This document shows, piece after piece, positions 1 to 51,185 of a stretch of DNA of 51,185 nucleotides. The notes under the pieces were generated by a model. It was not told where the DNA came from. It saw only the letters and a list, made by a program, of their open reading frames with translations, and did no database searches. Each line of letters opens with the position of its first letter. Position 1 is the first letter of the stretch. A program made the position numbers and the translations under genes. The stretch is from Spirogloea muscicola (Eukaryota; Streptophyta; Zygnematophyceae; Spirogloeales; Spirogloeaceae). The stretch spans positions 1 through 51,185 of the forward strand of contig WELB01000398.1 of NCBI GenBank assembly GCA_009602725.1. Direction: 5' to 3'.

Positions 1-54
1 TAAACCCTAAACCCTAAACCCTAAACCCTAAACCCTAAACCCAGAACCCTAACC
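1..54. repeat. Terminal telomeric repeat, (CCCTAAA)n
   Basis: Six perfect units of TAAACCC are followed by two degenerate ones. This is the Arabidopsis-type plant telomere sequence, in the orientation expected at a left chromosome end. The array runs directly into a broken DNA polymerase coding region. Because the window starts here I cannot see whether the array is longer. Confidence 0.92.
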
Positions 55-2418
55 TCGCTGCCACTCTCTACTGAGGACAAGACGTTGACCTCGTCTGCTG
101 AGCTCCTGATTATCGCTTTCTTTACCGTCCTCACTCTTTGCGCTAGCTTACCGCTCATCGAATTTAGCATCACCTTTAGGACCTCCCTAAAGACGGGCTG
201 TATGCGCTGCTATAAGACCTCTTCCAAGCGTCTTGCTGTTCCTTCATCTCTATCAGCTTCGAGAAGGTCCTCTTGAATATGTCGCTCCTGCTCGTAGGCC
301 AGTATATCCCGTTGTAGATCTTGGGCTTGACACCATGTGACATTAGCTGCTGCTCTATTTCTATGCTTGTAATATGGCATCTTATTGGTCGGTCCGATCT
401 CCAGTTCAAAGATAAGAGCTCCTTTCTCAAGGGCACTATGTTGTCGCTAGGCTGCTTAGGTATATACACATCGTAGACTCCTATATGTCCAGGGACAAAC
501 CTATGTGCAGGCAGAGGATTTCCAACAGGGAACTTATTGTTCATCATAACCAAGGGGTAGTGACTGACCTTGTCTATGACTATGATCTCCTTGCCCTTGC
601 AGTCCTGATCAAATATCTCCGCTCTCCCTTCTATTGTTGCCCTCCTAACCTGCTGGTCTTCTTGGTAGTCCAAGATGGGGATACTATCTATACCCGCTCT
701 GTTAAGGTCCTCCTTGAACCTCTTGTACATCATGCTAGGCAAGGTAATTTCGCAATAGATATCCAGGTCTGTTGCGAGCATAAGAGCGCTCCTAGTCTTG
801 AAGTACAACTCTGCCAAACATTCTAGATCCTTCAGTGAATAAGACAGTATTTTGTGCCAATTCTTCTCTAGATACTCCGTCAGAGATCCATTTATGTATG
901 CAGACTGCACTACGTCGTGGTTCAGCTCCTCCTTGACCTTTGCACATCTAAAACTCTCGCACGCTTTCCTGAGGCTCCCGCTAACAAACCTGCTAAGATC
1001 TTTTACTTGGAAGCCTTGCAAGCATATCATAAGTATCGAATATCTTGAGAATATCTCACCCCTGTGCCAAGCGTGGTTCTTGCTAGCAGCATTGAGAAGA
1101 AGATAATTGTCAAACCTGCTGTAGTTAAAGCCTACAAGATAGTGCACACATCCCTTCTTAACCGGAGCGTTATGCACGATGTACTGTATGAAGTCTCTCT
1201 CTACTGCGTGCTCATCTGGGTTCCCCATCTTAAACCTCCTGTCTATAATATTACCAAGGCTGTCAACTACGGCTACAGAGTACGCATACGGCATCATCTC
1301 TAGCGTGTCTTTGCTCCACACTGTCTCAAAGTCGAAGGAAAAGTACCTCCTATTAGATGGCCTGCTCTTACGCCTGCGGTAGCTGTTCATCCTTCCCTGA
1401 TATCAGCTGCGACCTTATCTCCCTGTCCGATAGCTTCTCTCCTGGCAAGAGTATCCGTCCTGTGGGTTTGCACATGTACTCATGTGGCTCTCTCTTCTTA
1501 GCAATTATATGCTGTGATGCCCATCCTTGAGCAATAGTGATATGTCAGATGACCCTTTGCCGTGGAGCAGCCGCGGCTTCTCGATATCTACATGGAGTGT
1601 GTAGTCGCTGATGTGCCCCGTGTCTTTGTCCACAGCAGACACCACAAGGTCGACAACATCTTCGTAGACGTCTAGTCTTTGCATAATGATTCTCTATCTT
1701 GTGGATATCCCACACGCCTATAAAGCCTCTCCCTAGCCTTATGTTATCCCGCATTATATCGGGGTAGAAGCCTATGTGCAGGCTGTCTGCTACGCACCTC
1801 AGTAGACAGTCGCCATCGTCTGCTGGCCCACTCTTCTTCACCTCGTAAAAGACGACATCAGACTTGCCTGATCCACCCTCATTCTTTCTGCTGACATGGA
1901 CTATAATCATGCCAAAATCTAGTGCACACATAGTCATCAATTCTACGATGTCACCATAACCATCAAATATGTCGAAAGACCTCCCGTTCTCTGCGTCCAA
2001 TATGTTCTGTAAGACCCAGTCCCAGCCCTCCCTTTCTATGTCCCTCTTAGGCATAGATATGAATGTAGTCCTATTTCTTGTGCTAACAAAGCCGAGTGTC
2101 AGCCCTGTCGCGGTGTACCCCTCTGTTTGGTCAGCTGTGTGTATTGCTGACCTGACTATTATCAAGAATTCTTCGTTTAAAGATGGGAGAGCCTGATCTG
2201 CCTTTGTTAAAGGTAAGCCTCGTTGGCCCTCTGATCGACCTCTCTACAGTGTACACATACTTCCCATCAAACTCGTAAATTTGAGTGTGGACATCCTGTA
2301 CCGGCCTTGTAGGTGCCCAGTACTGCTCAGCGTACTGCCTGTTCTCGTTCCGCAGGTCCTCTAGCTGAGGTTGGAGCCGTAAAATCTGCTGCTCGAGGAA
2401 CAGCCGTGTGCCTGCCAT
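52..2418 (-). pseudogene. Decayed protein-primed family B DNA polymerase (polinton/linear-plasmid type), truncated by the telomere
   Basis: Three overlapping minus-strand reading frames form one ancestral gene. 2418-2131 holds the start ATG and a coiled N-terminus. 2165-1545 holds a GDCLLR..ADSL segment that may be an OTU-like module (tentative). 1390-176 holds the exonuclease and start of the polymerase domain. In the 404-codon frame I see ExoI (D20-F-E22), ExoII (N89-Y-S-R-F-D94), a viral-type VKDLSRF segment, ExoIII (Y184-x3-D188), an RRATIEGRAEIF segment and PolA (D273-KVSHYP). Motif B, KVMLNSMSGK, lies past the 404-codon stop in another frame at about 140-175. The frame then reaches telomeric repeat, so motif C (DTDS) is absent. 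At least four frame changes (near 2190, 1680, 1470-1400 and 197) show it is non-functional unless they are assembly errors. A selfish linear element of polinton-like virus or linear-plasmid type is the likely source. Which one cannot be settled without capsid or terminal-protein neighbours, and none are visible. Confidence 0.85.
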
Positions 2419-2515
2419 TGCTGGCTAAAATTGAGAGCACAAAGTCGTTGCTATCAGTTTGAGATGTCAGATCCAGTCATAAGACTGCTCCCTGTCAGGC
2501 CAAGACCGTCAATAT

Positions 2516-2570
2516 GGCCTGCTCCTAAAGAGCCTATGACCCTAAACCTGGCCTGCTCCTAAAGAGCCTA
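2516..2570. repeat. Direct repeat pair beside internal telomeric tract
   Basis: The same 21-base sequence (starting GGCCTGCTCC) occurs at 2516-2536 and 2550-2570, separated by 13 bases that contain one CCCTAAA-like unit. It looks like slippage or subtelomeric duplication at the inner border of the polymerase relic. Confidence 0.7.
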
Positions 2571-2611
2571 AACCCTAAACCCTAAACCATAAACCTAAAC
2601 CCTAAACCCTT
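2568..2611. repeat. Interstitial telomeric repeat
   Basis: About six CCCTAAA units, two of them degenerate, in the same orientation as the terminal array. With 1-54 this encloses the polymerase relic between two telomeric tracts. Confidence 0.88.
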
Positions 2612-2663
2612 AAGTCCCACTTCACATAGGGTTATTCTTCGCGTAGTCCCACTAGCTTTTGCC

Positions 2664-2720
2664 CGAACATTGTATTGCCTTGATTTGGCCTTTCATTCCG
2701 TTCGCCCGCTCACCTTCTCC
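2664..2720 (+). repeat. Degenerate LINE tail C
   Basis: Matches, with many changes, the sense of the tail that starts TGCCTGAACAATGTAT and ends in a GCGC-rich CCTTCTCC. It is the oldest-looking of about ten copies in the window. Confidence 0.6.
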
Positions 2721-2969
2721 CGCTCATTGTAACCGCCGTTGATATCCATAACGCATGAATTGGATTAGTCTCTCACGATGTTGTACCGCTCCGCGTGGGT
2801 TGTTGCCAGCCAGGCACAGGCGGCGAAGGTGCCCCCTTGTTCGACAGCGTCAGTGAGTACGACGTCGAGGGAATAATGTCCCCTACAGTGTCACCTTCGC
2901 ATTCTGCATTCCGCAGGCATCAGTTGCATCCTGTAGAATGCGACTTTCGCTTAGGTTGCAGCGCTCGCA

Positions 2970-3202
2970 ACTCTTGCTCTTCATCAGCGTGCAGGGCGCG
3001 CTCTACGTCAGGCCACCGGCTCCCCGAGTTACCTGGTCGTATTTGCATGTGCTCACCTGTGAGTACCAATGTCACCCTGTTAATAAGGCACCTCAGCGTA
3101 GGGCTCCGTTTCATGTAGCCTTTTTTATCCTGCACTCGATTCTGCCTGAACAATGTATTTGCTTGAATTGGCCTCCCTTTTATTTTATGCTCTCCGCGCG
3201 CC
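2970..3202 (+). mobile_element. 5'-truncated LINE 3' end, tail C
   Basis: Closely parallels 25680-25930 over its whole length: TTCATCA.CGTGCAGGGCGCGC, a mutated protein C-terminus region (3030-3085), ATGTAGCC, CTGCACTCGA.TCTGCCTG, then tail C. The coding part no longer reads cleanly, so this is an older copy than the one at 25.7 kb. Confidence 0.7.
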
Positions 3203-3260
3203 TTCACTCTTCTGCAGAGCACTTGCTTCGCCGGCGCGTTGCCCCGTTACCAGAATCTTT

Positions 3261-3307
3261 AAAGGCTTGTATTGGCCTCCATTTCAAATTTATGCGCACC
3301 CCGCGCC
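3261..3307 (+). repeat. Partial LINE tail C
   Basis: Contains the diagnostic TTGGCCTCC core and the GCGC.CC end, but lacks the first third of the tail. Confidence 0.6.
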
Positions 3308-3339
3308 TTTGTGAACGTCGAGGAAGGAGAATTTTGTGT

Positions 3340-3600
3340 GTTTGAAACAAACGTTGGCCAAGCGGCCAAGTACAAAGGCAAGGACATCTAAAGATCTACA
3401 TAGACTACAGCAGATTGACCCGCTCGGTTACCACGGGTCAAAACATAAAGGTCACTAATCGATGCATGTATACTAGATGCCAGAAACGAAGCCCTTCTGC
3501 CACCAACTAGAGCTCGCCCAGCTTCCTGGTGCAAGGCACTAGCCTGAAGAAAGTGCTCGCCCATTGAGGATAGGGGCTGGAACAGCCAGCAGCCCAAAAG
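3340..3600 (-). mobile_element. 5'-truncated LINE 3' end, tail B
   Basis: On the minus strand, 3597-3420 encodes the conserved C-terminus (ALHQEAGRALVGGRRASF, then SDLYVLTRG). It is followed by the tail-B sequence CTTTGTACTTGGCC. A tail-A hairpin segment (GCCCATTGAGGATAGGGGCTGG) overlaps its 5' side at 3560-3605, so the copy is nested in, or joined to, another fragment. Confidence 0.8.
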
Positions 3601-3743
3601 GAATCAACGAAGGACGAGAGAGGGCACGCTGCAAACAGGCCGAAACTCGTCGTCGCAAGAGCGACAGATATGCAGCTGGCAAGCCCATCTCAGCCGGAAA
3701 CACATCTCGAGGAAGGAGGCGAGGCCCAAGGAAGAGGCAGGGG

Positions 3744-3822
3744 GAGAAGGCGCGCGGGGCGCATGAAATGGAATGGAGGCCAATTCAAGCCCGATACATT
3801 GTTCAGGCAGAATCTAGGGCAG
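3744..3822 (-). repeat. LINE tail C (antisense)
   Basis: Near-complete copy of tail C read on the minus strand. It has the core GAGGCCAATTCAAGCC and ACATTGTTCAGGCAG as seen on the plus strand. Confidence 0.75.
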
Positions 3823-4288
3823 GAGGCAGAGCGCCCCGGCGGGTGGGAAGCACGAGGAGCGGTCGACCGACGATGGGCGGTCCATCCGGGGGTGTCGGAC
3901 CCCCGTCTGGGCCGAGGCCCTGGGCCGCCGACGGCGAGATTCAGGCCAAGGGGGACGACACAACGGCGAGAGGGCGAGGCAGCGCGCGCGGAGTGGCGTC
4001 CGGAGCGGGCCGTCGCCTGGCCTGCCTCCGCCGGGGGCCCAACCCCCCCCCCCCGCAGGCTCCTTTCCCGCCTCCCCTCCGCCGTCGTCAGGCCCCTCGG
4101 CCCCGCGCTGCCGGAGGCCCCTCGGCCGGCTGGCCCGGCCCCCTGCCGGCTGCTCGACGCGCACTCGCGGCACCTCCCAGCCCCCTTCTCGCCTGCAGCC
4201 CCCCGCGCGGGCCCCCTCCTGCACTGCAGCATGGCCCTGCCACCACCCACGCTGCCTCCCCCGCCAGTCCTCCGCCCCCGGCCTTAGG

Positions 4289-7200
4289 ATGACCGAGCCC
4301 GCCCGCGGTGGCTACTGGAAGCCGCAGTGGCCCCAACAACACCACTCCGCCCTCCGAGCTGCGCCCCCCTCCGGAGGCCCCCGCAGCAGCGCCGGCGCCA
4401 GCGCACGCTGGCCTCCTCTCTTCGCTGAGCCCCTCAAGCGTGGCTCGCGGGTGCCCTCGCTCTCCCGCCCTCCCTTCCTGCTCCTCGTGCTCCTCGTCCT
4501 CGCCCTATCCGCCTGGAGCCACTACCGCCACTGGGCTCCCGGCCTCCTCGCCCACTCAGAGGTTTGCAGACACTTTGCATAGCCAAACCCCCTGCGCCAC
4601 CTCCCGCCCACTGGAATTCCTTACCCCAGCTCCACTGCAGACAGACCTTGATGGCCTTGATGGAAAACAGCCAAGCTTTGGACTGTTTGGCTGGTCGCAG
4701 CTTGTCCAACTCCTGATTGCCCGCTGGTAGCAGCTCCATGTGAAGCTTCCCAGACCCATCCCAGTTGTCGTGCTGCTGGTGCTGGCAGGGCGAGATCAGT
4801 GACGAGCTTGAATTACCGCTTGACACGGGCTCATTCAGGCTGACCCTTCAGGTTCTGGCAAGGTGAGACATTTGCCATATCTGGCACATCTCTCGAGCTG
4901 CATATGGTTCTGCGCTGCAGGTAGAAGTGTGCGCACTTGTGATGCAAGCATATTGAGCCTGCTTGAGCATCGCTTGACATGGCCTGAGAGTATATTGTTC
5001 TCCTCCTCGCTTCCAGTGAAGGGGCACCATATCTTCAAAAGCTCCTCAGGAGTCTGAGTGTAGCCAACTATGATACGGATAGGTGCGACCTGGAGATCTA
5101 TGTCAGCCCAAGTGGGCGTGAAGTGGAGGTGCGATATTGTACAGCGAGCTCTTGTTGTTCACTTTGAGAAGGAAGAGTCCCTGGCTTTAGCACTGCAGCT
5201 CTCTCACCACAATGCTGTCATGCCTCTCTTAAGGCCCACTGCAAAGACAGCCCTCGTTCTGGACGCGTCCCGTCTATTGGCTGATATCTCTGATCTGGTG
5301 AGCAGAGGTACAAGTCTCGACAGGTCCTGGACCTTCTCAGGAATTTCACCTGGCTGCACGGAGACTTGAACATCAAGTATTGGCACCAATCAATGGCTGG
5401 CGAGCCCCTCTGGCTGGAAGATTGGTGGCCTGGTCAGAGGGACTACGTACTGCTTTTAGCTGATTCTTTTGTCCTATCTCCCCATTATTATGTCTTTGTA
5501 AAGCAAGCTGTGCTGGCTTACCACTATAGCCGTACCACCAAGACTCCAAGGGTGTACGGCATCTCCTTGGAGCAAGTAGGGCGGATGCAAGGTGTACGTC
5601 CTTCCTCTCTCAAGCAACTTCTCTCAGTCAGCTGCTTGCCTCACTTTACTGCTGATATCTTGGTCTACTCTTGTGCATTTGGAGTTGGAAGTGTATATAA
5701 GTGCTATCCGACGTGAACGCAGGGATGACATGAAGACCAGTACTGAAGACCACTACTTTTGAACGGCCTTTCTGATACCCCTGTGCTCCTGGGTTGGTCT
5801 GCAGAGGAGTATGCAACGGGCAACGCAACCAGCTCCCTTTTCTTGCTGCAGAAGATAAGCCGGGGTGCTCAAGTGCTGTTCCCTGAGACATGGCTTGACT
5901 TCAGGACGTGGTTTGAGTCTCAACATTTCGACCTTGAGGTTGACATGCTTGCAGACGAGGCACCTGTCTTCGCCTGCAAAGACAGGTGGCTATCTCGATA
6001 TGCTGAGTACCTTCACTCTCACGGCGCCTATAGCCTCTACCTTGACGAGCCTTCAAGGTGCCTCGGACAGGACCATGCCGCTACAATTAGCCTGGTTTCG
6101 TCTGTGTCTCCCACCCAGTTGCAACATAGACGCTGTCTGTGTTGAATTAAGCTGCTGCTGTTTCTGACACTGCCATGCGTTGGTCAAACGGTGGCACCAA
6201 ATTGATTATGACATGCTCTGACAGCCTGCATCCAAGCACTCTGCCAGTGTCTGATGGTCTGACTGAGGTACTTGCTAGTCCTGCAAGCGGAATGGCCAGG
6301 AAATGGCCTCTGGGTTTTCCAAGGGTCCAGTCTTTGATGCAAATAAGGGGAAGTTGCTGTCAGGCTGGTCTGAGCACATGCAAATGTCTCACTGCAGGAA
6401 GATGTTGAGCGTTGTCCAAGAACAGATCGATGGAGCAGACCCTGAAGAAGATGTCAGTGAAGCAACAAATCTGCTGGTCCAACGAAACAATCTCATTGGT
6501 GCACCAACAGAGAAGTGGCCGGCTGTCAATGAGATGCAAACCTATGACTACTGTTATCATAGGTGATGTGCATCATACAATATCACAACAGCTCATCAAG
6601 TGCTGTTTGAGACTACTTACAAGCTTGGTGACTGGCATGCACTTCGCCTCCTCTGCTGCCTAGGGATCAGGGCTGGGGAAGGAAAAGCCTGGATTGACCT
6701 CTGCCGACAGGGTGCAACTGTGGTCCTATATGAGCTGTGACAGTGGGAAAGTAGTTTTCACTGCAGCATCTCAACAGCATATCAGCACTAGTGGCAGTGT
6801 AGCCTTTCAGTCTTCTGAGGTGCTTGTAAGGTCGAAGCATGCTCCCCTGTCTTTGCATCACTGGTTGCTGATTGTGCTTGCTCTCTCGGCAGGGTTGAAA
6901 GGGGATCTCTCGCTGTCACAGACTCAGACCTAGCAGAAATGCTAGCACACATTCAAGTGAACAACACAGTTGTCTCCGTAACAGCAAATGCAGGCTTTGA
7001 GGTTTGCATCTGTCCCTCTGGCATTCGTTTTCCTCATCCTTCAGTGTCCCTGGCTCTGCAATGCCTTAAATCATGCTCTTACCAAAAGTCCTGAGCTTCT
7101 TGGAAAAAGCTCTCCAGCAGAGTGTCCCTGAAACTAGAGATCCGGTATGACTAGCTGTCGGTGTGGCCCGAGAATATGCACATCAAGGGCGCCCTGCGAC

Positions 7201-8985
7201 CTTGCACCTTGCTATTCCATGGCAAGGCAGTGGCACTCTAGAACTGGCCGCTTTTTGAGTGCTCTCACCAGTTGAGCTGCCCTCGGCATCCATTTGAGGG
7301 CCTACAGATTGTCGAGCACTCTATGTCGGCTCCAAGTGTCTTGTGTGACGGGCTTGAGTAGGGGATAGCTCTGCCACATATGGCTGTAGCATGCCATTCT
7401 TTCAAACTTCTGCAGTCTGGTCTTTGCTGTCAAACTTATGCTTCAATGTATGCTGCAGGATGTGCTTCAAAACTTTCTTTGTTATGCCCGTGGACTGCGA
7501 ATTCGCAACTACTTCATCATTGCCTTTGAGGACAAGCTTGCCAAAAAGTTGGCTGGGGAAGGCCACCCTGTCTTCTTTCCTAAGGATGTCCTGAGTCAAA
7601 TTGACCAAACAGGACTATCGTATGGGTGAATACTTCATACCTGACTTTTTTGGTTGATGTGCAATATCAGCTGACCCAGCCGTCTTGCTGGCATTGAAAA
7701 AGCGGATCTCCGTGGAGTGATTATGGCGTGCAATGCCAATGTCTTGTTTGGCAGCACATATGAGTACTACCTGCTGGTGCTTGAGAGGACCAAAATCGTG
7801 GGGCAGATCCTGCACAGGGGCTTCAATGTGCTCCTGGCGGACACAGATTCTGTCTGGCTTTCCAATCCCTTCCAGCACCTGTCTGATGCTCGGGTTGACG
7901 TCTTTGGGCAAGTGAGCACACAGGCCAAAGCATTGATGATTGATTGCCTTGCCTTGCCTTTGCTGAGAGTTCCAAAGGCGTGCGGAGATTGGGCCATACT
8001 TTGATGATGCTCTCTGCTTACAGCAAGAAGTGATTGCTCGTGTCAGCACAGCTATCATTGAAACAAAGGGCTGTCTTCATGCAAGAAACTGATAGGAGCA
8101 CTGTTGACGTGAATGGAACGGGGACTTTGGCCTTACACTGGTGGCTCCTAGAACCCACCACGGGGGACTGTCTCTCACAGTGCTGTTTGGTCGCTGTTCC
8201 TCAGGTGGAGCCTTCGGGCGACTTATGCGGGGGTTTCTTATACCTGCGCAATTGCAGAGCCGTGATTGAGCTGTGGGACAGAGTGCAAGCACGGTATGAA
8301 GGACTGGTGACCAGGATCACAGCGCAGATGAAGCTCATAGCTGACCCGGCAAAGAAGGCATCCTGGCTCATGGACCACAGGTGAGGCCTGGCGCCTGGCC
8401 AGCGGATGGCAGTGGCTGCAGTCACGTCCAAGCACACGGCAGCTTGCCACAGTTGCTGCTGAGTCCAAGACGTGGTGCTGTGAGGCACGCTTGTGAGGTG
8501 CCCTTGGATGCATTGCCATTGACGTGCCAAGGTGCCATCCTTGAGTACCATGCTGCACCTGACTTCGTGGCTTCTGATCAGTAGCAAGCTGCGATCAGGG
8601 AAGTTGCAAGCAGCGTACCTGAAGGCCATCCAGTAATTGTCGTGCCTGGCTGATGGGCAGGGACGAGCACGAGCAGAAATACTTGAATGAGGAGCTGCGG
8701 GGGTCGAACGGGACAGTGCGGTGGCGACGGCTGGATCGCAACTTGTTTCCATCGGGCCAGTTCTACTTTCTGGACCGGTCTGTGCAGGCCGCGGGCGTGA
8801 TACCGGTTGTGATCCACAACAACTGGATCATCGGGAAGGAGGCCAAGGTGGCCAGGTTCAAGGAGTTCCACCTGTGGAAGATCCGGGATGCGGACATGGG
8901 CTGCCCGTGTGCGCGATGCGGGGAGGAGGATGAGGAGGAGGAGGAGGAGGAGGAAGAGGGTGGGCGAGGCAAGCGGAGGAGGTAA
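4289..8985 (+). CDS. Putative two-domain type II membrane glycosyltransferase, multi-exon
   Basis: Exon 1 (4289-4561) encodes a cytoplasmic tail and one membrane segment, PPFLLLVLLVLALSAW, typical of Golgi type II enzymes. Exon 2 ends at 4862. Exon 3 (5017-5128) gives a GAPYLQKLLRSLSVANYD..DLEIYVSPSG start of a GT2-like fold. Exon 5 (5341-5575) has RDYVLLLADSFVLSPHYY and YGISLEQ, the region plant GT2-like proteins show as LLLEDD..SPYYY; here the acidic pair reads AD. About 5760-6060 carries GAQVLFPETW. A second module follows: NNTVVSVTANAGFE (to 7001), DVLQNFLCYARGLRIRNYF (from 7459), VLLADTDSVWLSNPF (a DXD motif, near 7835), GGFLYLR (near 8230), and a last exon 8662-8985 with FPSGQFYF and VIHNNWIIGKEAKVARF, then an acidic/basic tail. 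The second module resembles GT77 nucleotide-diphospho-sugar transferases. No stop or new start between the modules is obvious, so I call one fused gene. Two adjacent genes remain possible, and several internal exons are uncertain. Substrate unknown; likely cell-wall or glycoprotein glycosylation in the Golgi. Confidence 0.62.
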
Positions 8986-9258
8986 CGCAGGAGGAGAGTT
9001 TCCGTGGTTTTGGAACAAACGAAGGCCGAAATGGCTAAGTGCTCTGGAGTGAGATCGTGTGTTAGAAAGAAATGTAGGCCAAAAGGCTCTGGAGTGGGAA
9101 GGGGAGGTCGCGGAAACAAGCGGTGGGGCCTCTCGGGCATGGGCAGCAGCGCCCCGAGAAGACGACGTCGGGAAGGAGGGGGTGTTAAAGGGACCGGCGG
9201 CGGGGAAGGAGAAGAAGCAAATGTCCGGAACGGCGGGGACGGTCAGCGAGAGAGAGGG

Positions 9259-9346
9259 AGAGAAGGCGCGCGGGGCGCATGAATTGAAAGGGAGGCCAAT
9301 TCAAGCCAATACATTGTTCAGGCAGAGTCGAGTGCAGACTAAACAA
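9259..9346 (-). repeat. LINE tail C (antisense)
   Basis: Complete tail-C copy. A partial sense copy follows 15 bases later at 9361-9411, so the two form an inverted pair. Confidence 0.75.
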
Positions 9347-9360
9347 GAGGGAGGGAGGCT

Positions 9361-9411
9361 CAATTTGGCCTCCCTTTCGGTTCCATGTGCACCGCGCGCG
9401 CCTTCTCTCGG
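9361..9411 (+). repeat. Partial LINE tail C (sense)
   Basis: TTGGCCTCCCTTTCGGTT.. to CGCGCGCGCCTTCTCTC, lacking the upstream ACAATGTAT part. Confidence 0.65.
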
Positions 9412-9529
9412 TCAAAGGAAAGCCAGCTCGGGCCGGATGGGCAAAAGGGGGAAGGGGACCCCGGCGCTGGCTGGCTGAGGCCCGCGCGCCTCTGTTGGCG
9501 GAGCCGAAAGAAGAAGTGGCACTCCCAAT

Positions 9530-9840
9530 GGGGGCAAGGGCTGCGAAAAGCCAGCCCAAAAAGAATTCAAAGCCGAAAGGGGCGGGGATATCTTCAATGG
9601 GCGAGCACTTACCCCGGGCGTCGCACCCTCGTGCCGGCAGAGCCCTCGCTGCTGCCTCTGGCTCTGGTCAGGGGACCCACTTCAACGAGCCTAGCCTCTC
9701 CGACCTGCGGCTGCTTAGCAGAGGTTACTGAGTGATTCGTAGCTGTTGTGTTTCTTAGCGCTTCCCCTGGCCCCCTTCTCGTATTCTGTTCATTCTTTAT
9801 CGGGCTGGTTTTTTCCAGCCCCTATTCTCAATGGGCGAGC
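9530..9840 (+). mobile_element. 5'-truncated LINE 3' end, tail A
   Basis: Codons up to the stop at about 9731 read AGRALAAASGSGQGTHF, then SDLRLLSRGY-stop. Tail A follows: GCGCTTCCCCTGGCCCCC, a GGGCTGG..CCAGCCCC hairpin at 9803-9826, then CAATGGGCGAGCACTT. A separate hairpin unit (GGGCTGCGAAAAGCCAGCCC, 9538-9557) lies just upstream. The tail ends about 80 bases before the start codon of the next gene, so it may supply part of that gene's promoter or 5' leader. Confidence 0.82.
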
Positions 9841-9919
9841 ACTTGTGTTCCTACTTCTGCTGGCCAGCCCTGACCGGGCTCTGCTGCCCGTTGCCGGGCC
9901 CGACCCCCCCCCCCCATCT

Positions 9920-12611
9920 ATGTCCCTCAAGCTCCCCGCTTGTCCGCCTCCACCCGCCGCNCGTGCCTCTTGCCCCATCCCCGGAGCTGATCCTCGATGC
10001 GTCCACTGCAGGGCGTGGCTGGCAGCCGCACTGCTGCTGCTCTGCGGCTTCGCGTCGCAACAGGCGCGGCGCCAGGTGAGTCAGCAGCCAGTCAGCCAGC
10101 CGGCAGGCCCTCCTGCCATCACGACTCTGCACCTCCAGCTCACCGCGGGACCATGCCTACCTTGCCAGCCGCTGAGCCCTCAGCCGCTCGCTGCTGGCGT
10201 TGTGCCGCAGGACGCCAGCAGCCACAGTGTGCTGGTGCAGAGGCACTGGGTGAGGATAGGGAGGCACGCTGGTAGCCACGTGGAGGTAGATGACGGCAGC
10301 AAGCCGTTTGTGCAGCAGGAGCGGGCAGACGATGCCCAGGCCGCGAGCGAGCATGCCGCGCACACTCGCGCCAAGAGCTGGTGGAGCAGGCGTGAAGCCT
10401 CCCAGCCGGAAGCGCCCTGGCAAGCAAGTGCTGCTGGAGGAGGATGGTGGCCCTGGCGGAGCATCGCGAGCTGGAAGGGGGGAGGAGAGCAGGTGCCTGC
10501 GGCAGCGCAAGCGCCGCCCATAGTCGAGAAGGTCAAGATTCGGGCCCGCCGGAAGAGAGTTCTGCCTGACTTCATCAAGGCTGCCAACTCGTGGAAGTTT
10601 GCGGGCTCCCTGGTGGGCGGCCAACCAGACCAGGAGGATGAGGGCGAGGAGTATGGGGAGGACGAGGCTTCTGCTGCATCCAAGAAGGAGGAGCCCGCCT
10701 TTGTTGCCGTCGACCCGGCCAGCAAGGTGGCCATCTGCCTAGCAGGCGGAGCTCGGGACTTGGAGCTCAGCGGCACCAGTCTCATGGAGCACCTGATTCC
10801 CGCTTATGCTGGAGCTCATGTCTTCATTCACACCCCCCTCGATCAGAACACACACAAGGTGAGGCAAATTGCTCCCATCGTCCACACTGCTGATCCGACA
10901 ACATGGTCTGCAATGTCTTACCTCCTCCCTGCCCATTCAGATACCAACTCGACATGTCAGGGACTTGCTTACCTGCACCACGGGCTGGGCGTAAGGCAAT
11001 TAGACAATGTGAGGCTATAAAAGGCCTGTTCAAGACCGTGCAGCTCTGCCATGTGCAGGAGCTCTGTTGCACACATGGTTCATATCATTAAGCATGTGCT
11101 TTCTTACTAACTCTTGCCGTACTTTACATGCATGGCTGGCCAGATATCAATGCTCAGAGGGGCCAACATAGCCGGTGTGCGAATATTTCTGCCAAGAGGA
11201 AACCTGAACAATACAGTGAGCAAGGTGCTTGCCCATCATAAACCCAGTGCGCCAATTCTATCAAAGCCATCTGCACATGTCGCTGCTCTCAAGCTGTTGC
11301 ATGGAAGGCTCTAATCCTATGTATGCTCTCCTCTTCTGGATGAGAGCTCCATGCTCTCATGCATGTGGTCTACTCAGCAGTGGTGTCATCTTCTCTTCTG
11401 TAGTTTCTACCAATCAGAGCGTCCAAGAGGTAAAAATTGTGCAGCCAAAAATCATGTAAGTCTTTCTTAGCCAGAAGTACTGTGGACCTTCTGTATGAAA
11501 CAGGGGGTGCTGGAGGAGCTCATTGCGCCAGGTTCACCATCTGGGACGACCGGTAATCCACAGATCTGCCTTTCTGCATTGGCATGTACATCCTCGTACA
11601 TCACCTCGCCAGTATGCTAACACTGAGCGACTTACAGTTCTGGGCGTGTTGGTCTGTCCCTCTTCCGGCTGTTACTCAGGCTTACTGATGTACTACCTTC
11701 TCGTGGAGGGCTGCTCGCTTCTCATCGACGACTATGAGGAGAAGCATGGAGTCCAATTTGATTATGTGGTATGGACTCGCCTTGACACGTTCTGGGAAGG
11801 ACGACCACCTCCTCTGCAAGACCTGGACAGGTGCCTAGACTGAATTCTGCAAACTCATCTCTTTTGAAATCTCTCTCGGCTGATATGCAGCTGGCGGAAG
11901 AGCATCATCTGTATTACTTTGACAATCTGAGTGCTGAGGGGGTCATTCAATGGAAACGGTGATGCTCCGTTTGCTCTGGCACCTGACACAAAGGTGATGA
12001 CAGTGAAGTGGCGTGGCTTTGCCCTGCGACAGTCGCTATTACTACTTGCCCAGTGGCAAAAGTGGCACCGATTTTGGAGGTGTCAACGATCGCCTGGGCA
12101 TTGGGCCGCGCAAGTACAGTCAGTTGGCCATGCGGCGTCACAGTGTTCTCCACGAAGTGCACATCCGCGGACGTCGAGGGTATGCTCCTGCACTGAGTAT
12201 GCCTCCCTTCATGTCACTTACCGTGGAAGAGATTCTGCAGATTCCTGGAGCCATGGGAGACCAGATGTGTACAACGTCCAGTCTGCTACTGAGCTTGTTC
12301 ACTCTGGCTGCAGGCTTGGGTCGGAAGGCATTTTCCAGGCACAACTGGAGCTGTCTAATGTCCCCGTGAAGCGTGCAGACTTCCCATTCTGCATCCCAAG
12401 CCACAGAAAATTTGAGTACCCCCCTGAATCTGCAGCAGTTGCTCCGATGGGGACGGCAGACGCATCGAATGGTGTGTACTGCCGTCCTTGTGAGCCAGCT
12501 CCAGAACTCCCGGAGACCGTGAAAGTCAAGTGGGACCTGGAGAGCTTCTGCGATGCACGCGGCGATTGGATGGAGGAGTGGGAAGAGAATTTTGACGAGG
12601 TCATCAGCTGA
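9920..12611 (+). CDS. Plant-family uncharacterised type II membrane protein, probably Golgi
   Basis: Exon 1 (9920-10075) encodes a short tail and membrane anchor AWLAAALLLLCGFA. Exon 2 (10211-10858) carries a low-complexity stem, then KVAICLAGGARDLELSG and HVFIHTPLDQNTHK. Later exons give ANIAGVRIFLP (near 11160), VLEELIAPGSPSG (near 11510), LLMYYLLVEGCSLL plus FDYVVWTRLDTFW (11680-11830), GGVNDRLGIGPRKYS (near 12080) and SEGIFQAQLELSNVPVKRADFPFCIP to the stop, ending CDARGDWMEEWEENFDEV. This order matches an uncharacterised plant family (DUF7796, name from memory) with glycosyltransferase-like layout, where VEGC, TR.D..W and GG.NDR.G are the shared blocks. Start chosen as the first ATG that keeps the anchor near the N-terminus. 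A single N at 9961 falls in exon 1. Function unproven. Confidence 0.75.
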
Positions 12612-12721
12612 CATCCAATTTTAAACGGACTATCGTGCTTCTTAGCTGGCTAATCGTTCTCTTATCAGCTCCATCTTGTGGTTGTAATACCTGCTTCGCG
12701 TGCATGGCTCCTTGTCCTTGA

Positions 12722-13140
12722 CACAATTTTGTCAAACGGTCTGATAAAAATCCTTCGCTTCTTGAGCAGCTGGCTGGCCAGGTAGCAGCCAAGGCACGGC
12801 AGTACTTGAAAGCGCGAGGGGAGAAGCAATGTCTCAAGGATATGATGGCATTTATTGCCACAGTGGACCTTTGGCAGGGCTTCTCTGCAACTGGCATATG
12901 CCGGCGAGCAGGAAATGAAGATCAGGTTTACAGGTGAAGTAAAGAAATAACCTCGGAGAAGCACAAAGGTCGCTGACTTTGTAGATGAGCAGCTTCTTGG
13001 CTGCTTCTTGATCAAATCTGCTACATGCAACAACGCTTTCTCTTGGAACCTCCTACCCAAGCTAGAGGACTTTCTTGCAGGGCACTCTATCAGCTGACAC
13101 TATCTGCAGCATGGAGTTCTCTGGAAGACTTGCTTCTGGT
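12722..13140 (+). CDS. Unrecognised gene, two or three probable exons
   Basis: 12722-12931 is open and coding-like (LLEQLAGQVAAKARQYLKAR, then CLKDMMAFIATVDLWQGF) and ends at a TACAG/GTGAAG donor. A second open stretch after an acceptor near 12983 reads DEQLLGCFLIKSATCNNAF and LLPKLEDFLA. A third candidate follows an acceptor at about 13080. I recognise no family and found no convincing start codon. This could be a short gene between the Golgi-type protein and ClpR4, or a relic. Confidence 0.3.
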
Positions 13141-13184
13141 ATCGTGTTGGCTGCAATTAGCACATGTCCAGATATTATTAGATT

Positions 13185-13238
13185 CTGAGACCAGTGTCTC
13201 AGGGTGCTCCGACTTTGTTTGTCAAGTCAAACAAAGTC
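13185..13238. other. Two perfect hairpins in tandem
   Basis: 13185-13191 pairs perfectly with 13196-13202 (7 bp, loop CAGT). After eight bases, 13211-13221 pairs perfectly with 13228-13238 (11 bp, loop TCAAGT). No coding frame explains them. Confidence 0.7.
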
Positions 13239-13600
13239 AGAACATTGGGCGAACGGATTTGTTAATACAATCTGCACTCATGACGCTGAGCAAGAACACT
13301 GCTTCTGCCCTTGTTGAGCGAGACTAGACAGCACCAACACCCACTGCAACAGATGAGCTCCTTTGACTGTTGGCTGCAACAGTCGACACAACACTATAGA
13401 GGAACCTCGACTTCAAGGATTGGACTGACCAGTAGACCAGGATTATGGACATTCCAATGGCATGCAAGTTGCTCGTGTGGTGCTCCAACGTTGTTTGCCG
13501 AGTCATACGAGTCAGACCATTTATTAGAGGAGAGTCTTGATATGCTTTGTGCTCATTACGCTTTGCGAGGACACTGCTTCTGCCTTGTTGAGGGTGACTT
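13203..13600. repeat. Diverged direct duplication
   Basis: 13203-13324 and about 13480-13595 share GGTGCTCC..C.TTGTTTG.C.AGTCA near the start and ACACTGCTTCTGCC.TTGTTGAG at the end, with roughly equal spacing. The second copy does not keep the 11-bp hairpin. From 13600 to 14549 I see only weak coding-like stretches, for example 13916-14003, and no gene I can call. Confidence 0.5.
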
Positions 13601-14549
13601 GATAACGCTGACGCTTATTGGAGGAAGCGAGCTCAATCGACTGGTGGCTAAAACACTTCGCAAACAGGTTAAAGACCCTCAACTTAAGGATCTGACTTAG
13701 CAGGAAAAGGGCTACACACCAGTTTCCAGTGGAAAGGTGTGGAAAGGGGTGCAGCGCACTGATCTCCACACAGCTGAATATACTTTTTGGTGCACGTAAG
13801 TAGCTAACACTTGGATGGACTTGATGGAGGTGAGCAGCGCAATTTTTACCTCTGACCTGCTCATACTACAAGCCCTGATCACCTGTGACCTCCGAAACTA
13901 CTTTCACAAATTGCGGACTACGCATATGAGGCTGAAGGCATGGACTGGCCAACTAGGCTAATGCAATGTGCGAGGGACAAGCTACAGTTACTGGAGCATT
14001 GACACTGGTCATTGCTGCTGGTTAAGCAATTAGGGAAAGCAGGGGACGATGATCTGGTCAATGTCAAGCCCCACAAATGCGATGCGGCATCTGGTACCCA
14101 AGCAGACTTGAGAGGGATTCCGTATTGCTGGTTAGTGGAGAAAGTGTCATGATTCCCAATTAAATACTTCAACTTCTGTGGACTGTGCACGTGGTCTGAA
14201 GTCGTGAGCAGGCTGACTAAGCCAGTGCCATGCGTAAGACTGGAGCTCCGTATAGAAAGAATGGTACATTGACTTAACTGGTCAGGGCCAGAGATCTATT
14301 CTTGTCACTGCCTCCCCAAGGTCTTACACAACCTGCAGTGAGTCACGACATTGTTGCTGGAGAGCCTGTTCTATAGCATCAGAGCTTGTTGGCTCGCTTG
14401 CCTCGTCAATTGAGGCCAAAGGTAAGCGAGCCTATGACAGTCTTGTTTAGGTACCCTGAAAGCCCATCGATAGCCCCTGTAAAGGGAAAGAATTCCAAGA
14501 AGAGCAGCAATAACAAAGTGACAACAAGTGAAGCTTGTGGCCCTCACAC

Positions 14550-16250
14550 TCATATGAGCTCTCGCTTCCGCAAGCTGTCTACAACACTTCGCTGTTGGCC
14601 CTTCTCTGCGTCCAATACCTGCAAGGACAGAGGAATGCGATTTTGCTACAGAATGAGCAAAGATATGATCTTCATCACGGTGACGACTAGCAGGCAGCCT
14701 GAGCTTGCCAAGAGTATGAGAAAGTGGCCAACTGCCCCCACCTTATCTATGATTCCATAATCTATGGCCGCATCAGGGCTCATGTACTTTGGCCGTGCAA
14801 TATCTTCCTCTATCTTCTCGACCGAGTGGCCTGTATGCCTAGCATAGAGCTTGACCTGCCGCCAGAGATGCAGACAGGGTTCAGCTAGTCTACCACACTC
14901 ATTGCTGAGCCCATACAGGGCCAAGCCACTGGCATGTGCAAGCAGTCATGCACTGATATACATAGGAAGCATATAGGACATAAATGCATCAAACGCTATG
15001 TCCTGTGCCCTCACCAGCTCGTCTTTGACATTACGGACTTCCTGCCTCTGGATGTCAATGTCCGTAGCCTGGCCCCTGAATTGGGCTATTGGCTGCTTGG
15101 CCAACAACAACAGCGTGCTATGAGGATCGCAAAAGGGGTGCTGATACCAAACAGTGGTCCTATGCCCAGAACAATCATCATTGTTGCAGATTTGCCAAAT
15201 CATATTGTGCCAGAGTGCCTCCCTGTGAGAGGTAATTGAGAGCTTGTTCTGTTGATAGCCATCACCGCAGCAGCTTGTAGCTGGCACCAGCACCTGCTTG
15301 ATCATGATGGTGGAGGAGGGCAGCGCGGCCCGGTTGCCTTTGGAGCCGGTGGCGAGGAGCAGCGCAGCCTCTCCCCATGCATTCCCCACACAAAGGGTGA
15401 AAATTGGAGGCTTCACGTACCTGCGTGGCCACGCACACAGACTTGACCCTGACGGTGCAGCGGACACAGTATGCCGCCGACCGAGTCTCGCGCAAGTGGC
15501 ACAGAAGAGGTGGCTGACACGCATGCAGTCCTCAGGCAGGTGCAATCCAGGGTCCTGTGCCTTCCAGTCCTGGGCGGCTGAGGCATGTGCAGCTTGACGC
15601 AAGCGCTGACGTGGAAGCTTGTGAGACTGGAAAGGGGGGGGCGGGCATGCTCCTTGACTCAGGCTGTCCCACATCAGCTGCTTGGCAACAGCCTGCCCTG
15701 CAATCACAACTGCTTGCACAGGTTTGCGTGGTGGGGAGCTTGGCGAGCAAGTCACCTCATTGTGTCGTAGATTGCAAACGCCTCAGTCTCATACCCGAGC
15801 TTCTCTCCGTCCTGCCCAACAATGGCAGAGACAACTGCCAGATGCTGAGCAGCCAAGCTCCCAAGCTGAGGCCCAGCATGGCGTACCAAGAAGTAGCTGC
15901 CACTGGCCTTGCTCGCACGCAGCGGAGCAGGACGCCTACATGTTCGCCGCCAGAGAGAGTATATGCTAGTGAGCACACCACCTGAGCGCAGAAGTCAAGG
16001 GAGCAGTGCAGAGTCGACACCTTGGTGGTCCCAGTGGAGTTGATGTACATGTAGATGGGTTTGGTGGCATCATCGTATTGCAGGTACAGCAGCTGAGCCA
16101 TGATAAGCTCCGTGACGGACGGGACTGGTGGGGGGGTGGGAAGGCCCCCTCCAGGCCCAGCTCGGTGGAAGGGCGGGCCGTACATAGACCGTGGGTGGCG
16201 GAAAGGGAGATGCTCGTGTATTGGACACAATGAAGGCAAGCTCATCTCAT
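14550..16250 (-). CDS. CLPR4: Plastid Clp protease inactive subunit, ClpR4-like
   Basis: Exons with visible splice signals: 16124-16021 (PSVTELIMAQLLYLQYDD..KPIYMYINSTGTTK), 15811-15756 (GEKLGYETEAFAIYDTM), 15420-15294 (YVKPPIFTLCVGNAWGEAAL..LPSSTIMIKQ), 15092-15015 (PIAQFRGQATDIDIQRQEV), 14855-14742 (VKLYARHTGHSVEKIEEDI..RPKYMSPDAAIDYGIIDK) and 14618-14550 (ends SLRKRELI-stop). ClpP-fold proteins use a Ser-His-Asp triad. Here the Ser site is GNAWGEA, the His site is IMIKQ and the Asp site is RPKYM, so all three are lost, as in ClpR. It would act in the stromal ClpPR core ring, processing plastid proteins. The N-terminal part (transit peptide and the DLPS..RIVYLGM-type segment) is not clearly present. 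Coding-like sequence SMYGPPFHRAGPGGG at 16200-16135 may be part of it, and an A30 run plus N at 16352-16382 may hide the rest. Confidence 0.9.
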
Positions 16251-16506
16251 GACGTACATCACCCCACTGCAGATTGACCCGCTCAATCAGCAACCACGAC
16301 GAGGCGGAAAGGGGGGAGCACGGGCTGCGCAAAGCGTGCCCGGGAGGGGGGAAAAAAAAAAAAAAAAAAAAAAAAAAAAAANGCGCCCGCCCCCCGCTCA
16401 CGGCCCTGGCCTCGGGCCCCCCCGCCTCTGCTCCCCTCGCCTGCCCGTCCCCCCCGCCTCCTTCCTGCCCCGCCTTGTGGCGCCCTTCCCCGCCGGGGCC
16501 CTCGCC
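16125..16506. promoter_or_regulatory. Shared upstream region of ClpR4-like and cytochrome b5 genes
   Basis: The two genes are head to head, with under 400 bases between recognised coding parts. A bidirectional promoter is the simple reading. The region includes an A30 run and a single N (16352-16382), so its true length is unknown. Confidence 0.4.
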
Positions 16507-17503
16507 ATGGGCGAGGAGGCGCCTCCCGCGGCCCCGGCGTCGGCGGCGCCTGCGCCGCCTGTATTCACCATGGACCAGGTCAACGAGCACGCGTCCGAGC
16601 GCGACTGCTGGCTCGTCATCGCCGGCAAGGCGCGCACGCCACCTCCCCACCACGCCCCCTCCCCGATCCACCACCTCCCTTGACTCCTGCAACCCCACGA
16701 GCCCGGCCTACGCATCTACCAGCCCACTCCGTCGTGGCCGTGCCGCGAGCTTCGGGCCCTCTGTGACCCAGCACCGACTCCTCCTGCTTGGCCATCATCC
16801 GCTGCAAGCTTCAGAGCTCCTCCCAACTCGCCCCTCATCACTCAGGCGCCCATGTTGCAGGTGTATGACGTCACTAAGTTCCTGGACGAGCACCCGGGTG
16901 GAGACGAGGTCATGCTGTCCTCCACAGGTGCACCTCCTTTTTCCACAAGCCGTATTGGCGCCCCCTCCGGTGCCGCGCACACGCTGTCTGGGGGAATCAT
17001 GCCCTAGCTTGTCAGTGGTTGCCAGAGGCACGCCAGCACAGCATAGTTCGAAGGAGCGCACCTGAGTAAGAGCTCGAATGAAAGGATATAAGTAGCACAC
17101 CTCATCGTCCACCTCTTCGCTTGGGCCAGTGGCAGCTTGAACCCTAGGGTTTAGAGTCCACTCAGAGCAAGTGGTGTCCATTAAGGCACTGCCCACCCTG
17201 CACTTACCTCGTAAATTGTAAGCTGCAGGCAAGGATGCAACTGATGATTTTGAAGACGTCGGCCACAGCACAAGCGCCAGGAAACAACTGAATCAGTACT
17301 ATATTGGCGAGCTGGACCCTTCCAGCCTGCCCGAACGGACCATTACAAAGAGCAGCATGGCCACCATTCTCTCGCAGGCACCTGGCAGTCCCAGTTTCAT
17401 CACCAAGATTTTGCAGTTCTTAGTCCCCTTGGCTATCTTGGCTCTTGCTATCGCTGTTCGTGTCCTGACTAAGAAAGAGCCAATCGACGCTGTCCCTGCT
17501 TAA
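16507..17503 (+). CDS. Cytochrome b5, C-terminal tail-anchored
   Basis: Three exons: 16507-16629, 16861-16927 and 17229-17503. Exon 1 begins [10 protein letters not shown] and gives [19 protein letters not shown]. Exon 2 gives [19 protein letters not shown] with the first haem-ligand histidine in HPGG. Exon 3 gives [11 protein letters not shown] with the second histidine, [13 protein letters not shown], and a C-terminal membrane anchor [17 protein letters not shown] before a short luminal tail. Length is about 155 residues, normal for ER cytochrome b5, which donates electrons to desaturases and other lipid-modifying enzymes on the cytosolic ER face. Intron 1 appears to use a GC donor (AAG/GCGCGC). 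Confidence 0.93.
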
Positions 17504-17539
17504 GTCTATCATTACGTGACTAGCCAAATGGATCACAGC

Positions 17540-18560
17540 CTGTGCAAAAGCCTGCCCTGTGGAATGGGATCGTGTACTCACCAAGAATGTTCCGAACAAT
17601 GTATCAAGTGCATGCGTTCTCTGTTGTCAAGGCACGTCTTGCTTGCACTTGCCGCTCATTGCTTTCAGTGCAGGCTTCAGGAGTCTTGTGCCTGGTACAT
17701 ATGCAATTGAGCAAACGTGGGCCCTATCTAGTGATTTCAAAGGCAAGCTACTGATAGGCCAGCTTTTGCGGAGATTGTATTGCAGCAATGCCTATCCATC
17801 CCCATAATACTATGGTACTGTCTTCTTTCGAGACTGCCTGCATTACACGCTCTGTTGCACTTCTGTAGGATGGACCATTTCACGAGAATGGAGGATACCT
17901 AATTGACAAGAAGTTGCCCAATGTGCGTTCTCTTCGATGTCAGTGGGGAATTGAACGGTTGCTAAGCTCAGCGCACTGCTTAGTGAGTGTTGCTCATGGA
18001 AGTATCGACGCGCTAGATGGTTAAGGTGCCGAGAACATAGGTCGCATAGGTGTTAGCGTGATGAAGACCAAACCTCTGCTCAGAACACACTGGTACACAT
18101 CGTAATTGCAACCTCGAGCTGCCCAATATGAAGTGACGATGGCAGATGGCACTTCCTACGCATATAAACGGTAGCGCTGTAGTCACAGGCAGAAGCAGAG
18201 CGCAATGCAAGTGTGCACACTGTGCGCTAACCAGAAGGCCCGACGCCGGCAGAGGTACCTCTGCTCGGGCTTTGAAATCCTGATCATTATAAGCGGCTTG
18301 CAATCGCCAACCCCAAGGAATGTTTCTGCCCGTCTTTCTACCAGATCGAGCTTTTGAGCGACGAATGAAGGTTGTAGACGCAGTAAGCTATACGAGACTG
18401 GCAGACACCAGAAAACGATAGGTGGCGAAACCGTGGCAGCAAGTCCTCGGGACAAACACTCCCGCATCGCAACGTTCACGTCGATCTGCAGCGCGACACA
18501 TGTGGCTCTCACTGAGGTCTCAAACAGTCTGTTTTCGGAGCTGCGCAACCTGCAGAGACG
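17540..18560 (+). CDS. Unrecognised multi-exon gene
   Basis: Several short open stretches bounded by plausible splice sites read like protein: RSLVPGTYAIEQTWALSSDF (near 17685-17745), DGPFHENGGYLIDKKLPN (17871-17924), MQVCTLCANQKARRRQ (18205-18252), DRAFERRMKVVDAVSYTRLA (18345-18404) and HSRIATFTSICSATHVALTE (near 18462-18521). The first part may instead be the cytochrome b5 3' region. I recognise no family, and the order and number of exons are guesses. 18560-19299 shows no convincing coding. Confidence 0.3.
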
Positions 18561-19299
18561 TGTACCCTGAACGGAGATTGGGAAGCAGCACTCTTGGGTT
18601 TGTCAAGCGCCAGCCTGCATCAATCTACGCTCGTAAGAGGACCGGCTGTGACGACCTTGGTTGCTGTTGCACTCCAGACCAACTTACCTTGCCCACCAAA
18701 AAGTGCATATGTTGCCCAGCAGCTGCAACACAGACTAGCTGTCGAGTGGATAAGGAAGACAAGAACAGCCCTTCATGGACAGGGTAAGGACCACGAGCAC
18801 TGGTTCAAAAAGAGGCGGGAAGGACGAGCGCGACGAGGTGTGAAGGATACCCAGATTACGCAGTTGATCCAGGCAGCGTGCTTCCTGCCTGTGACATGCT
18901 ACTGTGCCAATGTCTCCACCACTAGCCTAGGACGACTCAAAGGGAAGGTGCAATTAAAGCCTGACCAACGGCGAGCCCAAACTCAGGCTTAGCCAGCCCT
19001 ACCCCAGGCCATTGAGCAATGTGTGCGCAGAAAAAGCACACAGCTACACGACTTGTGGAATATGTCAGCCCTTGCATGAAACAGGTCACTGAATTGCGCA
19101 GCTCTGTGTCCTTTTGAATGATTATATAGACTCCCAGCTAGCAATCAAACATGTGACGACCAATTTTGCATCAAGTGACTCAAATGACACAGTGCTACGT
19201 GACTGACTACTCTGCGGACACACTTGCATGGCATGCAGGCTGGAGGGGGGTGGATGCGGGAGGTCCTCACCTAGCGCAGAAGTTGCGGGGTCGATGCTC

Positions 19300-20975
19300 C
19301 TAACGACCGAGTGGTGAGCGCTGTCGCTCGAAGTCTCCAATCTGACGGTCATAGGGCCCAGGTCTGAAGCCGCCGGCCCCCAACTCTCTGGGTGGAGGTC
19401 CGCGTGGGCCTGGCTTGCGAGCAAAAGTCAGTCGAAGAACAGGGGAGCGGGGGTCTTCCTCGTCAAATCTGTAACCTGCAGGAACATAGCCACTCCCACC
19501 CATGCCAGTCAGCTTCATCACTGCAACCAGCCGATGCTGCAGGCTCACAATTGAGCACCTTCAGCCCATACCGATTGAGCCATATGGTGGCGGCCAAAAC
19601 CGGCACTCTTCTGGAATTTACCCTGCAGCGCCTCTAAGGCTGTGGAGGCGCAGGCTGCATCTTCAAACTCAACGAAGCACAGAGCAATCTTGTCACCAAC
19701 ACCACCCTGCAATTACGTGATGACACACGGCGCACATGGATCAGCATCAGGCACCGCAAATTCGCGTCAGAGCATGTTCAACACCGCTTCACCATCGACT
19801 TCAGTCATGGATGTTGGCATGCAGTGAGAAATGTCCGGCACGCTCATGACTATGGTCTATACATCAACACAGATGCAGTGATTGTTCTCCTCTACTTGTA
19901 GCTGTACAACACATCCAACCGGTATGCCTCCTCGAGTGGTGTCATGTTACTCACCCTTCTGGCATCCTTGAGCACAAGCCGTACCTCCTTGTAGCCAATG
20001 AAGGGTCGGAAGATGTCTGGCCGTAGCAACTGGGGTCAAGGATGAGATGTCACCTCAATGCACCAAGATCAGGGGGAGCAGGCAATGGCACGGTCTTGCC
20101 TAGGCAGTCCGTGAGCTACCCTCAAGTATATGGCCATTCTCTTCCCTTGGAGATCGTTGTGGTCTTGGATGCAACGCAATGTAGCAGAATTGGGGGATAC
20201 GAGCTGCCTCTCTTCGAGAGCAGTCTGGAGGCAGTCCATCTATGAAGAGCGTGGGCGCTGCATCGTGCGGCAGGGAAACTGCTGGACGCTCGGGCTCGTA
20301 AGCAGCGGCAGGTCGGCCGTTCCCCAGGTGGCCTTGGACGGCAAAGGCAAGAGCAGGGTCCAGTCCCCCTCTGGCAGCGGCCATCAGAGGCTCCTCGTAC
20401 TGTGCAAAGGATGGCGCCACGCCGGCGTTGTACTGAGGCCGCTGACCCATGCCGGGCACGCCCATGTCATACGGCGGCTGCACGACGGAGGCATGACGGA
20501 TCAGCATGGCTGCCAAAGAGACATGCCACGTAAGGCTGCAGAGGATCTGATAGGCGAGCTCGAGGCTGTGCCTTCCACGTCCTGGCATAGCTCTTGGACA
20601 CGAATTGTACGAAGGGCAAGGCAGGCGTAGCAAGACCCCTCCTAGCAGGGGCTGCTAGGTGGCGTCGGCGCCGGCGGGGCGCCAGGGCCGCAGTGCCGGA
20701 TGATCACCAGCTCCCGCGCGTAGCTCGATGAAAGCCCGCCCCGCTCGTCGTAGATGGCAGCCGGCACGTAGGACGGCCCGCCATGATCAGAGGCTCCGGG
20801 GGGTCCGTATCCATGCTCCCGCATCGGCGGCAGGTCGTCTGAACGGCCGCGCCCACAGGCGTGCGGTGTCACTCACGAGCAGCCCGGGGCGGCGGCAGGA
20901 CACCCGACGGTGCGGCCAGGGGAGGCAGTGCTCACCATAGTCCCGGCGGGGCCGCTTGGCCTGCACCTCGTACAT
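19300..20975 (-). CDS. Plant-type RRM RNA-binding protein
   Basis: Six exons with matching phases: 20975-20936, 20838-20708, 20477-20201, 20016-19955, 19706-19622 and 19475-19300. The N-terminus is Gly/Pro/Tyr-rich (YDDLPPMREHGYGPPG). The RRM spans three exons. RNP2 is TLFIDGLPPDCSRREAA, followed by HIFRPFIGYKEVRLVLKDAR. The RNP1 position is ALCFVEFEDAACASTAL, leading into LQGYRFDEEDPRSPVLRLTF. The C-terminus is Arg/Gly/Pro-rich. This spacing and the DC.RREAAHIFRPF.GYKEVRLV signature match a nuclear plant RRM family related to speckle-type or U1/U2 auxiliary RNA-binding proteins. The role is presumably mRNA processing. Start taken at 20975 because it is the only in-frame ATG in the first exon; an upstream non-coding exon or earlier start is possible. 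Confidence 0.85.
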
Positions 20976-21117
20976 GGCGTCGGGGGGGGCGGCGAAGCGG
21001 CCTGGCGGACCGCCAGCAGCGAAGCGCGGGTCGGGCGGCAGGGCGGCGGCGGCGGCGGCGGCGGCGCGGGGGCCAAGCGCGGGCGCTGGAACGGTCGGGT
21101 TGATGGGGATCAAAGGC

Positions 21118-21153
21118 AAAGTGAGGGGATAGGCCAAATGGCCAAGTACGATN
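21118..21153 (-). repeat. LINE tail B fragment ending at an assembly join
   Basis: AGGCCAAATGGCCAAGTAC (antisense tail B) is followed within four bases by a single N at 21153. It marks a repeat-mediated contig join just upstream of the RRM gene. Confidence 0.6.
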
Positions 21154-23878
21154 CTCGCTCGACTCCACGCTTCCCGGTGGCTCGGTGCCTGTGGGTCTTG
21201 TGTCCTGCTACCGAACGCGTCCATCCATGTGCCTACAGCGGTCCCAGGCGGTTGCTTTGCATCGCCGGGCTGGTCGCGCGCCCTTGCAGCAGCCTCGGGT
21301 CCGCGCAGCGGGGTTGCTCTTCACTTCTTTCCTCCCCTCAGCTCATCTGACTTCCTACTGCTGACACGAGGGTATTGATGGCGCCCTGTCTGCCCAGCCT
21401 TTGGCTCCGTCATAAACACCTGTATGCATCTGGCTGGCAGTTTACAGCCGATTCTTGTGGCCCAGCTGCCTTTCCACGCTGCTCGGTGGCTCGAGGCTCC
21501 TGTGCCGGCTAGCGCGCAGCGCGGCGTCCCCCCCCCGACGCCACCAAGGGGGAAAGGCCGACTACTTACAACGCTGGCCCCTCCGAACTCCGTTCATCCC
21601 CCCTTTCTGGGCTGGCCACTCACAGCTATCGCCGTCTACTGGAAGAGTCCTCCCCGTTTCCGGTGTGCTGGGAGTGCCGCCAATGACCACCCGGGCTGCC
21701 ACAGACTCGGCTGCCTGAAGAGATTCCTGCCCACACGGCAAGCGCTTTGAGCAGGAAGAGGAGCTGAGGGCTCCAGCCGGCTCGAAGCCAGGGCCTGGCG
21801 GTTTGTCGAAGAGGAAGGTGTAGCATGGGTCGGCAGACTTGATGGTATTGGGTGTCGAAGCTGGCCTGGCAGCTGACGAGCTCTTGTGCACACACGAAGG
21901 CCCCGCATGCTTCTCGATGTCAGCGGGGGGCTGTTTCAGGAGCGGCGGTGGCTGTGAGGGTCACGGCCCGGTGTGGGCTGATCATGGGCCGGTCTGGCAG
22001 ACGAAGCAAGCAAGAAACCAGAGGCGGCAGGGGGGTTTCAGGTGGCAAATGGCAGCAAGCCAGCTTGTACAGGGGTGGAGAGGAAGTCACCGGTCTGCGG
22101 CAGGCTGCTATGATGCTGATGCCGGGGTCCAGGCTGGGCAACTCCGGACCGGATGGCTGGTTGGTCAGGACTGGGCGGTGGGACGTGGCCAGAACTCCCC
22201 GTGGCGCTGTCTCTGGTCCAGGCAGCTTCATGACCAAACCTCAAGGGCTGCTCTTGCTTGGACTGTTGGTATATCTGCAAGAAATGTGAGCAGGCCATGA
22301 AGTGGCTGAAAGCAAGACAAGGGGTCGGAAAGGGGCGAAGAGGCGGCATCTGCAGCACCATCTGCCACAAAGGCAGGTAGAAGCAGCAGTGGCACCATTG
22401 GAGGTCCCGAGTGCTAAGAGAGTGCCAGGGGCTTGGCTCGCTGACGGCGTCGATCACATTGGCCTTGTGGGGTACTGGGAGATGGAGAGCGTCTACAAGA
22501 GGTTGCTGCGTATGGCGGCAGATACTTCCCAACCCCTCTGAAATGAGGCTTTGATTGTGTGCGGGCCAGGCTGCTGCCGGAGGTGGCTTGTCACAGAGTA
22601 GTCACTTTGACGCTGGCGAATGCGGTGACGTCCAAGGACTGGCCAATATGTTATCCCAATGCTGCAAGCTTGCTCTGGAGCACTGTGCTGCGTGCACCCA
22701 TGCGCGTGTCGGTGCCAGGCCTTGGGTCCCCAGCCTGGCTTTGCAACCTCGAGCCACCACTCAGGGCGTGCACTCGGTGCACGCACAGATCGCAACCTCC
22801 TAGAGGGCGAGGGTGTCAAGTGCCCAAGCATTGCAGCTGTGGAGTCATTGTATTGCAGTGGCATCCGCCAAAAGCTCACTGTTCGAAGCACTACGCTAGG
22901 CTTACTCGAGCAGATAGTGCAAGCACCGTACTGACATCAAGGGGCCCGCCCAACGCCTTTCGCTCAATTGAAGGTGGCACTGGAGAGCAGAGTCCACCCT
23001 GTGCACGGTCAGGGAGGCAGCTCGTAATGTCGTTGACCATTCCGGCACTCCCACAGCAATGGTAGGCCTTACCTACAAGTGGAAGTTGTGCACGAGACCA
23101 AGCTGTGTTCTTTTAGACGGGGGGGGCATGTGTCTGCTGGAGGCATCTGGAGGTCCATCTGCAAAGGCCGACAGAGAAATTCTGTTGCTGCTGCCGCCGC
23201 TGTCGAGAGACAGAGAACCGTCCTATCGCTCGTGGCAGCCCTATGACCGGTGCAACAAGCCCCCCGCCATGCCCAACTCGTGCTCCGAGCTACCGCGCAC
23301 ATGTGTGCCTGCGCCGAATGCAGGAGGCGGCCTGCACGAGCTGAATGCCTATACACCTGATGCAGCCTGCATGCAGTCGGGAAGACGCTGCGGGATACCG
23401 AGTGTGGAGGCGAGGCAGGGCAACGTGAAGCTGTGGCTAGCCTCTGCTCACCGAGCTTCCGAGGACCAGCAAACAAATTAATGAATAATGTGGGCAGGGT
23501 GGAATGCCTGCGAGGTGCAATGGTAGCAGGGCCTTTGGAGGAAGGCCAGCAGTGATGTGGGTGAGGAGTGAGGGCGCTGCGCTGGTTGTTGCCGCCACGG
23601 TGGCGGCTGCCCCCTGCAAGCGGGAACCTCTGCGCGCGGAGGTGGTCTGGGAGCCCGCGCAGTGTCTGCGCACCGGTGTGGAGACTACAGGACCGGCGTG
23701 CCACACGGGGAGGGGCGGGGGCTCCTGCTGAAGGTGAGGAGGGGCTGCCGCGGCTTGTGCTGTGCGCCACGGGGTGTTCTGGTCAGCCCGAGCACGGCTC
23801 CTTGCAGCCGTTGTGCAGTGCGCTCCGCGTGCCGTTTGGCGGGCCTGGCCGGAAAGGAGGTGCAGGCCACGCGCTCGG
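21154..23878. other. Stretch without a recognisable gene
   Basis: GC-rich sequence with many overlapping open frames on both strands. Weakly coding-like stretches include minus 21891-21562 (CYTFLFDKPPGPGFEPAGA) and plus 22400-22541 (DHIGLVGYWEMESVYKRLL). None matches a family I know and no exon chain can be built. It may hold a fast-evolving gene or the long upstream and downstream regions of neighbours. Confidence 0.4.
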
Positions 23879-25678
<1,800 letters not shown>

Positions 25679-25930
25679 CCTTTCTTCATCAACGTGCAGG
25701 GCGCGCCCTAAGTCAGGCCTCCGGCTTTCGTGGCGGCGCTCCAGCTCCCCAAGTTTAGCTTGTCAGATTTGATTGTGCTCACCCGTGGGTACTAATGCCA
25801 TCTTAGGTACCTTAGATTAGGTCTCCGTATTATGTAGCCTTGTTTAGTCTGCACTCGACTCTGCCTGAACAATGTATCATTGGCTTGAATTGGCCTCCCT
25901 TTCAATTCATGCGCCCCGCGCGCCTTCTCC
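25679..25930 (+). mobile_element. 5'-truncated LINE 3' end, tail C
   Basis: After the gap, 25758-25793 encodes SLSDLIVLTRGY-stop, the conserved family C-terminus. The 3' UTR ATGTAGCCTTGTTTAGTCTG and tail C (25848-25930) follow directly. This copy shows that tail C belongs to the same element family as tails A and B. Confidence 0.82.
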
Positions 25931-26078
25931 CTGCCCATCCGACGGCCTCCCGGGCCCCCCCCGGAGCCCGCTGCCCTCAGGCCCCTCGCCCCCAAACCCC
26001 CAAACCCCCAGCCCTAGCTCCCTCCCCCCCCTCCCCAACCCCGCCGCCGCCGCCGCCGCGGCCGCCGCGCCGGCCGCC

Positions 26079-27791
26079 ATGGTGTCCGGCTCCGGCGTCT
26101 GCGCCAAGCTGGTGGTGGTGGACGCGCGGCACCACATGCTCGGGCGCCTCGCCTCCATCCTCGCCAAGGAGCTCCTCAACGGCCAGAGAGTGGTGCGGCC
26201 CCGCCCCCCCCCCCGCACTCTCGGCTCTCGGCAGGCGGCGCGCGCGCGCACCCCCTGCCGAGACACGCGCCGGGAGCGCGCGGCGCCGCTCGCACACCCC
26301 CCCCGGCTGCCGCCGCCGGCCGTCCCTCCCTGCCTGTCCAGTAGGCGGACGATCGGCACAGGCCTGGGGCTAGCGGCGCTCCTGGCCGGGCCTGCGGTCG
26401 GGGCCCCCGAGCTCCGGCGCGGCAACCCCCGCGGCTGAGCGCGCCCCGTGCGGCGTTGCCCCAGGTGGTGGTGCGATGCGAGGAGATCTGCCTGTCCGGC
26501 GGCCTGGTGCGGCAGAAGATGAAGTACCTGCGCTTCCTGCGCAAGCGCATGAACACCAAGCCCAGCAAGGGGCCCATCCACTTCCGCGCGCCCGCGCGCA
26601 TCCTCTGGAGGACCATCCGAGGGTACGCCGCCCCTCTCCCGGCTCGCGCCTCTCAGGTCCAGCCGTGCCACGGAGGCTGCCGCGGGCCTGGACGTTGCAC
26701 CGCGGTCCGCCTGACGGACCCTCTCGCCGTTGTCCGCGCGCCACGCCCGACCGGCAGGATGATCCCGCACAAGGGCAAGCGAGGAGCTGCGGCTCTGGAG
26801 AGGCTCAAGGCCTTTGAGGGCATCCCGGCCCCGTACGACAAGATGAAGCGGGTCGTCGTGCCGGATGCTCTCAAGTGAGTCGACCCTGGCGATGCTGACT
26901 GCTGCCTCACCGCAGCAGCATCGAGGGTAGCCGAGGCACGCATGCGTGTGCCCTTTTGAGCAGGTTGGGCTACCTAGGCAGCACCGCTGGAGCTGAGTGG
27001 TCGGACGGCTAGGGTGGACTATGTTGGCACCACCAGTGTTCTGTCCTGCACATGCCTTTGTGGGGCTCCAGAACTGGGCAGGGTGGACACACTGGGTCAG
27101 GTCGTCCGAGCAGACAACTGCCCAGCATGGCCAGCAGGGCCTTCAGCCTTTAATATCTTGCTCCCTGGATGCAGGGTCCTGAGATTGGCTCCGGGCCACA
27201 AGTTCTGTCTGCTGGGAAGGCTGTCATCAGAGGTCGGCTGGCATCACGGAGACACAATTCAGGTGAACTATCCCGTCAATCCTCCATCACCTGGGTTATA
27301 AATAAATACCTGTTGACGGGACGAGGAGCGCTGCAATAGACAGTGGCTGTGCTGCCGAGGAGGGCTGCATGAAGTGCGCACATGAGAAAAGACAGTGCTC
27401 ATTGAAGCAGTTGCAGTCTGCTTCACTGTGGCGTCCGGTCACCCCTGGGCCGCAATAAGCTCACCTGCTGGAGTGAAGCAGTACTGGCCTTTGCACGTAG
27501 CAAGCATTCCCCGTCAATAAAGGTCTTACGCGTGCTTTGGCAAGGGCGGGAAACCCTCTGTTTGACTTGCCTACAGTGTCTTACTTTGTGCACTCCTTGC
27601 ATGCGTGTCTGACACTGTGCCCTTGTTCCGTGCAGGAGCTGGAAGACAAGCGAAAGGAGCGATCGGCAGAGTACTACAAGCAGAAGAAGGAGATTGTACA
27701 GCGGCGAGTGAAGGCCCTTCAGAGTGCCTCGTCAGAGTTGGAGCCGCTTGAGCAGGTCCTGGCTCCGCTCAGCTATCGAGGGGCGGCGTAG
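26079..27791 (+). CDS. RPL13A: Cytosolic large-subunit ribosomal protein uL13 (L13a)
   Basis: Five exons: 26079-26189, 26465-26622, 26758-26874, 27175-27262 and 27635-27791. Protein begins [19 protein letters not shown], then [18 protein letters not shown]. Exon 2 gives [19 protein letters not shown] and [14 protein letters not shown]. Exon 3 gives [20 protein letters not shown] and [14 protein letters not shown]. Exon 4 gives [13 protein letters not shown]. The basic C-terminus is [18 protein letters not shown] to the stop. Length near 206 residues and all blocks match eukaryotic L13a of the 60S subunit. All introns show GT-AG borders with consistent phase. The 5' leader lies about 150 bases downstream of LINE tail C. 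Confidence 0.96.
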
Positions 27792-28089
27792 TTTCTGTTG
27801 CAAGAAAACAGTACTTTGTCATGCTGGGGCGTGAATGGCCATCAGTTGTACACTGAGGGCTTGTGCAGCAGCTGTAATGTATGGGGTGGAAGGCCATTGA
27901 CCTCCGAATGCTCTAGCGTTTGGATGGTCATACAGCTCCAAGGACGTACCCTGAGCACCTTCGGTAGCTATGGGGGGGGGTGAAGAAGGGAACTAGGGGC
28001 GGCGAGGGGTGGCCAGAGTGATAGAGATTCAGGTGCGAAGGTGGCCGGGAGGAGATGCTCTTCCAGAGGATGCAGAGGCTGCACGATGG

Positions 28090-28545
28090 GAGGGTTTTGG
28101 GGGAGGGGGAGGAATGTGAAAGGAAGAAAGCAGGCTTTTCCAAAGCGGGCGAGGGCTGTGTAAAGCCAGCCCAGAAATTATGGACAAGGTTCAAAGGGCC
28201 GAAAAGTGCTACACGGCTATACAAGAGACTACAGTGGATGGGAGCTTGGTAGCTCAGAGTCAGCAACTGGCAGAGGAGAAAGAGGAAAGCGGAGAAGTCG
28301 CTCTTTCAAAAGAAGCGAGGGCTGCAAGAGGCCCAGCCCCAAAAGACTGGCGGAGTATGAAAGTGGGCACAGTCGAGATAATGCTGCCCCGGCACACACG
28401 GAAATGCGAGTTGCTCCCAGCAGAAAAGGTGGGTGCCGCGGGGGGCCACCGAGAGGAAATGAGCTCCAAAGGGGGCGAGGGCTATAAAAAGCCAGCCCGA
28501 ATGAAAGTAGACAAGGTCTGCAGGGGCAAAAGCGCTGAACCTCAT
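28090..28545. repeat. Cluster of three tail-A-like hairpin units
   Basis: Units with GGGCTG..AAAGCCAGCCC-type stems followed by a GA/GACAAGGT block lie at about 28144-28200, 28316-28355 and 28475-28525. Spacing is about 165 bases. The segment 27792-28089 between them and uL13 shows no gene. Confidence 0.6.
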
Positions 28546-28589
28546 AGTCAAGCAAGTACCATGTAGATTGTCCACTCGGTAACCACTAC

Positions 28590-29120
28590 GTAGCAGCCGT
28601 AAGTCAGACTAGCGGCTGGAAAGCAGTCCCCTTGACGAAAGCCAGAGGCTGCAGCTAGAGCACGGCCAGCAGGCAGGTGCAAGGCGTGGGCCATGGACCG
28701 CTGGAGGCATATGGACAGGTGCACGAAACACCTGCGCTAGCGAGCCAGCGGCGATGAAGTCGGCCTGCTCGTCCCGCTTGCGGGACACAGCGCGGCACAC
28801 AAGCCAGGTCAACAGGTCTCGCCACTGAGGCCCGAAAACTCCTTGCACATGGATGGTCAGTGGAACGGAATAGAAACAGCTCCTTCAATGCAAGGCAATG
28901 GCCAGTGGAGCGAAATCAACCCCTTCCGGGTGCTCCGAGTCCTTGGCCTCTTTGCAAACGGGCGGCGTTTGCTGCAGCTGCATGCTCCCGCCTTCGAGGC
29001 AGAAACCCCGGATCGGAGCGGTCAACCACATGTGTGGTGACCACGTCGGCGATGACGCGCCCGGCGTGGTGTCCACCAGGTCGGCCCTCCGCAACTGGGA
29101 GAAGGTGAGCCGGTGCGCAT
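28590..29120 (-). mobile_element. 5'-truncated LINE 3' part (endonuclease end and C-terminal domain)
   Basis: Minus-strand reading gives RADLVDTTPGASS near 29090 and KEAKDSEHPEGVDFAPLAI near 28930-28890. It then gives VARPVDLACVPRCV and a C-terminal region aligned with copies at 34.0-34.5, 36.8-37.1 and 48.0-48.4 kb. Frames shift repeatedly, so it is a relic. Confidence 0.7.
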
Positions 29121-29160
29121 GGGATTGAGAGGTAGGCCAGTAAGTACACTGTTGGAGATG

Positions 29161-29229
29161 AGAGAAGGCACGCGGTGAGCATGAATTGAAATGGAGGCCA
29201 ATCCAAGCCGACACATTGTTCAGGCAGGA
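29161..29229 (-). repeat. LINE tail C (antisense)
   Basis: AGAAGGCACGCGG..GAGGCCAATCCAAGCC..ACATTGTTCAGGCAG; one of about ten copies. The GC-rich 29230-29441 between it and the next gene carries no recognised feature and probably includes that gene's promoter. Confidence 0.7.
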
Positions 29230-29441
29230 AGAGAGGAGAAGAAGAGAAGATGAGAAGAGAAGAAGATCCAGGGGGCCGGGCGGCGGGGAGGCGAAGCGCC
29301 GCGGCAGCGCAGGCGCCGCGGCGGGCCCCGCCCTCCTGGCTGGCTCCTCCCAACCCCCCCCCCAACACCACTCGGCTAACTCGGGCCCTCCATCACTCCA
29401 TCCACTCTCCATTCCTTGCCCTTGGCAGTCCCACAATCCCC

Positions 29442-30837
29442 ATGGCGTCCGCCGCCGGCGCCCCCGGCTGCCGCCGCCGCTGCTCGCCGACCCCACCCCA
29501 CGCCCTCGCCCTCGCCGCCCTCCTCCTCCTCCTCGCCGCCTCGCCACCAGGTGCCCCTGCAGCGCGCACTGAGCAGGCCACCCCGTCGCCTGCATAAGCC
29601 CTCCGGCCCGGCCTGGCTGCGCCCGCGCGCGCGGCGCCGCTGCCGCTGCCGGCACTGCAGGCCACCTGTGCCGGGCGCCCGCGCCTGCAGCCTGGCCGTG
29701 CGCCCATCAGCGCCGCTGTGGCCGAGCTGCATTACTGCAGTCGGGCATTGCTGAGACCGTCCCCCGCGACCTCGATCCGTGCCGCTCACTTTGCTGTCCC
29801 ACGTGCTTGCATCACCCCTGCGGCCCGCAGCTGCCTCGGCCCGGCCCCACGGCAGGATGCTGCAGCGCGTCGGCACCACGCATGCAGCTGCGCCAGGTAC
29901 GCATGCATGGCACCATTTCGCCCGACGCGACCTTCCCAGCAAGCCGTTAGCTTACTGGCAAGAGCGCCCGGCTCATGTAGCCCGCACGTCCTGGAGACCG
30001 TGGGGCCTGTGGCACATCAAGGTCGGCAGCACGGAGATGCAGGGCAGGAATTACGAGCCAGCGAGCCGGTAGCGCCCCTGTCCGTGGCAGCACAAAGCTG
30101 AGAGGGTCGGCAATGCTGCTTGTATCGACGCGCGTGGCTCAGCCGGCCCCTGCACTGCCGAGGCGCACGTGGCCGTGTACTCGGACTTTGACGCGCTAAT
30201 CTACCCCACCCACGCTCGTGAGTACAAGGTACGCGCATCAACTGCCAGCTCGACCGTCAACTGCAGTGGTCAAGCATTTCAGGCTGCCATGCCTGTCAAT
30301 ACTGCATAAACCCCAGCCAGGGCAAGCTGACTCCCAGTACGATAGCAGGCTGTAGCAGAAGTGGGGCACCAAGGGCTTGTTCTCCCGTCGTCAGCAAGCA
30401 GTTGAGAAGCTGAGTAATAAGTCCACTGGGAACCTTGCATTTAGTAGCAATCTGAAGCATTGTCACACATCCCAACAGGTAGTGATCGCTCCGAACCCAA
30501 GGCTCTCCTGCGTCGCACTTCGCACGGTCCATCGAATCACTGTGAGCTGTCTGTGTTGCAGGTGACCATTGAAAACAGGTGCAATAAGGATCTGCAAGCC
30601 CTCACGCTGTGGGTCAAAGGGGATTGGCAGTCTTTATCCTATGTACTGAATGTCAAGCCCATTGCTGATGGCCGCCTGCCATTGTACCCGAACCACTATG
30701 TCGATCTCCAAATTCAGCCGCAGTCTCCAAATCTTGTCGTTCCTGCCACCTCCAACTACTCATTCTACTACACGCGCCAAAATTCGGAGCTCACTAGTAG
30801 CCCATTTTATATCCGCAGTGCATTGTTTGCCCAATGA
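29442..30837 (+). CDS. Probable secreted protein with CBM49-like C-terminal domain
   Basis: Exon 1 (29442-29550) encodes an Arg-rich start and a signal peptide core ALALAALLLLLAASPPG. A coding exon ending at 30228 reads CIDARGSAGPCTAEAHVAVY, then SDFDALIYPTHAREYK. Exon 30359-30478 reads KWGTKGLFSRRQQAVEKLSN. The last exon 30562-30837 reads VTIENRCNKDLQALTLWV..VLNVKPIADGRLPLYPNHYV..SNYSFYYTRQ. The last domain has the layout of a small beta-sandwich such as CBM49 of plant GH9 enzymes (VT..N....L..L.L.. then Y/F.Y). That is a weak resemblance. No catalytic domain is visible. It would be exported, perhaps to the cell wall. One or more exons between 29551 and 30095 may be missing. Confidence 0.5.
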
Positions 30838-31559
30838 GGCCATGTATATGCTAGTGCCTTGCTTTGGACCATCACTTGCCTCCCTTATCATGACTTAGCT
30901 CAGAGCTAGACATGCCCTGCCACTTGAGTGTGGAGCACAGGTTCGCCTCACAGATGGCTAGCTTCACAGAAAGGGGCTTGCACGCCCACATGGGTTTTGC
31001 AAGCAGAGGACAGGGTCTATGGTTGGAGCTGCACTATGAGAGCGGTGAAGGCATAGCGCCACCCACACAACAGCTAGGCCAGTCTCTGAACCACGTGCAA
31101 AGCTACCATCCTCACTATGAGACATGATGTAGAAAGCTCTGTCAGCTTTTCAAATCCCGGAGCTTCTGCTCTACTGAACGCTGGCTCTGCAGCAACCTGG
31201 CAGCTGTACTTGAGAAGAGTTTCAGGTGCTTTGAATGTTGCTCCTGCACAACATGCCAAGACGAATTGCTGACCATGTGCAATGCGGGCTAGCATCACTC
31301 GATGCAGAATGTATGCAGCAAGGGCACACAATGAACACATTCAGCATGTGGAGAAGCCAAAAGCAGACAATGACCTGCATAGCAAGCATGGCGAATTGTA
31401 ACTCTTGTAGTTCACTGTTGAGGAGCTCCGACCCTGCGGCCAAGCCCTCAGCAGAGTTGGACGTCCGCTGCGCCAGCTTTGCAGTCTGCAAGCAGTTGGT
31501 ACAGTCGTGTGGATCATAAGCTGGCAGGTCACAGTGCACAAGTCAACCTGTCTTGTCTG

Positions 31560-32140
31560 GCTCCTGGGCTTGCCAGTCCAAGATCTTCTCCACGAGTCGA
31601 TCAGGACAAGAGATCCGTCAGCTTCCCGCTTGCCAAGCATGCTGGTAGAGTTTGCAATCTGGCGTACATAGTATTGCAGCTTCTGCGCCACTTCCAGTTC
31701 ATTCTGTCCTCTCTCTGCTGCACGACTGAGGACCCTTGGTCGGGAAGCTGCACGGTGGCTCACCTCGTCCAACGAGTCCCTCAGGGTCATGCGTGTCACG
31801 CGGAAGCGCGTGCTGAGCTTCTCGAGCTGGCGAGATAGTGCTCGCCCCATCTTCATAGTGTTCACCAACTCGACCTCCAGCACGCCAACCCGCTCCCGCA
31901 ATGGCATTTCCAATCCAAGCCCGGTGCCAGGCTGTGGGCTACCCTGACCGGTGCTCGACAGGAGCTCGCTGTGCAGTCTCAGAAGAGCATTTGCCCCCAC
32001 AGCAATCCAGAGCGGGAGCACTTGCAGCGTCGTCAACCAGCCGAGCACCTGTGCCGGGTGCTTGCGTTCCACTGCGGTGCTGCCTACGGCCTGCAGAAGC
32101 TTCAGCCTCAACTTTGTGAGACAAAGGGAATGAGCCACAG
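31560..32140 (-). CDS. Unrecognised gene with coiled-coil segment
   Basis: A minus-strand frame open from 32138 reads VLPLWIAVGANALLRLHSEL, then a coil RERVGVLEVELVNTMKMGRA and LSRQLEKLSTRFRVTRMTLR to a GACGAG/GTGAGC donor near 31765. After an acceptor near 31705 it continues NELEVAQKLQYYVRQIANST. More exons may lie upstream (32180-32740, GC-rich) and downstream. No family is recognised. The apparent 265-codon open frame spans introns and should not be taken as the protein. 30838-31340 shows no gene. Confidence 0.38.
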
Positions 32141-33154
32141 TGCGAAGGGCTTGTAGGACAGAAGTGCCACCAGGCCCTCTAGCTCACCTCCACGAGTTGA
32201 CGGCGTGCCGCACGCTGGCATGCAGCATGGGCTGTGACGGCCACAGCAAGGCTCGCACCCTCAAGGACTGCGACGCTCCGCCCAAGGCTCCACGCCTCTG
32301 GTGCCGACGGCTGTCCACTCTGCGGTGCCTCGCCCCCCTCAACGCTGGCGGCTGCAGCACAGCACGATGGCATGTAAGACCGAGTCGCCAGCCGGCGCAG
32401 CTCCTTGAGCAGGCCAGCTTGTTGCGGCAGTGCCACAGCAGGTGTCCTTCGAGGTCCTAAGATGAGTGGAGGTCCACTGCAGCGCCGGCCTCGGCCGCTG
32501 CTTGTCTGCCGACTGAGAAGCAAGGCAATGGGCCGCCGCCTGCACCTGCCAGAGACGGCCCCGACCACGGCAGGGCGGCACCGCCGGCTCCATGGTCGTC
32601 AGCCCGCAGGGGCCCATTGCCCCAGCTGCGGCTGCGCTCGCTGTCGCCGCCGCCGGCCTTGCCGTCAGGGTAAAATCCATCTTCAGCATCGGCGTCACCG
32701 TCGCCTTCGTCCGGCCCTGCGAAGCTCCTGACGAGCATGGTCAGGGGGGGCGCTGGTCAGCCCGACGCGAGCCGGCTTGCAACGCTGGCGGATATGGAGT
32801 CCGGCCGACGCCGTGGGCGCTGCGGTTGAGGCGCGGCAGGCGGCCCTTCACCACCTGGGGTCTCGTCGGGGCGGCGTGGCCTGCTTGGCGGTTGGACGCG
32901 GGCGGCCGGCTCGCTGCGGCGGGCGTTCTGCCGAAGCGTGGGGCAGCGAGAGCCCCGCCGGAAGGGAATCCCGCAGCAAGGCCAGGCGCGGAGGTAGGTG
33001 CCAAGGGAGCCGCGGCGCGGCGGCGGCGGGCGCGGCGGTGCGCAGAGGGCAGCGCGGGGCGGGGCTCGGCATGGCCAGGGGAAGCTGGCACTGGGGGGCG
33101 GAGCAGCGGATTCGGAGTCATTGGGAAGTAGTGGTTCTCCCTATTGGGGCAAGG

Positions 33155-33345
33155 GCTGTGAAAAGAACGAAGAAAATGCTCGCCCATTGAGGATAGGGGC
33201 TGGAAAAGCCAGCCACAAGAAGAATGAACCGAGTACGAGAAGCCAGGGAAAGCGCTAAGAAAAACAAGCACACAAAGAAACAGAGCAGCTACGAATCACT
33301 CAGTAACCCCTGCTGAGCAGCCGCAGATCAGAGATGCTAGGCAAG
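33155..33345 (-). mobile_element. LINE 3' end, tail A
   Basis: Antisense tail A (GCTCGCCCATTGAGGATAGG, hairpin GGGGCTGGAAAAGCCAGCC at 33195-33213), then antisense codons of the LLSRGY-type C-terminus near 33300-33340. 32741-33154 is GC-rich with no clear gene. Confidence 0.78.
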
Positions 33346-33477
33346 CCAGCCCGAAAAGAATTACAAAAGGTTCGAAGGGGCCAATGACGGATGGGCCTAA
33401 AACGCTAAGCAGCTACGAAGGGGCCTGAAGATTCTACGTCAGAACGGGGGAGGATGGACCACTCAGTTCATCCTTTT

Positions 33478-33745
33478 TTGGGCTGGCTTTTCCACCTGGA
33501 CTGGCTGCACCTTCGTGCCGGCAGAGCCCTCGCTGCTGCCTCTGGCTCTGGCCAGGGGACCCACTTCCAGGAGCCCAGCATCTCTGATCTGCGGCTGCTT
33601 AGCAGGGGTTACTGAGTGTCTCGTAGCAGCTTTGTTTCTGTTACTTAGCGCTTCCCCTGGCCCCCTTCTCGTACTCTGTTCATTCTTTTTCGGGCTGGTT
33701 GTTCCAGCCCCTATTCTCAATGGGCGAGCACTTTCTTCTTTTCCA
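33478..33745 (+). mobile_element. LINE 3' end, tail A
   Basis: GRALAAASGSGQGTHFQEP, SISDLRLLSRGY-type coding to about 33613, then tail A with hairpin 33693-33712 and CAATGGGCGAGCACTT. A second partial tail-A end repeats at 33738-33775. Confidence 0.8.
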
Positions 33746-33814
33746 GCCCCTATCTTCAATGGGCGAGAACTTTCTCTTCAGTAACATCTAGTCAGGAGAT
33801 GCAAGTCTGAGTAG

Positions 33815-33990
33815 CGAGAGAAAGTGCTCGCCCATTGAGAATAGGGGCTGGAAAAACCAGCCCGAAAAAGAATGAACAGAGTACGAGAAGGGGGCCAGGG
33901 GAAGCGCTAAGAAACAGAGACAAAGCAGCTACGAATCACTCAGTAACCTCTGCTAAGCAGCAGCAGGGCGGAGATGCTAGGCTCGTTGAA
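33815..33990 (-). mobile_element. LINE 3' end, tail A
   Basis: Antisense tail A (33822-33920) and the first antisense codons of the C-terminus (33945-33990), where it breaks into the next fragment. Confidence 0.78.
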
Positions 33991-33997
33991 GTGAAAG

Positions 33998-34545
33998 AGA
34001 AAAAGCTCGCCCATAGAAGAGAGGGGCTGGCAGAAGCCAGCCAAAGAAGAATGGACAAAATCCAAAGAGCTACAGGAGAATCACTCAGTAACCTCTGCTA
34101 AGCAGCCGCAGGTTGGAGATGCTAGGCTCGTTGAAGTGGGTCCCCTGGCCAGAGCCAGAGGCAGCAGCGAGGGCTCTGCCGGCACGAAGGTGCATCGCCC
34201 GGGCCATAGACCTCTGCGGCGAGACGGCCAGGCGCATTCAATACACTTGCGCCATCGACCCGGCTGCAGGAAAGTCTACCGGCTCCCCATGGAAGCGACG
34301 GGCGATGGTGTGGCGGGCGAGCTGGGTGAGCAGCTCGAGCCACCGAGCGCCCAGCGCCTCCCATGGGTATCAATGGCCAACGGGAAGAAATCGTCTTCCC
34401 GCGGATGGTCTGCGTACTTCAGCTCTTTAGCCCGAGCAGCGCAGGCGACTGCATACCCAGCCTTGGTGGCACATTGAGCTGGGTGTAAGCGGTCGTAGGC
34501 ATCAGTGGTCACCACGTCCAGGAGAAGACGTGGCCCGCCGGCGTG
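33998..34545 (-). mobile_element. LINE 3' part, endonuclease end to tail A
   Basis: Minus-strand reading from 34540: VVTTDAYDRLHPAQCATKAG, KELKYADHPREDDFFPLAI, then after a frame change LARH.IARRFHGEPVDFPAA, LHLRAGRALAAASGSGQGTH and the RGY end near 34090. A variant tail A with hairpin (GGGGCTGGCAGAAGCCAGCC) follows at 34023-34042. Its 5' end abuts the telomeric tract at 34548. Confidence 0.8.
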
Positions 34546-34547
34546 TG

Positions 34548-34574
34548 GGGTTTAGGGTTTAGGGTTTAGGGTTT
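34548..34574. repeat. Interstitial telomeric tract (TTTAGGG)n
   Basis: 27 bases of perfect plant telomeric repeat, in the opposite orientation to the array at base 1. It lies between the 5' ends of two divergent LINE fragments. Confidence 0.92.
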
Positions 34575-34576
34575 GC

Positions 34577-34905
34577 CAATCTAGGCTACACTCGACGTGC
34601 AGATGTGTTTCCGGCTGAGATGGGCTTGCCAGCTGCATATCTGTCGCTCTTGCGACGACGAGTTTCGGCCTGTTTGCAGCGTGCTCAGGCTAGTGCCTTG
34701 CACCAGAAAGCTGGGCGAGCTTTAGTAGGTGGCAGAAGGGCTCCGTTCCTGGCATCTAGTATTCATGCATCGAGTAGTGACCTTTATGTTTTGACCCGTG
34801 GTTATTGAGCGGGTCAATCTGCTGTAGATAATGTAGATTTTTAGATGTGCTTGCCTTTGTACCTGGCCATTTGGCCTACAGTTCTTTCTAATACACGATC
34901 GCTTC
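34577..34905 (+). mobile_element. LINE 3' end, tail B
   Basis: Reads MGLPAAYLSLLRRRVSACLQ, RAQASALHQKAGRALVGGRR, SSDLYVLTRGY-stop (to 34808), then GGTCAATCTGCTGTAGATAA and tail B (TTTGTACCTGGCCATTTGGCC, 34855-34875) with the terminal AATACACGAT. Confidence 0.85.
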
Positions 34906-35250
34906 CTGTGGGGTGGCCACCAGGTCCACACGCCGGGCGTGGAGACCGTCGGCCCTTTCCTGGATTGGCATGATGCCGGAGTGCTCCGCTGCCACGGAGA
35001 AGCCAGCCGCCACCAGGATGCCATGCATCACATCGTAGAGGCGGTCGTGGGCCGCTGTCCGCTCTCCGCCGTGGGAACAGCGCAGAACATGAGCAGCCAG
35101 CTCTCCAAGCTCGGCCCCGCGCTCGCCACACTCACATTGACGCACACCCTTGAGACATGGCGGCGGTAGTCCTAGGAGCCGGTGGACGGCACTGCGGAAT
35201 ACCTCGTCCGGGAGAGTGAGGGCGTCGTTGATGGGGAACGTGTGTATTGA
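34900..35250 (-). mobile_element. LINE fragment: zinc motif and endonuclease region
   Basis: Minus strand: INDALTLPDEVFRSAVHRLL, GLPPPCLKGVRQCECGERGA, LAAHVLRCSHGGERTAAHDR, ARRVDLVATPQEAIV. This aligns with the same part of the long copy at 41.7-42.0 kb, including CxC..HxxxxC. It is cut at its 3' side where tail B of the plus-strand copy begins. Confidence 0.8.
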
Positions 35251-35260
35251 GAGATGGGGA

Positions 35261-35298
35261 GGCCATGTGTGGCCAAGTACAAAGGCAAGCACATTGAC
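35261..35298 (-). repeat. LINE tail B fragment
   Basis: Antisense GGCCAAGTACAAAGGCAAGC directly flanking the endonuclease fragment; a remnant of an earlier insertion. Confidence 0.75.
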
Positions 35299-35439
35299 AA
35301 ATGCACGTCACCTGCCATCTGGGCTGGAAGGGGGAGGGCCTGGACCGCTGCCCCCGGGGAAGAGGCCGAGTGGTGTCTCGCGCGCCCGCGCAGGTCGGCC
35401 TCGGGTAGCTACCTAGCTCTTCTCAATCTTTTCAATCTA

Positions 35440-35517
35440 CTGTAGGTTATGTCGATCTTTAGATGTGCTTGCCTTTGTACTTGGCCATTTGGCCTACGTT
35501 TGTTTCTTATACACGAC
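35440..35517 (+). repeat. LINE tail B
   Basis: CTACTGTAGGTTATGTCGAT.., then AGATGTGCTTGCCTTTGTAC and TTGGCCATTTGGCCTAC with the terminal TTATACACGA. Confidence 0.8.
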
Positions 35518-35560
35518 ATTTTTCTTCTCAGTAGTTACGAGTGAGGAGACAGGAAAGAGA

Positions 35561-35645
35561 GAGAAGGCGCGCAGGGCGCATGAAATCAAATGGAGGCCAA
35601 TTCAAGCCGATACATTGTTCTGGCAGAGTTTAGGGCAAACTAAAA
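35561..35645 (-). repeat. LINE tail C (antisense)
   Basis: Full tail-C copy, only 44 bases from the tail-B copy before it. Confidence 0.78.
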
Positions 35646-35674
35646 GGCCACAGTAATACGGACAGGAAAGAGGA

Positions 35675-35735
35675 AAGAAGAAAGCGCGGCCAGATTGACT
35701 GGTGGCTGGGAAAGGCCAGCCCAAAGGAAAAGATC
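35675..35735 (-). repeat. LINE-type tail D, hairpin variant
   Basis: GCGGCCAGATTGACTGGTGG, CTGGGAAAGGCCAGCCCAAA. Sister copies lie at 36185-36245 (+), 38443-38490 (-) and 47785-47843 (+). It shares the GGCTGG/CCAGCC stem with tail A but has different flanks. Confidence 0.65.
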
Positions 35736-35739
35736 GTGT

Positions 35740-36005
35740 ATTAGAAAGAAATGTAGGCCAAATGGCCAGGTACAAAGGCAAGCACATCTAAAAATCTACA
35801 TAACCTACAGCCCCGCTCAATAACCACGGGTCAAAACATAAAGGTCACTACTCGATGCATGAATACTAGATGCCAGGAACGGAGCCCTTCTGCCACCTAC
35901 TAGAGCTCGCCCAGCTTTCTGGTGCAAGGCACTAGCCTGAGCACGCTGCAAACAGGCCGAAACTCGACGTCGCAAGAGCGACAGATATGCAGCTGGCAAG
36001 CCCAT
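35740..36005 (-). mobile_element. LINE 3' end, tail B
   Basis: Encodes the same 62-residue C-terminus as the copy at 34.6-34.8 kb, almost without change (MGLPAAYLSLLRRRVSACLQ to SSDLYVLTRGY-stop), then tail B at 35750-35800. It is probably among the youngest insertions here. Confidence 0.85.
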
Positions 36006-36284
36006 CTCAGCCCAAAGGAATGGACAAGGGCTCGCCCATTGAGTTCTAGGCCGCGGGCGGAGGCAAGCACGCCCGCAAATGCAGGTCGCCTGCCGCTGAA
36101 CCGAGCCTTGTCATTCCTTTGTGGTTCCAGCCCCTACTCTCAAAGGACGAGCACTTTCTTTGTGGGCTTTCCTTCAGACCTTGTCCATCCCTTCGGACTG
36201 GCCTTTCACAGCCACCGGTTAATCTGGCCGCGCTTTCTTCTTTGTGGGCTGGCCCTTGTGCAGCCCCCGCCCCCTTTGGAAGCT

Positions 36285-36605
36285 GTGTTACTTAGCGCTT
36301 CCCCTGGCCCCCTTCTCGTACTCTGTTCATTCTTTTTCGGGCTGGTTGTTCCAGCCCCTACAGTCAAACCTTGTTATAGGCACGTCGGCCGGTTTGGCGA
36401 AAATATGTGACTATATCGAGGTGTGCTTGTTCGTTGTAGAGGCACTATTGCCCCCAAATGTGCTTCTTTTTGCCGGGGGAAAAAAGTGCTCCCCGCAAAA
36501 TGGTGCCACTATCAAGGTTTTGCCCTAATGTGCCTATATCGAGAGGTGCCTATAACAAGGTTTGACTGTATTCTCAATGGGCGAGCACTTTCTTCTTTGG
36601 AAGCT
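36285..36605 (+). mobile_element. LINE tail A interrupted by a MITE
   Basis: GCGCTTCCCCTGGCCCCC.. hairpin GGGCTGG..CCAGCCCC ends at 36358. The tail resumes after the MITE as TTCTCAATGGGCGAGCACTT at 36571. A tail-D segment (36185-36245) lies just upstream. Confidence 0.85.
36361..36568. mobile_element. 208-bp MITE with TA target duplication (Tc1/mariner/pogo type)
   Basis: Perfect 23-bp terminal inverted repeats: 36361-36383 and 36546-36568, beginning CAGTCAAACC. TA lies on each side (36359-36360 and 36569-36570). CTATATCGAG occurs near both ends. There is no coding capacity, so it would depend on a transposase elsewhere. The uninterrupted target exists in the other tail-A copies. Confidence 0.93.
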
Positions 36606-36639
36606 GTGTTTTCAGCCGGTCCACCCGGCTGATCTCGTT

Positions 36640-37084
36640 TGAAGAAAGGGCTCGCCCATTGAGGATAGGGGCTGGACAAGCCAGCCCAAAAAAGAATAGA
36701 CTGAACAAAGAACGAGAAGGGGGCCAGAGGAAGCCAGAGGAAGCGCTAAGAAACCAAAGCACACAAAGAAAGAAAGCAGCTACAAATCACTCAGTAACCC
36801 CTGCTAAGCAGCCGCAAATCAGAGAGGCTAGGGTCCTGGAAGTGGGTCCCTTGGACAGAGCCAGAGGCAGCAGCGAGGGCTCTCCCGGCACGAAGGTGCA
36901 GCGCACGGGCCATGGACCTCTGCAGCGAGACGGCCAAGCGCATGCGATACACTTGCGCCAGCGACCCGGCTGCAGGAAAGTCTACCGGTTCACCATGGAA
37001 GCGACGGGCGATTGCGTGGCGGGCGAGCTGGTTAAGTAGCTCAAGCCACCGAGCGCCCAGTGCCCCATGGATGTCAATTGCCAA
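36640..37084 (-). mobile_element. LINE 3' end, tail A
   Basis: 37084-36791 is open: MAIDIHGALGARWLELLNQL, ARHAIARRFHGEPVDFPAAG, MRLAVSLQRSMARALHLRAG, SLSDLRLLSRGY-stop. Tail A (36640-36750) follows in antisense with its hairpin GGGGCTGGACAAGCCAGCCC. It is the longest intact C-terminal frame of the family here. Confidence 0.87.
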
Positions 37085-37090
37085 CGGGAA

Positions 37091-37163
37091 GAGAGAAGGC
37101 GCGCGGTGCGCATGAAATTAAAGCGAGGCCAATTCAAGCCATTACATTGTTCAGGCAGAAAAT
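37091..37163 (-). repeat. LINE tail C (antisense)
   Basis: Starts six bases after the preceding LINE fragment. 37164-37282 continues with sequence similar to the antisense of 3080-3130 (GGCTACATGAAA), so a longer tail-C copy runs into the gap. Confidence 0.75.
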
Positions 37164-37282
37164 GCAGAAAGTGCAAAGAATGCAGCGCAAAGAATGTGGC
37201 TACATGAAAAGACGCCCTATACTAGGAGGGCCGGAGGTGCCACAGAGCGGGGGGAGCCGTGCTGACGGGGGCCATGTCGACT

Positions 37283-37941
37283 NNNNNNNNNNNNNNNNNN
37301 NNNNNNNNNNNNNNNNNNNNNNNNNNNNNNNNNNNNNNNNNNNNNNNNNNNNNNNNNNNNNNNNNNNNNNNNNNNNNNNNNNNNNNNNNNNNNNNNNNNN
37401 NNNNNNNNNNNNNNNNNNNNNNNNNNNNNNNNNNNNNNNNNNNNNNNNNNNNNNNNNNNNNNNNNNNNNNNNNNNNNNNNNNNNNNNNNNNNNNNNNNNN
37501 NNNNNNNNNNNNNNNNNNNNNNNNNNNNNNNNNNNNNNNNNNNNNNNNNNNNNNNNNNNNNNNNNNNNNNNNNNNNNNNNNNNNNNNNNNNNNNNNNNNN
37601 NNNNNNNNNNNNNNNNNNNNNNNNNNNNNNNNNNNNNNNNNNNNNNNNNNNNNNNNNNNNNNNNNNNNNNNNNNNNNNNNNNNNNNNNNNNNNNNNNNNN
37701 NNNNNNNNNNNNNNNNNNNNNNNNNNNNNNNNNNNNNNNNNNNNNNNNNNNNNNNNNNNNNNNNNNNNNNNNNNNNNNNNNNNNNNNNNNNNNNNNNNNN
37801 NNNNNNNNNNNNNNNNNNNNNNNNNNNNNNNNNNNNNNNNNNNNNNNNNNNNNNNNNNNNNNNNNNNNNNNNNNNNNNNNNNNNNNNNNNNNNNNNNNNN
37901 NNNNNNNNNNNNNNNNNNNNNNNNNNNNNNNNNNNNNNNNN
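37283..37941. other. Assembly gap (659 N)
   Basis: Flanked on both sides by LINE fragments, so it is probably a repeat-induced gap. Confidence 0.95.
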
Positions 37942-38330
37942 CTGGTGGCGGACCAGGGCCGCCAAGCTCGCCACCATGCCTGCGTCAAAATCCGCGTACG
38001 CCGCCAACGCCCCTGGGGACGGCGAAGTGGCCCACGTCAAGACTGGGGCCGCTGCCCAATGGCCTTGGTCAACATGGCCAACGACAGCTGCATATCGTCC
38101 AGCTCGGGAAGTGGCCGCAGGCTGAAGATGCAAGGCGGGCTCGCAGCTGCCCCTCCACGAAGGACGGCGCGCCCATGGGGACCCCCAGCAGGGTGAAGCC
38201 ATCTGCTGGAGTCTGGCAGCCGGTGGGCAGCGTCAGGGTGGGTGGGAGGACGCAGGAAGACCAAGCCGCGCACTTCGACGCCCGGGTGGACAGGCCGAGG
38301 GTGGCCAGCTGCAGCTCAAAGGTGACGAAA
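37942..38330 (-). mobile_element. LINE fragment downstream of the RT catalytic region
   Basis: Minus strand: LQLATLGLSTRASKCAAWSS, PTGCQTPADGFTLLGVPMGA, FVEGQLRARL, then in another frame DDMQLSLAMLTKAIGQR. It aligns with the long copy (LPPGCQTPANGLAVL..LGTPSRV.., LALAILTRCIGQR). It is frameshifted. Confidence 0.8.
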
Positions 38331-38429
38331 AAGGACTACAAAAGGACTAGAAGAAGAGAGAAGAGCTCGCACAGAGAAGAGACGTTGGCAAAGCCAACCC
38401 AAAACGAATGGACAATGTCCAGAGCCAAA

Positions 38430-38690
38430 GAAAGAAGAAAGCGCGGCCAGATTGACTGGTGGCTGGGAAAGGCCAGCCCAAAGGAATGGACAAGGTCTGA
38501 AGGAGCCGGAAGAAAAAAAGAAGTGCCGAAAAAGGACTACACCATAAAGCACGAGACGGTGCAGAGGGAGATTCAGATGGATGCTCAATATCCACGTGTG
38601 AGCAACAGCAGGTCAGAGTAACTCGAGGAAAGTACTCGCCCATTGAGGATAGGGGCTGGAAAAGCCAGCCCAAGAAAGAGGGTACTTCGC
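38430..38690 (-). repeat. LINE tails D and A, antisense
   Basis: Tail D at 38443-38490 and tail A at 38628-38680 with hairpin GGGGCTGGAAAAGCCAGCCC. A related hairpin unit precedes at 38380-38410. Confidence 0.7.
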
Positions 38691-38839
38691 CATGAAGGAG
38701 CAGGTCTGCCACGTGGCAACCCGCTCTTGGTGCCGGCCCCCAACCCGTCTGAAAATCCTGGCCCGCAGCAGAGTTTGCCCCCGCGGGCCTCCCCGCCCGA
38801 CATCCACAAAACACTGGGCGCCCTCGCTCGTGCTGTCCC

Positions 38840-39799
38840 TTCCCGTTCTTGGCGCCCCGGCACTGCCGGCCCTCCCTCCCACCCCCGCCACCCTCCTGCC
38901 ACAGCTGCTGCCTCCCACTCCTCCAGCAGCCCCAGAAGCGGACGCAGGACGGGTCGACAAGACCTCCATCGGCATTTCTGGCCCTCCTTCCCACCCTCGC
39001 CATCCCTCCTGCCACTGCTGCTGCTCCACTCCTCTAGCAGCTCCTGAAATGGACGCAGGACAGGCCGACAAGGCCCTCATTGGCACTTCCGGGCTTCCTC
39101 CCCCCCACTGCCATCCCTCCTGCTACTGCTGCTGCCCCACTCCTCCTCTAGCAGCTCCAGCAGGACAGGTCGACAAGGCCCCAATCGGCACTTCCGGCCC
39201 TCTTCCCCCCCCCCTCCATTCCTCCTGCCACTGCTGCTGTCTCACTCCATTATCAGCCGGCCCTCCTTTCCCCCACCGCCATCCCTCCTCCTGCCACTGC
39301 TGCCAGGCCAGGTCGACAAGGCCCTCATCGGCACTTCCGGACATCCTTCCCTCCCCTCCCGCCATCCCTCCTGCTACTGCTGCTGCCCAACTCCTCCTCT
39401 AGCAGCTCCAGCAGGAAAGGTCGACAAGGCCCCGATTGGCACTTCCAGCCCTCTCTTCCCCCCCGCCCCTCCATTCCTCCTGCCACTGCTGCTGTCTCAC
39501 ACCTCTAGCAGCCGGCCCTGCTTCCCCAACCCCGCCATCCCTCCTCCTGCTACTGCTGCCAGGCCAGGTCGTCAATGCCCTCATCGGCACTTTCGGCTCT
39601 CCTTCCCCCCCCTGCCATCCCTCCTGCTACTACTGCTGCCCCACTCCTCTAGCAGCTCCAGCAGGACAGGTCGACAACGCCGCACTTGGCACTTCCGCCC
39701 TCTTTCCCCCCACCCTCCCTTCCTCCTGCCCCTGCTGCTGCCCCACTCCTCTATCAGTCAATTTGGCCGCACTATCTTCTAGCAGCTCCAGGAGCTGCT
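38840..39799. repeat. GC-rich minisatellite with two alternating unit lengths
   Basis: Tandem units carry TCCTCTAGCAGCTCCAGCAG, GACA/AGGTCGACAAGGCC, GGCACTTCCGGCC and CTGCCACTGCTGCTG. Successive GGCACTTCC-type marks lie near 38972, 39084, 39187, 39331, 39440, 39586 and 39690. The steps are about 104-112 or about 145 bases. The array ends in a perfect 19-base palindrome-like sequence at 39781-39799. Confidence 0.8.
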
Positions 39800-39819
39800 A
39801 ATTGTTAGCTGCTATGTCC

Positions 39820-39880
39820 TTAGATGTGCTTGCCTTTGTACTTGGCCATATTGGCCTTTGATTGATTCAGATACACGATA
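39820..39880 (+). repeat. LINE tail B
   Basis: TTAGATGTGCTTGCCTTTGT, ACTTGGCCATATTGGCC.. AGATACACGAT. It sits between the minisatellite and the long RT copy, so the RT copy inserted next to, or into, an older tail. Confidence 0.8.
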
Positions 39881-39899
39881 TCTCTTCCGTTGATGCCCT

Positions 39900-42036
39900 C
39901 TCAACAGTCCATGATTGGCAACCTAGCGCGTGCAAGACGCTTTGGCAGAGCAGGAGAGCTCTCTCGAGCCGCTCAGGCCCTCTGTCCCAACCCCTTGGCA
40001 GCCAACAATGATGCCACTGAGGCCTCCTTGCGCCAGCTGCATCCCCCCCCCTCAGCACCCTCTTGAGCCCTGGGTTGGCGAGCTCCACACTCCTCTTGAA
40101 CTCTCAGCAGAGGCGCTCCGCACGGCCCTCACCAAAGCCCCCCGGATGGTGTCTGGAGGCCCTTCGGGATGGCTCTTCGAGCACCTACGGGACATCTTCC
40201 AAAATTGAGTCGAAAGAAGTGTCTCCCTGCTCCTCTCCACCTGCCGGCACATCACCAGAGCCACCATTTCCCCGCGCATCGCCGACGCTCTCAACTCCAG
40301 CCACCTGCTGGCTCTGGCCAAGCCGTCAGGTGGTGTGAGGCCCATCGCCATGACCGAAGTCATCATGCGGCGGGTGACCAAGGCTTTGTGCGGCGAGCTA
40401 AAGTCCCAGCTGTCCACCCATTCTTCACCCCACCAGTTTGGTGCTGGCATGTCCTGCGGGGCAGAGGCCCTCGTCCACGGGGATCCGTGCAGCACTGGAT
40501 GTCAACCGATCACACATGGTCCTCGGACTGGACATAGCCAACGCATTCAACACTGTGGAGCGCAGCGCCATCATGGAGGAGCTGCGTGATCACTTCCCGT
40601 CCCTGATTCCATATTTCCTCATGGCCTATGGCCGGCCAGGGCGGCTGCTGTGGCGTTCGGAGGAGTCTTGGACGACCTTATGGTCCACAACTGGCACACG
40701 CCAAGGAGATCCTCTCAGCCCCATACTTTTCGCCTTGGCACATTCCCGGGCACTACGGCGCACCCAGAGCCTGCACCCCAACCTTCTCTTCCCCTCCTAC
40801 GCAGACGACACACATATCGTCGGCCCACCGTCAGCAGTCATGGCGGCTTATCCCTTGCTCGTACACGAACTGAGCACAGTGGGCCTGCGGGTCTGCCCCA
40901 CCAAGAACGTGGCATGGTCACCACACGGTCTCCCCACCAACCTCCAGCTCCCACCAGGCTGCCAGACCCCTGCTAATGGGCTGGCTGTTCTCAAAGTTCA
41001 ACTTGGCACTCCATCCCGCGTTGCGGAGGACTTACGTGAACGTTTGCAGCAACACCTTGCCCCCCTTCCCTCCCTTCCTCTCCTCGGAGATCCGCAGCTG
41101 GCGCTGGCCATCCTTACTCGCTGCATTGGTCAACGAGCTGGCTACCTACAGCGAACAGTCGCCCCAACGGACATGGTGGGCGAGCTGTACAAGGAGTTCG
41201 ACACCTCCCTCCTGCAAACCCTGGCTTCCCTAATTCAACACCCATCCTTCCCCTCACCTTCATCCTCCCTGCAGGCATCCCTTCCCACACGAATGGGCGG
41301 CCTGGGCTCCCGGTCACTTGAACAGACGGCGCAGGCAGCCTTTCTCGGTTGCTGGCACCAGGTTGCCTCCTTTCTTCCCTTGCGCTTCCCTTGCCTGGCC
41401 GGCCCTGCAGCCGAGGTGGAGGAAGGCTCCTTGGCATTCCAAGTGCAATTGAGGAGCATCCGGGAGTCAGCACTCTGCTCCTTCCCCTCCCTACAACCCC
41501 TCCTCACCCCCTTCTCAGCACTTGCTCAAGCACCAGACAAAGCGGCACAGGCCAGACTCGTTGCTGCACTTGAGGACGATGCCGGATATCAAGACCAATC
41601 CAAGGAGTCTGGCACGTCTCACATCGCTCGCAACGCCTGGGGCAATGGATTGGCTCACCACACACGCAATCCACAACGCTTTCAAAATCAGCCCTGAAGC
41701 TTTCCGGACGCTTCTCCAGCTGTTCCTGGGCCTGCCCCCGACCTGCCTAATTGGAGTGACTCAGTGTGAGTGCGGCTTCCGTGCGGAGGGCGGAGACCTA
41801 GCCACCCACATGTTGCGGTGTCCCAGGCCCTGAGGTGGTGGGCGTCCACAATCTCCTACGAGACGCCCTGGCGGGCTTGATGCGCGACGCCGGCTACCGC
41901 GCCATTGTGGAAGTAAGCAATGTAATGGCCATCACCACGGATTCCCAGGGTCGCCATCACTGTCGCACCCTGGACATTGTGGGTGTACAACCTGGCGGAG
42001 GCCCACGAGCCTTGGTGGATGTGGTGGTGACCGAGA
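39900..42036 (+). pseudogene. Non-LTR retrotransposon reverse transcriptase with zinc motif and endonuclease-like end, disabled
   Basis: In order: RRFGRAGELSRAAQALCPNP; LTKAPRMVSGGPSGWLFEHL; an in-frame TGA at 40206-40208; LALAKPSGGVRPIAMTEVIM; then, after a frame change near 40485, RT motif A LGLDIANAFNTVE, motif B GTRQGDPLSPILFALA and motif C YADDTHIVG (near 40800). Downstream are LPPGCQTPANG and LALAILTRCIGQR. After another shift comes a zinc motif CECG..GDLATHMLRC (near 41770), and after a third shift a PD-(D/E)XK-like stretch, RTLDIVG..ALVDVVVTE, up to an N at 42037. The YADD box is intact, but one stop and at least three frameshifts disable the copy. One shift is in a C9 run near 40050 and could be a sequencing error. 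It is the parent-type sequence for the C-terminal fragments in the window. No upstream ORF1 or APE endonuclease is visible. Confidence 0.85.
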
Positions 42037-45000
42037 NGGTTGTTGCAGTACGACCCCCGTTGTCGGCTTTCTCCTCTGCAGGTCTGTTGTACCTTATGTG
42101 CTTAGGCCGGAAGAGCAGACTCTGCTCAGCACTTGTCAGCAGGTGACAGAAAGCTTGTAACAGAATCAGGCCGGTCTTTGTTCTTGGATGTGTGAGCTTG
42201 TCTAGTCAATCTCACAACTTGCATTTGTTCGTGACAGGCTCTTTTGCAGCCATTCTTCAGGACTCTACTACCACATTTTTCTGCTCCTCTTAGTACCGCT
42301 ACTATGCTCCAGCCCTTCTCAGTTCCCCTGAAGACAAGGCATCCACTCGATATACCCCCAATGTTCAGCCAACATCAAAGATATGACCAAGACACCCCTT
42401 GTTTGGAAGAAGTCAAGCGTAAGCAACCATGACATCACACATGCTTGATGCTCAATGGTATTCCAACACCACCTCCGCATTGCTGCTGTGCCGGCCCTTA
42501 CTAAGCAGCAAAGTTTTGATTCTGCAGACCTCTGCTTGCCAAATGCCGTGAAGAATACCAATGGAGACTGCAAAACACCCGACATGTCCTGTGGATTCCA
42601 GCAAAGTGACGACTTAAAAGGTGTGTGCTTGCCTTCAAGTTCTAGCTCTTCCGAAAGACAATGTTCAGCAGTATTAGCAACTTGGTAGGTACGAACAAGG
42701 GCAGATACTGTTCCAGCTTGAGTTTCAACAAGGAGCAAAGACATCAATCTACCAGCATCGCATTACACTTGACAGCTTGGCAGCTCCCTTCATTGGTATA
42801 GAGTGCTCACAGAAAGTTCGGGGCTGCAGACTCTTCCCTTGAATGAGGACAGCAGAATTTATGTACAGGACATTGATGATCTTGAGGAGCCGCATTTTGG
42901 CACCACATAGCAGATGCATCTAGCTTGTTGCTTTGGCTTGTCAATGTGTGGCTTTGTGAGCCTTTGAGGACACGTCATACTAAGTTGATTGGTATACTAC
43001 GTAGCTAGCAAGTTGAGATAGTGGCCATCTGATTTGCGGTAATAAGTGGCTGACAGGAATGAAGACCGATGGCTAGATTTGCAGAAAGGAGCATTTAACA
43101 GGCAGGCAGGCTGGTATCACGACACTCACCACGTCTTGCTCTGCAAAGGAAGGTGTGTGTTCTTTGCCACATGTAGGCTGCAGCTTTTTATCTGGTGTGC
43201 ATCTTAGAGCACTCTGCGACGAATCTCCATAAGATGTTTAGGTGCAAAGATGCGTGCATGACACTCAGGACACTCCTCATTGGACTTGCAGGTCATGCTG
43301 TCTATTCCACATCAAGGCCCCATTGTGACTTTTTCTGACGATCAAGTGATTCCTGAGTAACTCCTATGTATATATGCAGGGTACCGCAAGCCTCCCCATG
43401 CCTTGGGATACTCCCAAGTCGCCCCGCCCTCCAACAGCTCCAGAGAGGTGAGACCTGTTGCCTTTTTTTGCAATGCCTTAAGTCAGTCAGTCGAGCTGCA
43501 GTTGCAGCGGGTGCTAACCCGGATGACGAGTCTCCTGCATTTGACTTCCCTGTCAGCAGTGAAGCGGCACTGCTGCACCCGCTCTCCTTCTGTAAGGCAG
43601 TCGATACATCCAGAGCAGAAGGAGATGTGGCTGGTGAGCTTTATAGCAAGGGTTGCAGCACATTGAAGAGGACATGGGTGCTTGTTCAGAGTTTCTCTGA
43701 GCGTCATGCTTGTTTTGTGGGCCGGCTGACACAAGCCATGCAACCCATGTTGGCTGGGGTGCCTCTTGCCAGAGGTACACTGTCTGCCGAGCGAGGAGGA
43801 CTTTGTAGGCCAGGGCACTGAGGTGTGGGCCATGTGCGCTGATGGATGCAGGAGGAGACAATGGTGGCTGCAGTGGCCCTTCACAGCCCTCGCCCCCTTT
43901 GAAAGAGCTTCTCTCCTTGTGCGTGTGAACGAAGGTTGTTGCCCAGCCAGAGACATTCAACGTAGGTGCACCCTACTCAAAAGCATCAGTGAGAGAGGGA
44001 AGGGAGGGGAGCCTGCGCGATGATGAGCGCCCAACGGCGGGCGCGCTGGGCTGGCGTCCAGCGAAGCTGGGCCGGCACTCGCAGCTACCTCGTGCAGTTA
44101 AACTTGTGTATTTTGTGAGCCCTGTCACAGGCTCAACCACCTACCTCCATCTGTAAATTGAGCTCATTCCATTGTAGTCTCAGTCATTCTTCGAGACTGC
44201 AGCTATGAAATGTCAAGCCCAAGGAGCTGATGGTCAAGATGCCAGCTCAAATCATCGAACAATGATCAAAAGCTGGGCCTTGTCAGTTCTTCCTGCAATT
44301 TACCTATGCAACATTGGGCATTACACAGAAACGAGCATCTCCATCATGCACTTCTCTGCCAGCCAGGCTGCCAGATCACTAGGTCCTCTAGGTACTGGAC
44401 GCAAGCTGTTCGTGTACATGGCTTGGCAAGGACACTCATTTGATTCTACTTCCTGTTCACACTATTTTGGTCCTTGAGACGCAGTGTCATCTTGGTCATG
44501 GAGCCTAACTATATGTCATGTTTTGACGCAAGGAGGAGGGCAGGTGCATCATGGCAAGTTGCCGTTCAGTAAGCAATACTGAACAGCAATCGGGGCCCTC
44601 GGGACTCAGTAGTCAGGTGCACTTGCCAACACTGCAGCAAATATGACATTCGTCAAGTTGCCGATGTAGATACAACTGTCATCACACTTAAGTTGCTCCG
44701 TTTACCTTGTCAAACTGAGCTCTCAAGTGGCGCTGCAAGATCAAAGCCAAGCAATTTGGTTGGCCCACTTTCAGGTCCTACCATGGAGGCTTTTGATCCC
44801 TGTGACATCACAGCAAATTTATTGTATAGCATATGCAATTGACATCTGCAAAAGGTTGTTCTGCATATAATCAACATTGGCAGCCCACTTGCTTACCGAT
44901 GCTTCTGGTGCTCCCAATCTTATCAGGACACTGTAGCAACATATGACATTGCAATGGATGGATGGTGCTGCTTGGCACCTCCTCTGCCACAAGTGCAATG

Positions 45001-45314
45001 GCCTGTGAGACAGTCATGATTGTCGAAAGGCCACTTCCGCGCCTTGCTCTTGCTCCGAGTCCTTGACTGATGATAGTGTTGCAGATACTGCTGGAGGTCA
45101 AAGATTCGAAAGGATTATTTAAGGGCTTGAGACTTATGGAAGGGGTGCAAGGGCCACTGATGTAGCACAGCAACATAGCAGGAACACAGTTGGGTTGATT
45201 GAAGACGACATCAGCTTTAGTAAACTCGGACCAGCAAATGCTCACCTCCTACGGCAAGCTAGACGTTGTGAGTGAAATACGATGGCGCTGCGAATGGCAG
45301 TAACTCTTCTGTTC
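42037..45314. other. Stretch without a recognisable gene
   Basis: Begins at a single-N join inside the RT relic. Lower GC than its surroundings. Many short open frames, none family-like. A weak tail-A-like segment (CACAGCCCTCGCCCCCTTTG) occurs near 43880-43920. Part of 44870-45314 is probably the 3' region of the C3H16-like gene. I see no exon chain, RNA gene or array. Confidence 0.45.
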
Positions 45315-47662
45315 TCAAGCTCTTGCTGATGGTGGTGGCTCGTCCTCGGGGATCTGCAGGCAGCCCTTGCATTTACTATGAGAAAAAAGTAGACCCTGAG
45401 GGTGTCGATTCAAGGCACAGATTTCTGCAGGCTCTTGTGCTTAATCTTCACTTTCAGACATCACTTACAGTCCCTTACATCACCCGCTGTGAGACACGTG
45501 CTATGCCTGCACTCTTGATAACCTGCCATTAAGAAGGACCTAGGACAGCGAAGGCTCTCCGACTGTCTTACCTGCCCAAGCATCCACTTGTCGGCTCGCC
45601 AGACATCACCACTCCCGGCATCCAGAGAGATAGCTGATGACGCTGGGGTCAACTCGACTACACCTGACGACGATAAGGGTTCAATTGACAGAGCATTGCA
45701 AGTAATAGACATGTAACATGCAGCCTGGTCCCCAACTCACAGATTGGAAGACAATGTAACCAGTGCATAGTAGGAACAACCCTATTTGCAGCCCTACACG
45801 TGCAGCGGAAGGTTGCAGTGGTGGCAAGGCACCTCCTGAAGAAGCTGAGTGGAGCTCGTGAGGGCTCTGCATTGGTTGCATAGCTTCAGGAGTGGTGGCA
45901 ATGAGCCTTCCGAAATTAGAGAAAGCAGATGTTGATGTTCCATGATGACCGGCGATCCCTTCCCGCCCAAACAACAGCGGAGAGCCACCAAGCTGGCCAG
46001 AAGTAGTCAAATCAGCTGGAAAGCTGCTGCCTGAGCTTGGCAAAGAGCTGCTGCTGAAGGATCCAAACAGATCCCCCTGAGGGATGCCCACAACCGGCGG
46101 CGGGCCAGATGAGATGGGACCTGCTTGAGGACCAAATGTGCTACCAAATGGAGCAGCCCTTGGCACACCAAAGGCTGACCACCTTTGATTTGTGACAGGC
46201 TGGCCAAAGAGCATTGGGCCTTGGACATTGGTTGGGCTTTTAGGAAAGGGATCCATGCCCCCGTCACCCAGTGGTGGAAAGGGGGGGCCTGCACCCAAGG
46301 GCTTTGCAGGCCCTGTGTATGGACTCCTCCTCAGCTGCTCAAAAATTGTTTCCTTGGCTCTGAACATGGTCCGCTCTCGATGCACCTGCGTCAGGGAGTA
46401 TATGCATGTCATGAGGGCTAGGGGTTCCAGCAAAGCATGGACACAGGCGTGTCCAAGTAGATGCACATTGTGGTGGTCTTGCCTCCTTCAAGCAGCATGG
46501 GTCACGAAGGGGTGCTGCTAAGCTGTGCTGCAAAGCAACTCACCAAGTCGGCCAAGGGCACCCCTTGCCTGGCAGCAGAGTAGGCCTCTGCTCGCAGCTC
46601 TTCAGAGCTGACATCGCCCACCACGTCATTTGGCAGCCTGGACACACTCTAGTGAGATTCAGGTATTTGGCACACAATCCATGGCAGCCAGGAGCTCCAG
46701 GGCCCCCAAGATGCTGGCCAACAGCCCTCTACCCAGCTAGCAGAGGGGTGCAGGGGTAGAACATGCAGTGGCAGCGCGGAGTGCGATTTGGAAGCGTCAA
46801 AGGGCCAGCCTGTTTCCAGCATTCGGGGAGTCAGGCTCACTCCTTCCAATGGGCGTAGCACGTCAGTCGCCACCAGGTTGGCTTCTCGTTGATCTCGTCC
46901 TCGTTGATCTGCTGCTTGCACAAAGATGGGTTCCCGCACCTGCACGCAAGACCTCCTCGTGAGGGAGGCTGCTGTCGCAGGCGGCCCGGGATAGTCCTGT
47001 TACGCAAGTCTTATTACACAGGCGGGAGGGCATGGTGCACAGAGGTGCAGGTGTTGGCAGTGAGGCAGTGAGGGCGGGGTTGCTTCGGACCTGTGGTCTC
47101 TGCTAACAGGGGCTGACGGTGAGCGGGAGGAGGCAGCAGGCGCGAGCACATCGTAGCGGCTGCCAGATGGGCGGCGCGAGCCCCCCTGCTAGCAGAAGAG
47201 ATTGAGGATGGGGGTACTTGAGGGAAGATGCTGTGCCTGGGCAGTCAGGGAGGGCGGGAAGGTGGGGGCGGAGGACTGCGGAGAGTGAGAGTGAGACCTG
47301 GGGCAGCTGGGGCGAGGCGGTGGCTGGAGGCTGAGGCAGGATGTGCGAGAACTTGCAGCGGGTGCCGTATCGGCAGCTGGAGGAGGGCAGGGCACGGCAG
47401 GCACGGCAGGCAGCGGCGGCTGCTCAGCTGCAAGGCGGGGATGGCGAAGGCGGGAGAGGAGGAGCCGGGGGGGAAGCAGCACTCGCGAAGCCCAGAGCTG
47501 CAGCAGCGAGCGGCCGCAGACCGACTGCAGGGACGGCGGGAGAGGAGCTGTCTGCCACCTCTCCACCTCGCCCTGCTGCGCGAGCTGGAGGTGTGGGGGG
47601 GGGAGGGGCCAGCACCTGCCGCGCTGGAAGTCGCGGCAGAGGGCAGGCGCGGCGCGGCTCAT
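45315..47662 (-). CDS. CCCH zinc-finger nucleoporin, NUP42/C3H16-like
   Basis: Exons: 47662-47616, 47376-?, 46939-46841, 46637-46544, 46385-45800, 45663-45572 and 45353-45315. Exons 1 and 2 join to a CX7CX5CX3H finger: ALCRDFQRG, then SCRYGTRCKFSH. Exon 3 reads CGNPSLCKQQINEDEINEKP and WWRLTCYAHWK. Exon 4 reads LPNDVVGDVSSEELRAEAYS and ARQGVPLADL. Exon 5 reads VHRERTMFRAKETIFEQLRR, then an FG-rich region with LFGQ, AFGV, PFGSTFG, LFGSF, LLFG and NFGR. Exon 6 ends DVWRADKWMLGQ and the last exon is IPEDEPPPSARA-stop. This order matches the plant C3H16/46 proteins, considered the plant counterpart of NUP42 at the cytoplasmic face of the pore, acting in mRNA export. The 3' border of exon 2 is uncertain, and an additional exon may lie between 47300 and 46940. 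Confidence 0.87.
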
Positions 47663-47784
47663 GGCGGGGCGGGGTCGCGGGGGCGAGGGGTATGGGCGTG
47701 CTGGCACGCCACAGTACGCTGTCTGCCGGAACTGCCTCCGAAGGACTGAGCGTGTGTTGTTGAGTGATGGAGGGCCTGAGTGGC

Positions 47785-47930
47785 CATTCCTTTTTGGGCT
47801 GGCCTCTCACAGCCACCAGTCAATCTGGCCGCGCCTTCTCTTCGAGTGGCCAAGTACGAAGGCAAGCACATTGCCAGACGTAAATTACCTGCTGCAAGCT
47901 GACCCGCTCAGTAACCACGGGCCGGCAAGC
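47785..47930. repeat. LINE tail D (+) joined to tail B (-)
   Basis: 47785-47843 is sense tail D (TTTTTGGGCTGGCC..CAATCTGGCCGCGCC). 47846-47880 is antisense tail B, followed by GACCCGCTCAGTAACCACGG, the antisense start of an RGY-stop end. It begins about 120 bases upstream of the C3H16-like start codon. Confidence 0.7.
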
Positions 47931-48029
47931 CGACAATCAATGTCCGAGCCTACTTTTGTCCAACACCGGACGGCACGATGCTGGCTGTTCACAACTTTCA
48001 TCTTCTTGAGAATGGCCAGCCCAGAATGA

Positions 48030-48430
48030 GGATCAAGGAGACTGCCAGATAGCAGTCTCCTTCACGTGAGCCATAGGCTGCAGGTAAAGCACGGCCAGCA
48101 CGCAGGTGCAAGGCGTGGGCCAAGGACTGCTGGAGGGATATGGACAGGCGCTTTGTTGGAGCACCTGTGCTAGCGAGCCAGCGGCGTTGAAGTCGGCCTG
48201 CTCGCCCAGCCTGCAAGACACAGCGCGGCACGCAAGCGCGGTCAGAAATTGAGCCACAGATACCCGAGAGCCCCTTGCACATCAAAGGTCAGTGAAACGA
48301 GATCGTCTCCTTCCGAGTGGTCCCTGTACTTGGCCTATTTGCCACGAGGGCGTTCGCTGCTGCTTGCCCAGCCTTCGAAGCAGAGACCCCCGACGTGGTC
48401 CGGTAACCACATCTGTGGTGAGAAAGGGGC
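48030..48430 (-). mobile_element. LINE 3' part, C-terminal domain relic
   Basis: Minus strand: VAQFLTALACRAVSCRLGEQ, ADFNAAGSLAQVLQ, and AHALHLRAGRALPAAYGSRE in another frame. It parallels the copy at 28.6-29.1 kb closely at the DNA level (GCTAGCGAGCCAGCGGCG shared). Confidence 0.72.
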
Positions 48431-48599
48431 TATGCAAGCTGTGGATTCCCTTGAATCAAACTTGACTATGTGCAAGTGGCTACAGCGAGTGGGAGTTCAG
48501 TAACCCCTAGTCAGCAAGCTGAAAGTCGAAGCAACTTGCTGCAGAGCAGAGAGAGTTGCTGCACTACTCCGGGTACCCCCGCTGCGATCACCTCCGACC

Positions 48600-48965
48600 A
48601 GCTGCAGTCGACAACTTTGGCTGCATACGTCCTCGTTTCATCCATCGCCTGCTCGAGAATACTGCTGAATCTAGGATATGCACGATTTGAGGATGTGCTT
48701 TCAGCTAAGATGGGCTTGCCGGCAGCATATATCCCTGTCCTTGCTCCAGAATGTCAGCCACTTTGCAGCGTGCTCATGCTTTACACCATGATGCGGAAGC
48801 TTAAGTTGGTGGCAGAAGGGGCCTGAAATTAGCAATCCGCTGTTTGGGCATCTGTTAGCGACCTCTACCAGCTGACCCGTGGTTACCGAGCGGGTCCGCT
48901 CAGCAGCACCTGATGTACATCAGTAGATCTGCTTGCCTGTGGACTTGGCTACTCAGGCCGCCCCA
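48600..48965 (+). mobile_element. LINE 3' end, tail B
   Basis: LLNLGYARFEDVLSAKMGLP, AAYIP.., then diverged C-terminus codons (LYQLTRGY-type near 48870-48890) and a worn tail B (GATCTGCTTGCCTGTGGACT). 48966-49390 shows no gene. Confidence 0.7.
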
Positions 48966-49390
48966 TCATTCGGTACACGCTTGCCCGCTTGCCCCGACAG
49001 CCTCGACTTGCGCCCACACCTTACCATCCCTCCAAACCATCCACGTCCTCCCAACCTCCTGCCAGGGGCCTGCTGGCCGTGCCTCCCTGACCCCACCAGC
49101 TGCATGTGCCTCTTATGTCAGTGCAATGTGGCCACCCTCTGCACCGATTCTCGTCTCGCTTTTCCATGCTCAAATGTGGGGCAGAGTCTCTCCTACTACA
49201 CGCCAGCTTTCATGGCTGCTCTCCCTGCCACCGTCATCGTCTCCTCTACATTAACCCCACCCTCCCACTCCCTGACCCCTGCTACTGCTGTCAGCACTCG
49301 ACACTAGCCACCTGGCCACATCAACTCTTACGCCACCATCCTAACGCTGTACAACCTGTACACGCTGTCTCTCCCGGTGCCTGACACCGG

Positions 49391-51174
49391 CTACCTCCGC
49401 CTCTTGCGGTGTTGCCGCTCAGCGCCCTCGGGCTGGCCTTCATCATAATCTGTAAGATGGGCCGTGCTATACGTCGTCGGAGACGGGAGCTGGCCACCGC
49501 CGACGAGCATGTCGTGCCAGGCCAGCGCGACCGACCTAGGGCCCTGGCCTGGCTGTGAGATGGAGGAGGGGGAGTCAGATGGCGTGGGGGTGGCACTGGG
49601 GGAGTTCCCGGCATAGCACTGAGAGGAGGCCGGGTTGTGGCTCGGCAACTGCAGCGCCGGCGGAGGCATGTGCAGCGGCGGAGGCTGCCCTTGGCTGTAA
49701 TCTGTGGACGGTCCTCCTCCTCCCATGCGCATCTGCACGCCCATTGGTAGCACAGACGGCAGCACCCACATGTGCCCCGAGCTCGAGGGCGCCCCGAGGC
49801 CCTCGCCGGCATCTCCCCGGGTCAGCATCACACTGGCACTTGGAAGCGCTCGGTGGTCGTATTCCTCCGCTGCGCCCGCAGCCTGCCTAGCGAAGGGCAG
49901 AGAATCGTAGCCAGCTCCGGAGAGTCCAGCATCGAGCATGGATGCCAGGTGCCTTCCACCCACATCCTGCAGCTGGGAAGGCCCTTCTATGCTGTGTGCA
50001 CCGTGGAGGCCGTATTGGTACGGTGCGGGGGCCCTGCGGCCGGGTGATGTGGACCCCACGGCATAGTAGTGACCCCCAGGAGGCGACGGCGGCCTGCTGT
50101 ACTGGGGAGCGTAAGCGGTGGACGCATAGTCCTGTTGCTCCACGGCGTGCTGCTGCTCCACTTCATCGGGCGCAGGGTGCGGCCGTGGTTGCCTGGACGA
50201 TGGAAGGCATGCCAGCTGTGCTCGAATGCGCGCCCGCTCGCGGGCCTTGGCCCTCGATTTTCCTCTGCTCAGCGTGACACCGTAGTCCAGTGGCGCCTCC
50301 GGAGGGCTTGAGTCCCCACCATGCCCGACTTGCTGCTGTTGCTGGGGCTGCTGCTGCTGGACCTGCGGGGGCTGCGGTGGCGGAGGTGGCAGGGGTGGAG
50401 CGGGAGGGGACGGCAGACTGGGCGTGGCCATGCTGGTGATGCCCGTCCTGGACCCCACCGCCGGCAGCCCTCGCCCCGGATCTTGGTCGGCCTGCAGCCT
50501 GATGGCCCGCGCATCGCCCGACTGGACGGTGGTGGGGAGCTGTGGAAGGCAAGCGATCGATGCCGCGGCCTGGCGGAGCAACCATTCCACGGCCGCACTC
50601 GGATGCTCCACGCCCAGACGGTCCTGCCAGAGCGCCACCAGGTATCACGAGAGGGCCCCTTGGGCAAAGTGCCGTGCCCCGCGGCTTGTGGACAAGCAGG
50701 GCTGATGCTCGACTCGGTGCATTCTCCGAGCATGGCAACACTCGTGCCTCAGAGCGGAGCCGCCAGATGGGCAAGGGGCCACGAGGCAAGGCCGACCGCA
50801 CCGGCCCATCGCATGCTGGCAAGCCCTACCAAAGTCCTACGGCAGGAAGAATGCTGCCTGCCGCACGCTCCTCACTCTCACCGCTTCCAACGGGGTCGTG
50901 CAAGCGGCGCACAGCAGCTGGTTCCGGGAGAGGGTCGGGAGGCTGGATTGAGGGTGCTCACCTGGACATTGTAGAAGTCTTTGGCCGCCTGCACGGAGAG
51001 TCGCACGCGGCGGTCCCGAAGGCCTGCGAAGGTCTGGACCTTGCTGTGGCGGTCTTTGCTGCTGGGCGTCCTGGCAGCCCGGCGAGCACGGCTGCCCGTT
51101 GCCTCCTTAGCCTCGGGCTCGGGCTCGGGCTCCTGCTCCTCTGCCTTGGGCGGGAGCGCCGCGGGAGGCTGCAC
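49391..51174 (-). CDS. Class II TCP transcription factor
   Basis: Exon 1 (51174-50962) has an acidic/Pro-rich N-terminus and the TCP basic region and helix I: KDRHSKVQTFAGLRDRRVRL, SVQAAKDFYNVQ, then a GTGAGC donor. Exon 2 (50623-49391) starts DRLGVEHPSAAVEWLLRQAA, completing loop and helix II. A Gln/Pro-rich stretch follows, then an arginine-rich R-domain-like segment RGKSRAKARERARIR (near 50270-50220), low-complexity Pro/Ser/Gly sequence and a basic end HRKRRR. The short KDRHSKV basic region and the R-like segment point to the CYC/TB1-CIN (class II) side. TCP proteins bind GGNCC-type sites as dimers and control growth genes. The start is the first ATG in the window; the true N-terminus may lie beyond 51185. 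Confidence 0.92.
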
Positions 51175-51185
51175 CGCGCGCGCCG

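Follow-up and report, generated by a model that had tools for sequence, protein, structure and literature searches.

Viral DNA fragments lie between inner and terminal telomeric tracts at two contig ends of the alga Spirogloea muscicola

The way in which the DNA of giant viruses gains access to host chromosomes is still little understood. In telomere capture and chromosome healing, a broken end receives a new telomere, and foreign DNA can be found at an eroded end. In HHV-6, telomeric repeats are part of the viral genome itself. Telomere integration of HHV-6 is mentioned in PMC12993054. In Acanthamoeba, giant-virus insertions are found disproportionately near chromosome ends, by canonical and degenerate telomeric repeats, and partial copies occur elsewhere (PMC12210455). 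Giant endogenous viral elements have also been described in Euglena gracilis, one insertion being subtelomeric (PMC12455990). Finally, the protein-primed family B polymerases (pPolB) of the polinton type have the architecture TP-vOTU-EXO-PALM (PMC11071308).

The stretch of DNA studied here (hereafter the window) is the whole of contig C398 (WELB01000398.1; 51,185 bases) of Spirogloea muscicola, whose genus belongs to the algal sisters of land plants. The genome searched comprises 153.1 Mb in 471 contigs. As in telomere capture and healing, a broken end appears to be capped; here the captured DNA is viral and the situation recurs within one genome. As with HHV-6, viral DNA is found at telomeres. 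HHV-6 possesses its own telomeric repeats, whereas no exact two-unit array occurs in C104:1-10000 or in C179:138001-158000, two viral loci that amount to a small part of a viral genome. As in the Acanthamoeba subtelomeres, some viral pieces lie near ends or telomeric repeats and partial copies are present elsewhere; in contrast, no fragment flanked by an inner tract and a like-oriented terminal tract is described in the available part of that report (PMC12210455), and the available part of the Euglena report likewise describes no two-tract layout (PMC12455990). Subtelomeric giant-virus insertions were thus known, and what is added here is the two-tract layout, at two ends of the genome of a zygnematophycean alga. 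A literature search found no report linking S. muscicola with a giant virus and, among the titles listed, none of a viral fragment between two telomere tracts. A junction that keeps an inner as well as an outer tract hints at the sequence in which the steps took place and favours repair of ends by the host over the action of a viral integrase. With two such ends in a single zygnematophycean alga, the question can be put to the test.

Table 1. Features at the left end of the window
Feature	Position	Strand	Basis or remark
Terminal telomeric tract, (CCCTAAA)n	1-52	+	TRF, period-7 TAAACCC; viral junction about 52-54
Viral fragment with decayed pPolB gene	55-2536	-	Comparison with C104; PF03175
Exonuclease and start of palm, 404 aa	179-1390	-	DNA_pol_B_2; frame open to 1402
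Upstream part, broken frames	1371-2418	-	Counterpart of intact 350-aa frame in C104
Junction duplication: 22-bp viral end, 12 telomere-like bases, 22 bp again	2515-2570	+	
Second, internal telomeric tract, orientation as terminal one	2567-2610	+	TRF, period-7 CCTAAAC
Host DNA adjoining the inner tract	2612-2891		

The features of the left end of the window are collected in Table 1. Both tracts read CCCTAAA on the forward strand, as a telomere does at the left end of a chromosome. When CCCTAAACCCTAAA was searched with at most one mismatch, 11 matches were found in the window against a maximum of 0 in 100 shuffles. Together with the TRF results and the PF03175 and PHROG 1907 matches given below, these shuffles confirm the view of the earlier note that a pPolB relic lies between two telomeric tracts of one orientation. 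Its placing of the relic at 52-2418 needs to be revised in one respect, as comparison with contig C104 carries the viral stretch to 2536. Neither tract is long, and the inner one is itself degenerate. Directly before it stand 34 duplicated bp (22 viral and 12 telomere-like bases), and the tetranucleotide CCTA is common to the inner junction and to the CCCTAAA repeat. On the chromosomal side, 2612-2891 gave no further match among the 40 candidates scored out of 880, nor did these 40 include an empty homologous chromosome end, without viral DNA. The next segment, 2906-3130, is a dispersed repeat. Farther along the contig, a third, internal telomeric array (34548-34574, GGGTTTA, 3.9 copies) has the orientation opposite to that of both tracts. 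Window 25261-25678 is made up of a 122-base T run and then an N gap, and G+C is low at 37-38 kb because a second N gap (37283-37941) is located there.

The exonuclease and palm domains of a protein-primed family B polymerase are both recognized in the viral fragment. PF03175 (DNA_pol_B_2) matches the minus-strand frame 179-1402 with an E-value of 1e-20, the best stretch covering profile positions 140-366 of 468, and the PHROG 1907 DNA polymerase family matches residues 5-386 of the 404-aa frame (1.7e-13). An ATG at 1390 stands near the exonuclease motif, the motifs having been located by eye. The minus-strand piece 24-209 reaches only 0.039 with PF03175 and, as judged by eye, the frame 21-209 runs into the telomeric repeat, motif C and the thumb being missing from the window. 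Read in this way, the palm extends no farther than motif B, as it is there that the terminal telomere sets in. The upstream part is distributed over frames -1 and -2, with the polymerase in frame -3; since it matches in two frames what is a single intact frame in C104, the window copy is broken. In this part, GDCL and HHS/HYS motifs were seen by eye, resembling the vOTU of the published architecture (PMC11071308). The vOTU-like part had no Pfam match at an E-value of 1. The fold of the C104 upstream frame, predicted without alignment, was poor (mean pLDDT 38.6), as was a second structure predicted in the same way (36.6); in the C104 frame, residues 43-144, considered as a possible terminal protein domain, are predicted with modest confidence to fold into a strand/helix domain, and a fold search with this model returned no BFVD match at 0.001. 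Sequence searches at 0.001 yielded no relative of the pPolB frame among 1,890 candidates and none of the vOTU-like frame among 1,412, all sized 0.55-1.75 times the query, so that long polinton pPolBs were beyond reach. Neither frame had relatives in viral contigs, and comparison of the polymerase, vOTU-like and capping frames with the PDB by sequence gave nothing useful. Judging from domains and motifs, the window gene is the relic of a protein-primed family B polymerase, probably of the polinton type. It shares with this type the exonuclease, the palm and upstream Cys/His motifs that by eye resemble a vOTU (PMC11071308), but it is decayed, and in C104 the upstream part and the polymerase occupy separate frames.

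The C104 copy allows the inner limit of the fragment to be defined. Window 1048-2540 corresponds to C104:2570-4062 with a BLAST identity of 96.2%; when aligned bases alone are counted, the figure is 97.0%, and the alignment contains seven gaps, each of 1-2 bases. Exact identity stops at window 2536, beyond which C104 diverges, and window 55-1047 is without counterpart in C104. The C104 upstream part closes with its own stop, the polymerase ATG lying just before it in another frame. A profile search of the genome with PF03175 reported the window match and none elsewhere; a further pPolB scrap, of 76 bases, is found in C115. Around the C104 copy are a capping-enzyme-like frame (PF01331, 0.0056, under the cut-off), a helicase frame that is interrupted near position 1781, and a pair of pieces of a Prim-Pol family, one above and one under the cut-off. 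The sole telomere-like sequence in C104:1-10000 is a degenerate TTTAGGTTTAGGGG at 9273, about 5.2 kb from the pPolB copy. The pPolB copies found besides that of the window, in C104 and C115, are thus remote from telomeric repeats, which by the criterion of the earlier note speaks against its proposal; for the virus family as a whole this is not so, given contig C112, described below.

The earlier note also proposed that a linear, protein-capped element had met the telomere by its own ends. Integration of such an element at a telomere through its own end mechanism would be in keeping with the presence of a pPolB and a vOTU-like part. Moreover, beyond the shared breakpoint C104 shows three frames without a clear gene start, so that a natural element terminus may lie near window 2536. 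However, the gene is cut on the telomere side, and the ends of the fragment carry no inverted repeats: the ten imperfect pairs of L004:1-6600 and the single pair of window 1-2700 all lie elsewhere, although both pPolB pieces may be mere parts of an element. No inverted copy of the 22-mer from the window 2536 end was found in the fetched loci. With, in addition, a C104 copy devoid of exact tracts over 10 kb and a C112 end that has helicase and capping genes and no pPolB match, such an integration seems very improbable.

At C112, the layout is the mirror image of that of the window. About 4.7 kb of viral DNA (about C112:451319-456044) is flanked on one side by an inner TTTAGGG tract and on the other by a terminal tract from 456045. 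The inner tract has exact TTTAGGG units at 451285-451312 and a partial one to 451318; under it, degenerate G-rich repeats form a base similar to that of the C107 telomere, which the inner window tract does not have. The viral stretch contains a 740-aa helicase frame, whose best protein match is the EukProt gene SM000112S24010 (s112:451574-454129), coinciding in position with the helicase locus; gene ids with this format are those of S. muscicola (PMC12290401). It also contains a capping gene split over two frames. The terminal TTTAGGG repeats at the contig end truncate this already frame-broken gene. In both cases, the outer tract is in telomere orientation and ends within foreign coding sequence, that of the polymerase in the window and that of the capping enzyme in C112. 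Five other telomeric contig ends show a single tract in the stretch seen (2.5 kb for C10, C22 and C29; about 1.5 kb for C107 and C235). The viral pieces had no match in these stretches of C10, C22, C29 and C107, and the C235 end gave one 38-base match, to C179b 9511-9547. Because C112 has the layout without a pPolB match, pPolB would be incidental to it; this also rules out pPolB as an agent targeting telomeres.

The explanation that we favour, and hold to be rather probable, is that pieces of broken viral DNA became attached to eroded telomeres and were then healed, independently at the window and C112 ends, the source being a giant virus, possibly together with a pPolB element. First, a broken piece of viral DNA would have been end-joined onto an eroded telomere. 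Since the inner tract is oriented as a chromosome end, with the chromosome inward, the viral DNA lies outside it, and 2567-2610 may be read as a former chromosome end. Second, the new outer end, cut within the polymerase gene, would have been healed by telomere addition, presumably by telomerase; because the outer cut falls inside a gene at the window and at C112 alike, the new end is not a viral end. The C112 end would result from an independent event with a different viral piece. The CCTA of the window junction and the 22-base repeat after 12 telomere-like bases are what is expected of joining by microhomology or template switching. Several observations weigh against this account: neither window tract is long, the inner one has no degenerate base such as that of C112, telomeric arrays are frequent inside the genome, and an exact tract adjoins the viral piece in only 2 of the 15 contigs scanned. 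From the earlier proposal of an element captured at the telomere and healed inside the polymerase gene, one may thus retain the foreign DNA lying on a tract and the outer end within a gene, with a similar case at C112; the capture and the healing themselves would follow in the order just described.

Other histories may be envisaged for the same junctions. The viral DNA might have been inserted long ago at an internal, subtelomeric array of telomeric repeats; a later break in the insert would have removed its outer arm and been healed, and the inner tract would never have been a chromosome end. Telomeric arrays are indeed common inside the genome (246 forward and 369 reverse matches to an exact 28-mer, many overlapping, with places for 100 among the matches listed), and in the window the inner tract, itself degenerate, lacks a subtelomeric base. 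But in two cases an array would have had to lie precisely where the insertion took place, against a background, away from the window and C112 loci, of three exact arrays of at least two units in the 140,543 bases fetched; the repeats under the inner tract of C112 also resemble a telomere base. We consider this course of events unlikely. A single capture could also have been followed by spread, an already capped viral end being copied by break-induced replication primed by telomeric microhomology. The CCTA at the inner junction and the 34-bp duplication, compatible with template switching, would suit such copying; as the viral genes of the window and C112 differ, at least two captures would nevertheless be needed, and no donor end with the window pPolB piece appears among the matches, which makes it improbable. 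An assembly artefact, in which telomeric repeats would have linked viral to host contigs or brought contigs to an end, is brought to mind by the N gaps of the window contig (25383-25678 and 37283-37941) and by the several loci of the viral copies. However, no N run lies within window 1-2700, the inner tract and duplication together span less than 100 bases, irregular and without a long perfect repeat, and the two ends agree with each other; there is little chance that an artefact accounts for them.

The favoured explanation, capture of broken viral DNA followed by healing, calls for a viral source, to which a third locus points. At C179:138-150 kb, core genes are found above the cut-off: RPB2 (3e-58), RPB1 (7e-7), D5 (D5_N, 7e-7) and a family B polymerase (2e-79), with a separate polymerase exonuclease piece (2e-21). 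The helicase and capping frames seen in C104 are encountered again in C112 and C179. The helicase matches DEAD (1e-6) and, in the PDB, best vaccinia NPH-I (0.014), while the capping enzyme is weak (0.0052-0.0056, under the cut-off), its C179 piece also matching other families weakly. With the C112 helicase, 206 proteins were retrieved at 0.001 among 7,995 scored; Linnemannia and Mortierella are among the few named matches in the best 120 of the 206. Scans of viral contigs with the C179 PolB and the C112 helicase gave no match. PF04451 (major capsid protein) had zero matches here and likewise zero in 14 control genomes. On gene content, the C104, C112 and C179 loci would derive from an endogenous giant virus (Nucleocytoviricota). 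The pPolB may come from this virus or from a companion element; Prim-Pol debris separates them in C104, and a co-travelling element is possible. The Prim-Pol family has 19 matches, on C403, C463, C67, C37, C107, C162, C63, C197, C225 and C104, with frames of up to 787 aa, four of the matches lying about 8 kb apart on C403 and five on C463. By its sequence, it looks like multi-copy virophage- or polinton-like elements. A repeat also touches the C179 locus: window 21204-21456 is 86.6% identical to C179:144442-144683, where the copy separates one half of the giant-virus PolB gene from the other, so that a host mobile element probably broke this gene.

Smaller viral pieces are scattered over the genome. 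Giant-virus gene scraps, ranging in size from tens of bases to a few hundred and in part chimeric or inverted, are present in C115, C86, C21, C226, C311, C215, C47, C54 and C265. At C115:80333-80440, 36 bases of the capping gene and 76 bases of the pPolB gene are fused with a 4-base overlap, and at C86:93140-94178 (about 1.04 kb), RPB1, capping and inverted capping pieces lie together. Such chimeras are the expected residue of end joining of loose fragments, and the same joining as that proposed at the telomeres would have scattered them. A D5 gene, 87% identical, is located 2.4 kb from the start of C31, whose first 600 bases are uracil-DNA glycosylase-like by eye and contain no telomere. The match in C17 starts right where the C104 helicase piece has its boundary, and a host repeat may account for it.

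Whether viral pieces prefer telomeres was considered with helicase, capping, D5, pPolB and vOTU-like queries, which matched 21 contigs. Fifteen of them were scanned for tracts (C398, C104, C112, C179, C232, C86, C39, C215, C115, C31, C458, C17, C226, C311 and C21), some over short stretches (600 bases in C31, 1,021 in C458, 1.9 kb in C115 and about 3 kb in four others); C47, C54, C61, C242, C15 and C265 fell outside the scan. An exact two-unit tract adjoins a viral piece in C398 and C112, that is, in 2 of the 15 contigs scanned out of the 21 known, and a telomere preference is therefore unproven. In C232, degenerate TTAGGG-like repeats lie about 2.9 kb from the viral scrap. Viral loci are closer to contig ends than a uniform distribution would give (P 0.0007 for nine loci with known contig size, the window excluded; P 0.001 for ten with C458 added; P 0.055 without C104 and C31), a contig end not necessarily being a chromosome end. 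C104 and C31 start inside viral DNA, without telomere, and assembly breaks at multi-copy DNA could cause this nearness. A more general proposal, for which we claim only a tentative standing, is that telomeres here would be a recurrent port of entry for giant-virus DNA: fragments present at the time of infection would patch eroded ends and be capped by telomerase, the same repair scattering scraps and chimeras. Two further arrangements of telomeric repeats were encountered. At C27:905790-906317, TTTAGGG and CCCTAAA arrays meet head-to-head, as in a telomere-telomere fusion or a scaffolding join, and at about C441:14800-15590 a long array of the variant TTCAGGG abuts a CCCTAAA array at a single N.
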